The notes: generated from the sequence alone by a model not told the origin. A DNA stretch of 64,000 nt from an uncultured Fibrobacter sp. (GCF_947166265.1 NZ_CAMVDO010000012.1:1-64000), one strand, 5' to 3'. Counted from the first letter of the stretch, positions 1 to 64,000 are shown. Made by a program: numbers and translations.

Positions 1-63
1 AAATAAGGCGAATTTAACCTAACTTTAAACAGTCCAACTTCTTGGGTTCACTTCATTGAGGGG

Positions 64-1614
64 GTGATAAAACACATTACGAATGAGGAACTTTTCGAAA
101 TGTGTACGACAGAATTGGAAGAGTTACATCGTTCGATAAATAAGGAAATTCGAAAGGTTTGTAAAGATACAAATAATACGAATCTCGGTAATATCCAAAC
201 GCAGATTTCATTGTTTGAAGAAAAATTGAAGAATACTAAAGATAATCTTGAATCTAATAAGATCTATCTCGCTGACATATCTGCAAGATTAGATAATATC
301 TACAAAGAACTCGAACAGCACCGAGATTCGCAAAAATATGAACAGCAGAGAAAACAATTGCGAACTGACAAAGTGGAACTGGAAGCTGAACTAGAAAAAA
401 ATATTGAAGAATTCTTTGGAGACCTTTGGTATGGATATTCTCTTATTACGCAAAAGTTGATTGATAGTGTAAAGGATATTATACGGCAAGAAGATTTGCC
501 TTTGGGACTTACTGCAGAAGCTGTCGAACAGTTGCTAAAAAAAAGTGAGTGTATCTGCGGAAATTGTCTCGGTGATAAGGAACGAAAACTTTTGAATGCT
601 TTGGTGACCAAACTTCCGCCAAGGAATATCGATAGTACGATTTTAGAAATGGCTCGCCATGCAGAGATTGATGCCGAAGATATGCGTGAGAAGCTATCCC
701 GTTCGCATAACGGAATCAAAAGAGTTGAAAAAGATATTGGCAAGAAAAAAGATGAAATTGATAAAATATCGGGTTTGATCACGGATGGCGCAACAGATAT
801 GATTCGTGAATTAGAAAGAAATAGAAAGAATCTTGAAACAGAACGAGTAAACAAGAAGCTTGCAGAAGAAAGATACGAAAGAGATAAGACTCAGTATGAA
901 AATACCTTGGCAACGCTAAAGGTTCAGAGCGAACGAGCTGGACGCATAAACAAGGATACATTGTATTTGACGCAAAAAGATAAGTTTACGGATAAATGTT
1001 TAAAGGCGATTCTTGCCATTGATGAATATAACAAGCGAATATCTCTTAAGCATATAAATAGCAAGATAAACGAGGCTTATTCAAGTCTCAGTGAGGACTA
1101 TGATAGTCTTGGAAAGCGTCTTTATGTGATTCAATTTGATAAGGCTGACAAATATGGAATGGTTTCATATCTTCAAAGTCAATATGATGCTACTTATGCC
1201 AAATGGCAAGCAGATGGGACTCTTGCTTCATATCTTCACCAGCAAAATGACGAGGATGAAATCAAAGAGTTGATTATTATGAAGATTAGAGAGTCAAATT
1301 CTACAGGTCAGAGTAAAATCAATACACTTGCTTTTGCTAAGGCAATTCTAGATTATTCTAGTGAGGTTCGAGAAGGTGATACTACTCAACTTTCCAAATC
1401 TTATCCGTTTCTGATAGATTCCCCGTTTACGGAATTATCTGGCGGAAACCTGACGAAATCGGCCGAAAACATCCATACTTTTTCTAGCCAGCTTGTATTG
1501 ATGATATCAGAAGATAGTCTTTCTGGAGTAAAACAGTATATCGAACCATTTGTAGCATGTTCTTATGAATTGCAAAAGAATGATGGCGAAAGTAATTCAT
1601 CTTTGAAGGTATAA
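64..1614 (+). CDS. SMC/Rad50-like ATPase, C-terminal part with zinc hook
   Basis: The 516-residue product is dominated by coiled coil on both sides of a Cys-rich turn (C163, C165, C168 in CICGNC), like the zinc hook of Rad50/DndD-type ATPases. The C-terminal lobe has an ABC-signature-like stretch near 413 (STGQSK) and a Walker B-like YPFLIDSP near 447-454. No Walker A lobe is present: the frame is open only back to base 7 and has a TAA at 4-6, so the N-terminal lobe is outside the window, split, or lost. GTG at 64 has no spaced ribosome site. It is followed after 1 nt by the next gene, suggesting an operon. Role inferred: DNA-sensing defence ATPase. Family confident, exact system not. Confidence 0.6.
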   Translation: MIKHITNEELFEMCTTELEELHRSINKEIRKVCKDTNNTNLGNIQTQISLFEEKLKNTKDNLESNKIYLADISARLDNIYKELEQHRDSQKYEQQRKQLRTDKVELEAELEKNIEEFFGDLWYGYSLITQKLIDSVKDIIRQEDLPLGLTAEAVEQLLKKSECICGNCLGDKERKLLNALVTKLPPRNIDSTILEMARHAEIDAEDMREKLSRSHNGIKRVEKDIGKKKDEIDKISGLITDGATDMIRELERNRKNLETERVNKKLAEERYERDKTQYENTLATLKVQSERAGRINKDTLYLTQKDKFTDKCLKAILAIDEYNKRISLKHINSKINEAYSSLSEDYDSLGKRLYVIQFDKADKYGMVSYLQSQYDATYAKWQADGTLASYLHQQNDEDEIKELIIMKIRESNSTGQSKINTLAFAKAILDYSSEVREGDTTQLSKSYPFLIDSPFTELSGGNLTKSAENIHTFSSQLVLMISEDSLSGVKQYIEPFVACSYELQKNDGESNSSLKV

Positions 1615-1615
1615 T

Positions 1616-2041
1616 ATGGCTATTAGAACAAATCTGAATTATCGTTTTAAGAGAAGCGCTGAGCATGAAGAAAGAATGAAGTATCTGGTTCACGACTTGA
1701 GACTGTTTCGTTCATATAGCCAAATTCTGATGGTGTCTGCAGTAATTGGCTATAATAAGGACGCTTTCAGTCCTATTAAGACTCCTGCTTCAGATACTGT
1801 TCAGATGACGACATTCCAAGAAAAAGATAGAGATGTAATTGACTTCATCGCTTTCGCATATAAAAAAGAACAGTCTGTTTTGAACAGTGATGAAAAGTAT
1901 TCTATCTTTGAGGCTTTTGCCAATGGAGGCTTTCCAATATTATTCGATAAACTTGGGATCGATTTCCAAAATAGAGAAAAGAATAATCGTGTCGCTTTGA
2001 TGAAAAAATATCTTTCATTACTTCTTGCGAATAAATTCTAA
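1616..2041 (+). CDS. Small protein resembling DNA phosphorothioation-associated protein 4
   Basis: A 141-residue acidic/basic mixed soluble protein with no signal peptide. The pattern FRSYSQILMVSAVIGY near residues 31-46 followed by a later FANGGFPIL segment near 101-109 resembles the small dnd-associated family 4 proteins that accompany DndD-like ATPases. It starts 1 nt after the SMC-like gene and ends 8 nt before the next, so the three are co-transcribed. The likely role is a partner subunit in an anti-phage or DNA-modification-linked system. The family assignment is by remembered pattern only; a DndE-like or unrelated small subunit remains possible. Confidence 0.5.
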   Translation: MAIRTNLNYRFKRSAEHEERMKYLVHDLRLFRSYSQILMVSAVIGYNKDAFSPIKTPASDTVQMTTFQEKDRDVIDFIAFAYKKEQSVLNSDEKYSIFEAFANGGFPILFDKLGIDFQNREKNNRVALMKKYLSLLLANKF

Positions 2042-2049
2042 TTGAAAAT

Positions 2050-4608
2050 ATGGCGGACGTATCTGAGTGCCAATACCTTCCTGACAGCTTTATAGGACAA
2101 GCTCAAAATGCCTGTAAGTTGTTGCTTTTTAAGTTTCTTTTGGACGAAACGTTGTTAGCAACATCTCAAAAATACGAATTGAGGTATGTTGCGGCCCGGA
2201 TGATCTTTGATGCTTGGCCTATTTTAATAGAACGGAAATTATCATTTGGAATACAAGATAAGTTTCTTTCAGCATGTAAACATATTGAAAAAAAGTTAAA
2301 TGCTACTGAAAGACCGTCAGTGTATTTAATTGATCAATGTTTAACAGAGGGTTTATTTTCACCGTTCCTAAATGATATGAAGTTAAATCTCTCGCGATTT
2401 ACCTCTTGTTGGTTGGATGGCTGTTTTTGTCCATATAAATTGAGTAAAAATGAGAAAAGTTTGTATTTGGAAACAAAATCATCCTGGATAGATTATTGCT
2501 TTCCGTTGATAGAACATTGCAGAGCTATATTCTATGATGCGATGCTTTCTTTGCTCTGTAAGAGAAATAAGAATGTTGGTGATATCTCGGAATATTTGAG
2601 AAATTGCTTTGGGGAGCCTATTGTTTGTACAGTTTCTCAAGAAAAAAATGGATTACAGCAAAAAGGTTGTGTTGCCAATAAAAAAAATGTTGCTGGTGTA
2701 TCCGAAGAAGATTATGATTGCTTGAAAACCATTCCCATAGATTTTCTTTTTCAAGCAAAAGACTGTATTGGAAGCTGCTCTCAGTTGCTGATTTTAGAAA
2801 AAATGCATCCTTGTGATATAAGTGTTGTTGCTGATGTATTTGATGCAGAGCGGTTTAAACGAAAATGGTTGGCGGATGTTGCTGATTTTGTGAAAGAGAA
2901 TTGCTCAAAAATTATTTCTTTTTTTTATTATTTTTCTAACCCTGTAGAAATTCCGAATAATATGGTTGGTGATATTCCTTTAGGGTTGTCTATAAAAATG
3001 TTTCTTGAGGAATATATTGACCGAATAAACTTTAAGTTATCCCTTATGTCATTTAAAGGAACTGAAGGAAAACGAAAAAGGCTGGATTTTTTTTCGGTAA
3101 TGTATGATGCAAGAAATATGGAACAAGAAACAATCTCTTCTTGGGCTAAAAAAAATAACTGCAGCAGAGAACGAGCAAGACAGCTTCTTTTGGGGGATGA
3201 TGATATTGGACTAAATATTTGTGCCGAAATTTTGAAAGGATTGAAAACGACGAAAAATTTTTTAATAAATCCTTCTTTTCAAGCTGATTTTATGCAGCTT
3301 GAACTGTCGGAAGAATACGCTTTCCCGCAAGAACAATTTGATATAAAATATGGCATTGTTGATGATAAAACGAGACAATTTCTTTTTGATGTCACGGAAT
3401 GGAAATGTAGTAATTCAATGCCCTCCTACATAGGATCAATTGTTTATCGAAACTGTGATCTAAAAAATGTGTATGAGGCCTTGTCTGATGTGCGAAAGCT
3501 CCTTGATGAAAAGATAAATCCGATCTCTTTAGAAGAAGAAATTGTTCCTCAAATAATGGACCATCTGGGCTTAGATAACCAAACGATGAATGTTGTTTGT
3601 GATGTTATTCGCAAGTCCGATTCTTTTGAAAAAGTTCTCTTTGATGATGGGAAAATTTTATATACTCTGAAATGGCAATACCTTTGTTCTGTTCCAAGCC
3701 GTTTGGCCAGGATCTTATATGATTTTAAGAAACCGACACATCTGAAAGAAGTTTACACGGAGTATAATAGACGTGCAAAAATATTCGGAGTCCCTGCTGA
3801 AGATGACCCAAATTGGTTTAAAATGCGTCCTCATCGCTACATAAAATGCGATGGTCGTTTAGGAACATGGGTGTTTTCAATGGACGATGAATCAGAGGAA
3901 TCTTCCCAAATAGACATTCTCTCATTTCTAGAAGAATATATTAAGGAAAATAAAGGAATTGTCTATTTTGATAAAACCGTTGATTATTTGCGAAAATCAG
4001 GATATTCTCATACAAAAAACTCAATTCGTGTTTATTTAGGAAGCCTTTGTAGAACGGTAAAAAATACCTCTGGCAATGTTTTTGTTTACAAACCATGGGT
4101 AAATCATTTTGAAAATGTTGATGTTAGTACAGAACGGAATAAGGTGCAAAATAAAGCTATACCCATATTTGTAGAGACGATAAAAGAAAAAAATGGATTT
4201 GCTTTTTTATGGGAGTTGAAAGAGGCTTATTTTAAAAGAATTGGTGAAAATATCAGTGATAATACTGCAAAAGCAATATTGGAGAGAAAAAATGAATTAT
4301 TTGTTAAGGAACGAATCAATGCGTCTAGAGTACGTTATGGATTGAAAGATCGTGAAGCTAAGATTTGCTTGTCGGAAAATCGTTCATCTCCTGAATTTCA
4401 TGAAAAAATTCGGGAAAGAATAAAAAATATCCTTAAATTTACAGAAGGGCATTCTTTGAGAATGAATCTCATCACAAAAGATGTTTGTAAATTAGTGCCA
4501 AAAGGAAAACATTCCAACATAGTCTATACAATCATTCGGAATATGGACGATGTTGAAATGTATGAAGTTGAAGGAAAAAAATTTCTTAGGCTAAAAAATA
4601 ATACGTGA
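2050..4608 (+). CDS. Large unknown protein with sigma-70 region 4-like helix-turn-helix
   Basis: An 852-residue protein that I cannot place in a named family. It is Cys-rich in the first 300 residues, lacks a signal peptide or membrane segments, and has no NTPase motif that I can see. Residues about 357-382 contain the pattern ETISSWAKKNNCSRERARQL, very like the DNA-recognition helix of sigma factor region 4. The C-terminal half has several repeats of winged-helix character (for example around RPHRYIKCDGRLGTWVF). It is the last gene of the ATPase operon and converges on the next gene with stop codons 1 nt apart. Inferred role: DNA-binding component of the defence island. Confidence 0.55.
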   Translation: MADVSECQYLPDSFIGQAQNACKLLLFKFLLDETLLATSQKYELRYVAARMIFDAWPILIERKLSFGIQDKFLSACKHIEKKLNATERPSVYLIDQCLTEGLFSPFLNDMKLNLSRFTSCWLDGCFCPYKLSKNEKSLYLETKSSWIDYCFPLIEHCRAIFYDAMLSLLCKRNKNVGDISEYLRNCFGEPIVCTVSQEKNGLQQKGCVANKKNVAGVSEEDYDCLKTIPIDFLFQAKDCIGSCSQLLILEKMHPCDISVVADVFDAERFKRKWLADVADFVKENCSKIISFFYYFSNPVEIPNNMVGDIPLGLSIKMFLEEYIDRINFKLSLMSFKGTEGKRKRLDFFSVMYDARNMEQETISSWAKKNNCSRERARQLLLGDDDIGLNICAEILKGLKTTKNFLINPSFQADFMQLELSEEYAFPQEQFDIKYGIVDDKTRQFLFDVTEWKCSNSMPSYIGSIVYRNCDLKNVYEALSDVRKLLDEKINPISLEEEIVPQIMDHLGLDNQTMNVVCDVIRKSDSFEKVLFDDGKILYTLKWQYLCSVPSRLARILYDFKKPTHLKEVYTEYNRRAKIFGVPAEDDPNWFKMRPHRYIKCDGRLGTWVFSMDDESEESSQIDILSFLEEYIKENKGIVYFDKTVDYLRKSGYSHTKNSIRVYLGSLCRTVKNTSGNVFVYKPWVNHFENVDVSTERNKVQNKAIPIFVETIKEKNGFAFLWELKEAYFKRIGENISDNTAKAILERKNELFVKERINASRVRYGLKDREAKICLSENRSSPEFHEKIRERIKNILKFTEGHSLRMNLITKDVCKLVPKGKHSNIVYTIIRNMDDVEMYEVEGKKFLRLKNNT

Positions 4609-4609
4609 A

Positions 4610-4873
4610 TTACCGTTTTGAGGCTGCCAGACCATTTTTGTAGCCTAATGCGTATGCTTCTTGTGCGCTTTTGTGTCGCTGCGGACCTGCTTGGCTATCG
4701 TCTAAGTCTTGCATACATTTTTCGATATTTACGTTTTCCTTCCTTTTTAAACCGTCTTGATAACCGAGTTCATAAGCGCAACCGGCGCATTTATGTCGTC
4801 CAGATTTGTATTGTCCTTCACTAAGTCCGTTGAGAATTGAGGCTATGTTGGAATGATCTTTTTGACAAGGCAT
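4610..4873 (-). CDS. Small duplicated RHKxAxxAYxLGYxxGL protein
   Basis: An 87-residue protein made of two related halves. The first half has RHKCAGCAYELGYQDGL (about residues 26-42) and the second RHKSAQEAYALGYKNGL (about 67-83), so a short domain is duplicated and its Cys pair is kept only in the first copy. It has no signal peptide. Located directly downstream of a restriction-modification cluster on the same strand. I recall similar short Cys-containing segments near restriction genes, but this is not a firm family call. A metal- or DNA-binding accessory role is only a guess. ATG at 4873. Confidence 0.55.
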   Translation of the reverse strand: MPCQKDHSNIASILNGLSEGQYKSGRHKCAGCAYELGYQDGLKRKENVNIEKCMQDLDDSQAGPQRHKSAQEAYALGYKNGLAASKR

Positions 4874-4892
4874 GTAAGAAGCTCCTGAAAAT

Positions 4893-5624
4893 TTAAGTTT
4901 TTTTCATAATATATAAATATTCATGGGCGAGCAAAAGAAAATCATTTATTTTTGAACGCCATTTCTTTGTTCCAATACAATTGTGCTGTTCTTTTATAAC
5001 AATTTCTTTTAGTGAAAAACCTGCGTTCATGAAAATATTCATCAGTTCAAATCCTAGTGGGTATAAAGTGCCCTTTTGACGTACATCACCAATCAAAAAA
5101 GCACATATTTTTCCCCTTTTTAAGACTCTGAATGCTTCCGCAGCTACGGGTTTCATTTCTTCGATGAATTTGTTGATTGGATATTGAGACAAATCATTTG
5201 CAAGTCCCTCGCTGTACTTTATGATGTCTGCATAGGGAGGGTGTGTTGCTATCAAATCAATGCTTTCTGTAGAAAGAAAAGATAATTTTTGAGCATTTCC
5301 TTTTCTGATGCCAATATGAGATTTTGATGAATAATCAAAGTTAACCGCTGATTTGCATAACTTAATTGCATCGGGATTTATGTCAACACCAAATGCATTG
5401 CGGTTTAGAAGTTTTGCTTCTACTAGAGTCGTTCCACTTCCGACAAATTGATCTAAAACAGAGTCTCCTTCATTAGAATAACGAATAATTAGATTTCTTG
5501 GTATATATGGGGACCAGTTGCCACGATACTTGTTAGTATGTGTTGCCCAAGAGCCTCTGTCAGGGAAACTCCAAATGGAAGTCTTTTCTAGAGAAAAGTT
5601 TTCAGGGGTTAAGTTGCAATTCAT
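4893..5624 (-). CDS. DNA methyltransferase, beta class (N4-cytosine/N6-adenine)
   Basis: A 243-residue SAM-dependent DNA methyltransferase. Motif I DQFVGSGTT lies at about 58-66 and the catalytic motif IV THPPY at 127-131, a variant of TSPPY. The order (catalytic motif after the SAM motif, with an N-terminal SIWSFPDRG stretch) fits small N4C/N6A enzymes of type II systems. I prefer ATG at 5624 because AAGG lies 8 nt upstream and the conserved part begins there; the frame stays open to 5702, which would overlap the restriction gene by 101 nt. With 5624 the overlap is 23 nt. It forms one operon with the endonuclease and a Dam-type methyltransferase. Confidence 0.8.
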   Translation of the reverse strand: MNCNLTPENFSLEKTSIWSFPDRGSWATHTNKYRGNWSPYIPRNLIIRYSNEGDSVLDQFVGSGTTLVEAKLLNRNAFGVDINPDAIKLCKSAVNFDYSSKSHIGIRKGNAQKLSFLSTESIDLIATHPPYADIIKYSEGLANDLSQYPINKFIEEMKPVAAEAFRVLKRGKICAFLIGDVRQKGTLYPLGFELMNIFMNAGFSLKEIVIKEQHNCIGTKKWRSKINDFLLLAHEYLYIMKKT

Positions 5625-6906
5625 AATTGCCTTGAAATAACGAGAATATCCAATTGATCCAACCGCGAATAGTTGATGAACGTCTCTTGAAAGTGCTTTC
5701 ACTACCTATGTTAAATAGGTTGCTGTTTTTCATAATTGAAACAATTTCATTTTGGTCAATGATGGAGTTTTGCTCAAGACAGCTTGTAAAGGTATTATAA
5801 AAGACTTTATGTTGCAGTATTTTTCCACAATAAGCTAATTGTCTTTTTTTGTAGGGTAATGAAAGAATTTTTCGGCCTTCATCAGTGACAGCATAAGGTC
5901 CTCCTGCTTGAATTTTTTTTATGAGTCCCAAATATTGAGCGGCATTTGTATAGTAATCTGTTTGACGGGCATCAAATGCGTATTTTTGTGTTATTTGTTC
6001 TCTTGTGTAAGATTGCATATTTAGTATTTCGCACAAGTTGATAACTCTTTCAAATTTGTCTGCTTGGGGAAACGCGATTTCAGGTTCTTTGGTAATAGAT
6101 GTTGTTCCTAGAAGTTTGATGATGTCGTCTAGTGTGATGTCGGTATTTTCTATGGAGTATCTTTTTGATTTCACCAGTTTTAATGAATTGTAGACCATTT
6201 CGTCTTCAAATGTATATTCGTATAAAGAGAATACTCCGTTTGAATATGTTAAAAAAATAGGCTTGATTTTTTTTGTTAACCCCTTTTCCTGCCAAGTTCT
6301 ATATGGATAATAAAGTTGTCTAATTAAGAAGTCGTCTGCAAGATCTCTTTTCGCTTCAATAATTGACAGATAATTTATTCCTTCATAAGCAGAATCTATT
6401 TCGATTTGTGATTTTTCTACTTCTATCGTGTAAATCTGTTCCTTGGTTCCTTTAATGTCGAAGGAAAATTTGCCAGACCCCATACGTCCGCATGCAGTGG
6501 CGTATAGTTCTTCATCCTCAAAAAAGTCACTTAATATCCCAGATGCAAAAGCCGCATTTATTGCCATGGTTTCGCTAAGAATATTTTCTTCGGTTATTGA
6601 CTGAAGATAGTCTGGTAGAGAAAATTGCTGGATTGGGGCGTTGTTTTGTTCGAATTTATGATAAATGTTAAAATTTGAAATTATGTAATTTCCGCGAGAA
6701 ATGGGCAAAATGGCTAATTTATTATCGCGAAAAATTTGAGGTAAATTAATGGAATGATCAAATTTAGACATTAAACGTGGTTCGCGCTCTTTTTTAATGT
6801 CTTTTGCTGATATGATAAAGTGTCCTTGCCGATTAATCTCTTCAAGGATGTTGAAACGTTCGAATAGAACATTCCATGCTTTGTCTATTTTGGTTAAATC
6901 ACTCAT
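5602..6906 (-). CDS. Type II restriction endonuclease, PD-(D/E)XK candidate
   Basis: A 434-residue protein sandwiched between two DNA methyltransferases on the same strand, with overlaps at both ends (8 nt and 23 nt), which is the typical context of a restriction enzyme. A candidate nuclease core is visible: D171 followed by IIEAKR with E184 and K186, matching a D-x(n)-E-x-K metal site. The C-terminal third looks like a winged-helix domain (TREQITQKYAFDARQTDYY and a following wing), probably for target recognition. The recognition sequence cannot be predicted. Two partner methyltransferases suggest an asymmetric target, each enzyme protecting one strand. Confidence 0.75.
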   Translation of the reverse strand: MSDLTKIDKAWNVLFERFNILEEINRQGHFIISAKDIKKEREPRLMSKFDHSINLPQIFRDNKLAILPISRGNYIISNFNIYHKFEQNNAPIQQFSLPDYLQSITEENILSETMAINAAFASGILSDFFEDEELYATACGRMGSGKFSFDIKGTKEQIYTIEVEKSQIEIDSAYEGINYLSIIEAKRDLADDFLIRQLYYPYRTWQEKGLTKKIKPIFLTYSNGVFSLYEYTFEDEMVYNSLKLVKSKRYSIENTDITLDDIIKLLGTTSITKEPEIAFPQADKFERVINLCEILNMQSYTREQITQKYAFDARQTDYYTNAAQYLGLIKKIQAGGPYAVTDEGRKILSLPYKKRQLAYCGKILQHKVFYNTFTSCLEQNSIIDQNEIVSIMKNSNLFNIGSESTFKRRSSTIRGWINWIFSLFQGNYELQLNP

Positions 6907-7750
6907 AATTGGTTACGACGACTTCGTCAACTAGTCCTCGACGAGAGGCTATAGAATTAACAGATCTTTTTGCTTGAATTGTGTGAATGGTGTAATCTTT
7001 ATACAGGTCTTTAATGAAGTTTGTTGCTGAATTTGACAACATAAATTTTACATTTTTTTTGTCAAGCTTATCGCAAATTTCCTTTAGCGATTCCTGTTGT
7101 TCTCGCCCAAAACCTCCTTTTGTATATCCAGTAAAACTTGAGGAATCTGAAATGGGATCGTATGGAGGATCAAAATAGACGAAAGATTTATTTGTCACAT
7201 TTCTTAATGCGGAAGAAAAATCCCCATTAAGAAAAGTTATTTCATTATTGTTAAAATAATTGCTAACAGCTCTTAGAACTGGTGGGTTTACGATTCCGGG
7301 ATTTATGTAATGTCCAAAAGGAGTGTTGAATTCACCAGCATTATTAACCCGGAACAAACCGTTATAGCAAGTCTTGTTTAAGAAAATAAGACGAGCGGCT
7401 TTTTGTATGTTTGTTCGTTCGTTGTAGGCTTCTTTATCTCTGTCCCAATCTCTAACATCATAAAAATGCTTTTCATCGTTAGGGTGCGTTTCTAGTTCTT
7501 GAATCAAATCTTCTACATTGTCTTTTATAACTTGATACATGTTGATCAAGTCTGAGTTTACATCATTAACTACCGCGTTTTGTGGTTGCAAATGAAAAAG
7601 CATGGCTGCACCACCAAGAAACGGCTCGTAATATTTTGTATAGCCGTCTTTGGGAAGGTACTGACTCAGCTCATTGATGATCTGTCTTTTCCCACCAACC
7701 CATTTTACAACAGGTGCGACGAGTAAGTTTCTTTTTAAATTAGACAGCAT
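6899..7750 (-). CDS. Dam-family DNA adenine methyltransferase
   Basis: A 283-residue N6-adenine methyltransferase of the Dam/DpnM family. Visible are KWVGGKR at 16-22 (SAM-binding motif X region), EPFLGG at 42-47 (motif I) and the catalytic DPPY at 194-197. It modifies adenine in the target of the neighbouring restriction enzyme. ATG at 7750 is preferred: AGGGA lies 6 nt upstream and homologues begin near VAPVVKW; the frame extends to 7810 with an extra AT-rich leader of 20 residues. It is the first gene of the restriction-modification operon and overlaps the endonuclease gene by 8 nt. Confidence 0.85.
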   Translation of the reverse strand: MLSNLKRNLLVAPVVKWVGGKRQIINELSQYLPKDGYTKYYEPFLGGAAMLFHLQPQNAVVNDVNSDLINMYQVIKDNVEDLIQELETHPNDEKHFYDVRDWDRDKEAYNERTNIQKAARLIFLNKTCYNGLFRVNNAGEFNTPFGHYINPGIVNPPVLRAVSNYFNNNEITFLNGDFSSALRNVTNKSFVYFDPPYDPISDSSSFTGYTKGGFGREQQESLKEICDKLDKKNVKFMLSNSATNFIKDLYKDYTIHTIQAKRSVNSIASRRGLVDEVVVTNYE

Positions 7751-7852
7751 ATAATCCCTAAGTTTTAAAGAAAATATAAAAAAATAGTGATTTGATTTAT
7801 TTTCTTTCAAATATAATATCTTATTTTGTCATTTAGTGACATTTTGTGCACT

Positions 7853-8046
7853 TTTCGAGGGGCGATGTAGAACTTTCGTATTGAAAGTCCGTCCTTCGTT
7901 TAAATTTTTAAACACAGTTCCGTTTCGGTGGTCGTTTTATTAGTCCTTGTTGGGCGACTTATCCACATTAAAGTGCTACATTGCCTTTTGAGGTGGATAA
8001 TACGTTTGTGTTGAAAAAGCCCCTCCTTCGATTAAAATTTAAACGT
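7853..8046. repeat. Two degenerate ~60-bp repeats in AT-rich intergenic region
   Basis: The 496-nt gap upstream of the Dam-type gene contains no convincing gene. Two related stretches lie about 130 bp apart (7853-7915 and 7986-8046). Both contain a GAGG element followed by TTGAAA, then TCCTTCG and an AT-rich TTTAAATTT/ATTTAAAC tail. They may be duplicated promoter/operator DNA of the restriction operon or remnants of an island boundary. Confidence 0.4.
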
Positions 8047-8306
8047 TAAACTCAAGTGCTGATTATTTTGCCGTTATTTGTCAGTAGATCTATTATCAAT
8101 CGAGCCACAACATAAAATGCAACGAGCCTTTTGAATGTTTTATTACATAAAAAAGAGCCGTCTCCCCATGGTAGGAAAATTTTGGACTTCTTTGTGGTTC
8201 TCGGCAGAATCTTTGGGCGATTTATATAATTCGTAATATTTCTGTCTTTTGTTACTGAAATGTAGACACTCTTGCCTAGAAATCCGTTATTGTATAGATT
8301 GAAGAC

Positions 8307-8462
8307 ATGATGGGAAAAAGATTTGAAGATAATCCTGGCTGGAAGACCTTCTTAGAATTGCGTCAGCAGGCTCAATGTAGCGTTGCAGCTGGCATGAGCG
8401 ATGCTGAAGTCGAAGCAGAAATTGCTGCATATCGTTCTGGTCAAGAACAGAATGCGAAGTAA
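8307..8462 (+). CDS. Orphan antitoxin-like small protein (51 aa)
   Basis: A short reading frame beginning ATG ATG (8307 or 8310) and ending TAA at 8460-8462. The product is highly charged, with the C-terminal pattern SDAEVEAEIAAYRSG typical of the ends of small antitoxins that precede PIN-type toxins. No toxin gene follows: the next 650 bases hold repeats and the metY leader. It may be the remnant of a toxin-antitoxin pair at the island edge. Codon choice (GCT/GCA, GAA) is normal for the genome, supporting real coding. No strong ribosome site is visible. Confidence 0.45.
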   Translation: MMGKRFEDNPGWKTFLELRQQAQCSVAAGMSDAEVEAEIAAYRSGQEQNAK

Positions 8463-8647
8463 TTCCGCATTTCTTTTGCCATAAATCTATTTGCGTTAGG
8501 GATAGTGACCCCTTGGGGCGGCGACTTGCTTGCAAGGCGCCGTTTTAGCAGGTAAGCGGCGAGCGGAGCGAAGACGGTTGCCGCTAAAATATAGCCCGGC
8601 CCGCGCAGTGGCGCGGGAAACGCCCTATGTAATCGGAGTAAGGAGAT

Positions 8648-8669
8648 CCCCGCCTTCGCGGGGATGACA
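8648..8669. repeat. CCCCGC-TTCG-hairpin dispersed repeat
   Basis: A palindrome CCCCGCcttcGCGGGG followed by ATGACA. The same stem-and-tail style appears at 18091-18114 next to cysN. It lies in a 650-nt gene-free stretch that also has GC-rich inverted repeats at 8515-8630. Confidence 0.5.
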
Positions 8670-8712
8670 TGTGAGGCGCAGAATGCTTTGGATGACGCGC
8701 TGCAAGCCTTAC

Positions 8713-8736
8713 GGCCCTTCGGCGGGCTCAGGGACC
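8713..8736 (-). repeat. GAGC-NNGCCGA-loop hairpin repeat
   Basis: Read on the minus strand: stem GGTCCCT, loop GAGCCCGCCGA, closing stem AGGGCC. The same loop core with other stems occurs at 21516-21579 and 43306-43352, defining a dispersed family in this genome. Confidence 0.6.
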
Positions 8737-8786
8737 TTGCTAGGCTTGTGGCTCATTGGCCTTGCTGGAACGGGGCTATTTAATAA

Positions 8787-8867
8787 GTTATAGTCAAATC
8801 CTATAACAAACAATAGTTAAATAGTATGCGTTTATGCCTTGACGGGGCGAAAATCTTATTCTATCTT
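8787..8867 (+). promoter_or_regulatory. Sulfur-regulon promoter variant before metY
   Basis: A perfect dyad GTTAT-N11-ATAAC occupies 8787-8807. A good core promoter follows: TTGACG (8839-8844), 17-bp spacer, TATCTT (8862-8867). The distance from dyad to -35 is 31 bp, against 19 in the standard layout of this window, about one helical turn more. Confidence 0.65.
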
Positions 8868-8869
8868 AA

Positions 8870-9098
8870 AACCTACAAGATTGATAGGGAAAACAAAATG
8901 GTTTGTGAACCCTAAGCATTCGAAGGAGCGCCTATGATAAGTGACTGTCGAATGCCGAGAGGCATTCTGAAAACGAACTAGCCGAAAGTCTTACGTCCTT
9001 AAGGCTTTGCAGGTTAGAAAAACAAGCCGAAAAGGACACCCCAGAAAAAAAATTAGTGAGCAAGGGTCAGCGAAAAACCCGTTGCTTGCTGCAACCTA
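8870..9098 (+). promoter_or_regulatory. Structured 5' leader of metY, candidate riboswitch
   Basis: The predicted transcript starts just after 8867 and its first bases (8870-8879, AACCTACAAG) can pair with CTTTGCAGGTT at 9005-9015, closing a domain of about 145 nt. Inside, GCATTCGA (8916-8923) pairs perfectly with TCGAATGC (8948-8955), and AGGG pairs with CCCT around 8886-8913. Near the ribosome site two hairpins compete for the same bases: AGCAA-GGT/ACC-TTGCT (9059-9086) and GTTGC-TTGCT-GCAAC (9081-9095). That is the layout of an aptamer plus expression platform. It does not match the SAM-I consensus; class unknown. Confidence 0.45.
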
Positions 9099-9113
9099 AA
9101 AGGAATTTTAACC

Positions 9114-10397
9114 ATGACGACACAGAACAAGCTCCATTTTGAAACTCTTCAGGTTCACGTTGGCCAGGAACACGCAGACCCCACTAGCGACGCCCGCGCA
9201 GTACCTATTTACCAGACCACCTCTTACGTTTTCCACAACTCTCAGGACGCTGCAGATCGTTTTGCCCTGAAGGCCGGTGGTAACGTCTATGGCCGTATCA
9301 ACAACTCCACTCAGGGTGTTCTCGAAGAACGTATCGCAGCCCTCGAAGGTGGCGTTGCCGCTCTCGCTGTTGCTTCCGGTGCCGCTGCTATCACCTACGC
9401 TGTTACCGCTCTTGCTCGCAGCGGAGACCACGTGGTTGTTCAGCGCACTGTTTACGGCGGTACTTTCAACCTGTTGCAGCACACGCTCCGCGACTTCGGT
9501 ATCGAATCTACTTTCGTTGACACTCACGACCTCAAGAGCGTCGAAGCCGCTGTCAAGAGCAACACGAAGCTCATCTTTATCGAAACTCTCGGCAACCCGC
9601 ATTCCGACATTCCGGATATCGACGCCATCGCTGAAATTGCCCACAAGAACAAGATTCCTCTGGTGATCGACAACACCTTCGGTACTCCGTATCTGATTCG
9701 CCCGATTGAACACGGTGCCGATATCGTGGTGCATTCTGCCACCAAGTTCATCGGTGGTCACGGTACGACTCTCGGCGGCGTGATTGTGGATAGCGGCAAG
9801 TTCGACTGGACCAAGAGCGGCAAGTTCCCGCAGTTCACCGAAAAGAACCCGAGCTACGGATTCCCGTTTGTGGCCGCCGGCCCCGCAGCCTACGCTATTT
9901 ACGTGCGTACGATTTTGCTCCGCGACGAAGGTGCTGCAATTTCTCCGTTCAACGCATTCCTCCTGTTGCAGGGTGTCGAAACGCTTTCTCTCCGCCTGGA
10001 TCGCCATGTGGAAAACACCAAGAAGGTTATTGAGTTCCTCACCAAGCATCCGAAGGTTACCCGCGTGAGCCATCCGAGCCTCCCGAACCATCCGGACCAC
10101 GAACTTTACAAGAAGTACTTCCCGAACGGAGGCGGTTCCATTTTCACCTTCGACATCAAGGGCGGCCAGGAAGAAGCCTTCAAGTTTATCGACAGCCTGA
10201 AGATCTTTAGCCTGCTTGCAAACGTTGCCGACGTGAAGAGCCTCGTGATTCACCCGTACACCACCACGCACGCCGAACTTTCTCCGGAAGAATTGGCCGC
10301 CGCCGAAATTACCCCGGCAACGATCCGCGTGTCTATCGGTACGGAACATTACGAAGACATTATCGCTGACCTCGAAAACGGCTTCGCTGCAATCTAA
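9114..10397 (+). CDS. metY: O-acetylhomoserine sulfhydrylase (MetY)
   Basis: A 427-residue PLP enzyme of the Cys/Met metabolism family. It joins O-acetylhomoserine with sulfide, methanethiol or a protein thiocarboxylate to give homocysteine or methionine. The PLP lysine lies in VVHSATKFIGGHGT and the long-type MetY layout (AVPIYQTTSY at the start, insert GFPFVAAGP) is present. It starts after a strong AAAAGGA site and a 240-nt structured leader. It is one of four paralogues in the window and heads a transcript towards the alcohol dehydrogenase and sulfonate transporter genes. Cytoplasmic. Family certain; the preferred sulfur donor cannot be read from sequence. Confidence 0.93.
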   Translation: MTTQNKLHFETLQVHVGQEHADPTSDARAVPIYQTTSYVFHNSQDAADRFALKAGGNVYGRINNSTQGVLEERIAALEGGVAALAVASGAAAITYAVTALARSGDHVVVQRTVYGGTFNLLQHTLRDFGIESTFVDTHDLKSVEAAVKSNTKLIFIETLGNPHSDIPDIDAIAEIAHKNKIPLVIDNTFGTPYLIRPIEHGADIVVHSATKFIGGHGTTLGGVIVDSGKFDWTKSGKFPQFTEKNPSYGFPFVAAGPAAYAIYVRTILLRDEGAAISPFNAFLLLQGVETLSLRLDRHVENTKKVIEFLTKHPKVTRVSHPSLPNHPDHELYKKYFPNGGGSIFTFDIKGGQEEAFKFIDSLKIFSLLANVADVKSLVIHPYTTTHAELSPEELAAAEITPATIRVSIGTEHYEDIIADLENGFAAI

Positions 10398-10504
10398 TTG
10401 TTTGCATTGAGTTTCCAGTTCCGACGGCGTTTTCACCATTAGGAAACGTTAGTTGGGCTGGATTCTTTTTTGAACGCCGTATTGGCGAAAACGGAGAGTA
10501 TTAA

Positions 10505-11665
10505 ATGATTGACTTCGAATATTATAATCCCGCAAAGATTGTTTTTGGCGAACACAGCGAACAGAAACTTCGCGAACTCTTGGCTGCATACGGCGTGAAG
10601 TCGCTCCAGCTTGTTTACAGCGGAGACTTTATCAAGACGCTCGGCATTTATGACGTGATCAAGGATGCCGTTAAGGAACTCGGGATTCGTTTTTCCGAAA
10701 ATGGGAATGTGGTACCGAACCCTTCGATTGATCTGGTGCGCGAACTCGTGAAACAGGGCAAGGAAAACCAGGTGGACTTTGTGCTCGCGGTCGGTGGCGG
10801 AAGCTCCATTGATACGGCAAAAGCGGTGGCGCTTGGCATTCCCTATGACGGCGATGTGTGGGACTTCTTTGAAAAAGGCATCTCGCCCAAGCAGGTTTTA
10901 CCTATTGGCGTGATCGCAACGACGGCTTCGAGCGGTTCCGAGACTTCGAACGCAGCGATTCTTTCGAGCGGTGAATGGAAACTCGGCTTTGAAGATGACC
11001 GGATTATTCCGAAATTCGCCATCATGAACCCGAAATACACGGTGGGCTTGCCGGCATACCAGACTTTCGTAGGAATCGCGGACGTACTTTCGCACTTGCT
11101 GGAACGCTATTTCTCTGACGAGAAAAATTCCGACACGACGGATTACCTGATTGAAGGCGCTATTCGTGCGTTACTCGTGAATGCGGACAAACTCTTGAAA
11201 AATCAGAAGGACGTCAATGCCCGTGGCGAAATCCAGTGGCTCGCGAGCGTTGCCCACGGCGGATTCCTGGATGCAGGGCGTCGCGCGGACTGGGGCTCTC
11301 ACCGAATTGAGCATGAACTTTCGGCGCAGTACAACATCACTCACGGCGAAGGCATGGCCGTTGTCACCGTCGCTTGGACCAAGTACATGGCCGAGAAAAA
11401 GCCCTGGAGGCTTGCGCTTTTGGCAAGCAGGGTTTTCGGAGTAGATTCGTTCAACTACAGCGAAACGGAACGCGCTTATATTTTGTCAGAAAAACTGGCA
11501 GCATTCTTCAAGAAACTGCACCTCGCAACGAGCCTGGCAGAACTCAAGATTGACAACAAGGACTTTGACGCGATGGCTGCACGCGCAACGCGTAACGGCA
11601 AGGTCGGACACTACGTGCCGCTGGATGCCGCAGCAATCAAGGATATCTTGAAAATCGCGTTATAA
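10505..11665 (+). CDS. Iron-containing alcohol dehydrogenase
   Basis: A 386-residue group III (Fe-dependent) alcohol dehydrogenase. The NAD(P) motif GGGSSIDTAK is near residue 98, and the metal ligands are seen as Asp/His in ADVLSHLLE, then His in HRIEHEL and THGEGM. The butanol-dehydrogenase type interconverts aldehydes and alcohols. It lies between metY and an AhpD-like gene, then a sulfonate/taurine-type transporter and a taurine-type aminotransferase. By context it could reduce sulfoacetaldehyde to isethionate, as the Fe-ADH SarD does in Bilophila, or handle a methylthio-aldehyde. The family is sure, the substrate is inference. Confidence 0.85.
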   Translation: MIDFEYYNPAKIVFGEHSEQKLRELLAAYGVKSLQLVYSGDFIKTLGIYDVIKDAVKELGIRFSENGNVVPNPSIDLVRELVKQGKENQVDFVLAVGGGSSIDTAKAVALGIPYDGDVWDFFEKGISPKQVLPIGVIATTASSGSETSNAAILSSGEWKLGFEDDRIIPKFAIMNPKYTVGLPAYQTFVGIADVLSHLLERYFSDEKNSDTTDYLIEGAIRALLVNADKLLKNQKDVNARGEIQWLASVAHGGFLDAGRRADWGSHRIEHELSAQYNITHGEGMAVVTVAWTKYMAEKKPWRLALLASRVFGVDSFNYSETERAYILSEKLAAFFKKLHLATSLAELKIDNKDFDAMAARATRNGKVGHYVPLDAAAIKDILKIAL

Positions 11666-11730
11666 CAGAAATCTTCAACAAAAATCAAAAACAAAAACGG
11701 TGCTTACGCACCACAAGGAGAGTATAAACA

Positions 11731-12285
11731 ATGGCAAGAGTACATTTAAAGCAACCGAATGAATTGACTGGCGAAGCAAAGGCCGCTTACGAAAAGTTGG
11801 AAGCTGCCGGTAAGGTGACCAACATGAAGCTGGTGATGCTCCAGGACTACGGTATCTACAAGGCATTCATGGGCTGGTACGACGCTTGGGAAAGCCTCGA
11901 AAAGACGGTGGGTCTGCGTGCGGCAACGATTTTTGCACACTCGGTTTCTACGACTAACGGCTGCCTTCTCTGCTCGCTGTTCTTCATTAGCGACCTGAAG
12001 GCTCTGGGTCTCGATCCGAACAACTTCGAAACTTCGGAAAACGAAAAACTTTTGCAGCAGCTCGGCCAGCAGATCGTTAAGGATCCGACAAAGGTTCCCG
12101 ACGAACTTTTCGAAGGTCTTCGCAAGTTCTATACCGACGAACAGATTATCATTATCGTTGGTTTCGGCGCTCAGATGCAGGCGACGAACAACTTCAATTC
12201 TGTCTTGGGTGTCGACGTCGACAAGCGTCTGTTGCCTTTGAAGGAATTGTTCAAGCCGGCAACTTGGAGAGAAAATATCAAGTAA
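11731..12285 (+). CDS. AhpD-like / carboxymuconolactone decarboxylase-family protein
   Basis: A 184-residue helical protein of the CMD/AhpD superfamily. The diagnostic CxxC is CLLC at about residues 78-81 in STTNGCLLCSLF, the redox pair used by AhpD-type peroxidase reductases. Members act as peroxidatic/disulfide redox proteins or small decarboxylases. It has a strong AAGGAGAG site and sits between the alcohol dehydrogenase and the transporter, so it likely protects or processes a reactive sulfur or aldehyde intermediate of that pathway. The precise reaction is unknown. Confidence 0.75.
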   Translation: MARVHLKQPNELTGEAKAAYEKLEAAGKVTNMKLVMLQDYGIYKAFMGWYDAWESLEKTVGLRAATIFAHSVSTTNGCLLCSLFFISDLKALGLDPNNFETSENEKLLQQLGQQIVKDPTKVPDELFEGLRKFYTDEQIIIIVGFGAQMQATNNFNSVLGVDVDKRLLPLKELFKPATWRENIK

Positions 12286-12306
12286 TTTGTACTCTCCGTA
12301 CAACCC

Positions 12307-12354
12307 GGCGCTCCTGGAAATACTCGAAGTCCATTTTCAGGGGCGCCTTTTTTT
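12307..12354 (+). terminator. Intra-operon terminator before binding-protein gene
   Basis: Stem GGCGC-CCTG pairs with CAGG-GCGCC, followed by seven T. It lies between the AhpD-like gene and the lipoprotein gene, so it may let only part of transcription through. Confidence 0.6.
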
Positions 12355-12370
12355 GAAAGAGGTATTTGCG

Positions 12371-13417
12371 ATGAAGAACAACTACAAAGTTTATTTGACC
12401 GCCCTGCTCGCTTTTGGCTTTGCCCTGTTGGCCGGAGCATGCGGTAACGAAAAAGCGGAAAAACAGGAAGCCCCGCAGGCAGAAAAATCCCAGTTCAAGT
12501 TCGGTACTTTGGAACTCCCGATTTTGGACGGTTCCTTGTGCGGTGCGCCTTTCTACGTGGCTAAGGAAAAGGGATTCTTTGCCGAAGAAGGAATTGATGC
12601 CAAGTTGATCGCTGCCGATGGCGAAACGCGTAAGCTGGGCCTTAGCAAGGGCACTTATGCGCTCACGAATTCTGATTTCCAGTTTTTCCAGGCGATTGAA
12701 AACGGCGTCGATATCAAGATTGTCGATGGTATTCACATCGGTTGCATCAAGGTGCTTGTAAAGAAGGGTTCGCCCTACAAGACTGCTGCTGATTTGAAGG
12801 GCAAGAAGATTGCTGTCGATGAAATCGGTGGCACGCCGCATCAGGCTGCAAGCCTTTGGCTCTCGCTGGGTGGCGTTTCGACGAAGCCCGAAGATAATCA
12901 GGTGCAGTTCTTGCCTTATGCCGACGGTAACCTTGCGCTTGAAGCTTTGGAACAGGGCCAGATTGATGCCGCTGCCATTTGGGATCCGCTCGCTTCTGCT
13001 TACGAAAAGTCGGGCAAGGCCGACGTGATTATGGATGTGGCGAAGGACCCGGTGTTTGACGGTCGCTACTGCTGCTTCATTTATGTGTCAGCCAAGATTC
13101 TGAAGGAAGAACCGGCAAAGATTGCAGCACTCCTGCGTGCGATTCACAAGGCGGAAGCTTGGATTGCCGAACACCCCGAAGAAACGGTTGACATTATTGC
13201 CGAAGGCAAGTATTCCGAAATCGAAGACAAGCCGCTGGCTGTTGAACTGATTAAGAGTTACGTGTACACTTCGCTGGAACAGCGCAAGACTCTTGGCCGC
13301 GACGTGAAGGGCGACTTGCGTTACTTTAGCGAACAGCTCAAGAAGATTGGCTACCTCACGCAGGATCCCGACCAGTTTGTCGCGAACCTGTACGAAGAAG
13401 TCGATTTGAACAAGTAA
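12371..13417 (+). CDS. Sulfonate/taurine-type ABC transporter binding lipoprotein
   Basis: A 348-residue extracytoplasmic solute-binding protein of the SsuA/TauA/NrtA class. It starts at 12371 (AGAGG 9 nt upstream) with a lipoprotein signal peptide ending LLAGAC. The body shows the class pattern FYVAKEKGFFAEEGID and DLKGKKIAVDEIGGTPHQAA. It delivers a small anionic sulfur compound (taurine, another sulfonate or similar) to the permease and ATPase encoded next. A close paralogue is at 42191. The ligand is not readable from sequence; a role in sulfur supply is inferred from the surrounding genes. Confidence 0.85.
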   Translation: MKNNYKVYLTALLAFGFALLAGACGNEKAEKQEAPQAEKSQFKFGTLELPILDGSLCGAPFYVAKEKGFFAEEGIDAKLIAADGETRKLGLSKGTYALTNSDFQFFQAIENGVDIKIVDGIHIGCIKVLVKKGSPYKTAADLKGKKIAVDEIGGTPHQAASLWLSLGGVSTKPEDNQVQFLPYADGNLALEALEQGQIDAAAIWDPLASAYEKSGKADVIMDVAKDPVFDGRYCCFIYVSAKILKEEPAKIAALLRAIHKAEAWIAEHPEETVDIIAEGKYSEIEDKPLAVELIKSYVYTSLEQRKTLGRDVKGDLRYFSEQLKKIGYLTQDPDQFVANLYEEVDLNK

Positions 13418-13437
13418 TCGAAATTCCTTGTTGCTTA

Positions 13438-13459
13438 GCGCCCGCAAGGGCGCATTTTT
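13438..13459 (+). terminator. Intra-operon terminator-like hairpin after binding-protein gene
   Basis: GCGCCCgcaaGGGCGC followed by ATTTTT lies between the binding-protein and permease genes, consistent with 3' stabilisation of the abundant binding-protein message. Confidence 0.6.
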
Positions 13460-13480
13460 AAAAAATTTACGGAGAGTTGA

Positions 13481-14458
13481 ATGAACATTGTTTTGACGAT
13501 TTCAGGTTTCCTGATTGCCTTCTTGGTAAACTTGCTTTTTCCGCAGGTGGCCGAAAATGTGCGAATCAAGGAATATGTTTTTGGCGGGTTTAGAGTTGAC
13601 GACAATTTGGCATACCGCTTAGTTTTGCTTGCCATTATTGCCTATTACGCGGTCTATACGGTGGTGCTGTTTGTCCGCAAGGCGAGTGCAGATAAGGTGG
13701 CAAAATTTTTCGCGGGCGCGAAGTTCCGTTTCGCGGTTGGCTTGGCTCTTGCGGCATGGGATATTCTCGGAACCAAGTTGCTGTTTTTGCCGCAGCCGTT
13801 CTTTCCGGGGCCTGCGATTATTATGGACGCCTTTATTGGCGATACCAAATTCATTTGGCAGAATACGCTTTACTCGTTGCGTCTTTTTGTAGCCGGATTT
13901 TCGGTGGGCGTGGTGACGGGTGTGTTGACGGGTGTGCTGATTGGTTGGTATCCGAAGGCTCGTTACTGGATTTTGCCGGTGCTCAACATTTGCGGCGTGA
14001 TTCCGGCGGTGGCATGGATGCCTTTTGCCTTGACGCTTTTCCCGACTTCGTTTGCGGCGGCGACTTTCTTGATTGCGATTTGCTCCTGGTTCCCGGTGGC
14101 GACCATGACGGCCGACGGGGTGCAGGGTACGCCGAAGTCGTTGTTTGAACTTTCGCGCACTTTTGGCGCGGGGCAGCTGTACCAGATTTTCCATATTGCG
14201 ATTCCCCATGCAATGCCGCAGATTTTTACGGGCATTATGACGGCGGCTGCGTTTGGCTTTACTACGCTCGTGATGGCCGAAATGATGGGGCAGCCGGGCG
14301 GTCTTGGCTACTACATTAACACTTCAAAAGTCTGGAGCGCTTATTACAAGGTGTTTGCGGCGATTGTCGTGATGGCTGTGCTGTTCTCGGCGATTTTGAA
14401 GGTGGTTGGCGTGGTGCAGCGTTATGTGCTTCGCTGGCAGAAAGGCGTTGTGCGATAG
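13481..14458 (+). CDS. Sulfonate/taurine-type ABC transporter permease
   Basis: A 325-residue inner-membrane permease of the SsuC/TauC/NrtB (BPD_transp_1) family. It is longer than the usual 250-270 because of two extra N-terminal transmembrane segments (residues about 1-25 and 45-70) and a basic loop. The core has the transporter box around LSRTFGAGQLYQIFHIAIP (the EAA-type loop that contacts the ATPase). It follows the binding protein and is followed after 9 nt by the ATPase gene, completing a TauABC/SsuABC-type importer. ATG at 13481 has GGAGAG 7 nt upstream. Confidence 0.85.
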   Translation: MNIVLTISGFLIAFLVNLLFPQVAENVRIKEYVFGGFRVDDNLAYRLVLLAIIAYYAVYTVVLFVRKASADKVAKFFAGAKFRFAVGLALAAWDILGTKLLFLPQPFFPGPAIIMDAFIGDTKFIWQNTLYSLRLFVAGFSVGVVTGVLTGVLIGWYPKARYWILPVLNICGVIPAVAWMPFALTLFPTSFAAATFLIAICSWFPVATMTADGVQGTPKSLFELSRTFGAGQLYQIFHIAIPHAMPQIFTGIMTAAAFGFTTLVMAEMMGQPGGLGYYINTSKVWSAYYKVFAAIVVMAVLFSAILKVVGVVQRYVLRWQKGVVR

Positions 14459-14467
14459 GAGGCTTTG

Positions 14468-15268
14468 ATGACGGATATTTTAGATAAAGAAAAAATCTTG
14501 AAGATTCGCGATGTAAACCGCTCCTTTATCGATGAACGCACGGGCGAACCGCGACAGATTTTGAAAGATATCAATCTTTCTGTTTTTGAGGGCGAATTTA
14601 TTTCGATTCTGGGTGCATCGGGTTGCGGTAAGACGACGCTTTTGCGCTTGATTGCGGGGCTCGATCCTGTTCAAGAAGGCAAGATTATTCTTGATGGCGA
14701 ACCGGTGCATGGGCCAGATTCCAAGCGCGGTTATGTGTTCCAGCAGGGTTGCCTTTTCCCGTGGCTCACGGTAGAAGACAACATCGCGATGGGCCTTAAG
14801 ATTCGCGGAGTCTACAAGCAGAATAAAGGCAAGGTTCACGAATTTATAGAAAAAATCGGTCTCGGCGGATTCGAGAAGAATTTTCCGCACCAGATTAGTG
14901 GCGGTATGGCGCAGCGCGTGGCGATTGCGCGTGCGTTGATTAACGACCCGGAAATCTTGTTGCTCGATGAACCCATGGGGGCGCTGGATTCGTTTACCCG
15001 TGCAGACATCCAGAACTTGCTTTTGGAACTTCGCAAGGAACGCAATACCACCATGATTTTGGTGACCCACGATATTGACGAAGCACTTTATTTGTCTGAT
15101 CGTATCGTGATTATGACGCCGCGTCCGGGGCGCATTAGCGAGGTGCTTGAAATTCGCGACAGCTTCCCGCGTGAAAGAGGCTCGGCGCAGTTCCTGGAAA
15201 AACGCCGCAATATTTTGGAACGCTTTAATCTTGCACGTTCCAATACGGCGCCGGAATACGTCATTTAA
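14468..15268 (+). CDS. Sulfonate/taurine-type ABC transporter ATPase
   Basis: A 266-residue ABC ATPase of the SsuB/TauB family that powers the adjacent importer. Walker A GASGCGKTT is at 49-57, the signature ISGGMAQR near 143 and Walker B EILLLDEP just after, with the D-loop and H-loop THDIDEALY present. ATG at 14468 is preferred because AGGAGG precedes it by 5 nt; a TTG one codon earlier is less likely. It is the last gene before a separate sulfur-regulon promoter. The C-terminus is extended by about 20 residues rich in Arg and Glu. Confidence 0.9.
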   Translation: MTDILDKEKILKIRDVNRSFIDERTGEPRQILKDINLSVFEGEFISILGASGCGKTTLLRLIAGLDPVQEGKIILDGEPVHGPDSKRGYVFQQGCLFPWLTVEDNIAMGLKIRGVYKQNKGKVHEFIEKIGLGGFEKNFPHQISGGMAQRVAIARALINDPEILLLDEPMGALDSFTRADIQNLLLELRKERNTTMILVTHDIDEALYLSDRIVIMTPRPGRISEVLEIRDSFPRERGSAQFLEKRRNILERFNLARSNTAPEYVI

Positions 15269-15281
15269 TCCAGATGGATTT

Positions 15282-15351
15282 GTTATCGGAAAAATTGATA
15301 ACGAGCGCTAAAAACAATGTATTGGACAGCGACTAAAATCGCACCTATATT
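15282..15351 (+). promoter_or_regulatory. Sulfur-regulon promoter (standard 70-bp layout)
   Basis: Dyad GTTAT (15282-15286)-N11-ATAAC (15298-15302), then TTGGAC (15322-15327), an 18-bp spacer and TATATT (15346-15351). It drives the class III aminotransferase. Confidence 0.8.
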
Positions 15352-15376
15352 TGTTCACAAAATTAAGGAGAGTACT

Positions 15377-16741
15377 ATGTCAAATAACGTTAGTTATGTG
15401 GCGGGAGAAAATGCCGCCTCATATGAAAAGGCACGAAAGTATAACCTGTTTTCTTTCGCGAATGCCCCCCATAAAGATTACAAGCCGTTCTTTGTAGACC
15501 ATGCCGACGGTATCTACGTTTACGATGGTGCAGGCAAGGAATACATCGATATCGCTTCGGAACTGGTGAACGTGAATATCGGCTTTAATAACCGCCACAT
15601 TATTGAAGCGGTGCAAAAGCAGGTGGAACGTTTGGCTTACATCGCTCCGCGTCATGCCTTTGCCGAAGCGGGCGAACTCAGCGAACTCTTGATCGAAAAG
15701 ATTGCCCCGAAGAATTTCAAGAAGGTGCTGTTTACGCTGGGTGGCTCCGAAGCGAATGAATTTGCCATCCGTTTTGTGAAGGCGTTTACGGGCCGCGACA
15801 AGATTTTCTCGAAGTATGAATCTTATCACGGAAGCACTTACGGTGCGTCGAGCTTGACGGGCGAAAGCGAACGCGCTTCGCTGTTCCCGACGATTCCAGG
15901 ATTCATCAAGTATCCGGCTCCGCATCTGTACGGCTACGACATTAAATTTGCGAGCGAAGAAGAAGCGACCAAGCATTTCCTTTCTCGCCTGGAATATCAG
16001 ATTCAGCAGGAATGCCCGGAATCGGTGGCGGCCGTGTTCATTGAATCGGTCACCGGTTCTAATGGCGTTTATCTTTACCCCAAGGGATACCTGAAGGGTG
16101 TCCGCGAAATCTGCGACAAGTACGGAATTTTGATGGTGTGCGACGAAGTCATGAGTGGCTTCTTGCGCACGGGTGAATGGTTCGCCTGCCAGGCCGATGG
16201 CGTGGAACCGGACTTGATTACTTTTGCCAAGGGTGTGAACAGCGCATACGCTCCGCTCGGCGGCGTGCTCATTAGCGAAAAGATTGCGAATTATTATGAG
16301 GAAAACGCCTTTACCGCAGGGCTTACCTATAATGCGCATCCGCTGGGCGTTGCGGCAGCAATTGCCTGTATCGAAGAATATTTTCGCCTGGATGTCAAGG
16401 GCAATGTGAAAAAACAGGAACCCATTTTGAAGAAAAAACTTGCGGAACTCAAGGCGAAGCACCCCTCTGTGGGTGATGTCCGTTCTGTGGGCCTTTTCGG
16501 AGCCATCGAATTCAGCTACAGCAAAGATCATAAGGACGTGATTCGCAAGAATGCAGCGGGTGAACCTTTCCTTGGAAACTTTATCACGAAACTCCGCAAC
16601 GATTACGGCATTCTCACGATGGGCGGCGGCTCCACGATTATTGTGGCTCCTCCGCTGATTATCAACGAGGCTCAGCTGGATGAAATCTTTGATCGTCTGG
16701 ACAAAGCGATTAGCGAATACGCCGACGGTTTAATAAAATAA
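15377..16741 (+). CDS. Class III aminotransferase, taurine-type candidate
   Basis: A 454-residue PLP-dependent omega-aminotransferase. LGGSEANE near 120 and the domain around CDEVMSGFLRTGEWF with the PLP lysine in TFAKGVNSAYAPLGG identify the class. The length and style match taurine:pyruvate and taurine:2-oxoglutarate aminotransferases, which turn taurine into sulfoacetaldehyde. The preceding TauABC-like importer and an Fe-alcohol dehydrogenase in the same cluster support this. It has its own standard sulfur-regulon promoter and a strong AAGGAGAG site before ATG 15377. No Xsc or isethionate lyase is in the window, so how the C-S bond would be cut is open. Confidence 0.8.
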   Translation: MSNNVSYVAGENAASYEKARKYNLFSFANAPHKDYKPFFVDHADGIYVYDGAGKEYIDIASELVNVNIGFNNRHIIEAVQKQVERLAYIAPRHAFAEAGELSELLIEKIAPKNFKKVLFTLGGSEANEFAIRFVKAFTGRDKIFSKYESYHGSTYGASSLTGESERASLFPTIPGFIKYPAPHLYGYDIKFASEEEATKHFLSRLEYQIQQECPESVAAVFIESVTGSNGVYLYPKGYLKGVREICDKYGILMVCDEVMSGFLRTGEWFACQADGVEPDLITFAKGVNSAYAPLGGVLISEKIANYYEENAFTAGLTYNAHPLGVAAAIACIEEYFRLDVKGNVKKQEPILKKKLAELKAKHPSVGDVRSVGLFGAIEFSYSKDHKDVIRKNAAGEPFLGNFITKLRNDYGILTMGGGSTIIVAPPLIINEAQLDEIFDRLDKAISEYADGLIK

Positions 16742-16761
16742 TCATCTCCAATTCTATCATG

Positions 16762-16787
16762 GCGGACTCAATTGAGTCCGCTTTTTT
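16762..16787 (+). terminator. Terminator of aminotransferase gene
   Basis: GCGGACTCAA/TTGAGTCCGC perfect stem followed by six T. Confidence 0.85.
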
Positions 16788-16813
16788 GCATTAAACTGAA
16801 AACTAGAAGGAAA

Positions 16814-16850
16814 AACGCCCTCGATGTTTGGTAATTACATCGAGGGCGTT
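16814..16850 (-). terminator. Terminator of porin gene
   Basis: A 14-bp stem AACGCCCTCGATGT/ACATCGAGGGCGTT with a T-run on the minus strand just after the porin stop. Confidence 0.85.
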
Positions 16851-16885
16851 GGAGTGTGTAACAAAAGGAAACTAACTGTAGAATC

Positions 16886-17962
16886 TTACTGGACAGTGGC
16901 GGTGAAGCGCGCGGCGATGGCGACTTCAGAAACTTCTTTTTCACTGTAAGCGCTCAGTTGGATTTTGCTGCGCTTGCCAATCTTCTTGATAAGGCTCACA
17001 GTCCATGCGACGGCATCGGCGTCGGCCTGCAATTCGTCGCGGTTGGAGAGGTATTCAAGTTCGGCGTAGAGGCTGTTCAAAATACCTGCGGTCGGAATTT
17101 CGATACCTACGAAGAACGGAACATATTCAGTGCCTTGAACGTATTCGGGCTTGATGGCGTTTTCGACGGAAAGATTTTCGTCGTCGCCGGTGTAAATGTA
17201 AGCAACTTCGCCATAGATTCCCAAATTCTTGAGAAAGTAATAGCTTGCACGACCTGCGACGCGGTGGGTGACTTCGGCGGTATGCTGAATGGGATCAAGA
17301 ACGTTGCCGCGGTAAGCGACGCTTACCTTGGCGTCCCCGAACTTGAGCGTTTCTTCGAAGCGGAGGTAGCCGGTGTCAAACTTGTTGTCGTAAGCGCCCA
17401 ACAAAGCGGTGAAACTGGAGATACCCTTGTCGAATCCGAAGGCGACGGCGTCATGCTGGTAATCGCGAGCAAGGAATCCGCGCTTTGAAAGGTGCGGGTC
17501 AACGTAGGTACCAAAGTTACCAGCTACGGACCAGTCGGTACGGAAACGTCCGAATTGTGCACTGAAGTTGCCGAACGCAAGGTTCCATGTATACTTAGCA
17601 TAGTAAGTATCGGCGCTAATTTTGTCCTGTGCGGTCTTTGTCACCTTAACCTTGCCATTTTCGTCAGTAGTGACATCAGTAACATTCTTGTTTCCAAAAA
17701 CAGGGCTAAAGATGCGCAAGTTGATTACAGCTTCAAAGTTGTCGGAGGTGTATTTGCCACCCACGTTTGCGCGCAAGAAGGAATTGTCAAGAGTGTTGTC
17801 GGCGTCGTTGTCGTAAACAGCCTTGATAGCCTGGGCCTGAACGTTTCCGGTGAGCTTGAAGGCGGGATCTTCGGCCTTTGCTTCTTCAGCAAAAGAGTTT
17901 GCGGCGAAAATAGAAGTTGCAAAAACCGCAGTAGCGGCAATCTTCTTAAAATTCTGATTCAT
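16886..17962 (-). CDS. Outer-membrane porin-like protein
   Basis: A 358-residue protein with a cleavable signal peptide (MNQNFKKIAATAVFATSIFA, cleavage after NSFA) and then alternating aromatic/polar beta strands typical of a 16-strand-type porin. It ends with a short strand rather than the classical terminal Phe. It has its own standard sulfur-regulon promoter and terminator, so it is a monocistronic member of the regulon. It lies between the taurine-type genes and the sulfate reduction operon. Likely role: passage of sulfate or sulfonates through the outer membrane when sulfur is scarce. The solute is inferred from regulation only. Confidence 0.75.
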   Translation of the reverse strand: MNQNFKKIAATAVFATSIFAANSFAEEAKAEDPAFKLTGNVQAQAIKAVYDNDADNTLDNSFLRANVGGKYTSDNFEAVINLRIFSPVFGNKNVTDVTTDENGKVKVTKTAQDKISADTYYAKYTWNLAFGNFSAQFGRFRTDWSVAGNFGTYVDPHLSKRGFLARDYQHDAVAFGFDKGISSFTALLGAYDNKFDTGYLRFEETLKFGDAKVSVAYRGNVLDPIQHTAEVTHRVAGRASYYFLKNLGIYGEVAYIYTGDDENLSVENAIKPEYVQGTEYVPFFVGIEIPTAGILNSLYAELEYLSNRDELQADADAVAWTVSLIKKIGKRSKIQLSAYSEKEVSEVAIAARFTATVQ

Positions 17963-18016
17963 TATTAAGCTCCTTGGTTGTGGTTATTTTTTGTATTGTT
18001 CTTTTTTGTGCGCACA

Positions 18017-18086
18017 AATATAGAAGGGACTATGCGAAATGTCCAATACTTTAATCATATGCGGAGTTATCGGTTTTTGCTATAAA
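18017..18086 (-). promoter_or_regulatory. Sulfur-regulon promoter (standard 70-bp layout)
   Basis: Minus strand: TTTAT-N11-ATAAC dyad (18086-18066), TTGGAC (18046-18041), 18-bp spacer, TATATT (18022-18017). It drives the porin gene. Confidence 0.8.
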
Positions 18087-18108
18087 AAATCCCCGGTCAA
18101 TGCCGGGG
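18083..18108 (-). terminator. Terminator of cysDN operon
   Basis: CCCCGGCATTGACCGGGG stem followed by a T-run on the minus strand, 24 nt after the cysN stop. It overlaps the upstream end of the porin promoter. Confidence 0.75.
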
Positions 18109-18131
18109 ATGACGATGGTGTGCACCGACTG

Positions 18132-19816
18132 TTACTTTATCACAACTTTTCGGTACGTGTCGAATGCGGCCCACTTGCGGAAGAATTCTTCTCGCCTTGA
18201 TTCTTCAGCTTCGTCGTATTCACGGAGGAGTTGCGATACGTCTTCGTCGGAGTGCACTTTGATTTCAAAGCCGCGTCCGTTGATGACAGGAACATTTCCG
18301 TAGCGGTACTGATCCGCTGCTGTGATTTCGGCGATGCGCTTGCCACGCACCTTGACGGCGGTGCTGTCGCGCAAAATGATGATGTCGAAATCATCGGGAT
18401 AGTGGTAGCTTTCGCCTACGGTAGGAATTTCGTCACCTACGGTGTAGTGCTGCCTTACGGGCTGCTGCTTCACCACAGAAAGCGTTGCCGTATCGTAGAA
18501 AAATTCTTCGAAGATTTCTCCACGACCATGACGTTCGCCCTGCACGAATTCAGCCTTTTCGCCAGTGGCAATCTGCCTTTCAAAAAGGCCTTCCACGACG
18601 CCACAAGCCGATGTTGCATGGGTCACGCGGTCAATCAGAATCAGTTCGCCTAGGGTCTTGTGCTTTTCGAAAAGGTCTACGACAATTCCTTCGGCAAACA
18701 CGATTTCGACTACTGCGATGCCGTTCTTGCTGAGTGTTTCAGCAGCCTGGTGGGCACCCGTGTTTACGTCAATCGCATACTCAATTTTAGTGAGTATTCC
18801 GGGAATCGTTTTCGTCCCGAGTTTTACAAGGTAGTCCTTGCCGAGCGAAAGCGGTTCGTCATCCATCCACAAGAGCGAAGCCTTGATTTTCTTGTAGCTC
18901 CCGATGTCAGTATCCTTAGCGAGTACGCAACCCCTTGAAACATCCACTTCGCGGTCTAGCGAAATAGTCACAGGTTCACCGGCGTGAGCCTCTTCCACGT
19001 TCTTGTCGCCGCGAAGGATTCCTTTGACGGTTGCTTTCTCGTTGCTGGGGAGGCTCGTAACCGTATCGCCCACGCGAATTTTGCCCACTTCGATTTGACC
19101 TTGGAATCCACGGAACGTGCGATCCGGGCGACACACGCGTTGCACGGGCAGGTAAAATCCCGCTTCCGTCTGCGTATCGTCTATATCAATGGATTCGAGA
19201 TAATCGAGTAGAGCCTTGCCCTTGTACCAGGCAATGTTCTTGGATTTCACGGTCACGTTGTCGCCTTCGGTTGCCGAAAGCGGAATCACGTAAACGCTAT
19301 GGAGCGAAAGTTCGCTGGCTAGCTCGTTGATTTGCTTCAGGATTTCTTCGAAGCGTTCCTGGCTGTAACCTACAAGATCCATCTTGTTTACGGCAAAGAC
19401 AAAGTAGCGGATACCCATGAGCTTACAGATGCGGGCGTGACGGCGCGTCTGCACCAGAACACCCTGCGAGGCATCCACAAGAATCACGGAGAGGTCCGCA
19501 AAAGAGGCTCCCACCGCCATGTTGCGGGTGTATTCCTCGTGCCCCGGCGTATCTGCCACGATAAAGCTGCGATTGTCCGTCGTAAAGTAACGGTACGCGA
19601 CATCGATGGTAATGCCCTGCTCGCGTTCGGCCATCAGGCCGTCCAGCAAAAGGGAATAGTCGATTTTTCCGCTGCGGCTACCGACTTTACTGTCAAGCTC
19701 CAGAGCCTTTTCCTGGTCGGCGTAAAGCAACTTGGAATCGTAAAGGATATGCCCGATGAGCGTCGACTTTCCATCGTCCACCGAGCCGCACGTAATAAAC
19801 TTCAATAAGCCTTTCA

Positions 19817-19817
<1 letters not shown>
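18132..19817 (-). CDS. cysN: Sulfate adenylyltransferase large subunit, with C-terminal extension
   Basis: A 561-residue GTPase subunit of ATP sulfurylase, which with CysD activates sulfate to adenylyl sulfate. The P-loop GSVDDGKST is at 11-19, followed by DTPGHEEYTRN and NKMDLVGY. The usual CysN length is about 475; here the family core seems to end near 440 (GELILIDRVTHATSA) and about 120 residues follow that do not show an APS kinase P-loop. That tail is highly charged at its end. ATG at 19815-19817 overlaps the cysD stop. Last gene of the sulfate-reduction operon. Confidence 0.9.
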
Positions 19818-20716
<899 letters not shown>

Positions 20717-20731
20717 ATTAAATCTCCGTTT

Positions 20732-21058
20732 TTAATACTTATTCGATTCCTTGGGATCGATATCAATAGTCTTGACGCTTCCGTCGTTCAGTTCGAAAAT
20801 CCAGCGCACGATATCGTTCTTTTCGCCCTTGACCTTTTCGGTATGCACCTTGCAGCCCTTGCCGCCAATGTCTTCGCCGAGGAAGAATCGGATGGCGTGA
20901 ACGGGGCATTCCTTGATGCACGAGGTGCAACCCCAGCAATCTTTGGGGTACTTGATAAATGCCTTCTTGTTTTCGTTTATCTTGATTAACGTGCCGGGGC
21001 AAACGTCGTGGCAGCGCCCGCAACCGATGCACTTGCCTTGATCAATGCTGATGCTCAT
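20732..21058 (-). CDS. aprB: AprB-like ferredoxin subunit of adenylylsulfate reductase
   Basis: A 108-residue protein with two [4Fe-4S] ferredoxin motifs, CIGCGRCHDVCP at 10-21 and CWGCTSCIKECP at about 42-53. It resembles the beta subunit of adenylylsulfate reductase but is shorter than the dissimilatory AprB (about 150), lacking much of the C-terminal tail. It passes electrons to the flavin subunit encoded just upstream, with which it overlaps by 17 nt. In this operon it serves assimilation, since sulfite reductase and MetY genes follow the same control and no dissimilatory dsrAB is present. Confidence 0.88.
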   Translation of the reverse strand: MSISIDQGKCIGCGRCHDVCPGTLIKINENKKAFIKYPKDCWGCTSCIKECPVHAIRFFLGEDIGGKGCKVHTEKVKGEKNDIVRWIFELNDGSVKTIDIDPKESNKY

Positions 21059-22790
21059 AGTTCCTTTGCCCTTCTGCAGTGAGTTCGCGCAAGATGATTT
21101 TGATTTCGCCGTTTTCGAGGCGCGAGTTTACGTACTTGCGGAAGTTTACGTTGTCTTTTTCGGGATAGTCGAGGTTCTCGGCGAAACTGTGCCAGCGGGT
21201 TTCGCGGCGGGCGGCCAGGTGCGCAATCACGCTCTTGCAGACCGTCAGGCGTTCCTTGAGTTCGTAGATGTACATGACTTCTTGCAGGTTGGCAGCACTC
21301 AATTCGTCCGTCAGTTTCTCGATGATTTCGATTTCCTTTTTGGCCTGGTTCAACTGATTCTCGCTGTAGCGGTAACCCGTCTTGATTCCGCCTGCATAGG
21401 AATCCATGACGGTCTGCATCGCTTCTTCGAGATTCTCTGTGGTCTGCGGACCTTTTTCGTTGGAAAGGAATTTCTCGATTTTTGCGATGTGATCAGCAAT
21501 CTCTTCTTCCTTAATGGTTGCTTCGGCAGGCTCAGCAACCTTAAATTGCACGTCAGGTCCCTGAGCTTGCCGAAGGGCCGACAAACTCTCTATATATTCC
21601 GCCGCGCTTTTCGCCGCAATTTCACCTTCGGCAAGAGCCCCTGTTACGTACTTTTGCGGGGCACCTCCGGCCACATCGCCTGCAGCATAAAGCCCTTGAA
21701 TGGTGGTGGCACGCTTGGTATCGACCCAGTAACCGCTCGCGGTGTGGCCGCCTACGATGTAAGGTTCCGTCCCTTCGATTTCGACATCCGCCTTCGAGGG
21801 CAGTTCATTTTCAAGCCAGCGGATGGTCTGCGACGGAGCCATGTTCAGGTAAGCCTTCAGGAGTGATTCTTCCTGTTCAGGCGTAATCCCGACGGTGCGC
21901 AAGTAGCACGGGCCGCGGCCTTCCAGATTTTCGGCCACAGTTCCGTAAACGCGTTCAGAAGTAGAAATCCCGTACTTTGTCTCGTAAACTTCGCCAAGGG
22001 AATTCACCTGCTTTGCGCCAACGCCTTGCGCAAGTGTTCCCGTAGGCGCAATCGTATCTTTGCAACGTAGTGCAATAAAACGCATTTCGAAGGTTGTCAT
22101 CTCGGCGCCGTGGCGGATTCCCATGGCGTAACCTGCGCCTGTATTGAAGGGCGGATACCACATTTTATGGCGTGAAAATCCCGGATTGTTCGGGCGGTAA
22201 AGCCCCGCGGCACCACCTGTGGCGATAATGACAGCGCCCGCTTCGATGGCGTAGAATGTATCGTTCTCGATTCCGAAACCGAATGCACCGTCAATCTTAT
22301 TGCTATGTACCGAGAAATCAAAAATGTTCACATGGTTCAACACGGTCACATTGGGGAGCTTCTTGACGGCATCGGCCAAAATCGGCTTGATGTTTTCGCC
22401 GTTGATCTTGATGTTGCGATTTCCTCGCGTCACATATTTGCCATCTTTGTCTTTCAAGATGACAAGCCCCAACTTTTCCAGATGCGCGGTGACTTCGTTG
22501 AACCTTTCTGAAATAGTGTACAATAGGTCTTCGCGAACAATGCCGTCGGCGTCCTTCTTTGCATATTCCACGTAATCCCTGGGCGTGCGGCCTTCGGTAA
22601 TGTAGGCGTTCAAGGCATTTACGCCAGCGGCCAGGCAGCCGCTGCGCTTGATATTTGCCTTTTCGACGACAAGGATCTTGAGGTTCGTCGCATCTTGAGA
22701 TGCATTTTGTGCGGCGGTAATGGCCGCATAGCAACCTGCCGTGCCGCCACCAATAATCAACAGGTCTGTTTTAAGTCGCTCTATTTTCAT
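21042..22790 (-). CDS. aprA: AprA-like flavin subunit of adenylylsulfate reductase
   Basis: A 582-residue FAD-dependent oxidoreductase of the AprA/fumarate reductase superfamily that reduces adenylyl sulfate to sulfite and AMP. The dinucleotide site IIGGGTAGCYAAITAA is at about 12-27, with EKANIKRSGC and the FAD-contact region HTASGYWVD further on. Unusually, residues about 404-425 include LRQAQGP and AEPAEATI, encoded by two palindromic repeat units (21516-21540 and 21556-21579) inserted in frame. The start overlaps the sulfite reductase stop as ATGA. Assimilatory role inferred from the operon. Confidence 0.9.
   Translation of the reverse strand: MKIERLKTDLLIIGGGTAGCYAAITAAQNASQDATNLKILVVEKANIKRSGCLAAGVNALNAYITEGRTPRDYVEYAKKDADGIVREDLLYTISERFNEVTAHLEKLGLVILKDKDGKYVTRGNRNIKINGENIKPILADAVKKLPNVTVLNHVNIFDFSVHSNKIDGAFGFGIENDTFYAIEAGAVIIATGGAAGLYRPNNPGFSRHKMWYPPFNTGAGYAMGIRHGAEMTTFEMRFIALRCKDTIAPTGTLAQGVGAKQVNSLGEVYETKYGISTSERVYGTVAENLEGRGPCYLRTVGITPEQEESLLKAYLNMAPSQTIRWLENELPSKADVEIEGTEPYIVGGHTASGYWVDTKRATTIQGLYAAGDVAGGAPQKYVTGALAEGEIAAKSAAEYIESLSALRQAQGPDVQFKVAEPAEATIKEEEIADHIAKIEKFLSNEKGPQTTENLEEAMQTVMDSYAGGIKTGYRYSENQLNQAKKEIEIIEKLTDELSAANLQEVMYIYELKERLTVCKSVIAHLAARRETRWHSFAENLDYPEKDNVNFRKYVNSRLENGEIKIILRELTAEGQRNYEHQH
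21516..21579 (-). repeat. Pair of inverted hairpin repeats inside aprA
   Basis: Two hairpins face each other: GGTTGCT-TCGGCAGGCTC-AGCAACC (21516-21540) and GGTCCCT-GAGCTTGCCGA-AGGGCC (21556-21579). Their loops are near-perfect reverse complements of each other while their stems differ. They are translated in frame as AEPAEAT and LRQAQGP. Confidence 0.75.
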
Positions 22791-23650
22791 TTGCCGTTAT
22801 AAGCGTCTTTGATTTTTTGCGCGAATACATCGTGGCCAATGCGGTCGATGGTATATTTGAATCGTTCGCTGGGTTTTGCATTTTCGGCAAAGAACTGAAT
22901 TGCTGCATCACAGACATCAAGCAGTTTTTGCTTGTCATCGATAAAGGGGATAATCGTTTCGCCCTTGTTGATGTTGTTGCCGAAAAGGCCGCCGAAAGAA
23001 ACGATGTAGCCGTGGGTATGTTCCCAAGCGTCGGTGGGGCATGCCTTGTAGCAACGCCCGCAGAAATTGCACTGCGAGTCATCGAAAATCACTTTCTTGT
23101 TTTCGATTTTGATTGCACCCTTGCGGCAGCTCTTGGCGCAGAGTCCGCAGCCAATGCACTTATCTTCGATCCACTTGACCTTGATACCGCCCTTGATACC
23201 GACGTCGTTTTCTTCGGCCTTGAGGCAGTTGTTCTGACAACCGGTCACACCAAACTTAAACTTGTGCGGGAGTTCTCGGGCAAAGTAACGATCGTCCAGT
23301 TCCTTGGCGATGGCATAAGTGTCAATGCATCCGCTCGGGCAAACGGCTTCGCCCTGACATGCCGTGATAGTACGCACGCGAGGGCCGCAAACGCCAGGTT
23401 CCACGCCTCCTTCGGCAAGGGCAGCCTTCACGTCGTCTACATTCTCCAATTTGATAAATGGTATTTCGACGCTCTGCCTGGAAGTCAAATGAGCGTAACC
23501 TTCGCCGTATTTTTCGGCGACTTCGGCGATCTTTGCCAATTGCGTTGCCGTGAGGTTTCCGCCCACGACGCGCACGCGCAGCGAGAAGTTGTTCTTCTGC
23601 TTTTGGCGCATCCAACCGCCCTTTTTAAGAGTTGCATAATCTGTTGCCAT
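22787..23650 (-). CDS. Siroheme sulfite reductase with inserted ferredoxin domain
   Basis: A 287-residue small sulfite reductase resembling AsrC and related low-molecular-weight types. The siroheme-[4Fe-4S] ligands are C98, C104 (in TACQGEAVC), C138 and C142 (in VTGCQNNC). A two-cluster ferredoxin domain is inserted after them, C165-C168-C171-C175 and C194-C197-C200-C204. It reduces sulfite to sulfide, the step after AprAB. It is 72 nt downstream of a metY-type gene and overlaps aprA, placing APS reduction, sulfite reduction and sulfur fixation in one transcript. ATG 23650 has GGAG upstream. Confidence 0.9.
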   Translation of the reverse strand: MATDYATLKKGGWMRQKQKNNFSLRVRVVGGNLTATQLAKIAEVAEKYGEGYAHLTSRQSVEIPFIKLENVDDVKAALAEGGVEPGVCGPRVRTITACQGEAVCPSGCIDTYAIAKELDDRYFARELPHKFKFGVTGCQNNCLKAEENDVGIKGGIKVKWIEDKCIGCGLCAKSCRKGAIKIENKKVIFDDSQCNFCGRCYKACPTDAWEHTHGYIVSFGGLFGNNINKGETIIPFIDDKQKLLDVCDAAIQFFAENAKPSERFKYTIDRIGHDVFAQKIKDAYNGK

Positions 23651-23722
23651 ATTTTGTGTCTCCGTTTTTTATTACACCCGCATAGTTCGGCGAAACACAC
23701 CAACTAGGGCGGGCATCTCCAT

Positions 23723-24949
23723 TTAAATGTTTTTGATTGCCTGTTCAAAATCTTCTTTGAGATCTTCAATGTCTTCTATTCCGACGCTTACGCGGACTGT
23801 GCCTTCAAAAACACCTGCATTTTCTTTTTGTTCTTTTGTACCGTGCGTATAGATGGTACTATCCGGATGAATTACTAACGTGCGTAAATCACCGATATTT
23901 GTAGCTATAGAAGCGTATTTCAAATTGTTAATAAGTTTGAAAGCTCTTTCTTTATTGCCTGCATCAATGGTGAAAATCGCACCACCCTTTCCGCCCAGCT
24001 GACTTTGCACCAAGCTGTAATAGGGGTTGCTTTTGAGAGCGGGGTAGTTGACCGAAATTCCTTCGAATCCCTGCAAAAATTCAGCCAGCTGCAAGGCGTT
24101 GGAACACAAACGTTCCATACGGAGCCCGAGCGTTTCGAGTCCAAGCGCATTCAAGAAAGAGGTATTGGGGGCCACGCAGCAGCCCACGTTACGCCAAATG
24201 CCGTTGCGAAGTTTTGCAAAGTAGGCGAACTTTCCAAAACGTTTGTATTCTTCAAGGCCTTTAAAACGCGAATAATCCCAGCTGAATTTGCCACTATCGA
24301 TAATGATACCGCTGATAGCGCTACCATTGCCGTTGATGTACTTGGAAGAAGAATGTACAACGATATCTGCGCCAAAATCAAAGGGATGTATAAGGTATGG
24401 AGTTGCCGTGGTGCTGTCGACAATAAACGGAACCGCATGTTGGTGAGCTATGTCTGCGACACTTTGTAAGTCGACCACATTCAGTTTCGGGTTGCCAATA
24501 AGTTCGGTAAATACGGCTTTGGTCTTTTCATTCAGTTGGGCACTCACTGTTTCGGCGGTGACTTCGGTAACGAATCGCGTTTTGATACCGAAGGCTTCCA
24601 AATCATGGAACAAGTCGATTGTGCCGCCAAAAAGGCCGGTGCTAGCAATGATTTCGTCGCCTGCTTGCAAAATGTTCAGAAGCGAAATAGTTACTGCGGC
24701 CATGCCCGAAGAACATGCCACGGCACCGATTCCCTTTTCAAGGGATGCGATGCGGCGTTCAAAAGAATCGGTTGTAGGGTTCCCGATGCGAGTATATGCA
24801 AAGCCAGGAGCCTTGTTATTGAAAACGGCCTCAAGTTTTTCGGCAGATTCTTGCGAAAAAGCGCTTACCTGGTAAATGGGTGTAAGTGTAGAACCGCTAC
24901 ATCGATCACTTCCAAAATTCTGATGCAATAAGGTTGTGTTAAAATTCAT
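23723..24949 (-). CDS. Cys/Met metabolism PLP enzyme, MetY/MetB type
   Basis: A 408-residue PLP enzyme of the cystathionine gamma-synthase/O-acetylhomoserine sulfhydrylase family. The PLP lysine is in VVHSSSKYINGNGS and the family start GSTLTPIYQVSAFSQ is present. It differs clearly from the other three paralogues in the window (Ser-Ser-Ser-Lys instead of Ser-Ala-Thr-Lys). It heads the reduction operon, so it probably uses the sulfide made by the downstream enzymes to form homocysteine, though a cystathionine synthase or lyase role is possible. GGAGAG precedes ATG 24949; its own promoter is at 24991-25047. Confidence 0.88.
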   Translation of the reverse strand: MNFNTTLLHQNFGSDRCSGSTLTPIYQVSAFSQESAEKLEAVFNNKAPGFAYTRIGNPTTDSFERRIASLEKGIGAVACSSGMAAVTISLLNILQAGDEIIASTGLFGGTIDLFHDLEAFGIKTRFVTEVTAETVSAQLNEKTKAVFTELIGNPKLNVVDLQSVADIAHQHAVPFIVDSTTATPYLIHPFDFGADIVVHSSSKYINGNGSAISGIIIDSGKFSWDYSRFKGLEEYKRFGKFAYFAKLRNGIWRNVGCCVAPNTSFLNALGLETLGLRMERLCSNALQLAEFLQGFEGISVNYPALKSNPYYSLVQSQLGGKGGAIFTIDAGNKERAFKLINNLKYASIATNIGDLRTLVIHPDSTIYTHGTKEQKENAGVFEGTVRVSVGIEDIEDLKEDFEQAIKNI

Positions 24950-24990
24950 TCTCCAACTCTCCAGGCAAAAAGGTATTAGTTACGAAGCCA

Positions 24991-25047
24991 AATATAAAAC
25001 GCGACTTGCATCGCGTCCAATACTTATTAAATATGACTTTTTATAGG
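24991..25047 (-). promoter_or_regulatory. Sulfur-regulon promoter variant of the reduction operon
   Basis: Minus strand: GTATTGGAC with -35 TTGGAC (25020-25015), an 18-bp spacer and TATATT (24996-24991), as in the standard layout. The upstream half-site CCTAT (25047-25043) is present, but the dyad lies about 10 bp closer to the promoter than in the eight standard copies. Confidence 0.65.
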
Positions 25048-25053
25048 TAATTT

Positions 25054-26112
25054 TTATATCACTACGACAGGTTCGCGTAGAGACTTGTTTTCGAGTAAGA
25101 AAGCGCTCTCGCCGACGGTTACAAAGATGCGGTAAATGAAAATATCAACCTTTTCCCCTACGGATATGCCGGGCTCATCAAAGCTTCGCCTTGCCGTAAG
25201 AGTTTCGCCGTTCACGAGAACCGACAATTCTATACCGCTACCACGGAAGGCGACATCAGTCACGACCCCTTCTTCGGCGGAATTCTTATATTTCTGCACT
25301 TCCGTTTTCTTGGTGACTTTCACAAATTCGGGGCGCACAATGGCTTGCTCTGCACCTTCGATAGCATCAAAGCGACGGAACTTGCTGTAATCCCTGAAAA
25401 TGCTGGGTTGTCCAAAGAAAGAAGCGACGAAAGCGGTTTTGGGTGAACTGTATACATCGAGAGGCTTGCCTATTTGATCAATACGGCCCTTGTTCATGAT
25501 GATGATTTCGTCGGCGACTTCGATAGCCTCGTCTTGGTCATGGGTTACAAAAATGCTCGTGACGCCGAGTTTTGCAATCATTTCTTTTAGCCAATGGCGG
25601 AGTTCCTGACGAACCTTGGCGTCAATTGCTGCAAAAGGTTCATCGAGCAAAAGTAACTGCGGATTTGGAGCGAGCGCACGTGCAAATGCAACGCGTTGGC
25701 GTTGCCCACCCGAAAGTTGGCTCGGATAGCGATTTTCGAGCCCTTCGAGGCCAATCAACTTGACAAGTTCCGCGACACGGTCCTTGATTTCACTATCGGA
25801 TTTTTTGAGCACTCGAAGTCCAAAGGCGATGTTTTCAAAAACCGTCATGTAACGGAACAAGGCATAACTCTGGAACACGAATCCGATGCCGCGCTTACTG
25901 GCAGGCACATTATTGATTACTTTGCCGTCAATAATGATATCGCCGTTGTCAGGTGTTTCCAGTCCTGCAATCATACGGAGAATTGTCGTTTTGCCTGAAC
26001 CGCTCGGGCCCAGTAAACCAATCAGTTTACCCTTTTCGATACCGAAGGATACATTATCAGACGCCTTGAAATTTCCAAAATGCTTATTGATGTTTTTTAA
26101 TTCTACGTACAT
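25054..26112 (-). CDS. cysA: Sulfate/thiosulfate ABC transporter ATPase
   Basis: A 352-residue ATPase of the CysA type that drives sulfate import. Walker A GPSGSGKTT is at 35-43, the signature LSGGQRQRVAFARA near 138 and Walker B LLLLDEPFAAID follows; a C-terminal TOBE-like domain (about 240-340) completes the type. It lies 8 nt after cysW and is the last gene of the sbp-cysT-cysW-cysA operon. The nearest gene downstream has its own promoter. Transported ion is sulfate or thiosulfate by gene context. Confidence 0.93.
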   Translation of the reverse strand: MYVELKNINKHFGNFKASDNVSFGIEKGKLIGLLGPSGSGKTTILRMIAGLETPDNGDIIIDGKVINNVPASKRGIGFVFQSYALFRYMTVFENIAFGLRVLKKSDSEIKDRVAELVKLIGLEGLENRYPSQLSGGQRQRVAFARALAPNPQLLLLDEPFAAIDAKVRQELRHWLKEMIAKLGVTSIFVTHDQDEAIEVADEIIIMNKGRIDQIGKPLDVYSSPKTAFVASFFGQPSIFRDYSKFRRFDAIEGAEQAIVRPEFVKVTKKTEVQKYKNSAEEGVVTDVAFRGSGIELSVLVNGETLTARRSFDEPGISVGEKVDIFIYRIFVTVGESAFLLENKSLREPVVVI

Positions 26113-26120
26113 ACACTCTC

Positions 26121-26957
26121 CTACGGTTCAACCTTATTTTTCTTCTTTCCGTTATATTCGATCAAACTTCTTGCAATCAGAATAAATATTGCAAGTAGTA
26201 CCAGAATTGACGCTACCGCAAATGCGGGCACATACTGGAATTCATTGAACAAAATTTCTACATGCAGCGGGAGTGTATTGGTCTTGCCGCGCAAATGCCC
26301 CGAAATCACCGATACCGCACCGAATTCGCCCATAGCACGCGCCGCGCAAAGCACCACGCCGTACAAAAAAGCCCACTTGATATGCGGGAAAGTAATTTTC
26401 CTGAAAATGGTAAATCCTTTCGCTCCCATTAGCGCCGCAGCCTCTTCTTCGTCGTTTCCACGGGCTTCCAGAACCGGAATCAACTCGCGAGAAATGAACG
26501 GAAACGTCACGAAAATCGTTGCAAGCACAATTCCCGGCACTGCAAATACAATCTTGACATCCCATTCCTGCAACAGTGGAAAAATCGGGCTTTGACGACC
26601 GAATGTGAGCAAGAAAATCAGGCCTGCGATAATCGGCGAAACTGTTACTGGCAAATCAATGAGCGTCGTAAGGATTTTCTTGCCCTTAAAATGGAACTTG
26701 GTCAGCGACCATGCTGCACTCAGCCCGAAAACCGTATTGATCACTACTGCAAGTACGGTTGCCTCTAGCGTGAGCCAAATCGCCTTGACAGTGTAGTTGT
26801 CCGTTACCGCCTTCTCGTACACGGCAAAGCCCTGCTTAAAGGCCTCGGTAATCACTGTGATCAGCGGGAGTAAAAGCATAAGCACCACGAAAATGATGCT
26901 GATTCCTATTAAGAACCACTTGACAAATTTCGAAGATTTTGTTTCTTTATACATCAA
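26121..26957 (-). CDS. cysW: Sulfate ABC transporter permease CysW
   Basis: A 278-residue inner-membrane permease with six predicted transmembrane segments and the EAA-type loop around AAALMGAKGFTIFRKITFP that contacts CysA. With CysT it forms the membrane pore for sulfate. The conserved GEFGAVSVISGH stretch near 220 is typical of CysW. Its start overlaps the cysT stop by 4 nt and it ends 8 nt before cysA. Confidence 0.93.
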   Translation of the reverse strand: MMYKETKSSKFVKWFLIGISIIFVVLMLLLPLITVITEAFKQGFAVYEKAVTDNYTVKAIWLTLEATVLAVVINTVFGLSAAWSLTKFHFKGKKILTTLIDLPVTVSPIIAGLIFLLTFGRQSPIFPLLQEWDVKIVFAVPGIVLATIFVTFPFISRELIPVLEARGNDEEEAAALMGAKGFTIFRKITFPHIKWAFLYGVVLCAARAMGEFGAVSVISGHLRGKTNTLPLHVEILFNEFQYVPAFAVASILVLLAIFILIARSLIEYNGKKKNKVEP

Positions 26958-27787
26958 GAGCCTCCCTTCAAAATCCGTGCATTTCTACTTTGGATCAGGT
27001 TCACCAAGAATAGCGTTACGAATGAGGCTACAAGCATTACAAGCGCAATGGTTGTCGCACTGGCGTAATCGTATTCCTGTAATTCCGACATAATGATGAG
27101 CGGCACGATTTCTGTTTCGAACGGCTTGTTGCCCGCGATAAAAACCACACTGCCGTATTCACCTAGGCAGCGCCCGAAGGCAAGCCCGAATCCTGTTAAA
27201 GCGGCAGGAACAATTTCCGGGAAAACAATTTTCCAAAAGATTCGGCTGCGAGATGCCCCTAGCACGCCTGCGGCTTCTTCGTAAGCGGGGTCCAGTTTTT
27301 CGAGTACCGGCTGCACCGCACGAACCACGAACGGAATGCCGATAAACACTAATGCCACTGTAATGCCTACCTGCGTAAACGCAATCTTTATGCCGAACTT
27401 TGCAAAGAATCCGCCCACAAGCCCAGTGTCGGCTGTAAGAGCAGTAAGTGCGATGCCCGCCACTGCAGTCGGCAAGGCGAACGGGAGTTCTATCATGCCG
27501 TCAACCAGGCGCTTGAGCGGAAAACTGTACTTTACCAGCACCCACGCCAACACAATGCCCATTACCGCATTAATCAGCGATGCCACAAATGCCGTCACGA
27601 AGCTCACGCGAAAACTAGACAACACTCTATCGCGCGTAATTGTCGCGATAATTTCGTCAAGGCTCATGTGGGCCGTGAATACCACTAGCGATGCAAGCGG
27701 AATAAGCACCACGATGCTCAAGATGGCAAGCGTGATGCCTGTAGTCAGGCCGAAGCCTGGTATGACACTTCTATTCGTTCTTTTCAT
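26954..27787 (-). CDS. cysT: Sulfate ABC transporter permease CysT
   Basis: A 277-residue permease of six membrane segments, partner of CysW. The family stretch LGEYGSVVFIAGN near 220 and the loop EEAAGVLGASRSRIFWKIVFP are present. The start abuts the sbp stop directly, and the end overlaps cysW by 4 nt, so translation of the transporter genes is coupled. Confidence 0.93.
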   Translation of the reverse strand: MKRTNRSVIPGFGLTTGITLAILSIVVLIPLASLVVFTAHMSLDEIIATITRDRVLSSFRVSFVTAFVASLINAVMGIVLAWVLVKYSFPLKRLVDGMIELPFALPTAVAGIALTALTADTGLVGGFFAKFGIKIAFTQVGITVALVFIGIPFVVRAVQPVLEKLDPAYEEAAGVLGASRSRIFWKIVFPEIVPAALTGFGLAFGRCLGEYGSVVFIAGNKPFETEIVPLIIMSELQEYDYASATTIALVMLVASFVTLFLVNLIQSRNARILKGGS

Positions 27788-28834
27788 TTACTTCTTTTCG
27801 TAAATCTGGTCAAAGATGCCGCCGTTGGAGAAGTGCGTGCCCTGAGCCTTGTCCCAACCGCCGAAGTAGCTGATGTCAATCAGGTTCACGTTTTGGTCGA
27901 ATTCCTTGTACTGGTCAAGAATAGCCTTGTTGGAAGGACGGTAGTGATTCTTGGCGGCAATGTGTTGGCCTTCATCGCTGTAGAGGAAGTTCAGGTATTC
28001 GGTGGCAAGTTCGCGGGTGCCGCGCTTGTCGACCACCTTGTCCACGATTGCGACAGAAGGTTCGGCCAAGATACTCACGCTAGGAATGACGATTTCGTAG
28101 TCGTTAGGATAATCCTTGAGCGAAAGGAAGGCTTCGTTTTCCCAGGCGAGCAAAACATCGCCCTGGCCATTTTCGATGAAGGTTGTCGTAGATCCGCGAG
28201 CGCCGGAGGCGAGTACGAGAACATTCTTGTAAAGCTTCTTCACGAATTCCTTGACCTTGGCTTCGTCGCCATTGTACTGCTTTTCGGCCCAAGCCCAAGC
28301 GGCAAGGTAGTTCCAGCGTGCGCCGCCAGAGGTTTTCGGGTTCGGCGTGATGACTCCGATGCCGTCCTTCACGAGATCGCCCCAGTCCTTAAGGTTCTTC
28401 GGGTTACCCTTGCGAACCAAGAACACGATGGTCGATGTGTAAGGAGCGCTATTCAGCGGGAATTCCTTGACCCAGCCATCTTCGATAAGGCCTGCGTCGC
28501 GTACGGCGTTCACGTCGTATTCGAGGGCGAGTGTCACCACGTCGGCTTCAAGGCCGTTGGCCACTTCAAGGGCCTGCTTGCCGGAACCGCCATGGGACTG
28601 GGTGATTTCCACATCCTTGCCGGTCTTTTCTTTCCAGTGCTTTGCGAAAACTTCGTTGTAGTTGGCGTAGAGTTCGCGGGTCGGATCGTAAGACACGTTG
28701 GTAAGAGTCTGCTTTTCAACCTTGGCAGAAGATTCGCTTTTCTTTTCGTCAGAAGAAGAGCATGCGCTAAAGCCAATAGTTCCTGCAATCAGGAGAGTTG
28801 CCGCAACGGCGGACTTGACAAAATTCTGATTCAT
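27788..28834 (-). CDS. sbp: Sulfate-binding lipoprotein
   Basis: A 348-residue periplasmic sulfate-binding protein of the Sbp/CysP family. A signal peptide ends in FSAC, so it should be a lipoprotein. Family stretches are [16 protein letters not shown] near 48 and [10 protein letters not shown] near 85, where the sulfate oxygens are bound, plus [12 protein letters not shown]. First gene of the sulfate import operon, with a standard sulfur-regulon promoter 64 nt upstream of the ATG. Sulfate versus thiosulfate preference cannot be told. Confidence 0.93.
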
Positions 28835-28897
28835 TCTTATACCTCGCTTGTTTATGTTTTTTTGTTTGTTGATTTTATTTGTTTTTTTGTGCGCCGA

Positions 28898-28967
28898 AAT
28901 ATAGAACTGGAAAAATCATCTGTCCAATACTTTGTTTTTATGCGGATTTATAGATTTTTCTTATCGG
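28898..28967 (-). promoter_or_regulatory. Sulfur-regulon promoter (standard 70-bp layout)
   Basis: Minus strand: CCGAT-N11-ATAAA dyad (28967-28947), TTGGAC (28927-28922), 18-bp spacer, TATATT (28903-28898). It drives sbp-cysTWA. Confidence 0.8.
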
Positions 28968-29078
28968 AAAACACGATGGACATAATTTTCATTTTAAAGG
29001 TCGTCACGAAGAAGCGAAAAAAATGTCCTCGACACTTGGCTGCGTCGGGGACATTCGGCTTTTATGGCTTTATCGGTT

Positions 29079-29489
29079 TTATTCAATAACAAGGCCTTCG
29101 TTCGTGGCGTTGTCGCCTTCGATATGGAAGGAATTCAATACCGGATTTTCGCGGTCCATGAGCGAAAGAATTAAGTAGCTTGCCGATGAATCGTAAGCCA
29201 GGCGCTTGTCTTCTTGCGACGGGCGTGACGGCGATTCCGGATGAGAATGCCAGTTGCCCAGCGGTTTCAGCCCCTTGGCGCGAATATCCTTGATGGCGGC
29301 CAAGTGTTCCTTGGGGTCAAGCGAAAAATGCTCGTTGGAATGGTCGATGTTTGTAAGCAGATACACTTCGCGAATCACCTTTCCTTCGGCAGTCACTTCA
29401 CCCGCAACCAGACCGCAGGCTTCTTCCGGCAAGTTCTTTTCCGCATGCGCCAGGATTTTTTCGTAGTTGTCCTTTGAAATGGAAATCAT
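29079..29489 (-). CDS. JAMM metalloprotease, HcyD/Mec+-like
   Basis: A 136-residue zinc protease of the JAMM (MPN) family. The ligands are visible: Glu22/23, H81 and H83 in HSHPESPS, S91 and D94, matching HxHx7Sx2D. Such proteases trim the C-terminus of ThiS-like sulfur carriers or release cysteine from them. It is the last gene of an operon with TusA, a ThiS-type carrier ending Gly-Gly-Cys and an E1 enzyme, which is the arrangement of the HcyS-HcyF-HcyD route of Wolinella. It should remove the terminal Cys to expose Gly-Gly. Confidence 0.85.
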   Translation of the reverse strand: MISISKDNYEKILAHAEKNLPEEACGLVAGEVTAEGKVIREVYLLTNIDHSNEHFSLDPKEHLAAIKDIRAKGLKPLGNWHSHPESPSRPSQEDKRLAYDSSASYLILSLMDRENPVLNSFHIEGDNATNEGLVIE

Positions 29490-29498
29490 GCGTACCGC

Positions 29499-30308
29499 CT
29501 AGTGTTTGAGATCGCAAACAGCCTGTTCGTAGTCAATGAGCTTGGTGATGGTCGGGTGCGTGCCGCAAACGGCGCAGTCTTCGGTATGGCTCGGGAGTTT
29601 TACCTTGCGGAATTCCATGGTGAGCGCATTGTAGGTGAGCAAGTAACCTGTAAGCAAGTTGCCCACGCCCAAAATGTACTTGACGGCTTCCATTGCCTGA
29701 AGGCTACCAATCACGCCTCCCATCGCGCCAATGACGCCCGCCTGCTTACAAGTCGGCACCGCATCTTTCGGAGGGGGTTCCTTGAATACGCAGCGGTAGC
29801 AAGGTCCCTGGCCCGGAACGTATGTCATCAGCTGGCCCTGGAAGCGGATGATTCCCGCATGGGAGAATGGTTTCTTTGCCATGACGCAGGCGTCATTGAT
29901 GAGGAACTTCGCCGGGAAATTGTCGGTCCCGTCGATGATGAAATCGTAATCCTTGATGAGGTCGAGGATGTTGTCGCTCGTGACGAAGGTATGGTAAGTA
30001 ATCACCTTCACGTCAGGGTTCATCGCTTCCATGGTTTCCTTCGCGGATTGTACCTTGGGTTTACCCACATCCTGCGTGGCGTGTATTATCTGGCGCTGCA
30101 AATTCGAAAGGTCAACCACATCGGCATCTACAATGCCGATGGTGCCCACACCTGCGGCGGCAAGGTACATGGCGACAGGAGCGCCAAGGCCTCCCGCACC
30201 AATCACGAGAACCTTCGCGTTCAAGAGCTTTTTCTGGCCCTTGGCTCCCACCTCTTTTAGGATAATGTGGCGCGAGTAGCGTTCAAGCTGTTCGTTGGTA
30301 AAAGCCAT
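29499..30308 (-). CDS. ThiF/MoeB-family E1 adenylating enzyme, HcyF-like
   Basis: A 269-residue E1-like enzyme that adenylates the C-terminal glycine of a sulfur-carrier protein. The nucleotide site VIGAGGLGAPVA is at about 35-46, DADVVDLSNLQRQ follows, and the zinc site is formed by CYRC (about 173) and CAVC (about 246). A candidate catalytic Cys is in VPTCKQAG. The start overlaps the carrier gene stop by 1 nt, so the carrier and its activating enzyme are coupled. No rhodanese domain is fused here, in contrast to the paralogue at 34797. Confidence 0.88.
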   Translation of the reverse strand: MAFTNEQLERYSRHIILKEVGAKGQKKLLNAKVLVIGAGGLGAPVAMYLAAAGVGTIGIVDADVVDLSNLQRQIIHATQDVGKPKVQSAKETMEAMNPDVKVITYHTFVTSDNILDLIKDYDFIIDGTDNFPAKFLINDACVMAKKPFSHAGIIRFQGQLMTYVPGQGPCYRCVFKEPPPKDAVPTCKQAGVIGAMGGVIGSLQAMEAVKYILGVGNLLTGYLLTYNALTMEFRKVKLPSHTEDCAVCGTHPTITKLIDYEQAVCDLKH

Positions 30309-30514
30309 TAGCAGCCGCCTCCCATAAAGTAGAGGAATTCTACGTTATCGCCGTCCTTGAGCACCGCTTTATTGAATGCTCCATTTTCGATAAATTCCTC
30401 GTTTACAGAAACAGTAACATAGAGCGGATTGTCTACCTTTTCGGCTTCAATCAATTCTGCGACAGTAAGGCCTTCTTTATATTCTTTCTTGTTTCCAGCA
30501 ACGGTAATAAACAT
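30308..30514 (-). CDS. ThiS-family sulfur carrier ending Gly-Gly-Gly-Cys (HcyS-like)
   Basis: A 68-residue ubiquitin-fold carrier. It ends FMGGGC followed by a stop, so the reactive Gly-Gly is capped by one Cys. Normal ThiS ends Gly-Gly; in Wolinella the homocysteine carrier HcyS has one extra residue that the JAMM protease HcyD removes before activation. The same gene set (carrier, E1, JAMM) follows here. After trimming, adenylation and sulfur transfer, its thiocarboxylate would feed O-acetylhomoserine sulfhydrylase. No thiG or thiazole genes are near, which argues against thiamine synthesis. Confidence 0.85.
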   Translation of the reverse strand: MFITVAGNKKEYKEGLTVAELIEAEKVDNPLYVTVSVNEEFIENGAFNKAVLKDGDNVEFLYFMGGGC

Positions 30515-30527
30515 TTTAACTCCTTGG

Positions 30528-30773
30528 TTATTCGCCGACTTTCTTTACGATGAGCGTGTAGGTTCCATCTTGGTTGTCGTCGAGTTTGAGAATTTCGTGA
30601 CCTTCTTCCTTGATGCTGCGCGGCACATTTTGCACCGGCTCGCCATCATTCAAGCGGACAGAAAGAATCTGGCCTTCGTCAAGTTCTTCCAGGGCGACCT
30701 TCGCCTTCACGAAAGTGGTCGGGCACACGACATCGGTAATGTCGATGGTATCGTCAATTTTAAAATCTGCCAT
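30528..30773 (-). CDS. TusA-family sulfur-transfer protein
   Basis: An 81-residue TusA-like protein. The active Cys is in DVVCPTTFVKAK near residue 17, a CP-x-P-type motif in which the second Pro is changed to Thr-Phe (CPTTF). TusA proteins relay persulfide sulfur from desulfurases or rhodaneses. It is the first gene of the carrier operon with its own standard promoter, so it is a candidate sulfur donor to the downstream ThiS-like protein. Confidence 0.85.
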   Translation of the reverse strand: MADFKIDDTIDITDVVCPTTFVKAKVALEELDEGQILSVRLNDGEPVQNVPRSIKEEGHEILKLDDNQDGTYTLIVKKVGE

Positions 30774-30812
30774 TGTTTGTTTCTCCGTACATTATTGTTT
30801 AATTCTTGCCCA

Positions 30813-30882
30813 AATATAGAACGGCTTTTTGCCCCTGTCCAATACTATCTTTTTATGCAGAATTATCAGTTTTTCCTATAGT
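30813..30882 (-). promoter_or_regulatory. Sulfur-regulon promoter (standard 70-bp layout)
   Basis: Minus strand: ACTAT-N11-ATAAT dyad (30882-30862), TTGGAC (30842-30837), 18-bp spacer, TATATT (30818-30813). It drives the tusA-carrier-E1-JAMM operon. Confidence 0.8.
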
Positions 30883-30924
30883 AGTTTCAATCCGAATACC
30901 GAAATCCGAACTCCTAATTCTGAA

Positions 30925-31884
30925 TTAAATAATATAGTACCACACGTCGCTTTGCTTGAGTTCTTCAGTTTTGTGCGTTTTGTCGGTAGACACATAATCC
31001 ATTTCAAGATTTTTCATGCTTACGCGGGTGTTTGCACCTACGGAGCTTGTGATAAATGCATTGCCGCCAATGACTGCATTTTCGCCCACGATAGTGTCTC
31101 CGCCGAGAATGGATGCCCCTGCGTAAATAGTGACATTGTCTTGAATGGTGGGGTGGCGTTTTTTACCGGAAAGCTTTTGGCCACCTCTTGTCGAAAGTGC
31201 GCCCAAGGTTACGCCCTGATAAATTTTCACGTTTTTGCCGATAACGGCGGTTTCGCCAATCACAATGCCCGTGCCGTGATCGATAAAGAAATACTTGCCA
31301 ATGGTTGCACCAGGGTGAATGTCGATGCCCGTTTTGGAATGAGCATATTCGGTCATAAGACGAGGAAGCACAGGCACATGTAAAAGATAAAGTTCATGAG
31401 CAATACGGTAAATCGTTGTCGCCATAAGGCCAGGGTAAGCAAGAATGATTTCGTCAAGGCAGCCGGCAGCAGGGTCACCGTCGTAAGCGGCGTGCAAATC
31501 GGTTTCCAGAAATTCGCGGACCTGCGGAATATTCGCGAAGAATTCCTTGCAAATACGGTAGCTTTCAATCTTGCGTTCTTCCGATGTCATTGTGCCACGC
31601 AGTTTGCAATAATCCAAAGCGATCGCTACCTGCTTGTGAAGGTGGTAGAATGTATCTTCGATAATGACCGCGAAACTGTTTTTTGGATTGTATATCTTAT
31701 GTGTGCGGTCCCTGAAATGCCCGGGATAAACCACCCTGATCAAGTTCTGTAAAATTGACTGGATCTCGGCCTGGTCGGGTCGATTATAAATATCGATATT
31801 GTCAATATGCTTATTGCCGTTGTAATCGTCGAAAATAGTTTGTACGGCTTTTGCTACTTCAGATTCTTGGATAAGTTCGTGCAT
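30925..31884 (-). CDS. cysE: Serine O-acetyltransferase
   Basis: A 319-residue serine acetyltransferase that makes O-acetylserine for cysteine synthesis. The left-handed beta-helix repeats run from about GIDIHPGATIGKYFFIDHGT (catalytic His/Asp region) to the end, with GVTLGALSTRGGQ in the active site. The N-terminal helical domain is long, about 180 residues, as in EpsC-type enzymes. It lies downstream of the encapsulin and cysteine desulfurase genes, a known partner in Family 2A encapsulin loci. It ends in WYYII rather than the regulatory Ile tail of the enteric enzyme, though the final Ile is kept. Confidence 0.92.
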   Translation of the reverse strand: MHELIQESEVAKAVQTIFDDYNGNKHIDNIDIYNRPDQAEIQSILQNLIRVVYPGHFRDRTHKIYNPKNSFAVIIEDTFYHLHKQVAIALDYCKLRGTMTSEERKIESYRICKEFFANIPQVREFLETDLHAAYDGDPAAGCLDEIILAYPGLMATTIYRIAHELYLLHVPVLPRLMTEYAHSKTGIDIHPGATIGKYFFIDHGTGIVIGETAVIGKNVKIYQGVTLGALSTRGGQKLSGKKRHPTIQDNVTIYAGASILGGDTIVGENAVIGGNAFITSSVGANTRVSMKNLEMDYVSTDKTHKTEELKQSDVWYYII

Positions 31885-31912
31885 AAGTGTGTGTGATGTA
31901 AGGGATAATTTT

Positions 31913-32006
31913 AGACGAAAGACGAGAGACGAAAGACGAGAGAAAAGATTTGTTTAAACATCTCTAGTCTCTCGTCTGTAGGTGCGAAGCGCCGTTCTTT
32001 CGTCTA
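31913..32006. repeat. Tandem 14-mer with long inverted partner
   Basis: AGACGAAAGACGAG occurs twice in tandem (31913-31940), and AGTCTCTCGTCT (31966-31977) and CTTTCGTCT (31998-32006) can pair with it. It fills the gap between the desulfurase stop and cysE and may act as a terminator or mRNA-processing hairpin. Confidence 0.55.
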
Positions 32007-32008
32007 AC

Positions 32009-33754
32009 CTACGCGAACGTCTTCAGCGCCCTCACGAGTGCGTCGATGTCGTCCGGAGAGTTGTACAGCGCAAGCGTCGGGCGAACGGTTGTTTCGTAAC
32101 CGAAATGCCTGAGCACCGGCTGTGCGCAGTGGTGACCTGTACGCACGGCAACACCGTAGGCGTCGAGCCTCTTGCCCACTTCTTCGTCGGAATAACCGTC
32201 GAGTTTGAAGGCGAGAGCAGAAGCCTTGTTGAGTGCCGTACCTACAAGGTGCAGACCCTTGACGGTCTTCAGTTCCTTGAGGCCATACTGCAACAGTTCA
32301 TGTTCCCAGCGGAATACGCAGGGCATCCCGATTTCGGAGAGGTACTGGAGAGCGGCACCCAAGCCAACAGCGTCGGCGATGCTTCCGGTTCCTGCCTCGA
32401 ACTTGTTCGGGATTCCGTTGTAGATGGTGCGTTCGAAGGTCACGTCGGCAATCATGTTGCCGCCGCCGTGGTACGGGCGAGCCGCTTCGAGCAATTCCTT
32501 CTTGCCGTAAACGACACCGATACCGGTCGGGGCAAACACCTTGTGTCCGGAGAACACGAAGAAGTCTGCGTCGAGGGCGGAAACATTCACCGGAATGTGC
32601 GCGATAGACTGTGCGCCGTCAATGAGGATTCTCACGCCGTGCCTGTGGGCAATGGCGATGAGTTCTTCAATCGGGGTCACGGTTCCGAGCACGTTCGAAA
32701 CATGCGTCACAGAAACGAACTTGGTGCGCTTCGTGAATAGCGCCTCGTAATCGTGCAGCTTGAGCTGGCCGGTGGAATCGCAGGGGATCACCTTGATGAT
32801 TGCGCCTGTTTCTTCGGCAATGAGCTGCCATGGCACGATGTTGGCGTGATGTTCCAGGATAGAGACGATGATTTCATCGCCCGGCTGGAGGGTCGGCTTC
32901 ACGTAAGCATTCGCAACTAGGTTGATTGCCTCGGTGGTACCGCGCACGAATACGATTTCCTGCGAAGACGGAGCCCCGATAAAGTCGCGCACGATGTTAC
33001 GGGCGTTTTCGTAGGCATCCGTCGATACGGCCGCGAGCGTATGGGCACCACGGTGCACGTTGGAGTTCTCGTTTTCGTAGTAGTACTTGAGGCGATCAAT
33101 CACCACTTGCGGGCGTTGCGTCGTAGCACCGTTATCGAGCCAGACAAGCGGATGGCCGTTGACTTGCTTCGAAAGAATCGGGAAGTCGGCGCGAATCTGT
33201 GCAAGCGTCTTGGAACCGATGCGGATCGATTCGTTGCGGGAATTGGAGCCGCTATTTGCGTTGCCGGCCTTGTTCACGGAATCGCCGCCGAGAGATGTCG
33301 GAGCGTCTATCGGACGAGCGTTCTGTGCAGCCTGCGTCTTGGACACGACCTTCGGGGAGTAACCCTGTGCCGGTGCGGGAGCCGCCGGAACATCGCCGAA
33401 CTGCGACACAAATTCCGCTTCGGGAACCGCAGGGGCTTCCACGGAATTGAGCCAGGTATCGGTGGAATTGCCGCCGTAGGCAAACGGTGCCGAAGAGGTC
33501 GGCTGGTCGCCATAGGTCGCAAACGGATGTTCCCAGTCGAATGCAGGAGTCTGGCTAATGGCTGCTGCCCCTTGGGCGGCACTCACTCCCTGAGCTGCAG
33601 AAGCGTTCTGCACTTCGGGTGCCGCGGGAGTTGCAGCATAAGCACTGTCCGTCAGGTCGGGAAAGTACTCATTTGCCAATTGCTCCAGTTCAGCCGCATT
33701 GGGAACTCCGGCGAGTTCTTCCAGCGATCTGGTATCTGGATTATTCGTAGTCAT
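32009..33754 (-). CDS. Cysteine desulfurase with disordered N-terminal encapsulin-targeting region
   Basis: A 581-residue SufS-type PLP cysteine desulfurase. The catalytic domain begins near residue 180; the PLP lysine is K405 in FSGHKVFAP and the persulfide Cys is C543 in TGHHCAQP. The first about 180 residues are rich in Ala, Pro, Gln and Ser and look disordered, with short islands such as SLEELAGVP and FDWEHPFATYGD. This long tail is the known cargo-loading region of Family 2A encapsulin desulfurases. ATG 33754 overlaps the shell gene by 14 nt. It converts cysteine to alanine and supplies sulfane sulfur inside the shell. Confidence 0.9.
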   Translation of the reverse strand: MTTNNPDTRSLEELAGVPNAAELEQLANEYFPDLTDSAYAATPAAPEVQNASAAQGVSAAQGAAAISQTPAFDWEHPFATYGDQPTSSAPFAYGGNSTDTWLNSVEAPAVPEAEFVSQFGDVPAAPAPAQGYSPKVVSKTQAAQNARPIDAPTSLGGDSVNKAGNANSGSNSRNESIRIGSKTLAQIRADFPILSKQVNGHPLVWLDNGATTQRPQVVIDRLKYYYENENSNVHRGAHTLAAVSTDAYENARNIVRDFIGAPSSQEIVFVRGTTEAINLVANAYVKPTLQPGDEIIVSILEHHANIVPWQLIAEETGAIIKVIPCDSTGQLKLHDYEALFTKRTKFVSVTHVSNVLGTVTPIEELIAIAHRHGVRILIDGAQSIAHIPVNVSALDADFFVFSGHKVFAPTGIGVVYGKKELLEAARPYHGGGNMIADVTFERTIYNGIPNKFEAGTGSIADAVGLGAALQYLSEIGMPCVFRWEHELLQYGLKELKTVKGLHLVGTALNKASALAFKLDGYSDEEVGKRLDAYGVAVRTGHHCAQPVLRHFGYETTVRPTLALYNSPDDIDALVRALKTFA

Positions 33755-34706
33755 AGTATTCGCCAACCTCTACATCTTCAAGGACTGCAATAGCGTCGTC
33801 GGCAAGAATAGCCGCAGAGCAGTACAGGGAAAGCAGGTAAGAAGCGACGCCCTTGTTGTCGATGCCGCGGAAACGCACGGAGAGACCGCGAGAATGTTCA
33901 TTCTTAAGACCTGCCTGGAAAAGTCCAATCACGCCGCGCTTGGCTTCGCCAGTACGCACGAGCAGGATGTTGGTCTTGCCGCCCTGGGACTTCGGATTCT
34001 TGAGGCCGTCTACAAGGAGCTTGTCGGTCGGGACCAGAGGAATACCGCGCCAGGTGAGGAACTTGCCGCCGGCAATGTCAATGACAACGGGCGGCACACC
34101 GCGGCGGGTACATTCGCGTTCGAATGCGGCAATGGCACGCGGGTGGGCGAGGAAGAAAGACGGTTCCTTCCAAACCTTCGAAATGAGTTCGTCGAGATCG
34201 TCCGGAGTCGGGCGGCCGTCATCGCGACGCGGCTGAATGCGCTGGGAATCGGCGATGTTCTTCAACAGACCGTAATCGTCGTTGTTAATGAGCTGGCTTT
34301 CCTGACGTTCGCGGAGCGATTCGATAGCGAGACCGAGCTGTTCCTGAACCTGGTCATATGGAGAGCTGTAAACATCTTCAATCGCCGTGTTCACGTTGAT
34401 AATCGTGGAGATGGAGCTCAACTTGTATTCGCGCGGTTCGGTTTCGTATTCAACGTAGCCTTCCGGAATAATGTCGGTTTTCTTGGTCTGGCTGCAAAGA
34501 ACATCGAGCGGGGTTTCGCCTTCTACGACCTTGTTCACGCGGAACAGGCCAGTTTCCAGGCCCTTGAATTCAAGGAACTTGGTCAGCCACTTCGGAGTGA
34601 GGGCACCGTATTGTGGCTTGGTCTTAGTGACGTTAGCAAGGTTATAGGCGGCCTTTGCACCAAGTGCATTGATGCCGACTTTTTTATCAGTAGTTTCATT
34701 TGCCAT
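33741..34706 (-). CDS. Family 2A encapsulin shell protein
   Basis: A 321-residue HK97-fold shell protein of the SrpI/Family 2A type. Diagnostic stretches are NLANVTKTKPQ near the start, PTPDDLDEL and FFLAHPRAIAAFERE in the middle, FLTWRGIPLVP, and the C-terminal VLEDVEVGEYYDYE. It assembles into a closed protein cage with the desulfurase encoded next as cargo; in the studied Family 2A system the cage stores sulfur. ATG 34706 follows GAGAGG by 8 nt. It lies 90 nt after the MoaD-E1-rhodanese gene and is followed by cysE, so sulfur handling genes flank it on both sides. Confidence 0.93.
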   Translation of the reverse strand: MANETTDKKVGINALGAKAAYNLANVTKTKPQYGALTPKWLTKFLEFKGLETGLFRVNKVVEGETPLDVLCSQTKKTDIIPEGYVEYETEPREYKLSSISTIINVNTAIEDVYSSPYDQVQEQLGLAIESLRERQESQLINNDDYGLLKNIADSQRIQPRRDDGRPTPDDLDELISKVWKEPSFFLAHPRAIAAFERECTRRGVPPVVIDIAGGKFLTWRGIPLVPTDKLLVDGLKNPKSQGGKTNILLVRTGEAKRGVIGLFQAGLKNEHSRGLSVRFRGIDNKGVASYLLSLYCSAAILADDAIAVLEDVEVGEYYDYE

Positions 34707-34796
34707 TTTGAGTACCTCTCTTGTTGTATGTGGCAAGTTGTTCTTGTTGTGATTTTACCTATAGATTTTATAGGAAAACAAATAAAAAAAAACTTA

Positions 34797-36275
34797 TTAC
34801 AGCCATGCTCCTTCATGCGAGAACATGATGTCTTTAATGGCGTCGATACCGCCTTTCAAATTGTAAAGAGGACCGGTGTAACCTGCTTCGCGCAAAGTGT
34901 TGATGGCAAGAACGCTGCGCTTGCCTTGCTTGCAGATGACGATGGTGTCCTTATTCGGATCTAGTTCCTTTTGCCTGCGGGCAAGCTGACCGATGGGAAT
35001 CACAATGGCATTCGGGAAACGCAGAACCGCCCGCTCGTGGGGCTCGCGAACATCGATAATTGTCATCGGGTCGCTGTTTTCAATCTTCCTTGCGAGTTCT
35101 TCGGGCGTAAAGCCCTCCACCGGGATTTCATTTTCGGTCTTGAGCCCGCAAAGTTCATCGTAATCGATTTCTTCGATATCGGTAATGGTGTGTCTGTTTC
35201 CGCAAATGGGACAGTCTCTGCTGCGATCTACCTTTAGAATTCTTGATGTCAAATAAAGGCTGTCAATATGCAACAGTTTCCCATTCAAATGTTCGCCGAT
35301 GCCTAGAATCAATTTAAGCGCTTCGTTTGCCTGGATGCTTCCCACAATGCCCGGAAGCGGGCTAATGGCGCCGCCTTCGGAACAGGAGGGAATGAGCCCT
35401 GCCGGCGGGGGCGACGGGTATTGGCATCGGTAGCACGGGCCACCGTCCAGATTGAAAATACCCACCTGACCTTCGAACTGATAAATCGCTCCGAACACGA
35501 CAGGAATACCGTGCAGCGCACAGGCGTCATTAATCAAGTAGCGGGTCTTGTAGTTGTCGGAGCAGTCGACCACCAAATCGTAACCATCAATCTGTTCAAG
35601 AATGTTCGACGCATTAAGTTGCTCTTTTTCGGCAATAAATTCAATGTTCTTGTTGATGTTTTTTACCTTGTCTCTGGCAGAGGCAACTTTTGGACGCTTG
35701 AGATCGCGAGAACCATAAAGTACCTGACTTTGCAAGTTTTCCAGCGATACATCGTTAAAATCGACGACTTTAATGGTTCCGACTCCTGCCGCGGCAAGGT
35801 ACTGGATTACCGCAGAACCGAGCGCGCCTGCACCCGCGACAAGGACTTTGGATGCCTTGATGCGCTTTTGCCCTTTCACGCCAATTTCTTTAAGCATCAA
35901 GTGCTTGCCGAATCGTTCCACTTCGCTGTCGTCGAAAGATACGCTTTTGCGGCGTTCATCCGAAATAAGGCTTTCGACAGCATGGTTTTTGGACTCTTCT
36001 ATTGGTGCGCCACCGGCGATGGCTGGTAATAGCAGAATCTCGGTGTCGGCGGGTAGTTCTGCATCCCAAAGGGTGTCGATTACCAGCTTTTTGCCGTTGA
36101 TATAAACTTGTATGAAATCCCTGAGTTTTTTGTTTTCGTCGTAAAACACATTTTGTGCTTCGGGATGCATATCCAAGAGAATGGCGAAAGCCTTTCTGAT
36201 ACAGCTTGCAGGAATTTCAACTTGGGGTGTTCCCCCAAGAAACTTTCTAAGTGTTGCAGATATGTATATTTTCAC
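34797..36275 (-). CDS. MoaD-like / E1 (MoeB) / rhodanese fusion protein
   Basis: A 492-residue three-domain protein. Residues 1-89 are a MoaD/ThiS ubiquitin-fold domain that ends with Gly88-Gly89 inside the chain (PAIAGGAPI). Residues about 110-370 are an E1 adenylating domain with VAGAGALGS at 146-154, zinc Cys C281, C284, C355, C358 and candidate catalytic C298. Residues about 385-492 are a rhodanese with active C448 (ICKQGKRS). Because the Gly-Gly is not at a C-terminus, a cut after it is needed; a JAMM protease gene lies just upstream. It has its own standard promoter and a G11 run in its 5' leader. Confidence 0.9.
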   Translation of the reverse strand: MKIYISATLRKFLGGTPQVEIPASCIRKAFAILLDMHPEAQNVFYDENKKLRDFIQVYINGKKLVIDTLWDAELPADTEILLLPAIAGGAPIEESKNHAVESLISDERRKSVSFDDSEVERFGKHLMLKEIGVKGQKRIKASKVLVAGAGALGSAVIQYLAAAGVGTIKVVDFNDVSLENLQSQVLYGSRDLKRPKVASARDKVKNINKNIEFIAEKEQLNASNILEQIDGYDLVVDCSDNYKTRYLINDACALHGIPVVFGAIYQFEGQVGIFNLDGGPCYRCQYPSPPPAGLIPSCSEGGAISPLPGIVGSIQANEALKLILGIGEHLNGKLLHIDSLYLTSRILKVDRSRDCPICGNRHTITDIEEIDYDELCGLKTENEIPVEGFTPEELARKIENSDPMTIIDVREPHERAVLRFPNAIVIPIGQLARRQKELDPNKDTIVICKQGKRSVLAINTLREAGYTGPLYNLKGGIDAIKDIMFSHEGAWL

Positions 36276-36317
36276 TTTACTCTCCGTACGTTAAAAGTGC
36301 GTATTGCGCAAAAAAAT

Positions 36318-36328
36318 CCCCCCCCCCC
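36318..36328 (-). repeat. C11/G11 homopolymer tract in 5' untranslated region
   Basis: Eleven consecutive C on the + strand (G in the transcript), between the promoter -10 at 36352 and the start codon at 36275. Such tracts often vary in length by slippage. Confidence 0.8.
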
Positions 36329-36351
36329 GAGGGAGCCTTTGGGCAGGACGA

Positions 36352-36421
36352 AATATAGAACTGCATAATTTGTATGTCCAATACAATAATTTTATGCAGA
36401 ATTATTAAAATTATCTATAGC
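36352..36421 (-). promoter_or_regulatory. Sulfur-regulon promoter (standard 70-bp layout)
   Basis: Minus strand: GCTAT-N11-ATAAT dyad (36421-36401), TTGGAC (36381-36376), 18-bp spacer, TATATT (36357-36352). It drives the MoaD-E1-rhodanese gene and probably encapsulin downstream. Confidence 0.8.
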
Positions 36422-36427
36422 GTAAGG

Positions 36428-36808
36428 CTAATTCTGAAAATATTGGATATCTGCTACACCATCTTTGGTTACCGAAAGAATGACGTAAACGAGGCCAGGA
36501 ATCATATGGCGTCGATCCTGTTCCGAAAGGATTGCTTTGCAATCGGGGTGCGAATGGTAAAAACCGACAATTTCCAAATCGCTGCCTTCGATTTCGCGTT
36601 CCACTTGATAAAGGAACAAGGGGTCGATTTCGAAATGTCGCTGGATTTGTTCCCCTGTCGCCTGATTGGTCGCTTCGCGAATGTCGCTAACAGTAATGGC
36701 CCCGTCTATTTTGCCAATCAGAATTCCACAACACTCTTGTGGGTAGGCTTTCTGGGCGGCTAAAATGATCTGCTTCGTTGTTTTTTCGCAAAGATTGATG
36801 TTTGTCAT
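36428..36808 (-). CDS. JAMM metalloprotease paired with MoaD-E1-rhodanese fusion
   Basis: A 126-residue JAMM/MPN zinc protease. Glu25, H85 and H87 (HSHPDC), S95 and D98 complete the metal-binding pattern HxHx7Sx2D. A Cys pair follows Glu25 (ECCG). It is encoded directly upstream of the fusion protein, which carries an internal Gly-Gly, and is a good candidate for cutting it to release the carrier domain. It is distinct from the JAMM at 29079, so each carrier system seems to have its own protease. Confidence 0.88.
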   Translation of the reverse strand: MTNINLCEKTTKQIILAAQKAYPQECCGILIGKIDGAITVSDIREATNQATGEQIQRHFEIDPLFLYQVEREIEGSDLEIVGFYHSHPDCKAILSEQDRRHMIPGLVYVILSVTKDGVADIQYFQN

Positions 36809-36910
36809 AAGTAACAGTGCGTCAAATATAGGATGGCGATTTAGATATGTCTTGTCATGAATGAGAAAATGTTGATAAATCCCGATTGTGTTATCCCTTA
36901 TATCCGGTGA

Positions 36911-36980
36911 GTTATAAAAAAAAGTGATAACAAACGCTAAAAATTAAGTATTGGACGCTATCAAAAACCGCTTCTATATT
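36911..36980 (+). promoter_or_regulatory. Sulfur-regulon promoter (standard 70-bp layout)
   Basis: GTTAT-N11-ATAAC perfect dyad (36911-36931), TTGGAC (36951-36956), 18-bp spacer, TATATT (36975-36980). It drives metY and the genes behind it; being a symmetric dyad between divergent genes it could also act on the JAMM gene. Confidence 0.82.
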
Positions 36981-37007
36981 TGCTCTCGAAAAATTAAGGA
37001 GAGTATA

Positions 37008-38315
37008 ATGTCAAACCAATTTTCTTTTGATACGCTTAAGTTGCATGCAGGCTATAACCCTGCTGAACACAACCACGCCGTTTCGGTACCCATTTACCAG
37101 ACAACAGCGTTTACGCTCGACACGGTAAAGCGGAGCGACGACTTGTTCTATTTTGACAGCGCCGATGCGCTGTATACACGACTTTCTAATCCGACAACGG
37201 ATGTACTTGACGCGCGCCTTACGGCACTCCACCCGGGAGCAACCGGTGCTGTCACGCTTTCTTCGGGCATGGCAGCGGTTACGTATTCGCTTTTGAACGT
37301 CACAGCAGGCAAAGGCAGAATCCTTGCAACAGCTCGTTCTTACGGCGGATCTTTCGATAGTTTCGAACAAATCTTCGGAGAGACGGGCGTCAAGTATGAT
37401 ATTGTGGAAAACCCTGACGATCCGACCAACTTTGAAAAGCTAATCAAGGAAGACACGAAGGTTATTTATATAGAATCCATAACGAACCCGAACGCAACCA
37501 TTCTCGATATCGAAGCGATAGCCAATATTGCGCACAAGCATGGGATTCCGCTGATTGTCGACAACACGGTGGCAACCCCCTACTTGTTGAATCCGTTTGA
37601 TTTCGGGGCCGATGTAGTCGTTTATTCGGCCACCAAGGGACTCACGGGTCATGGAAACGTGATTGCGGGTGCCATTGTCGAGACGAACAAGTTTAATTGG
37701 AAGAATGGAAAGTTCCCGCAGTTTGACGGGCAGCCGCATTTCTTGGTGTCGCAACAGGGCGTTCCCCGTAGTTTTTACGATGTATTCCCGGACACGCCCT
37801 TTACGGGCCGCATTCGTGCCATTCACCTGAATTACCTCGGCGGCGCCATCGCTCCGTTCAACTCCTACTTGGTGCTTCTTGGAATCGAAACCCTTTCGGA
37901 ACGTCTTTCAAAATCGGTCAAGTCTGCCGAGAAAATCGTGGAATTCTTGGAAGGTCGCGAAGAAGTGGCCTGGGTCAATCATCCGCATGCCAAGAACAGC
38001 AAGTACAAGGCTCTCGCCGCCAAGTATTTCCCGAAGGGTGCTGGCGCAATTCTTAGCTTTGGCCTCAAGGCAAATGACCGCAAGACCATTATCAATTTCC
38101 TTGAAGCGGTTCAGGTATTTAGCTTCCAGGCAAATATTGGCGATGCAAAGTCACTGATTATCAATCCCTCGACCACGACGCATATCGAGCTTCCGCCTGC
38201 TGCGCAAAAGTTGGCCGACATTCATGCCGAAACCATTCGCTTGTCGATTGGGCTCGAAGACGTGAACGACTTGATTGCCGACTTGACGCAGGCTTTCGAA
38301 GCTATCGCAAAATAA
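37008..38315 (+). CDS. metY: O-acetylhomoserine sulfhydrylase (MetY paralogue)
   Basis: A 435-residue PLP enzyme of the MetY group. The PLP lysine is in VVYSATKGLTGHGN; the N-terminal VSVPIYQTTAF and the insert FDGQPHFLVSQQGVPRSF mark a subtype different from the other copies. It condenses O-acetylhomoserine with a reduced sulfur donor. It lies back-to-back with the JAMM and MoaD-E1-rhodanese genes, so a protein thiocarboxylate is a plausible donor, but methanethiol cannot be excluded. Strong AAGGAGAG before ATG 37008; followed 35 nt later by the DUF4418 gene. Confidence 0.92.
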   Translation: MSNQFSFDTLKLHAGYNPAEHNHAVSVPIYQTTAFTLDTVKRSDDLFYFDSADALYTRLSNPTTDVLDARLTALHPGATGAVTLSSGMAAVTYSLLNVTAGKGRILATARSYGGSFDSFEQIFGETGVKYDIVENPDDPTNFEKLIKEDTKVIYIESITNPNATILDIEAIANIAHKHGIPLIVDNTVATPYLLNPFDFGADVVVYSATKGLTGHGNVIAGAIVETNKFNWKNGKFPQFDGQPHFLVSQQGVPRSFYDVFPDTPFTGRIRAIHLNYLGGAIAPFNSYLVLLGIETLSERLSKSVKSAEKIVEFLEGREEVAWVNHPHAKNSKYKALAAKYFPKGAGAILSFGLKANDRKTIINFLEAVQVFSFQANIGDAKSLIINPSTTTHIELPPAAQKLADIHAETIRLSIGLEDVNDLIADLTQAFEAIAK

Positions 38316-38350
38316 CTGAATATCGAAATAATTTAAAACAGGAGTGTACT

Positions 38351-38761
38351 ATGAAACAGTACAAAGTATTTGTTGTTGCTAATCTTATTTTCGGCGTTTT
38401 GCTGATTGTGCTTACCAAGTTGATTTTGCCTGTTTGCCATCCGATTGGTGGCGGAACCATGAGTTGTGAAATTTCGACGACGGTAGATGCTTTTTTAGGA
38501 CTTGCTTTGCTTGCAAATGCCGTCGTTGCTGCGGGGCTCCTTAAAAAGAAAGCACATCTCATTCTTTCTGCAGTAACGCTTGTGGTGGGTGTTTTTGTTT
38601 CGCTTGTGCCAACGGTAATTGTTGGAACATGCCAGCACGCTCAAATGGCATGTCACGTGATAACGGCTCCGGTGCTTGCTGTGTTTGGTGTGCTTATTGC
38701 GCTTTTTGCGGCGCTGAATTTGATTTACTTGAAACTGAGGAGGCGAAATGAACAAGACTGA
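38351..38761 (+). CDS. DUF4418-family membrane protein
   Basis: A 136-residue membrane protein with four predicted transmembrane helices. Two loops that should face the same side carry metal-type residues: CHPIGGGTMSC at about 28-38 and CQHAQMACH at about 97-105. The family has no settled function. It is translated from GGAG and overlaps the next permease gene by 14 nt, so it works with that ABC system. The Cys/His/Met clusters suggest binding of a soft metal or of a thiol compound; this is inference. Confidence 0.75.
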   Translation: MKQYKVFVVANLIFGVLLIVLTKLILPVCHPIGGGTMSCEISTTVDAFLGLALLANAVVAAGLLKKKAHLILSAVTLVVGVFVSLVPTVIVGTCQHAQMACHVITAPVLAVFGVLIALFAALNLIYLKLRRRNEQD

Positions 38762-39968
38762 TTTGAATTTGATTATTGAAAATTACTTGCGAAACCCTTT
38801 CCGTAGTTTTGGGCTTTCACTTTTGATTGCTTTGCTCGCCTCGGTGCTTTTGGTGGGCGGGCTTTTGTCGTTTTCGCTTTCAAAGGGCCTGAATCGCCTT
38901 TCGTCTCGCTTGGGTGCCGACGTCATCGTGATTCCCCAGGGGAGCGAAATCAACGACCAGACTGTACTTTTGCAGGGAGATTCCAAGTATGCCTATTTGC
39001 CGCAGGGCTCGCTGGAATATATTCGTGGCCTTGACGGCGTAGAAATTGCGACGCCGCAGTATTTTTTGACCACGTTGAGTTCTAGCTGCTGCGATCAGAA
39101 GGTCATGATTATCGGTTTCGAGCCGGCTTCTGATTTTGTGATTCAGCCTTGGATTCACGAGGTCCTTACGGATAAACTCCCTAAGGGTGCTATCGTGGTG
39201 GGCGGCGACATTAGCGTGGGCGAGAAAAAGACCGTCAAGTTCTTTGACCATGAATACCCTGTGGCTGCCACCCTTGAACCGGTCGGCAACAAGTTGGACC
39301 AGGCCGTTTTTGTAGATGTGGCGACACTTGCCGATATCCGCGAGGCGGCTAAGGCCAAGGGCGTGATTTTCTTGCATCAGGATGTCAAATCCGAAGGTTC
39401 GGATTCGCCGATTTACTCCAGCGTTTTAATTAAATTGCGCGCAGGGGCCGATATCGAGCGCCTTTCTCGAGAAATTCATACCCGCTTTGACGGCGTACAA
39501 ATTCGCACCCGCAAGGATTTGTTCTCGGGTCTTGAAAAGTCGGCGAACTTCTTGCAGATTGTGGTGTGGTCAATCGTGGCCCTTTTCTTGGTGATTGCGG
39601 TTGCCGCGATTGTGATTTCGTTTTCACTTTCGACTCGCGAACGCAGGCGTGAATATGCGCTTTTGCGAATTGTGGGTTATGCCCGCAAGCGCTTGAGGAC
39701 TCTTGTGCTGGGCGAATCGCTGCTGGTTTCGGCGGTAGGAACGTACATTGGCTTGCTGCTTTCGAGCGTGGCGTTTTTCACTTTTAAAATTTGGATTGGC
39801 GAACATGTGAACGTGCCCTTTATTGTTCCTGGAAATGCCGAAATCGCCGCTGTTTACGCTGTGGTGGTTTTGCTTTTGCATTCGGTGGGGCCGGTGGCGG
39901 TTTTCGGCGTGGCAAATAAGGTGAGCAAGATTGATGCCTACGCTGCTTTGAGGGAGGTAGAACATTGA
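38748..39968 (+). CDS. FtsX/MacB-type ABC transporter permease
   Basis: A 406-residue permease of the MacB/LolE class: one N-terminal transmembrane segment (about 22-45), a large extracytoplasmic domain (about 50-260) with a Cys-Cys pair in SSSCCDQKV, and three C-terminal segments. Such permeases do not pump ions across the pore but transmit ATPase motion to the periplasm, for export or lipoprotein release. It is sandwiched between DUF4418 and its ATPase with overlaps of 14 and 4 nt. Substrate unknown; co-transcription with metY under the sulfur promoter suggests a sulfur- or metal-related job. Confidence 0.8.
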   Translation: MNKTDLNLIIENYLRNPFRSFGLSLLIALLASVLLVGGLLSFSLSKGLNRLSSRLGADVIVIPQGSEINDQTVLLQGDSKYAYLPQGSLEYIRGLDGVEIATPQYFLTTLSSSCCDQKVMIIGFEPASDFVIQPWIHEVLTDKLPKGAIVVGGDISVGEKKTVKFFDHEYPVAATLEPVGNKLDQAVFVDVATLADIREAAKAKGVIFLHQDVKSEGSDSPIYSSVLIKLRAGADIERLSREIHTRFDGVQIRTRKDLFSGLEKSANFLQIVVWSIVALFLVIAVAAIVISFSLSTRERRREYALLRIVGYARKRLRTLVLGESLLVSAVGTYIGLLLSSVAFFTFKIWIGEHVNVPFIVPGNAEIAAVYAVVVLLLHSVGPVAVFGVANKVSKIDAYAALREVEH

Positions 39969-40678
39969 TTTTAAACGTCTCTAATTTATATAAAACTTAT
40001 ACCCGCCGCGGCGAAGAATTCAATGCCGTCGAAGATGTTGAATTTTTTGCCTGGTCCGGCGATTTCTCGGTAATCTATGGCGAATCGGGAAGCGGAAAGA
40101 GTACGCTTTTATCGCTCCTTTCGGGAATTAATCGCCCCTCGCAGGGATCTATCATTTTTAATGGTGTTGATTTTGCAAGTTTGACAGATGCCGAACTTTC
40201 CGCGATTCGTAACGATAAAATCGGCTACATTCCACAAGAATCCGTTTTCTTGCCGCAATTTACCGTGCTTGAAAATATCTTCTTGCCGCGGGCGATTCGC
40301 GAGGGCAATAAGGTTGAGGTGAGGGATATTTCGGAATTGGTCGATATTGATATTCATTCAAAACTCGAAACTCTCGGCATTGCCCATTTGGTGAATGAAA
40401 TGCCGGCGGAACTTTCGGGTGGCGAACTCAAGCGAGCCTCGATTGTGCGCGCTCTTGTTAATAATCCCGATATCGTGATTGCTGACGAACCGACCAGCAA
40501 CCTTGACGAAACCAATGCCAAGATTGTCTTTGACCTTTTGGCGGAACTTGCGCAGTCGGGAACGTCGGTACTTGTGGCTACCCATGATCCTCGCGGCTTC
40601 AAGTATGGCGACCGCATTTACACCATGCACAAGGGGAGACTCTTGCCGAACGGTGAATCTGATTACGGCGGATTATAA
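39965..40678 (+). CDS. LolD/MacB-type ABC transporter ATPase
   Basis: A 237-residue ATPase partner of the preceding permease. Walker A GESGSGKST is near 41, the signature LSGGELKRASIVRAL near 144 and Walker B DIVIADEPTSNLDE follows, the pattern of LolD/MacB-type ATPases. The start overlaps the permease end by 4 nt and a terminator follows at 40701, closing the metY-DUF4418-permease-ATPase operon. Confidence 0.88.
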   Translation: MILNVSNLYKTYTRRGEEFNAVEDVEFFAWSGDFSVIYGESGSGKSTLLSLLSGINRPSQGSIIFNGVDFASLTDAELSAIRNDKIGYIPQESVFLPQFTVLENIFLPRAIREGNKVEVRDISELVDIDIHSKLETLGIAHLVNEMPAELSGGELKRASIVRALVNNPDIVIADEPTSNLDETNAKIVFDLLAELAQSGTSVLVATHDPRGFKYGDRIYTMHKGRLLPNGESDYGGL

Positions 40679-40700
40679 ATAAATCAATATTAAGTGATGT

Positions 40701-40727
40701 TGCCCTCGACTCGGTCGGGGGCATTTT
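40701..40727 (+). terminator. Terminator of metY-DUF4418-ABC operon
   Basis: GCCCTCGAC-tcg-GTCGGGGGC stem with ATTTTCG after it. Confidence 0.65.
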
Positions 40728-40728
40728 C

Positions 40729-40798
40729 GTTATAAAAATTTTTGATAATTCCGCATAAAAACAAAGTATTAGAAAAACTGTAAGTCCCTTTCTATTTT
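40729..40798 (+). promoter_or_regulatory. Sulfur-regulon promoter (standard 70-bp layout)
   Basis: GTTAT-N11-ATAAT dyad (40729-40749), -35 TTAGAA (40769-40774), 18-bp spacer, TATTTT (40793-40798). Spacing is exact although the -35 and -10 words are weaker than in the other copies. Confidence 0.75.
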
Positions 40799-40830
40799 TC
40801 GCATTGAAATTTATAAGGAGAGTGATTCAC

Positions 40831-42174
40831 ATGTCAATTAAAACATCGAAAAAGTCAAGTAAAATCTCAGCGGATGTTACGAATCCGGCAAATTGGAATT
40901 TCGGCACCAAGTGCTTGCAGGCGGGCTGGAAGCCGAAAGTGGGCGAACCTCGCGTATTGCCGATTTTCCAGTCAACCACTTACAAGTACGAAGACGTTGA
41001 CGAGGTAGAACGTCTTTTCGCCCTCAAGCAGTCGGGCAATAAGTATACGCGTACGGGCAACCCGACGGTAGCGGCTTTTGAAGCAAAAATTACCGAGTTG
41101 GAAGGCGGCGTGGGCGCTGTCGCAACGGCTTCGGGACAGTCGGCCGTATTGCTCGCTATTTCGAATTTGGTCAAGGCAGGCGATCATATCGTAGCCTCTA
41201 AGGCGGTGTATGGCGGAACCTACACGCTGCTTGATGTTCGACTTTCTAAGCTCGGCGTTGAAACGACTTTTATTGACCCGGAAGCCCCTATTGCAGAACT
41301 TCGCAAGGCATTCCGCCCGAATACAAAATTGGTCTTTGGCGAAACGATTGGAAACCCGGCGCTTGGCGTTCTGGATTTTGAAAAGTTCTCGAAGCTTGCC
41401 AAGGAATTCGACGTGCCGTTCCTTGTGGATAACACGCTTGCAACGCCGTTCTTGGTGAAGCCCTTGAAGCATGGGGCGAATGTCGTCATTCATTCTGCAA
41501 CCAAATACATTGACGGCCACGCCATCGCCTTGGGCGGTGTCGTGATTGATGGAGGCAATTACAACTGGAATAATGGAAAGTTCCCGGATCTTGTCAATCC
41601 CGATGCACAGTACGCGAATACTTCTTACACTGAAAAATTCGGCCGCGCTGCCTACATTGTCAAAGCCCGCGCCCAATTTTTGCGCGATTTCGGTGCTGCT
41701 CAGAGCCCGTTCAACGCGTTCCTTTTGAACTTGGGCCTTGAAACGCTCCATTTGCGCATGCCGCAGCACAGTTCTAACGCTTTGGCCTTGGCGGAATACC
41801 TCTCCAAGCACCCGGCAGTAAACTGGGTCAACTATCCGGCGCTCAAATCTAGCCCGAATAACAAGCGCATTCGTAAGTATTTCGATTACCAGGGCGGAAG
41901 CGGCGTGCTGACCTTTGGCCTCAAGGGAGGCAAGGCTGCCATTCGCTCGTTCGTGAAGGCTTTGAAAGTTGCTGCCTTGGTGGTGCATGTGGGCGATGCT
42001 CGCACAAGCGTGCTGCACCCGGCAACAAGTACTCATTCCCAGCTTTCGCCGAAGGATAGGCTTGCTGCAGGAATTCCTGACGACATGATTCGCGTGTCCG
42101 TCGGTATCGAGGATCCGCGCGACATTATCGCCGATTTTGAGCAGGCGATTAAAGCAAGTACAACAAAACATTAA
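40831..42174 (+). CDS. metY: O-acetylhomoserine sulfhydrylase (MetY paralogue)
   Basis: A 447-residue PLP enzyme of the MetY/cystathionine synthase family. The PLP lysine is in VIHSATKYIDGHA and the opening PRVLPIFQSTTYKYED is the family mark. A basic N-terminal stretch rich in Lys and Ser (MSIKTSKKSSK) is unlike the other paralogues. It lies 16 nt before a sulfonate-type binding lipoprotein gene, which ties imported sulfur to its use. ATG 40831 has AAGGAGAG upstream. Confidence 0.9.
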   Translation: MSIKTSKKSSKISADVTNPANWNFGTKCLQAGWKPKVGEPRVLPIFQSTTYKYEDVDEVERLFALKQSGNKYTRTGNPTVAAFEAKITELEGGVGAVATASGQSAVLLAISNLVKAGDHIVASKAVYGGTYTLLDVRLSKLGVETTFIDPEAPIAELRKAFRPNTKLVFGETIGNPALGVLDFEKFSKLAKEFDVPFLVDNTLATPFLVKPLKHGANVVIHSATKYIDGHAIALGGVVIDGGNYNWNNGKFPDLVNPDAQYANTSYTEKFGRAAYIVKARAQFLRDFGAAQSPFNAFLLNLGLETLHLRMPQHSSNALALAEYLSKHPAVNWVNYPALKSSPNNKRIRKYFDYQGGSGVLTFGLKGGKAAIRSFVKALKVAALVVHVGDARTSVLHPATSTHSQLSPKDRLAAGIPDDMIRVSVGIEDPRDIIADFEQAIKASTTKH

Positions 42175-42190
42175 TCATAGGAGATTTTAA

Positions 42191-43219
42191 ATGAAATTCA
42201 TCCAAACATTACTATCGTTCGCAGCCACTTTCACTTTAGGTTTTGCACTCACCGCTTGCGAAGAAGAAAAAAACGAAAAGGCTGCCGCTACCAATGAATC
42301 TGCTTTTAAATACGGTACTGTCGAAATCCCCGTTTCCGATGGAACCCTTTGCATTGCGCCGTTCTTTGTCGCTAAAGAAAAAGGCTTCTTCGCCAAAGAA
42401 GGTGTCGATGTGAAATTCGTGTCGGCAAATGCGGAAACCCGCAAAATCGGGCTCAACAACGGAACCTATCCGATTACAAACTCCGACTTCGCCTTTTTCC
42501 AGTCCGTCGAAAATGGTGTGAACATCAAGGTGGTCGAAGGATTCCACGTCGGATGCATTCATCTGCTTGTTAAGAAGGGCTCGCCGATTCGCTCTGCGCT
42601 AGATTTGAAGGGCAAAAAGATAGCAGTGAATGCTATTGGTGCTACTCCGCACCAGGCCGCAACACTTTGGCTTGAAGCAAACGGAGTCTCTGCCATAAAC
42701 GATGTGCAGTTCTTGCCCTACGCCGATGGCAACTTGGCGCTCGAGGCCTTGGAACGCGGGCAGGTCGAAGCGGTTTCGCTTTGGGACCCGCTGGGAAGCC
42801 TTGCCGCTGTTGACGGCCGCGCCGACGTACTGATGGATTTGGCGACTGACCCTGTTTTTGCAGGCCGCTATTGCTGCTTCTATTATGTTTCGGGCATCCT
42901 TCTGGAAAAGGAACCGGAAAAGATCAAGGCTCTCCTCCGCGCTCTCGAACAGGCTCACACCTGGATCAGCGAACACCCGGAAGAAACCGTGGAACTCATG
43001 CAGGCAGGCAAGCACTCCGCCATCGAAGACAAGGAATTCGCAACCGCACTCATCAAGTCTTACGAATACCAGTCTCCTGAGCAGAAAATCAAGAGTGGCC
43101 GCAACCTGAAAGCCGACTTGCACTACTTTGCAGACCTGCTGCATAAGGTCGGATACCTGCAGCTGAACGCCGACGAATTCACCGAAAAAATCTATCGCGA
43201 AGTCGACTGGCATAAGTAA
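42191..43219 (+). CDS. Sulfonate/taurine-type binding lipoprotein (paralogue)
   Basis: A 342-residue solute-binding protein with a lipoprotein signal peptide ending LTAC. It is very similar in layout to the one at 12371 (IAPFFVAKEKGFFAKEGVD and DLKGKKIAVNAIGATPHQAA). No permease or ATPase gene follows, so it may share the transporter at 13481-15268. It is co-transcribed with metY, so its ligand is probably a sulfur compound that this metY can use or a sulfonate. A strong terminator at 43266 ends the transcript. Confidence 0.85.
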   Translation: MKFIQTLLSFAATFTLGFALTACEEEKNEKAAATNESAFKYGTVEIPVSDGTLCIAPFFVAKEKGFFAKEGVDVKFVSANAETRKIGLNNGTYPITNSDFAFFQSVENGVNIKVVEGFHVGCIHLLVKKGSPIRSALDLKGKKIAVNAIGATPHQAATLWLEANGVSAINDVQFLPYADGNLALEALERGQVEAVSLWDPLGSLAAVDGRADVLMDLATDPVFAGRYCCFYYVSGILLEKEPEKIKALLRALEQAHTWISEHPEETVELMQAGKHSAIEDKEFATALIKSYEYQSPEQKIKSGRNLKADLHYFADLLHKVGYLQLNADEFTEKIYREVDWHK

Positions 43220-43265
43220 TAATTTGTACTCCTAAATTCCTGTGCACTACTCTCCGCGCAGGTAC

Positions 43266-43300
43266 CCCCCGGCAACACATGTTGCCGGGGGTGTTTTTTT
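43266..43300 (+). terminator. Terminator of metY-binding protein operon
   Basis: CCCCCGGCAAC pairs with GTTGCCGGGGG, followed by GTG and a run of seven T. Confidence 0.85.
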
Positions 43301-43305
43301 GCTAA

Positions 43306-43352
43306 GGTCCCTGAGCTCGGTTGGTGAGCCTGCCGAACCATGTCGAAGGGCC
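43306..43352 (+). repeat. Nested hairpin repeat
   Basis: An outer unit (GGTCCCT-GAGCT ... TGTCGA-AGGGCC) is interrupted by an inner unit GGTT-GGTGAGCCTGCCG-AACC at 43319-43339. Removing the inner unit restores a canonical outer hairpin. Confidence 0.6.
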
Positions 43353-43368
43353 GAAGCGATGCCAAGGT

Positions 43369-43414
43369 GTCATTCTGAGCGAAGGCGTGAAACGCCGAAG
43401 TCGAAGAATCTAGG
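43369..43414 (+). repeat. GTCATTCTGAGCG-type dispersed repeat
   Basis: GTCATTCTGAGC at the start, an inner GCGTGAAACGC hairpin and GAAGTCGAAGAATCTAGG at the end. It looks like a dispersed palindromic repeat of this genome, between two opposed terminators. Confidence 0.5.
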
Positions 43415-43433
43415 GCATTTTTATTCTGTGTAC

Positions 43434-43461
43434 AAAAAAAGGCTCGTCAATGACGAGCCTT
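43434..43461 (-). terminator. Terminator of metK
   Basis: AAGGCTCGTCA/TGACGAGCCTT stem with a T7 run on the minus strand. Confidence 0.85.
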
Positions 43462-43486
43462 AATCTTTTTACTAGAGAGAGTTCGC

Positions 43487-44677
43487 TTAGACCTTTGCGA
43501 GCTTTTTTAAAGCAGCAGCCTTGTCCGTCTTTTCCCAGGTGAAGCGGGCGCCGGTGCGGCCGAAATGGCCAAGCGCTGCGGTAGCCTGGTAACCGGGCTT
43601 CTTCAAGTCGAGCATCTTCACGATGCCGGCCGGAGAAAGGTCGAAGGTCTTCTTCACGATTTCTTCAATCTTGCGATCATCAATCTTGCCGGTCTTGAAC
43701 GTATTCACCAGCACAGACACCGGCTTGGAATAACCGATGGCGTAAGCGAGCTGCACTTCGCAACGGTCTGCAAGGCCTGCGGCAACGATATTCTTAGCCA
43801 CATAGCGTGCGGCGTAAGCGGCGCTGCGGTCCACCTTGGAGGGGTCCTTTCCGCTGAATGCACCACCACCGTGACGGCCCATGCCGCCGTAGGTATCCAC
43901 AATAATCTTACGACCCGTCAGGCCGCAGTCACCGTGCGGGCCACCAATCACGAATTTACCCGTCGGATTGATGAGGAAGCGAGTCTTCTTGTCCAAAAGC
44001 TTTGCGGGAATCACCTTCTTGATAAGCTTTTCGATGATTTCCTTTTCGATGGTAGAATGCTTGAGTTCCTTGCCGTTCACGAATTCATCGTGCTGGGTGC
44101 TGACCACCACGGTATCGACGCGTACGGGCTTGTCGTTTTCGTCGTATTCGACAGTCACCTGAGATTTTGCATCGGGGCGGAGCCACTTGACTTTGCCGGA
44201 TTCGCGGAGGTTCTGGATTTCTTCCATGAGCTTGTGAGCAAGGCTAATCGGAAGCGGCATCAGTTCCTTGGTTTCATTTACTGCGAAACCGAACATCATG
44301 CCCTGATCTCCTGCGCCCTGCTTGTCATCTTCTTTGCCTTCGGCGGCCTTGGCGTCAACACCCTGAGCAATATCGGGAGACTGCTTGTCCACTGCAACGA
44401 GCACGGAGCAGCCCTTATAATCAAAAGCAAGTTCCGGGTTCACATAGCCAATACTCTTGATTGTCTTGCGTGCAATTTGTTGGTAATCGATAACGGCTTT
44501 CGTAGAAATTTCACCGGAAATCACGACGAGGCCAGTGTTGGCGAGCGTTTCGCAAGCCACACGGCTGTTCGGGTCCTGGGCGAGGCAGGCGTCGAGAATT
44601 GCATCCGAGATCTGGTCGCAAACTTTGTCGGGGTGTCCCTTTGACACCGATTCAGAAGTAAAGAGATAATGTGCCAT
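43487..44677 (-). CDS. metK: S-adenosylmethionine synthetase
   Basis: A 396-residue methionine adenosyltransferase that makes SAM from ATP and methionine. Family marks: [20 protein letters not shown] at the N-terminus, [12 protein letters not shown] near 121 and [15 protein letters not shown] near 273. Length is typical. GGAG precedes ATG 44677. A core promoter with TTGACA and TAGATT spaced 17 bp lies at about 44787-44815. It is not preceded by a sulfur-type dyad or by a recognisable SAM riboswitch. It lies beside a SAM-dependent methyltransferase gene and uses the methionine made by the island. Confidence 0.96.
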
Positions 44678-44820
44678 TGTGTAAGGCTCCTTTTGTTAAC
44701 AGCACCGAAAAGAACGTCGCATTTTTGAGCATTCCCAAGCGCTGAAAAAACGTGGTTTGAATTTATATGCATAAATCTACATAAATGCATAAACTTTGTC
44801 AAGAAAAAACGGACTTTTTA

Positions 44821-44890
44821 CTTATACAAAAAATTGATAGCAAGCGCTAGAAATTTTGTATTGGACGCGGCTATAGTCCACATCTATATT
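44821..44890 (+). promoter_or_regulatory. Sulfur-regulon promoter (standard 70-bp layout)
   Basis: CTTAT-N11-ATAGC dyad (44821-44841), TTGGAC (44861-44866), 18-bp spacer, TATATT (44885-44890). It drives the methyltransferase-cupin pair. Confidence 0.8.
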
Positions 44891-44921
44891 TGCACTCAAA
44901 AAAAAGTGAGGCAACCTATAA

Positions 44922-45881
44922 ATGAGTATTTTAGTCGACGTTAAAAAGTATCTGGCTTTAGAAGAAGCTCCGAAACATGTTCAAGATTATCTTTCCGTGG
45001 CTGTAACGGATCACGCCTATTTGCCAAAGACCGAAGATATTACTAGCGATTGGGTGGCTTACATCGCGGCACCTGCATTCAAGCTGATCCGCGAGAACCT
45101 GCGGCACGATGTGGAAGCGTTCGCTTCAATCGGTACGGGTTCCGGCATCGATGTCCTGACGGGTATAGAACTCTTGGGGGCCAAGCGCGTAGGCTTTACC
45201 GACTTGCAGAAAAGCGTAGTAGATGCCGCCGCCGAGAACATCAAGAAGAATTTGAAGGATGCAGATTCAGTGAAACTTGAATTTGGTGCGGGCGATCTTC
45301 TGCAACCTCTTGAAAATGGCAAGCGCCGTTACGACGTGATTTACGAGAACCTGCCCAATGTTCCGCTAACAGATAACACCAAGATTGAAGACAAACGAAA
45401 CAGCGGCCATTACCTGGAAAAGCGCGTCGAAGTGATTCCGGAATTTGTGCATGAACAGATGCTGGATTTGCATTACTTAGCGCTCAAGCAGGCCCGCGAT
45501 TACTTGGCCGACAAGGGTGCCGTCTATTCGACACTCGGTGGCCGCGTACCGCTCAGTGCATTTATCAAGCTCGGCGAATTGGCTGGCCTTTCTTCTGAAA
45601 TCTTTACTTATTCCTGGAAGGTGCAGGCGGAACCCGAAGACGTGATTTCGGGCTACGCCGCTCAAGAAAAGGCGGGGCTCGGGCCGTTCCGATTCTACCG
45701 CGCAAGCGACTTGCAAAAAGCATTCGCCAACATTTCGGTGAAGGAATCCGGCAAGAACGCTTTCGAAATCGAGAAGTCGCTGGAATCTTCGAAACTTACC
45801 GCTAAAGAAGCTTACGAAGCATTCCTAAAGGGCGAAGTGATCGGCCATACGGTTGCCGTACTGAAATCAAGCTTGAAGTAA
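44922..45881 (+). CDS. Class I SAM-dependent methyltransferase next to DMSP-lyase-type cupin
   Basis: A 319-residue Rossmann-fold methyltransferase. The SAM site is SIGTGSGIDVLTG near 70-82, and IYENLPNVPL near 139 occupies the motif IV position of small-molecule methyltransferases. A later GGRVPLSAF segment recalls the methionine S-methyltransferase family used for S-methylmethionine and DMSP synthesis, but by eye the similarity is weak. It is followed 15 nt later by a DMSP-lyase-family cupin and is driven by a sulfur-regulon promoter, so it probably acts on a sulfur compound. The substrate is not known. Confidence 0.7.
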   Translation: MSILVDVKKYLALEEAPKHVQDYLSVAVTDHAYLPKTEDITSDWVAYIAAPAFKLIRENLRHDVEAFASIGTGSGIDVLTGIELLGAKRVGFTDLQKSVVDAAAENIKKNLKDADSVKLEFGAGDLLQPLENGKRRYDVIYENLPNVPLTDNTKIEDKRNSGHYLEKRVEVIPEFVHEQMLDLHYLALKQARDYLADKGAVYSTLGGRVPLSAFIKLGELAGLSSEIFTYSWKVQAEPEDVISGYAAQEKAGLGPFRFYRASDLQKAFANISVKESGKNAFEIEKSLESSKLTAKEAYEAFLKGEVIGHTVAVLKSSLK

Positions 45882-45896
45882 AACGAGTGTATTTTG

Positions 45897-46499
45897 ATGC
45901 AAGATTTTATCGCCCATTTAATTGAAGAATCGAAACGCTTTCTGAATGAACGCGCCCAAATTGACGACGATATCGGTCAAGAAGCGGCCAAGTTTGTAGC
46001 GCGTGAAATCCCTGCCCCGAGTGGGACTTTCGAAAAAAGCGATTCTCCGCTGATTCGCTGGATTGAAGAGGCGATTCAATTTGGTAGCCCCGAAACGGAG
46101 CGTGTACTGAATGCGCTAAAGCCTGCACTCCCTTTTTTGCCGTGGAAATATAATTACGAGCCGCGCCCCGATATGCCTGATTTGGGAAATCAAATGGGCT
46201 GGGGCGAAATTCTCGGCCCCGAAGCGCCGTTTCATGACGATCATTTTTGCTACGGGTTTACGCTCCTTGGCAAGAATACGTTTTACCCGGCGCATTATCA
46301 CCCTGCCACGGAGCTTTACGTGGTGCTTTCGGGCCATGCCGAGTGGACTTTAGACGGCGTTTCAAAAGTCCGCAATCCGGGTGAATTTATTCTGCACCCG
46401 TCAAACCACGTACATTCCATGCAAACAAAAGACGAACCGTTGCTTGCGCTTTACACGTGGAGCGGCGAAGATGTCGTGACTCTCTCAAAGTACGTGTGA
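45897..46499 (+). CDS. DMSP-lyase-family (DddL-type) cupin protein
   Basis: A 200-residue protein: an N-terminal helical part (1-95) and a C-terminal cupin. The metal and catalytic residues are H133, H135, E139, Tyr141 and H173, in HYHPATELYVV and HVHSMQT, followed by PLLALYTWSGED. These match the pattern of DddL-type dimethylsulfoniopropionate lyases, which cut DMSP to dimethyl sulfide and acrylate. Substrate could instead be another sulfonium or thioether compound. ATG 45897 lies just after the methyltransferase stop, so the two are coupled. The product would suit the reductase operon at 57.6-61.5 kb. Confidence 0.75.
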   Translation: MQDFIAHLIEESKRFLNERAQIDDDIGQEAAKFVAREIPAPSGTFEKSDSPLIRWIEEAIQFGSPETERVLNALKPALPFLPWKYNYEPRPDMPDLGNQMGWGEILGPEAPFHDDHFCYGFTLLGKNTFYPAHYHPATELYVVLSGHAEWTLDGVSKVRNPGEFILHPSNHVHSMQTKDEPLLALYTWSGEDVVTLSKYV

Positions 46500-46514
46500 T
46501 TGAAATAATCCTTT

Positions 46515-47939
46515 TTAGTCGCACAGGCTCGCAAGTATCTGCACCGCTTTTTGCATGTTCGTTTTATCGACCGACGAATAGTTCACGACAAACCTGTGCT
46601 GTGACGGCTTCGCCTCAAAATAATACTCCGAAAGGGCGCGGATGTTTACCCCGCGAAATCGGGCGCGGTTGCAGAATTCAATATCGGAACATTTCGTGTC
46701 CACTTCCAAGATAAAGTGGAGTCCGGCATTTTCTTCGTAAATTCGGGCGACATTTGAAAGTTTGCTTTTGCGGATAGCCAACAGGAGCATATCGCGCTTG
46801 GCTCGGTACAGATTGCGCATGCGATTGATGTGCGTCTCGTAGTAACCGAGATCGATGAATTTTGCCATTACATATTGGTCTAGGTTCGAAACCGTACACG
46901 AATAGAACGAAAGTTTGTTATGGAATTTCTCGGCAAGATGCGGCGGGAGCACCATATAACTGAGGCGAATCGCAGAAGTCATCGTTTTGGAAAAGGTATT
47001 CAGGTAAATCACCTTCTCGGTGACATCGATGTTCTGTAATGCGGGGATGGGCTTTCCGGTCATGCGGAATTCGCTGTCATAGTCATCTTCAACGATGTAG
47101 CGATTGGGGGATTCGGCAGCCCAACTGAGCAGGCGATAGCGTTCGCCGACAGGCATCACCATCCCGGTCGGGAAATGGTGCGCCGGCGAAATATGTACGA
47201 CATCGACGTCGGATTTCTTGACGGAGTCTACGAAACTTTCTGCCGCAATGGGAATGTGACTCACCTTGACGCCGTATTGGCTGTACAGTTTTGATATTTT
47301 ACTCCATCCCGGGTCTTCTACGCCATAGCACTTGTCAAATCCGAGCAATTGTACTAGCAAACCATAAAGGTAATCGGTTCCGGCGCCAATGACAATCTGT
47401 TCGGGCGATACCTGGATATTTCTGAATTCGCGGAGCATGCGGGCAATGGCTCGGCGAAGTTCTAGCGAGCCCATTCCCGGAGAAACTTGCAGCAAATCAT
47501 TTTGCCTTTCGCAAAGGACCTCGCGAGTGATTTTTGCCCAAGTGGTAAAGGGGAACGCCTCGATATCGGAACCGTTACTTGCAAAGTCGGCAATGTATTT
47601 CGGGTTGATATGTTCTGACTCGTCGGTGAGTTCTGCTCGGAGCCTGCGGGTACGCGGCATCTTGCGTTTGCGTTGAGCACAGGGTTCCGCCGTTGCGTTG
47701 ATGTCTACGACAAAGAAGCCTTTTTTAGGGAGCGAGTAAATGTAGCCTTCGGCGAGGAGCTGGGCGTAAGCGTTTTCAACCGTCACGACGCTAATGCCAA
47801 GATTCTGCGCAAGATTACGTTTAGAAGGGAGCTGTTCTTCGGCAAGGACGTTTCCGCTTACGATATCTTTTTTGATGCATTGGTAAAGGTAATGGTAGAG
47901 GCTGTTTGCTCCCGCTTTGGACATATCGTAAGTGAACAT
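46515..47939 (-). CDS. pdxR: MocR/PdxR-type transcription regulator
   Basis: A 474-residue fusion of a GntR winged helix (about 1-75, with RNLAQNLGISVVTVENAYAQL as recognition helix) and a class I aminotransferase-like domain that binds PLP but does not catalyse. The PLP lysine is expected in NTFSKTM near 325. Such proteins sense pyridoxal phosphate and control its synthesis. ATG 47939 has AAGG 8 nt upstream. It is divergent from pdxST, with repeated CTGACCT boxes between them. The short extension upstream of 47939 is unlikely to be translated. Confidence 0.9.
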   Translation of the reverse strand: MFTYDMSKAGANSLYHYLYQCIKKDIVSGNVLAEEQLPSKRNLAQNLGISVVTVENAYAQLLAEGYIYSLPKKGFFVVDINATAEPCAQRKRKMPRTRRLRAELTDESEHINPKYIADFASNGSDIEAFPFTTWAKITREVLCERQNDLLQVSPGMGSLELRRAIARMLREFRNIQVSPEQIVIGAGTDYLYGLLVQLLGFDKCYGVEDPGWSKISKLYSQYGVKVSHIPIAAESFVDSVKKSDVDVVHISPAHHFPTGMVMPVGERYRLLSWAAESPNRYIVEDDYDSEFRMTGKPIPALQNIDVTEKVIYLNTFSKTMTSAIRLSYMVLPPHLAEKFHNKLSFYSCTVSNLDQYVMAKFIDLGYYETHINRMRNLYRAKRDMLLLAIRKSKLSNVARIYEENAGLHFILEVDTKCSDIEFCNRARFRGVNIRALSEYYFEAKPSQHRFVVNYSSVDKTNMQKAVQILASLCD

Positions 47940-47941
47940 GA

Positions 47942-48021
47942 AACTGACCTTATTAGTATTGCTAATCTGATATTTAACTGACCTTATAAAAATAGTAAAA
48001 AACTGAATATTGTGCAGGTCA
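47942..48021. promoter_or_regulatory. PdxR operator region between pdxR and pdxS
   Basis: AACTGACCTTAT occurs twice as a direct repeat (47942-47953 and 47976-47987, 34 bp apart) and an inverted AGGTCA follows at 48016-48021. This direct-plus-inverted arrangement is common for MocR-type regulators. Confidence 0.6.
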
Positions 48022-48079
48022 AGCGAATGTTTTAAATTACAGCCTGAAATTAAACCATTCCACAACCAAGGAGATTTAC

Positions 48080-48958
48080 ATGTCTGACCAGAATCGTTAC
48101 GAACTCAACAAGAACCTTGCCCAAATGCTCAAGGGTGGCGTCATTATGGATGTGACAACCCCCGAACAGGCCAAAATTGCCGAAGCCGCTGGGGCCGCCG
48201 CCGTGATGGCATTGGAACGCATTCCTGCCGACATCCGTGCCGCGGGCGGTGTATCGCGCATGAGCGACCCCAAGATGATTAAGGGCATTCAGGATGCAGT
48301 CTCTATCCCGGTCATGGCCAAATGCCGTATTGGCCACTTTGCCGAAGCGCAAATTTTGCAGGCTATCGAGATTGACTACATTGACGAAAGCGAAGTGCTC
48401 TCTCCTGCCGACGACATTTTCCACATCAATAAGCGAGAATTTGATGTGCCGTTCGTTTGCGGCGCGAAGGATTTGGGCGAAGCGCTGCGCCGTATCGAAG
48501 AAGGCGCATCGATGATCCGTACCAAGGGCGAGCCGGGTACGGGCGACATCGTCCAGGCCGTACGACACATGCGCCTGATGAACCAGGAAATCGCCCGCAT
48601 TTCGAGCATGCGCGAAGACGAACTCTTTAACCGTGCCAAGGAACTCCAGGTGTCGTACGACCTGGTGCGCTTCGTTCACGACCACAAGAAACTCCCCGTG
48701 GTGAACTTCGCTGCCGGTGGTGTCGCCACCCCCGCCGATGCCGCCCTCATGATGCAACTCGGTGCCGAAGGCGTTTTCGTAGGCTCCGGAATCTTCAAGT
48801 CGGGCAACCCCGCCAAGCGTGCCGCCGCCATTGTGCAGGCAGTTACCAATTACACCGATGCAAAGCTTATCGCCAAGCTCTCTGAAGACTTGGGCGAAGC
48901 CATGGTCGGTATCAACGAACAGGAAATCGCGCTGCTGATGGCCGAAAGGGGAAAGTAA
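48080..48958 (+). CDS. pdxS: Pyridoxal 5'-phosphate synthase subunit PdxS
   Basis: A 292-residue (beta/alpha)8 synthase that makes pyridoxal phosphate from ribose 5-phosphate, glyceraldehyde 3-phosphate and ammonia. Family marks: [24 protein letters not shown] cut across residues 14-37, [11 protein letters not shown], and [10 protein letters not shown]. It forms a double hexamer with PdxT, whose gene starts at the stop codon. PLP is the cofactor of the four MetY-type enzymes, the aminotransferase and the desulfurase here, which explains the location. Confidence 0.96.
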
Positions 48959-49560
48959 TGGGAATTAACAAACCGCAAATTGGCGTACTCGCGGTGCAGG
49001 GGGCGTTCATTGAACATGAACGTATCCTCAAATCGCTGGGCGCCGAAGTATTTGAAATCAGGCAGTTACGCGACCTTGACCGCCATTTAGACGGTCTCGT
49101 ACTCCCCGGTGGCGAAAGCACCGTGCAAGGGAAACTGCTCCATGACTTAGGGCTTTTCGAGCCTCTTCGTAAAAAGATTGTCGAAGGCCTGCCCGTACTC
49201 GCAACATGTGCCGGCGCAATCCTCCTTGCCGAAAAAATTGCAGGCGAAAACAAGGCGCATTTCGCGACACTCCCCGCCATTATTCGCAGAAATGCTTACG
49301 GAAGGCAGCTTGGCAGTTTCTTTACGGAAAACGAAGTCGCGCACGTCGGAAAGGTTCCGCAGACCTTTATTCGCGCGCCCTTCTTTGAATCGGTCGGCGA
49401 AGGCGTCGAAGTCCTTTCGCGTACGGCAAGTTCGAATACTGCAGATGCTCCCGAGCAAATCGTTGCCGTTCGCTACAAGAACCAGATTGCACTTTCGTTT
49501 CACCCGGAACTCAATAGCGACACAAGTATTCACCAGTATTTTTTGAAGCTAGTGGGATGA
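48958..49560 (+). CDS. pdxT: Pyridoxal 5'-phosphate synthase glutaminase subunit PdxT
   Basis: A 200-residue class I glutamine amidotransferase supplying ammonia to PdxS. LVLPGGESTVQGKLL is near 42-56, the nucleophile Cys lies in LATCAGAILL near 81 and the His-Glu pair in SFHPELNSD near 181. Its start codon shares a base with the pdxS stop. It converges with bioB, the coding ends overlapping by 12 nt. Confidence 0.95.
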   Translation: MGINKPQIGVLAVQGAFIEHERILKSLGAEVFEIRQLRDLDRHLDGLVLPGGESTVQGKLLHDLGLFEPLRKKIVEGLPVLATCAGAILLAEKIAGENKAHFATLPAIIRRNAYGRQLGSFFTENEVAHVGKVPQTFIRAPFFESVGEGVEVLSRTASSNTADAPEQIVAVRYKNQIALSFHPELNSDTSIHQYFLKLVG

Positions 49561-50496
49561 TTCGCTTTCCACTTGCCAGGTGAAGCCTGCCGCCTCGATA
49601 GTGCGGAATGTTTCTTCGAGGCTCTGGCCGCCTTCGGTGAGGTAGCCTGACGCAAAAATAGAGTCGGCTACCTTGAAGAGCGTCTTTTCGTGACCCTTGA
49701 AATACACTTCGCGGCCGGCGGCGCAGCGGATATCCGATTTCGGAAGCATGAGACGCGCAAGGCAAAGCACCTTGATGCAGTATTCGGGCGTCAGTGCCGA
49801 AATGTCGCGCTCCGCAAGGCGTGTGCCTTCTACCGGCAACAAGAAGTTGATCGGCACCGAGTCCGGATTAATCTCCAGCAGTTCAAAAAGCATGTCCACC
49901 ACATCTTCGGGCGTTTCGCCCATGCCGATGATGCCGCCGGAGCAAATTTCAAAGCCGAGGCCCTTCAGCATTTTCAGGTTGTCGATGCGTTCCTGGTAAG
50001 TGTGCGTGGTGCAGATGCTCGGGTAAAAACGACGGCTGCTGTTCAGGTTGTGATTGATGCGGTTGAGGCCTGCCTCTTTGAGAATCAACGCCTGCTTTTC
50101 GGTCAGGAACCCGATGGAACAGCAGATTTGCGTATCGTTCTTTTTCATCTTGCGGATGCGCTCGGCAAGTTTTTCGATATCGTCGTCTGCAAATCGGATG
50201 CCGCTGAGCCCGATACAGTGCCTCGCCAAATGCATTTCGTCAACGAGATCGTTGTCGCCATACAGCTTTTTGTCTTCTACATAACGATACTTTTCAATCG
50301 GAGCTGCAGAATCGCGCGACTGGGCACAATAGGCGCAGTTCTGCGTGCAGTTTCCGCTGCGGACATTGGTGAGCAACTGAATGCTTACGCGGTTGCCTTT
50401 GTACTTGGTACGCAGCTGATATGCCTGTTCAATAAGATTCGGTAACGAATCTGCGTTCGCGTTCAAAATTTCAAGAGCGGCTTGTCTGTTTATCAT
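49549..50496 (-). CDS. bioB: Biotin synthase
   Basis: A 315-residue radical SAM enzyme that inserts sulfur into dethiobiotin. The radical SAM cluster motif is CTQNCAYC near residue 53-60 and the second [2Fe-2S] cluster ligands are in CCSIGFL and the later Cys (GFEICSGGIIGMGE). It lies 9 nt after a rhodanese-TusA-DsrE fusion gene, which may supply the sulfur consumed from its own cluster. The ribosome site is weak (AAGG). No other biotin genes are present here. Confidence 0.94.
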   Translation of the reverse strand: MINRQAALEILNANADSLPNLIEQAYQLRTKYKGNRVSIQLLTNVRSGNCTQNCAYCAQSRDSAAPIEKYRYVEDKKLYGDNDLVDEMHLARHCIGLSGIRFADDDIEKLAERIRKMKKNDTQICCSIGFLTEKQALILKEAGLNRINHNLNSSRRFYPSICTTHTYQERIDNLKMLKGLGFEICSGGIIGMGETPEDVVDMLFELLEINPDSVPINFLLPVEGTRLAERDISALTPEYCIKVLCLARLMLPKSDIRCAAGREVYFKGHEKTLFKVADSIFASGYLTEGGQSLEETFRTIEAAGFTWQVESESSH

Positions 50497-50505
50497 AACG
50501 GGACC

Positions 50506-51513
50506 TTAAATAAAATACGTCAAGTCGGACTTTTCGGTGGAGCCGAGCATGGTCGCAACGCCGCCAAGTTCCACGCCGTCAATCAGCTCTTCGGCAGTGA
50601 TGCCCATGAGTTCCATCGACATCTGGCAGGCGACAAACTTCACGCCCTTCTGCCTTGCGCTTTCAATAAGTTCTTCTAGCGAAGAAACGCCGTTCTGCTT
50701 CATGACCGCGCGAATCATCTTGGCGCCGATTCCGCCAAAGTTCATGCGCGAAAGCCCGAGCTTCTTGGAACCGCGGGGCATCATGAATCCAAACATTTTT
50801 CCGATGAGCGATTTCTTGACGCGCACCTTTTCGGGCCTGCGCAAAATGCTTACACCCCAGAAGGTAAAGAACATCGTGACCGGGCGGCCCATCGCGGCAG
50901 CACCATTCGCCATAATGAAAGAGGCTATCGCCTTATCCAAATCGCCGCTGAATACGACAAAAGTCTTGCCGTGCTCAAAATCTTTTTTTTCGAGAGACTG
51001 GGGCGCATTCCGTTTCACGATGGTCGCATAGATTACGCCGTCTTTTTCGATGAGCGATTTCAACTCGTTGCCGGTACGCTGGCACCAGACTTCCACATCC
51101 GAGAAAAATGCTTTCTCGGTCGCTTCCACCTGGACTTCTTCGCCAACGGCCACGCTTTTGACCGCTTCGTCCACCTTCACGATGGGGCCCGGGCACTTGA
51201 GGCCCTTGGCATCCACGAAATGCACTTTCGGGACAGCTTCAAGCCCGCCTTCTACATTGTACACGTCGTAATCGCGATCGGCGAGAATTTCGGCAACCTC
51301 TTCGGAACGATCTCCCGTAGAACAGAACACGTAAACAGGCTTGTCTTTCGGAATACTGTCTATCTTCTTGGACAACTCAAAAAATGGAATTAGAATAGCC
51401 CCACTTACGGGACGTACAATGGACTCGCTCGGTTCGCGAACATCCAACAAGGTTGAGTTTTTGGAATCAATCTTGTGAAAATCTTTTGCAAGAATTTTTT
51501 TGACTTCGGACAT
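50506..51513 (-). CDS. Rhodanese-TusA-DsrE fusion sulfurtransferase
   Basis: A 335-residue protein with three sulfur-carrying domains in order: rhodanese (about 1-95, active Cys in VFCSTGDRS), TusA (about 98-170, GLKCPGPI) and a DsrE-type domain (about 185-335, with CQMSMELMGI near the end). These normally separate proteins pass persulfide sulfur to each other; the fusion would allow channelling. ATG 51513 is preferred; the frame also begins at an earlier TTG. It is co-transcribed with bioB, which consumes sulfur. Sulfur source could be the nearby desulfurase or imported sulfur. Confidence 0.9.
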   Translation of the reverse strand: MSEVKKILAKDFHKIDSKNSTLLDVREPSESIVRPVSGAILIPFFELSKKIDSIPKDKPVYVFCSTGDRSEEVAEILADRDYDVYNVEGGLEAVPKVHFVDAKGLKCPGPIVKVDEAVKSVAVGEEVQVEATEKAFFSDVEVWCQRTGNELKSLIEKDGVIYATIVKRNAPQSLEKKDFEHGKTFVVFSGDLDKAIASFIMANGAAAMGRPVTMFFTFWGVSILRRPEKVRVKKSLIGKMFGFMMPRGSKKLGLSRMNFGGIGAKMIRAVMKQNGVSSLEELIESARQKGVKFVACQMSMELMGITAEELIDGVELGGVATMLGSTEKSDLTYFI

Positions 51514-51643
51514 TTTATCGTATAGAAAAAAATTTAATGACGGCAACTCACAGATTTAACGATATGATACACAAAAATAAAAATTGCACCTAAACGGTGC
51601 AATATTTCGGGATATACATTTTTTTTATAGCTTTTCAATCAAA

Positions 51644-52630
51644 TCAGTCAATCAAATCATTCTGGAAGCGCGATAGATGCTCGAACGGCAAAATTTGCCG
51701 ACCGCGGAAAAGACCGCAACCGTCGTTTATTAGCTGGTTGTTGATAGCCTTGAACATGTTCACGTCTACATTCGCGAGCTCGATTTCCTGCAATTTTGTC
51801 AGGCGTTCGTAAGCCTCGTCAAAATACACGCATTCGCCGCTCGGAATCTCGTCGTGCTTGCTGCGGCGCGCCTCTTGCGTTTTCTCATAGCCAAAATGGT
51901 TCGCCTCGCCGATTTCGGCAAAGTCATCCATGTCCTTGGTGCGCAACTGCACCTCGGTAAAGCAGCGGGCTAGATTGTCGTAGAAAATAATATGCAGCGA
52001 CTGGTAGCCCGAACTCCTCGGGAATGCCACCGAATCGTGGTAATACGGCCGCACTTGTTCATTCAACAATTCCGAATGACCGTCTTCCGTGTACTTCGTG
52101 ATCTCTGCCGTAAAGCCGCGCTCTTCCAAGAATTCCGGCAGCACGTTCGCGATTTCGTACAGATACTTTTCTTCTACTTCGCGGCGATTCTCGCCCTTTT
52201 TAATGTGGCAAACCGGCATCGAAATCACAATGCGGTAAGCAATCAAGTCGCGAAAGTTCAGCTTGCTCTTGATTTCGGCTTCTGTCGGGAACTTCCCGTT
52301 TTTTTTGTAGTAGCCGTAAATGTATTCAAGGATGTATCCATTGAATTTTTCTTCGGCGCGAATCAGCGACTTAATGCGACCCTTGAAAGTAAAAGCCAAG
52401 AACGGGTATTCCCGCGTCATGAACTTGTAGAATTCCTTGATCCGCTGAGACTGCGAAGTCAAAAAGTCATTGTGCTCCAGCAATTCAATAATCTGAATCA
52501 GAAAATTCGAATGCGCAAGGTCGATGCTGTTGCGCGTTTCCTTCGCACCATTCCTGAGGTCGTTAGAATACTGGTGCAAAATTTTCAGCACCGTGTTTCC
52601 GGAATACAAGTAGTCGTTCAGCGTAATCAT
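51644..52630 (-). CDS. RelA/SpoT-domain small alarmone synthetase
   Basis: A 328-residue protein with a single RelA/SpoT nucleotidyltransferase domain (about 100-260): NFRDLIAYRIVI holds the metal Asp region, GYQSLHIIF is the nucleotide-stacking segment and EVQLRTKDM the later acidic motif. No HD hydrolase or TGS domain is present, so it would be a stand-alone (p)ppGpp synthetase, unless inactive. ATG 52630 has AGGA 10 nt upstream; the frame continues upstream without a good site. It is separated from the HD-domain gene by a terminator. Confidence 0.8.
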   Translation of the reverse strand: MITLNDYLYSGNTVLKILHQYSNDLRNGAKETRNSIDLAHSNFLIQIIELLEHNDFLTSQSQRIKEFYKFMTREYPFLAFTFKGRIKSLIRAEEKFNGYILEYIYGYYKKNGKFPTEAEIKSKLNFRDLIAYRIVISMPVCHIKKGENRREVEEKYLYEIANVLPEFLEERGFTAEITKYTEDGHSELLNEQVRPYYHDSVAFPRSSGYQSLHIIFYDNLARCFTEVQLRTKDMDDFAEIGEANHFGYEKTQEARRSKHDEIPSGECVYFDEAYERLTKLQEIELANVDVNMFKAINNQLINDGCGLFRGRQILPFEHLSRFQNDLID

Positions 52631-52655
52631 ATTAAATCCTGCGCCCCATAGAATG

Positions 52656-52700
52656 CAAAAAATATGCCAAAGCTCTTTCGCAAGATACTTTGGCATTTTT
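52656..52700. terminator. Bidirectional terminator hairpin
   Basis: TGCCAAAG (52665-52672) pairs with CTTTGGCA (52688-52695), with A/T runs on both sides. It separates the alarmone-synthetase gene from the HD-domain gene. Confidence 0.7.
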
Positions 52701-52746
52701 CGTTACAGTTTTTGGAAAGCTTTACGGATTATGAATAGCGTCGTAA

Positions 52747-53316
52747 TTACGCGGCGTTCCCTGCTAGGCCGATTTCGGCGGCGTGTTCGCGCATGCCCTC
52801 GATGCAGATGGCGGCGACGTCTTTCACGTCCATGCCGAGCAGGGCGCAGCCTTTCAGGATGTAGTCGCGGTTGCACTTGGCGGCGAATTTCTTGTCCTTG
52901 AACTTCTTAATGAAGCTTTTCACTTCCAGATCCAGGATGCCGTTGGGGCGCATTCTCGCGCAGGCCTGGATGATTCCGGTGAGTTCGTCGACGGTGAACA
53001 GGCTCTTTTCCATGTTGGTCTTGGGTTCCACCTGGTTCACGATTTCAAAGCCGTGTGCCAAAATGGCGCGCACGTCTTCTTCGGAGACGCCCTGCGCGAG
53101 CAGTTCCTTTTCGGTGTGCTGCAGGTGTTCTTCGGGGAATTCCTGGTAGTCGTAATCATGCAGATAGCCCACGGCTTGCCAGTGTTCAACGTCTTCGCCG
53201 AAGTGTTTGGCCATGGCGCCCATGGCGTAGCATACGTTGAGGGAATGGATGACCAGCGATTCTTCGGTCACGTGGCCCTTGCTGATTTCTTTTGCGCGTT
53301 CGACGGTCAGGCTCAT
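52747..53316 (-). CDS. HD-domain hydrolase
   Basis: A 189-residue protein with a His-His-Asp metal site: IHSLNVCYAMG near 23 and GYLHDYDYQ near 50, plus AILAHGFEI near 84. The HD superfamily covers metal-dependent phosphohydrolases, often of nucleotides. It has a strong GGAG site. It lies between the sulfur transporter operon at 53375 and the alarmone synthetase on the same strand, so it may act on alarmones, but no specific substrate can be read. Confidence 0.8.
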   Translation of the reverse strand: MSLTVERAKEISKGHVTEESLVIHSLNVCYAMGAMAKHFGEDVEHWQAVGYLHDYDYQEFPEEHLQHTEKELLAQGVSEEDVRAILAHGFEIVNQVEPKTNMEKSLFTVDELTGIIQACARMRPNGILDLEVKSFIKKFKDKKFAAKCNRDYILKGCALLGMDVKDVAAICIEGMREHAAEIGLAGNAA

Positions 53317-53374
53317 TTTAAATCTCCAATTTTCACCGCCAATATAAATATTTTTGAAGTGTTACTAATCATGA

Positions 53375-54139
53375 CTAATTCGCTTTTGTCCAGAACAGGA
53401 GCTTGCGTTTAACAAGTTCAAACAGTTCCATAATCGCAAGCACCACAATGCCTGTCCAGAGAATGCCTGCAACCATGTTGGGGTAATCGGAATAGTCCGC
53501 GTAAAATTGCACAAAGTGACCGAGCCCCGTATTTTCGCCGAAAAGTTCAGCCACGGTGAGCATGATGAACGAAAGCCCCATACCTACAGATAGTCCCGAA
53601 AATATCGAGGGAAGGCTTGCTACAAGGGCGATTCTCCACAAGTATTCAAACTTTCCGATTCCGATGATGGCGGCGTTACGCTTGTATTTTTCGGGGATTT
53701 CGGCGGCGCCGGCAGCCGTATTCAAGTAGATGGGCCAAAAGGCGGCAATAAAAATGATGAATGTCGAAGACAGGTAGAACGTCGGAAGAATCGCTATCGC
53801 GTAAGGAATGTAGACGTTGGGGGGAATGGGGGCCGCAAACCTGGAAATAGGTTTTAGCATGTTCGATACCCATGGAACGGAACCGGAAACAATTCCGATA
53901 GAGATTCCGACAATCGATGCCACCAAATATGCGGGGACAAGTTTCAAGAGGGACGCTCCCGCACTGCGCAAAAGTTCTTCACGTGAATCAAAGAGGGCCT
54001 TAAATATCGCCTTAGGAGACGGGAACAGGTATTGACTGTCCCATTCCGGGCCGCAACTGATCAGCAGCCAAATTCCTAACAAGAAGAGAAGAAAAAGGAT
54101 TCCTGAAAACTTGGATAAGTATTTTGTAAAGGTTCTCAT
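53375..54139 (-). CDS. Sulfonate/taurine-type ABC transporter permease
   Basis: A 254-residue permease of the SsuC/TauC family with six predicted transmembrane segments. The EAA-type loop is near AAIIGIGKFEYLWRIALVASLP. It is the third such set in the window, and the gene follows an ATPase gene with 4-nt overlap. Together with the binding protein and porin upstream and the reductase operon beyond, it looks dedicated to the substrate of the nitrogenase-like enzyme or another organosulfur compound. Confidence 0.87.
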   Translation of the reverse strand: MRTFTKYLSKFSGILFLLFLLGIWLLISCGPEWDSQYLFPSPKAIFKALFDSREELLRSAGASLLKLVPAYLVASIVGISIGIVSGSVPWVSNMLKPISRFAAPIPPNVYIPYAIAILPTFYLSSTFIIFIAAFWPIYLNTAAGAAEIPEKYKRNAAIIGIGKFEYLWRIALVASLPSIFSGLSVGMGLSFIMLTVAELFGENTGLGHFVQFYADYSDYPNMVAGILWTGIVVLAIMELFELVKRKLLFWTKAN

Positions 54140-54951
54140 ATGCTGGCACCTCCTTGTACAATGTGGCCTAGTTTTTCAAGGATGTCCTTGTGGTAGGCGT
54201 CTTCAATAGTTGCAATGGTTTCTTGGACTTTTTCGTTGCGGAACCAGTCGCCACGATTCTTCTTTACCGGGAAATCAAGCGGGATGTCCGCAATGATACG
54301 TCCCGGGGTCGAGCCTAAAACGATAATGCGGCTCCCGAGATAAACGGCTTCGCGAATGTCGTGTGTTACAAACAATGTTGTAATCGGCCGGTCTTTGACG
54401 CCGCGGCAAAGTTCCAGCACTAAATCCTGGAGGCTTGCACGGTTTACGGGATCGAGAGCGCCAAAGGGTTCGTCTAAAAGAAGGGCGTCAGCGCTGACAC
54501 TTAAGGCGCGCGCTATGGCTCCGCGCTGGCGCATTCCGCCCGAAAGTTCAAAGGGGTATTTATGCAGGCTTCCTGAAAGTCCCACCAAATTCAAGTATTC
54601 TTCTGCTAAATTTTTGGCGTAACTTGTCTTCAGTTTTTTTGTCTTTTTAATAGCGAGCGTCACATTTTGGAGAAGGGTAAGCCAAGGGAAAAGGGTGTAA
54701 TCCTGAAAGACTACACTCCTTTCTGCAGAAGGCTTTTCGATTTCTTTTCCTTTCCAGTAGACATGCCCCTCGCTCGGCTTGGTAAGCCCAGCGAGAAGGT
54801 TTAGCAAAGTGGTCTTGCCACTACCGCTTTCGCCTAGCAGGCATACGAATTCTCCTTGGTTGATTTTCAAGTTGATGTCTTTCAGGATGGCCCTGCCATC
54901 GTACGAAAAACCGAGATTCGTTGCTTCAAAACCATTTTGCTTTGTTGTCAT
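54136..54951 (-). CDS. Sulfonate/taurine-type ABC transporter ATPase
   Basis: A 271-residue ABC ATPase of the SsuB/TauB family. Walker A GESGSGKTT is near 41, the signature ELSGGMRQRGAIARAL near 138 and Walker B ALLLDEPFGALD after it; THDIREAVY is the H-loop. ATG 54951 is preferred because AAGGAAAG precedes it and it lies 7 nt after the binding-protein stop. The C-terminal tail has an unusual run ending in HIVQGGASI. Confidence 0.87.
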   Translation of the reverse strand: MTTKQNGFEATNLGFSYDGRAILKDINLKINQGEFVCLLGESGSGKTTLLNLLAGLTKPSEGHVYWKGKEIEKPSAERSVVFQDYTLFPWLTLLQNVTLAIKKTKKLKTSYAKNLAEEYLNLVGLSGSLHKYPFELSGGMRQRGAIARALSVSADALLLDEPFGALDPVNRASLQDLVLELCRGVKDRPITTLFVTHDIREAVYLGSRIIVLGSTPGRIIADIPLDFPVKKNRGDWFRNEKVQETIATIEDAYHKDILEKLGHIVQGGASI

Positions 54952-54958
54952 ACTTTCC

Positions 54959-55999
54959 TTAGTTCCTGGACTTGAAAATATTTTCTGCCTTGGCGTAGAA
55001 TTCGGACTTGGGATTTTCCTTGCGAAGTTCTGCAATGGCGGCCTTGTAGAAATCCGTGCGTACGTATTCAGAGACTTTCTTGTCGGACTTGATGAATTCT
55101 GCATCTTTCAAGAAATCCCAGAAGAATTCGACACCCTTCACGTTCGGGTCCGTATCCTGCGTGACGTGCCCGCTGTAGAACGCCTTGTTGACAAGAGCGG
55201 TATCAAGCTTGATCCACTTGGCAATAATTTCCACACTCTTCTTGTGGTCATTTTGCACCAGTTCTTCGGCTTCAAGCAGAGACTTGACCAAACGCTTATA
55301 GACATCTTCGCGACCGTCAATCTTGCGGAGCGAGGCAATTAAGCGGCAGCAAATATGGCCAGGGTTGATGTCCTTACTGCGGAGCACTACGGAAAGGCCT
55401 GCTTCTTCGGCGCGGAGGTCGTGCGGACCCCAAGTGACACCTGCGTACACGCTGCCGTTTTTTACAGCTTCGATCACTGCAGGCGGGTTCTTGAGTTCAA
55501 CAATGGTCACGTCCTTGTGCCAGTCGATACCTTCTTTCTTAAGGCCACCGCGAACGATGGCATCGGCAGTGCCCAAGCGAATGGTAGCGATTTTCTTACC
55601 CTTGAGGTCGCTCAACTTCTTGACGGAACCAGCGTTTTCTTTGCGGGTAATGACGGCCTGGTCACCACCCATGATGCCACCAATCACGCGGATGTCGGCA
55701 CCCTGCGAAATGTGAATAAGCGGAGCGAGCGAACCGAATGCGCCTGCATCGAGTTTACCTGCGCGGACAGCGGCAATGCCGTCGCCGGAATTCGAAAATT
55801 CAACGAGCGTTACGTCAAGGCCGTTTTTCTCGAAAATGCCAGCATCTTTAGCGATAAAGAATTTTCCTTGACCTGTAGAAGACAGGTAACCGATGGAAAT
55901 CTTGTCTGCGGCGGTTGCAGAAGTAGCGCAGGCGAGGCTAAAGAGGATTGTGAAAGCAATTCGATTGCGGATTTTATTGAAAATTTGTTTCTGATTCAT
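54959..55999 (-). CDS. Sulfonate/taurine-type ABC transporter binding protein
   Basis: A 346-residue periplasmic binding protein with an ordinary cleavable signal peptide (CATSATAA, no lipobox), unlike the lipoproteins at 12371 and 42191. Class marks are ISIGYLSSTGQGKFFIAKDA and ADAIVRGGLKKEG. It is clearly different from the other two proteins, so its ligand probably differs. It lies between the porin and the ATPase. A volatile or hydrophobic organosulfur ligand feeding the reductase operon is a reasonable but unproven idea. Confidence 0.87.
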   Translation of the reverse strand: MNQKQIFNKIRNRIAFTILFSLACATSATAADKISIGYLSSTGQGKFFIAKDAGIFEKNGLDVTLVEFSNSGDGIAAVRAGKLDAGAFGSLAPLIHISQGADIRVIGGIMGGDQAVITRKENAGSVKKLSDLKGKKIATIRLGTADAIVRGGLKKEGIDWHKDVTIVELKNPPAVIEAVKNGSVYAGVTWGPHDLRAEEAGLSVVLRSKDINPGHICCRLIASLRKIDGREDVYKRLVKSLLEAEELVQNDHKKSVEIIAKWIKLDTALVNKAFYSGHVTQDTDPNVKGVEFFWDFLKDAEFIKSDKKVSEYVRTDFYKAAIAELRKENPKSEFYAKAENIFKSRN

Positions 56000-56016
56000 T
56001 ATTCAAGTCTCCTTCG

Positions 56017-57228
56017 TTAGAAGCCATAAGTTGCGGAAAGGTGATAACGGTTCAAGTCTGCTTCTTTTACGGTGCCTGCGATCAGGTAATCTGTTTGAAC
56101 ATGGAGGTATTCAATCCCGAGCGAGAAGGCATCAGTCAGGTTGTAGGTAGCGTTTGCGAAAATGGAAAGGTTCTGTTCGCGGCCACCCACCTTTTCGATA
56201 TCATCGCGGTCCAGTTTGTCAATACCTGCGCCACCATTAATTGCCAGTTTTTGAATCAGTTTAGCTTGCAGGGCAAACCAACCACCGTAAGCCTTGATGC
56301 TCTTGACGCTTTCGGGATCTTCGGTGTTGGCGACAAATCCGCGACCGATACCGGCTGCATACGTATCCAGGTTTTCACCGATGAATCCTTCTCCAAGGAC
56401 GGTGATGGCCTTGGTGATGGGGAGGCTCAAGTCTACGTTTGCAGACCAGGTGGGGATATCCTTGGTTTTTCCTGTATCATCCAAGTCGATTTCTTCTTGT
56501 CCATAATGGCCCGAAACGCCGAGACCGACCTTCTTGTCTTTTACCCACAGCGGAAGCGCAATGCCGATGCGGCCCTGGAAAGTAGGAATATCGGCGTCAG
56601 TACCGGTTTCCGAGGCAGAAGAGGAATTGTACGGCTGGTTTTCGCCGATGGTGCGCACAACAGCGGCAGCAACGTCCACGGAGCCCTCACCAACGGGGAT
56701 TTTCTCGGTGAGTCTCAGCTGAGCCCTACGAAGGCCTGCGTCACCCGAATTGTTGAGAACGCCTGCGTTGAGAGTCGGGGTCACCAACGGAGAAATTACG
56801 TCCCAAGTTTGACCGCCTAAAATAGAGAAGCCCGTCTTGCTGAACGAAATTTCGCCATAGCCGTGACGAAGACGCGGATTGGGATTGTTAGCGGAACCAC
56901 CGCCATAGAAGTCAATTTCAACTTTACCGTTGGCCTTGAAATAAGTCGTATCGTTACCGCTCGAAAGATTGAAACCGATTCGAGTCAGATTCGGGGTGAG
57001 ATGCCAGCCGCCATCATTTTCATTGGTGATGTCGGAAGCCGCAACAAAGTTTGCGAAATTTCCGTTGTTACTTTTGGAATCTTCGTAAGCGGCATTGAGA
57101 GAGGCAAAACCGTAAAGGGTTGCACTTACGCCAGACTTTGTAGTGACAGAAAGAGGTTCTGCAGCGAAAGAGGTGATTGCAGATAAAAGAATAATCTTGG
57201 CAGCAATATTTTTCGAATTGATATTCAT
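56017..57228 (-). CDS. Outer-membrane porin
   Basis: A 403-residue outer-membrane beta-barrel protein with a signal peptide (about 1-22) and a C-terminal strand ending in Phe (LSATYGF), as the barrel assembly machine requires. Its pattern resembles DcaP-type porins for small anions. It is first in the porin-binding protein-ATPase-permease operon, with its own promoter at 57434-57489. Solute inferred: a small organosulfur compound. Confidence 0.82.
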   Translation of the reverse strand: MNINSKNIAAKIILLSAITSFAAEPLSVTTKSGVSATLYGFASLNAAYEDSKSNNGNFANFVAASDITNENDGGWHLTPNLTRIGFNLSSGNDTTYFKANGKVEIDFYGGGSANNPNPRLRHGYGEISFSKTGFSILGGQTWDVISPLVTPTLNAGVLNNSGDAGLRRAQLRLTEKIPVGEGSVDVAAAVVRTIGENQPYNSSSASETGTDADIPTFQGRIGIALPLWVKDKKVGLGVSGHYGQEEIDLDDTGKTKDIPTWSANVDLSLPITKAITVLGEGFIGENLDTYAAGIGRGFVANTEDPESVKSIKAYGGWFALQAKLIQKLAINGGAGIDKLDRDDIEKVGGREQNLSIFANATYNLTDAFSLGIEYLHVQTDYLIAGTVKEADLNRYHLSATYGF

Positions 57229-57433
57229 TTATAAATCTCCTGATTGAAAATTTTTGTGAGTTGAGCAACCATGCAAAAAACTTTTTTGCACGATGCGATT
57301 AAATTTTGTTTGGTGGGGGTGAGTGCTTACTGGCAAATGCCTTGAGCAAAAGTATAAAGTCTACACATATAGGTATCCTCGTTCTGATTTGTTTGCTCTT
57401 CGGAACATGACGTTCTCGAAATTTTGTGCGTTA

Positions 57434-57489
57434 AAAGTAGAAATAAAAATGAGCTTGTAAAATACTTTTTCTTTATAACTTAATATAGG
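57434..57489 (-). promoter_or_regulatory. Sulfur-regulon promoter variant before porin
   Basis: Minus strand: CCTAT ... ATAAA half-sites (57489-57472), then AGTATTTTAC with -35 TTTTAC (57462-57457), a 17-bp spacer and TACTTT (57439-57434). A degenerate copy with the same shortened dyad-promoter distance as the variant at 24991. The rest of the 383-nt gap contains nothing else I can recognise apart from the terminator at 57536. Confidence 0.5.
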
Positions 57490-57535
57490 GTTAAACTTGA
57501 ACTAAGACAGTGACAAAAAGTGACTTTTACTTTTG

Positions 57536-57570
57536 AGAAAATGCCGCCTGAAAATCAGGCGACATTTTTG
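57536..57570 (-). terminator. Terminator of nitrogenase-like operon
   Basis: CGCCTGA-ttt-TCAGGCG hairpin with a T-rich 3' side, 42 nt after the last reductase gene. Confidence 0.7.
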
Positions 57571-57611
57571 TGTTAGGAGAGTAAACGGATTAAAGTTAAT
57601 TTATCTTGAAA

Positions 57612-58964
57612 TTATTTACCACCAACAGATGTGCTGTAAATCTTTTCGAGCAAATTAAGCGCACCCTTGTAACCAACGAAGCTGCGATTGATAATCAACG
57701 TTTCGCTAGAGGGCGGAGTAATTTCGAAAAGCAATGCATTCTTTTCGTTGGCGATATTGATTTCCCACGAAGAGGCGAGAATCAAAGGCTTTCCAGAAGA
57801 GAAATTCACTTCCTTAATAGACTTTTCAATCAGGTAGCCATCTTCTTCAAATTCCACGTCGACATCGACACCTTCGCTAATGTTGTGGAAGGCATTTTCG
57901 ATTTGTTCGCGGAACTTCTGCGGAGGATCGTCACTGATGATTGCCTTGCGCGGAATAAGGCCGATTTGATCCACGAGGAACTTGGTGTAGGCAAGCGTGT
58001 AGGCGGAATCTGCGGTAATGGCAAATTCGCTGGGCATACCGAACCAGTATTCGGCGAAAAATTCGGAGAAGTGTTCCAGATAGTAATAGTAAATCTGATT
58101 TTCTTCCTTGATGAACTTTTCGCTCTGCTTTTTGTCAATTCCGGCAAATTCGACGACTTTACGGATAAATTCGCTAGTCGCTTCGGCACCGAGCGGAATT
58201 TCAGAAATGTGCAGGAACGGCTGGCCATATTTTTCCTGGAGGTGTTCTGCGTTTCGAACACCCACCCACGGAGAAATAACCAAGTTGAACTGAGCCTTCG
58301 GAATGCGCAGCCAGTCCGCGACGCCGTTATTTTCGGGTCCGAAGGGAACATTGACTTCAAAACCGGCACCACGGAGAATACGGGCAATTTCCTGATAGTC
58401 TCCACGCCAGTTCTGGTTGTAGTAAGGAGTTTCAAACCAAAGATTGACAAGCCCTTTTTTGCGTTTACCCTTGTAATCACCCACGAACTGGTCGATAATG
58501 GCATTCACGACTTCTTCGTGACCGAAAAGGTTGTTGCCCTTAAACCCAGCGGTATCAACGGAGACGATCGGGTAACCCAAATCGCGGTAGCCACGAACCA
58601 GGCTCGAAACATCGTCGCCGATAAGACCTCCCACGCAACCGGTAAGCACAACGTAGAGGTCGCCATTGAACACCTTGAGCGTCGACTTGATCAACTGATC
58701 CAAAGTCTTGATGCCGCCAAAGACGATGTCGTTTTCAGTGGAGTTTGCACTCGGCATGTTACCAGCGCCGGCATAAATACTGCCCTGAAAGCCATTTTCG
58801 AAGGTGAGAAAAGCCGTTTGCTTAAGCTGGCAACCTGGAGAACAGTTGGCAATGGGAACTGCACCCTTAATCGCTACAACCGTATGAGATGCACCAACCG
58901 CACAAGCGTATCGGGGGTCCGAAATGGAATTACTCTTTTTTCTTTTAATTGTAGAATCAGACAT
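57612..58964 (-). CDS. Nitrogenase-like reductase beta (NifK/MarK-like) subunit
   Basis: A 450-residue NifK-type subunit. The P-cluster Cys pattern is kept: C21 (YACAV), C45 (NCSPGC, with an extra C41) and C110 (LTGCVGGLIGDD). It has no long N-terminal extension, so it is shorter than NifK of nitrogen fixers (about 510). It pairs with the D-type subunit encoded 15 nt upstream. Without nifE, nifN or nifV in the cluster, and with sulfur-type control, it fits the methylthio-alkane reductase group rather than nitrogenase or BchB/CfbD. Confidence 0.85.
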   Translation of the reverse strand: MSDSTIKRKKSNSISDPRYACAVGASHTVVAIKGAVPIANCSPGCQLKQTAFLTFENGFQGSIYAGAGNMPSANSTENDIVFGGIKTLDQLIKSTLKVFNGDLYVVLTGCVGGLIGDDVSSLVRGYRDLGYPIVSVDTAGFKGNNLFGHEEVVNAIIDQFVGDYKGKRKKGLVNLWFETPYYNQNWRGDYQEIARILRGAGFEVNVPFGPENNGVADWLRIPKAQFNLVISPWVGVRNAEHLQEKYGQPFLHISEIPLGAEATSEFIRKVVEFAGIDKKQSEKFIKEENQIYYYYLEHFSEFFAEYWFGMPSEFAITADSAYTLAYTKFLVDQIGLIPRKAIISDDPPQKFREQIENAFHNISEGVDVDVEFEEDGYLIEKSIKEVNFSSGKPLILASSWEINIANEKNALLFEITPPSSETLIINRSFVGYKGALNLLEKIYSTSVGGK

Positions 58965-58979
58965 TTTGAAACTCCCTAG

Positions 58980-60608
58980 TTATACATTTTCCGAATTATT
59001 TTCTTCGCCGTTATCGTTGTCTTTCTTTTTGCTTTTGCTGAACTTGAGATTTCTCGGTTCCGGCAAATCTTCAAGAGCTTCCGGATGGTGGGTCAAGTAG
59101 AACGGATCGTCCTGAGAAAGCCACCAATCGGAATAGGGGAGTTTCACATTGCGTTTAAGCACCTGGTTGAACTTGGTGCGCGAAATAACGCCCTTGAGCA
59201 TTTCGCCGATACGGAGAATGCCCTGATAGCCCACCGGAATATGCTCGTCGCCCATGGTAAGGGTCGGAAATCCAAGGTGCCCCGCAACAGAAGCAAGACC
59301 CGGGTGGCGAATAAGCAAAAAGTCGGTCTTGGCGCGCTTCAGAAGCTGCGGAAGCTGGAAGGCGCGAGTCTTACTGACGGTATAGTGCGGAATGTCGCCA
59401 TAGGTTTCAACCAGTTCCTTGAGGGTGTCCTGATGTTCGCCACCGCCGTCGTAAACGGGGTCGTGATGGAACACGAGTGCAGCGTCGTGGCCGATTCCCA
59501 GTTCCGAAAGCACGCTGATAAGGCCGTGTGCGTATGCAGATCCCGTCATCACGATACCATTCTTGCCCTTGAAAAATTCACGAAGTTCGGCAAGTTTCGG
59601 GGCGATGCGCTTGTGCTCGCTTTCAATGTATTCTTCGGCTTCTTTTTCTTTGCCGACAACTTTTGCGATAGCGCGAAGCCAAGCATCAGTTCCCTTGATG
59701 CCGTAAGGTTGCGGAGCGTCAATCTGCGGAACGCCGAAAGATTCTTCAAGAGCCGTGGCCATGTAGCCGCCCAACGTATCGCAGAAGGTTGCGGTAGCGA
59801 CTGCTTCGGAGGCTTGGCGAATTTCTTCGAAAGAGGCGGTATCCAAAAGGTAGTTCACGCGCAGCCCAAGCGGAGCAAGCATTTCGGAGAAATAGTCCGA
59901 ACCCCAGAGGGCAACGATATTGAGCAAATCATTCTGCTTCTTGGTCGGATGGCGTTCCACAATCTGGCGAAGAACGCCATGGAAAGCGACGTCAAAACCC
60001 GTAGACCAGTGCTTAGAACGGAAACCTTCGCAGTGTAGCGGAATGATAGGCACGCCAACCTCAGGCTCCATTTCTTCGGCAATGGAATCGATGTCTTCGC
60101 CGATAATAGCGGTAGCACACGCCATGCCAATAAAGATTGCCTTGGGGTTAAAGCGTTCCTTTGCGTCGAGAATCGTTTGGCGGAGCTTATCGGAAGCACC
60201 GAAAACCATGTCCTTTTCTTTCAGGTTCGTACTGATGTTCAGCGTATTCTGCAGGGGCTTTCCGCGACGGCGAAGGCCGTTATGCATAGAGAGGTTAAAC
60301 TTGGAGTTTTCGCCGCTGCAACCGATAGGAGAATGGTCAATCAGGGCACAGTCCGTCAGGTTACCCACCTGGCACTGCACAATCGCATTAGAGCACATGG
60401 TCTCTTGGTTCAGCGGAGAACTCAATTCACAAAGTTTGCAGCCCGGGCCATTGCCCGCGCAGCCGCCATGCTTTTTCGCACTGCGTTCGTCGTAGGCCGA
60501 TTCCTTAATCAAATCGCTCGCCTTGCCGTCCCAGCCGATAATCGTACCCAGTCGATACTCGCGGTTTTCGACTGAGGTCATGTTCAAATTAATATTAGTC
60601 TTGGCCAT
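58980..60608 (-). CDS. Nitrogenase-like reductase alpha (NifD/MarD-like) subunit
   Basis: A 542-residue NifD-type subunit. P-cluster Cys are C72, C97 (PIGCSG) and C164 (GMACATAIIG). The cofactor-binding Cys is kept as C276 (TFCDTLGGYM), matching Cys275 of NifD. Where NifD has His442 in GPYHG, this protein has GYQG (Gln462), so the second cofactor ligand differs. The N-terminus has an extra Cys set (C50, C57, C60). A charged tail rich in Lys, Asp and Asn ends the chain. The presence of a FeMo-type cofactor Cys rules out the tetrapyrrole enzymes BchN and CfbD. It probably reduces a C-S bond. Confidence 0.85.
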   Translation of the reverse strand: MAKTNINLNMTSVENREYRLGTIIGWDGKASDLIKESAYDERSAKKHGGCAGNGPGCKLCELSSPLNQETMCSNAIVQCQVGNLTDCALIDHSPIGCSGENSKFNLSMHNGLRRRGKPLQNTLNISTNLKEKDMVFGASDKLRQTILDAKERFNPKAIFIGMACATAIIGEDIDSIAEEMEPEVGVPIIPLHCEGFRSKHWSTGFDVAFHGVLRQIVERHPTKKQNDLLNIVALWGSDYFSEMLAPLGLRVNYLLDTASFEEIRQASEAVATATFCDTLGGYMATALEESFGVPQIDAPQPYGIKGTDAWLRAIAKVVGKEKEAEEYIESEHKRIAPKLAELREFFKGKNGIVMTGSAYAHGLISVLSELGIGHDAALVFHHDPVYDGGGEHQDTLKELVETYGDIPHYTVSKTRAFQLPQLLKRAKTDFLLIRHPGLASVAGHLGFPTLTMGDEHIPVGYQGILRIGEMLKGVISRTKFNQVLKRNVKLPYSDWWLSQDDPFYLTHHPEALEDLPEPRNLKFSKSKKKDNDNGEENNSENV

Positions 60609-60619
60609 GAGCCCTCACA

Positions 60620-61498
<879 letters not shown>

Positions 61499-61513
61499 TT
61501 ACTAGGCAAAGGC

Positions 61514-61609
61514 AAGTTAGAATTTAAGTCAACTCTTTCCAATACTTTTTGAATCCGTTTGGTCAAAAAAAATCACTTTTTTTAAGTTGTTATAAATTCC
61601 GCTTATAAC
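61514..61609 (-). promoter_or_regulatory. Sulfur-regulon promoter variant before NifH-type gene
   Basis: A perfect GTTAT-N11-ATAAC dyad at 61589-61609, then GTATTGGAA with -35 TTGGAA (61542-61537), 17-bp spacer and TAACTT (61519-61514) on the minus strand. The dyad is 27 bp farther from the promoter than in the standard layout. Confidence 0.6.
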
Positions 61610-61651
61610 CCTTATTAGCGCGAATCTATTGCGCATGCGAAAAAGTATTTT

Positions 61652-61770
61652 GCGATAGCGAACGCCTATAACACACATTAGTGTAAAGCTATTGCACTCT
61701 CGAAAAAATGAAATTTTTTTATTTTCGCTCTTGCCTTCGTATTGAAATCCATTGCTGTGATTTTTAACTT
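61652..61770 (+). promoter_or_regulatory. Sulfur-regulon promoter variant before nifB
   Basis: GCGAT-N11-ATAAC (61652-61672) upstream; GTATTGAAA with -35 TTGAAA (61742-61747), 17-bp spacer, TAACTT (61765-61770). The -10 word and spacer are identical to the divergent NifH-type promoter. Confidence 0.55.
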
Positions 61771-61890
61771 TACACCCATACTTCTTTGGCTAAGAAGTTA
61801 AAGCATTAATCACGCTACAGAACGCTAGGCAAAACGTTCACCATTTTTAATACAAACTAAATCGGTTATTTACCGATCATTTTTGTGCAA

Positions 61891-61910
61891 GGTTTACATA
61901 CCTTGCGAGG
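61891..61910 (+). promoter_or_regulatory. Hairpin overlapping the nifB ribosome site
   Basis: GCAAGG (61887-61892) and CCTTGC (61901-61906) can form a hairpin that ends directly at GAGG (61907-61910), the nifB ribosome site, 4 nt before ATG 61915. Translation may depend on opening it. Confidence 0.4.
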
Positions 61911-61914
61911 TTTT

Positions 61915-62787
61915 ATGGCAACCAGTCAAGAAACAGTTTTTAGAGAACACCCGTGTTTTGGTGCTTGCAAAAACCGGAAAGGGCGCATTCATTTGCCAGT
62001 CGCCCCAGGTTGCAACATCGAGTGCCGTTTTTGTGATAGACGCATTAACGAAGATGCTCAGGTACCGGGAAATACGAGTAAGGTGATTAAACCCGAAGAG
62101 GCTTGCGGATACATTCGCAAGGCTCTGGAATTTGTGCCGGAACTTACGACAGTGGGAATCGCTGGCCCAGGCGACACCTTGGCAACTCCTTTTGCACTAG
62201 ATACATTCCGCTTGGTAAAAAAGGAATTCCCGCAGCTGATTCGCTGCATGAGCACCAATGGGCTTTTGCTGAATGACAAGGCAGACGAAGTCATCGATGT
62301 GGGCATTGATTCTCTCACGGTTACGGTGAATGCCGTGGACCCTGAAATCGAGGCGATGATCAACGCGAGAATTTTCTACCACGGTAAAACCTATAAGGGT
62401 GTAGAAGCAGCCGAAATCCTGATTCACAACCAGCTCGAAGGCATTCGCAAAGTCGCAAAGAGTGGAACGCTTATCAAAGTGAATACGGTTCTTTGCCCGG
62501 GCATTAACGACAAGCACATCGAAGATGTGGCGGCCACCGTGCGCGAAGCGGGCGCCATCATGTACAATATCATTCCGTTGATTCCGCAAAATGGCTTTAA
62601 GGATATTCCCGCTCCGACACCGAAAACTCTTGCGATTGCGCAGGAACAGGCGGGCGTATTCATCAACGTATTCAAGCATTGCGCCCATTGCCGTGCCGAT
62701 GCCGTTGGCGTCCCGGGCGTTTATGATGTCGGTGCGCAAATCTACATGGACCGTATCCGTGTAAAGGAGACTTTCTCTCATGGCTAA
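61915..62787 (+). CDS. nifB: NifB-type radical SAM cofactor maturase
   Basis: A 290-residue radical SAM enzyme that fuses two [4Fe-4S] clusters and inserts a carbide to build the precursor of the nitrogenase-type cofactor. The radical SAM Cys are C33, C37, C40 (GCNIECRFC); HPC at 12-14 and HCAHC near 255-259 are the further cluster ligands. It is the short form without the fused NifX domain, which is encoded separately next. Divergent from the reductase operon under matching control, so it matures that enzyme. ATG 61915 is preferred to a GTG 30 nt upstream. Confidence 0.92.
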   Translation: MATSQETVFREHPCFGACKNRKGRIHLPVAPGCNIECRFCDRRINEDAQVPGNTSKVIKPEEACGYIRKALEFVPELTTVGIAGPGDTLATPFALDTFRLVKKEFPQLIRCMSTNGLLLNDKADEVIDVGIDSLTVTVNAVDPEIEAMINARIFYHGKTYKGVEAAEILIHNQLEGIRKVAKSGTLIKVNTVLCPGINDKHIEDVAATVREAGAIMYNIIPLIPQNGFKDIPAPTPKTLAIAQEQAGVFINVFKHCAHCRADAVGVPGVYDVGAQIYMDRIRVKETFSHG

Positions 62788-63190
62788 ATATAGAGTTGCA
62801 GTCGCCACAAACGATGGCGAAAATGTCAATGTTCACTTTGGACATGCCGCGGCGTTCGACGTCTACGAAGTCGATGAAGAAAGCGGAAAATTTGAAAAAG
62901 TCGAGGTCCGCGTAAAACCGGAGCATTGCGACGGCACATGTGGCGATGGTGCTTGCGGTCAGCGAGATGTGGAACGTTCGTCCATGTTCTCGGCAGCAAA
63001 AAATCTAGCCGATTTAGATTACGTTCTCTGCTCGCAGCTGGGCCCGCAGGCAGTGCAGGCGTTAACGCGCTTTAATGTGCGCGCTTTCGACATCGCGCTT
63101 CCCATCGCCGAAGCGATTGCCAAAATCAACGTATACCGCAAAAAGATTGCGGAACGCACCCAGAGACTCAAGGGATTACAGGATAAATAA
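62780..63190 (+). CDS. NifX/NafY-type cofactor-binding protein
   Basis: A 136-residue protein of the dinitrogenase iron-molybdenum cofactor family. The cofactor-contact region VNVHFGHAAAFDVYE near 16-30 is kept, and a Cys-rich loop CDGTCGDGACG is unusual for the family. It probably carries the NifB product to the reductase. It overlaps nifB by 8 nt and ends before a terminator. It is the separate version of the domain that is often fused to NifB. Confidence 0.88.
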   Translation: MAKYRVAVATNDGENVNVHFGHAAAFDVYEVDEESGKFEKVEVRVKPEHCDGTCGDGACGQRDVERSSMFSAAKNLADLDYVLCSQLGPQAVQALTRFNVRAFDIALPIAEAIAKINVYRKKIAERTQRLKGLQDK

Positions 63191-63267
63191 AATGCTGCCT
63201 CTGATTGTAGAATTTTGTTGTAAGAACGGCCGATGTTGACGGGCGTTTATTGCGGTATTCATTTTGT

Positions 63268-63302
63268 CGCCCGTGTAAGGTTAACCTACGCGGGCGTTTC
63301 TT
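63268..63302 (+). terminator. Terminator after nifB-nifX
   Basis: CGCCCG ... CGGGCG stem with GTAAGG/CCTAC inner pairs, then TTTCTT. Confidence 0.65.
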
Positions 63303-63344
63303 ATGGGCTAAGGCCCTCAACTAAAATTTTAAAAGGATAATACA

Positions 63345-64000
63345 ATGGAAAGTTTAACAGCAAAATTATGCGCATTTGCACGAGCCTGGCATTCTCTACA
63401 ATCGGACCATACCGTTTTCAATGACTTTTTGGCGTTCGACCTGATGGGCCGCGAGGAGTATGAAAATGTTTCGCGCTTGATTCTAAAGCGGTTTCCGCAG
63501 GAATCAGAAAATTCGGTCGAATATTTCAACCGGAAATACTTCCTCCCGATTGTACTTTCGAGGAGTCGCTTCGCCGAAGATCGCGTTAAGCTCCTTGCCC
63601 GTTCGGGAAAGATTCAATATGTAATTTGCGGTGCGGGTGTAGACACGTTCTCGTTCCGCAACAAAGACCCGAATGTCGAAGTTTTTGAATTGGATTTGCT
63701 TCCGACGCAAAGCTACAAGAAAAATCGCATTCGCGAACTCAAGTGGAGCGTTTCGGAGAATGTCCATTTTGTGGCGATCGACTTCAGCAAGGACAGCATT
63801 GTCGAAAGACTTGTCGCAAATGGCTTTGACTGCAAAAAGCCGACAGTTATTAGCATTCTGGGTGTCTCATATTATCTTCCGCTTCCTGTTTTTGCAGAAA
63901 CCGTGCGGCAGTTTTCAGAGATTGCATCAACCGGCATTTCGATTGTATTTGATTACTTGCAAAAAGATGCGTATTCGAATTCCGTTCAAGAATTGCGAAA
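63345..64000 (+). CDS. Leucine carboxyl methyltransferase-family SAM enzyme (partial)
   Basis: A reading frame that starts at ATG 63345 (AAAAGGA 9 nt upstream) and runs off the window after about 218 residues. The start SLTAKLCAFARAWHSLQSD and FNDFLAFDLMG, then VICGAGVDTFSFR near 93 and the ELDLL motif, identify the SAM-dependent methyltransferases of the leucine carboxyl methyltransferase family (TIGR00027 type), often of unknown substrate. Separated from nifX by a terminator, so probably not part of the reductase system. Confidence 0.82.
   Translation, partial: MESLTAKLCAFARAWHSLQSDHTVFNDFLAFDLMGREEYENVSRLILKRFPQESENSVEYFNRKYFLPIVLSRSRFAEDRVKLLARSGKIQYVICGAGVDTFSFRNKDPNVEVFELDLLPTQSYKKNRIRELKWSVSENVHFVAIDFSKDSIVERLVANGFDCKKPTVISILGVSYYLPLPVFAETVRQFSEIASTGISIVFDYLQKDAYSNSVQELR

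Follow-up and report, generated by a model that had tools for sequence, protein, structure and literature searches.

Family 2A encapsulin systems, exemplified by SrpI/CyD of Synechococcus and by Acinetobacter, combine a shell with a desulfurase cargo that carries a disordered loading domain (PMC8049743, PMC8346489). The shell has a pore of 3.7 A, which was modelled as passing cysteine, and SrpI of Synechococcus is induced by sulfur starvation (PMC8049743). On the Synechococcus plasmid pANL, the genes run cysK-cysE-srpI-cyd-rhodanese, and a 2021 encapsulin survey found serine acetyltransferase and rhodanese to be the most enriched Family 2A accessories. How sulfur stored in such compartments returns to metabolism is not settled in the accessible literature.

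Ubiquitin-like sulfur carriers have been described separately. Mycobacterium tuberculosis makes cysteine through the MoeZ-CysO-CysM-Mec+ pathway, for which the sulfur source of CysO was described as unknown (PMC3227635), and a protein-thiocarboxylate methionine pathway has been attributed to Wolinella (Krishnamoorthy and Begley 2011, as cited in PMC5764234). Proteolysis of such carriers is also on record: MoaX, a fused carrier, depends on cleavage behind its Gly-Gly (PMC4326299), a MoaD-MoaE fusion is cut by DRJAMM (PMC8832034), and capped carriers typically require a protease, for example the JAMM QbsD (PMC6006322). In the literature that we searched, outside which most subscription journals lie, we found no paper linking an encapsulin to a protein thiocarboxylate or a sulfur carrier. 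Here, we describe a locus from an uncultured Fibrobacter sp. in which a ubiquitin-like carrier module of the CysO type, for cysteine synthesis, may be coupled to a Family 2A sulfur compartment, a reading to which we give about even weight.

Results

Gene content of the locus

The window, that is the whole stretch of 64,000 nucleotides analysed here, is part of contig C12 in the 3.77-Mb assembly G000. On its minus strand, in 5' to 3' order, lie a JAMM gene, a carrier-E1-rhodanese fusion, a Family 2A shell gene, the gene of the cargo desulfurase and cysE. On the 3' side of cysE come genes for TusA, an HcyS-like carrier and a further E1 and JAMM, and beyond them those for sulfate uptake and reduction. 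The features are as follows:

36428..36808, minus strand, JAMM/MPN+ metalloprotease, Mec+/QbsD/HcyD-like, 126 aa (PF14464, E=1e-19)
36352..36405, minus strand, predicted sulfur-regulon promoter, ATAATTCTGCATAAAA-n5-GTATTGGACA ... TATATT (motif matches, conservation, -35/-10 pair)
34797..36275, minus strand, CysO-type carrier, E1 and rhodanese fusion, 492 aa (ThiF and rhodanese profiles, NCBIfam, alignment)
36009..36275, minus strand, CysO/SAMP1-like beta-grasp carrier domain of the fusion, residues 1-89, ending PAIAGG (profile matches, invariance, pN/pS)
35136..35924, minus strand, MoeB/MoeZ-type E1 adenylation domain of the fusion (ThiF, 7e-73; the R73 equivalent is S, codon 35729-35727)
34833..35114, minus strand, rhodanese domain of the fusion, active-site loop CKQGKRS (PF00581, 8e-15; C448 invariant)
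33741..34706, minus strand, Family 2A encapsulin shell protein, SrpI-like, 321 aa (PF19307, NF041162)
32009..33754, minus strand, Family 2A cargo cysteine desulfurase (CyD), 581 aa, SufS-type catalytic domain (TIGR01979, NF041166)
33659..33688, minus strand, putative cargo-loading motif LEQLANEYFP, residues 23-32, in the disordered N-terminal domain (match to the published motif)
31885..32008, minus strand, spacer between cargo gene and cysE, containing a long, stable hairpin that may be a terminator or a processing site (-42.3 kcal/mol, z=-6.4)
30925..31884, minus strand, serine O-acetyltransferase CysE (TIGR01172, NF041874)
29079..30773, minus strand, second carrier system: TusA, HcyS-like ThiS protein, E1 and JAMM (gene calls, profiles, promoter motif)
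30866, predicted sulfur promoter of the second carrier system
30773-30528, minus strand, TusA of the second carrier system
30514-30311, minus strand, HcyS-like ThiS protein of the second carrier system, ending GGGC
30308-29499, minus strand, E1 of the second carrier system, with canonical NLQRQ
29489-29079, minus strand, JAMM of the second carrier system

Since orthologues occur throughout the genus, the parts of the locus are not a chance grouping. An earlier, sequence-only reading of this DNA had listed a Family 2A shell, a desulfurase cargo, the fusion upstream and cysE downstream, and all of these are present on the minus strand. The JAMM gene (36808-36428) falls inside the interval covered by that reading and went unmentioned there, as did the second carrier system (30773-29079). 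An Rfam search of the window returned no known RNA.

Shell protein and cargo desulfurase

The shell protein matched PF19307 (E=2e-93, 312 bits) and the NCBIfam model encap_f2a (NF041162) at 478 bits, above the cut-off of 380. PF19307 was its sole domain, and a profile search of the protein for the cNMP domain that marks Family 2B found none. By its sequence, the shell gene is that of an SrpI-like HK97 encapsulin of Family 2A.

Starting at ATG 33754, which replaced TTG 33766 as the assigned start, the cargo gene shares 14 bp with the shell gene. The SufS-type domain of the cargo begins at around residue 186 and scored 535 bits with TIGR01979, above the cut-off, and the dedicated cargo model NF041166 reached 763 bits, short of its cut-off of 800. 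As the latter match starts at residue 165, it spans the catalytic part of the protein. The 180-residue disordered tail noted earlier was borne out as an N-terminal region of 185 disordered residues, which contains LEQLANEYFP, resembling the published Family 2A cargo motif LARLANEFFS (PMC8049743). A pattern for this motif was found in 36 of 37 cargo N-termini from the phylum and 57 of 65 from Proteobacteria, compared with about none in shuffled sequences; the pattern was loosened after inspection of the sequences, and the shuffle control indicates that the matches are not a composition effect, nothing more. Visual inspection of the cargo's N-terminal domain did not reveal the second cargo motif, AASPYYFLDG.

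A fused CysO-type carrier and its putative protease

At its N terminus, the fusion carries a domain that lies under Pfam detection (ThiS, E=0.3) and is matched by the NCBIfam SAMP1 model (E=6e-9). A carrier profile (A3, 11 homologues) hit M. tuberculosis CysO (3dwg_C, 5.7e-16) and the CysO-type protein 4n6e_B (1.5e-17), with both alignments reaching the Gly-Gly. On this profile evidence, the carrier belongs with CysO of Mycobacterium cysteine synthesis and is not a generic MoaD. A generic MoaD or molybdopterin role was considered and rejected, as the closest profile matches were CysO-type and then SAMP1-like proteins. From the former description of a MoaD-E1-rhodanese fusion, the fusion itself, the E1 and the rhodanese are retained, and the carrier is reassigned.

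The final six residues of the carrier domain, PAIAGG, were unchanged in 40 of 40 distinct fusions, at identities down to about 43%. Across the same set, the linker behind the motif varied in length and sequence, and the rest of the carrier domain had few invariant positions. Within the genus, the motif had pN=0 and pS=0.58. Such a pattern would look like that expected of a functional Gly-Gly terminus and would be odd for an internal loop. The free C-terminal Gly-Gly typical of CysO is absent, the pair being internal in the fusion and free only if processed. Single-sequence AlphaFold2 modelling of the fusion gave a pLDDT of 32, and the model was set aside.

Because the fused carrier has no free C terminus, thiocarboxylate formation requires cleavage after the GG, a cut presumably made by the JAMM protein. 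Its catalytic residues are intact, E25, H85-S-H87-P, S95 and D98 being invariant in 8 homologues. The fusion is probably a CysO-type cysteine-synthesis module that is processed by the JAMM.

Altered E1 residues and the acceptor side

Both MoeZ-type traits, a ThiF domain and a C-terminal rhodanese with active Cys, are present in the fusion; the MoeZ equivalog model NF005902 scored 342 bits, under the cut-off of 647. Within the genus, pN/pS was 0.12 for the E1 and 0.09 for the rhodanese, indicating purifying selection. At the ATP site, the present fusion has NLQSQ (S183) in place of the usual NLQRQ; across the genus, this arginine is changed to S or N, and a second arginine is replaced by K, with one exception; we take these positions to be R73 and R14, respectively, in MoeB numbering. 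The ATP-site arginines are canonical in the fusion E1 of other genera, and the usual residues are also found in the neighbouring HcyF-like E1. By alignment, the fusion E1 keeps the equivalents of D130, K86 and the zinc cysteines.

CysE matched TIGR01172 (1.5e-49) at 168 bits, under the cut-off of 211, and the EpsC model NF041874 at 153 bits, above the cut-off of 150. The presence of cysE suggests O-acetylserine rather than O-phosphoserine as the acceptor. No dedicated CysM encoded with the carrier was found in this genus (g1), and the present genome holds only CysK-like and CBS-like enzymes, encoded elsewhere. A dedicated CysM, at 76% identity or above, occurs only in genera g4 and g21, and g2 has a 53% relative; in other genera and in Aliarcobacter, CysM is encoded together with the carrier. 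Given the R73 change and the absence of the CysM present in relatives, activity of the module in this genus is not assured.

Linkage of module and shell in two phyla

Among 168 species genomes of the phylum, 45 encoded both fusion and shell, 7 the shell only, 4 the fusion only and 112 neither, with several of the exceptions to co-occurrence located at contig ends. Within the genus, the co-occurrence gave a Fisher p=1e-16, a value not corrected for phylogeny. The order in the genus is JAMM-fusion-shell-cargo-cysE. Genome G052 has shell-cargo-cysE-cysM-JAMM-fusion, G012 and G013 have shell-cargo-cysE-cysM-JAMM with the fusion elsewhere, and three other genomes carry cysM-JAMM-fusion and the shell genes on different contigs.

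Campylobacterota were sampled through one plasmid, pACIB of Aliarcobacter cibarius, which has the order cysM-JAMM-carrier-E1/rhodanese-shell-cargo-cysE, so an unfused arrangement occurs in another phylum. The carrier encoded there stands alone and ends in PSIAGG-I, capped by one residue, which places it in the class for which a protease such as QbsD is typically required (PMC6006322). Insertion sequences lie beside the JAMM gene of this plasmid and within its E1-rhodanese gene. Judged by sequence similarity, an encapsulin together with a CysO/MoeZ/Mec/CysM set is thus found in other genera and on the Aliarcobacter plasmid. The same gene set is kept through differing gene orders, and its linkage is conserved across two phyla.

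For contrast, we sampled 80 Family 2A loci, all proteobacterial by record title and many from metagenome-assembled genomes. A cargo match was found in 76 of the 80, cysE in 71 and a CysM/CysK-like gene in 9; E1, JAMM or carrier were found in none (E<=1e-5, up to 10 kb on each side, less at contig ends). The module is therefore not essential to the compartment.

A promoter motif shared by sulfur genes

The motif ATAAnTCnGCATAAAA-n5-GTATTGGACA, 31 bp in length, had 6 matches in 3.77 Mb at up to 3 mismatches, 5 of them inside the window. Three of these five sites precede the fusion, the TusA/HcyS set and the operon of a sulfate-binding protein; the other two precede a MetY gene and a porin-like gene located close to sulfate-activation genes. 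Most of the sites are at sulfur genes. A looser core of the motif gave 7 matches within the window, compared with 0.26 expected. At the fusion, the motif overlaps a -35/-10 pair, TGGACA-17-TATATT (10/12), and it is kept in this position in nearly all genus members examined, the sole match in L079 being weaker and lying 519 bp upstream. The sulfur promoter formerly assigned to the fusion is real in view of this genome-wide rarity and conservation; we infer induction under sulfur limitation.

The promoter sits between the JAMM gene and the fusion, so that the JAMM gene needs its own start or read-through. Together with the very stable hairpin between cargo gene and cysE, this position means that neither JAMM nor cysE need share a transcript with the genes between them.

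Discussion

The shell and the co-regulated carrier module suggest a route from stored sulfur back to cysteine. Most likely, the module makes cysteine from desulfurase-derived or stored sulfur via a protein thiocarboxylate, after the JAMM has freed the carrier. The fusion is best read as part of a protein-thiocarboxylate route, given its CysO-like carrier, the invariant PAIAGG, the JAMM alongside and CysM in relatives. By analogy with MoeZ-CysO-CysM-Mec+, MoaX and DRJAMM, the JAMM would cleave after PAIAGG and so expose Gly-Gly as the C terminus of the released carrier. The rhodanese cysteine would be charged with sulfane sulfur, either produced by the cargo or leaving the shell in the form of a small persulfide, polysulfide or sulfide, and the carrier, adenylated by the E1, would be converted into the thiocarboxylate. 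CysM in relatives, and here CysK or some other PLP sulfhydrylase, would then move the sulfur onto O-acetylserine made by CysE, and the JAMM would free cysteine from the carrier adduct. Induced by sulfur limitation, such a route would recover cysteine from stored sulfur.

The earlier proposal that stored sulfur is unloaded onto a protein thiocarboxylate keeps its second half, namely a probable thiocarboxylate route encoded by conserved, co-regulated genes. With a pore of 3.7 A, direct unloading through a hand-off from shell to fusion, or through contact between fusion and cargo, is unlikely, and sulfur would have to exit the shell as a small molecule. A full storage cycle from cysteine to sulfur and back to cysteine, in which the JAMM-released CysO-type carrier takes shell-derived sulfur and delivers it as thiocarboxylate for cysteine synthesis, is a tentative proposal to which we give rather less than even weight.

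The sulfur genes may lie together simply because they are co-regulated. The module would then make cysteine from sulfide or thiosulfate under limitation, and the encapsulin would share its regulon without any sulfur hand-off. We consider such a mechanical separation somewhat unlikely. The five promoters in one window serve different functions, several relatives carry cysM-JAMM-fusion and the shell genes on different contigs, and proteobacterial shells manage without the module; however, fusion and shell are tightly adjacent and jointly present or absent within the genus, and their linkage recurs with other gene arrangements and in another phylum. Sulfur might also flow in the reverse direction, with the module feeding cysteine to the encapsulated desulfurase, so that the store is loaded rather than unloaded. 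The cargo substrate, cysteine, is the product towards which CysE, CysM and JAMM all work, and the pore is modelled to pass it, but the promoter is common to sulfate uptake, so that expression would be expected in sulfur scarcity, and sulfur starvation induces Synechococcus SrpI (PMC8049743), making this direction improbable. Finally, a genus-level change of role or fading thiocarboxylate activity, for example a rhodanese sulfurtransferase with a structural E1, would fit the R73 and R14 replacements throughout the genus and the lack of a dedicated CysM, but is more doubtful still given the invariant PAIAGG, the low E1 pN/pS and the retained D130, K86 and zinc-cysteine equivalents.

The preferred reading, a thiocarboxylate route to cysteine, bears on two gaps. 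With its physical linkage of a CysO/MoeZ/Mec module and a desulfurase compartment, the locus would offer one genetic answer both to the return of stored sulfur and to the sulfur source of CysO. Moreover, since PAIAGG is invariant and internal in this natural fusion of carrier, E1 and rhodanese, purified proteins would allow a direct test of JAMM processing.

Compared with known systems, the locus shares with the Wolinella set, whose genes are reportedly HcyS/HcyF/HcyD/MetY, a carrier with residues after Gly-Gly, an E1 and a JAMM; the Wolinella-like set that adjoins at 30773-29079 is a distinct paralogue of the fusion module with canonical E1 residues. The fusion also resembles M. tuberculosis MoaX and the Deinococcus MoaD-MoaE protein, the latter cut by a JAMM, in that its Gly-Gly is internal and has to be exposed by proteolysis, but the partner there is MoaE and here E1-rhodanese. 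The M. tuberculosis CysO-MoeZ-CysM-Mec+ pathway likewise comprises a CysO-type carrier, an E1-rhodanese and a JAMM, with CysM matched in relatives; in contrast, the carrier here is fused to the E1 and linked to an encapsulin and a desulfurase, and this genus is missing the dedicated CysM. With the SrpI/CyD systems of Family 2A, the locus has in common the shell, a cargo with a disordered loading domain, cysE, rhodanese function and sulfur regulation. The rhodanese, however, which is stand-alone in Synechococcus, here forms part of a CysO-E1-rhodanese fusion accompanied by a JAMM and, in relatives, by CysM.

Hairpins in the fusion leader and the cargo-cysE spacer

The gene for the carrier-E1-rhodanese fusion protein is preceded by a leader that recurs at the orthologous loci of the genus:

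36350-36276 (-), fusion leader with hairpin

A hairpin followed by a T-rich tail was found in 11 of 20 fusion leaders from these loci, versus 1.2 expected from shuffled sequences, and the stem sequences differ between loci. In the source genome, the hairpin with its tail has one stretch of 11 G and another of 7 T. Attenuation in the fusion leader is possible. A long, stable hairpin (z=-6.4) also occupies the spacer between cargo and cysE (31885-32008, -).

Further sulfur promoter sites and other genes in the window

36935-36956 and 15306-15327 (+), weaker matches to the core of the sulfur promoter
16886-17962 (-), putatively porin-like gene, sulfur promoter at 18070
50506-51546 (-), Rhodanese-TusA-DsrE fusion protein, 346 aa
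57612-61465 (-), genes resembling nitrogenase, with matches to the Oxidored_nitro and NifH families

The weaker matches lie upstream of an additional MetY gene and of a gene that resembles aminotransferases. The site at 18070 belongs to a gene that had no match in a Pfam search and that we guess, from its sequence, to be porin-like.

Second carrier set

30773-29079 (-), second carrier set: TusA, HcyS-like protein, E1 and JAMM

In several genus members, this set lies immediately upstream of the JAMM, fusion and shell genes. Separately, the Aliarcobacter plasmid locus carries insertion sequences (6187-7404 and 8941-10323), adjoining its JAMM gene and within its E1-rhodanese gene. The HcyS-like protein ends in GGGC, and several MetY genes adjoin the set in the window; the set and its MetY neighbours are similar to the thiocarboxylate methionine pathway of Wolinella.
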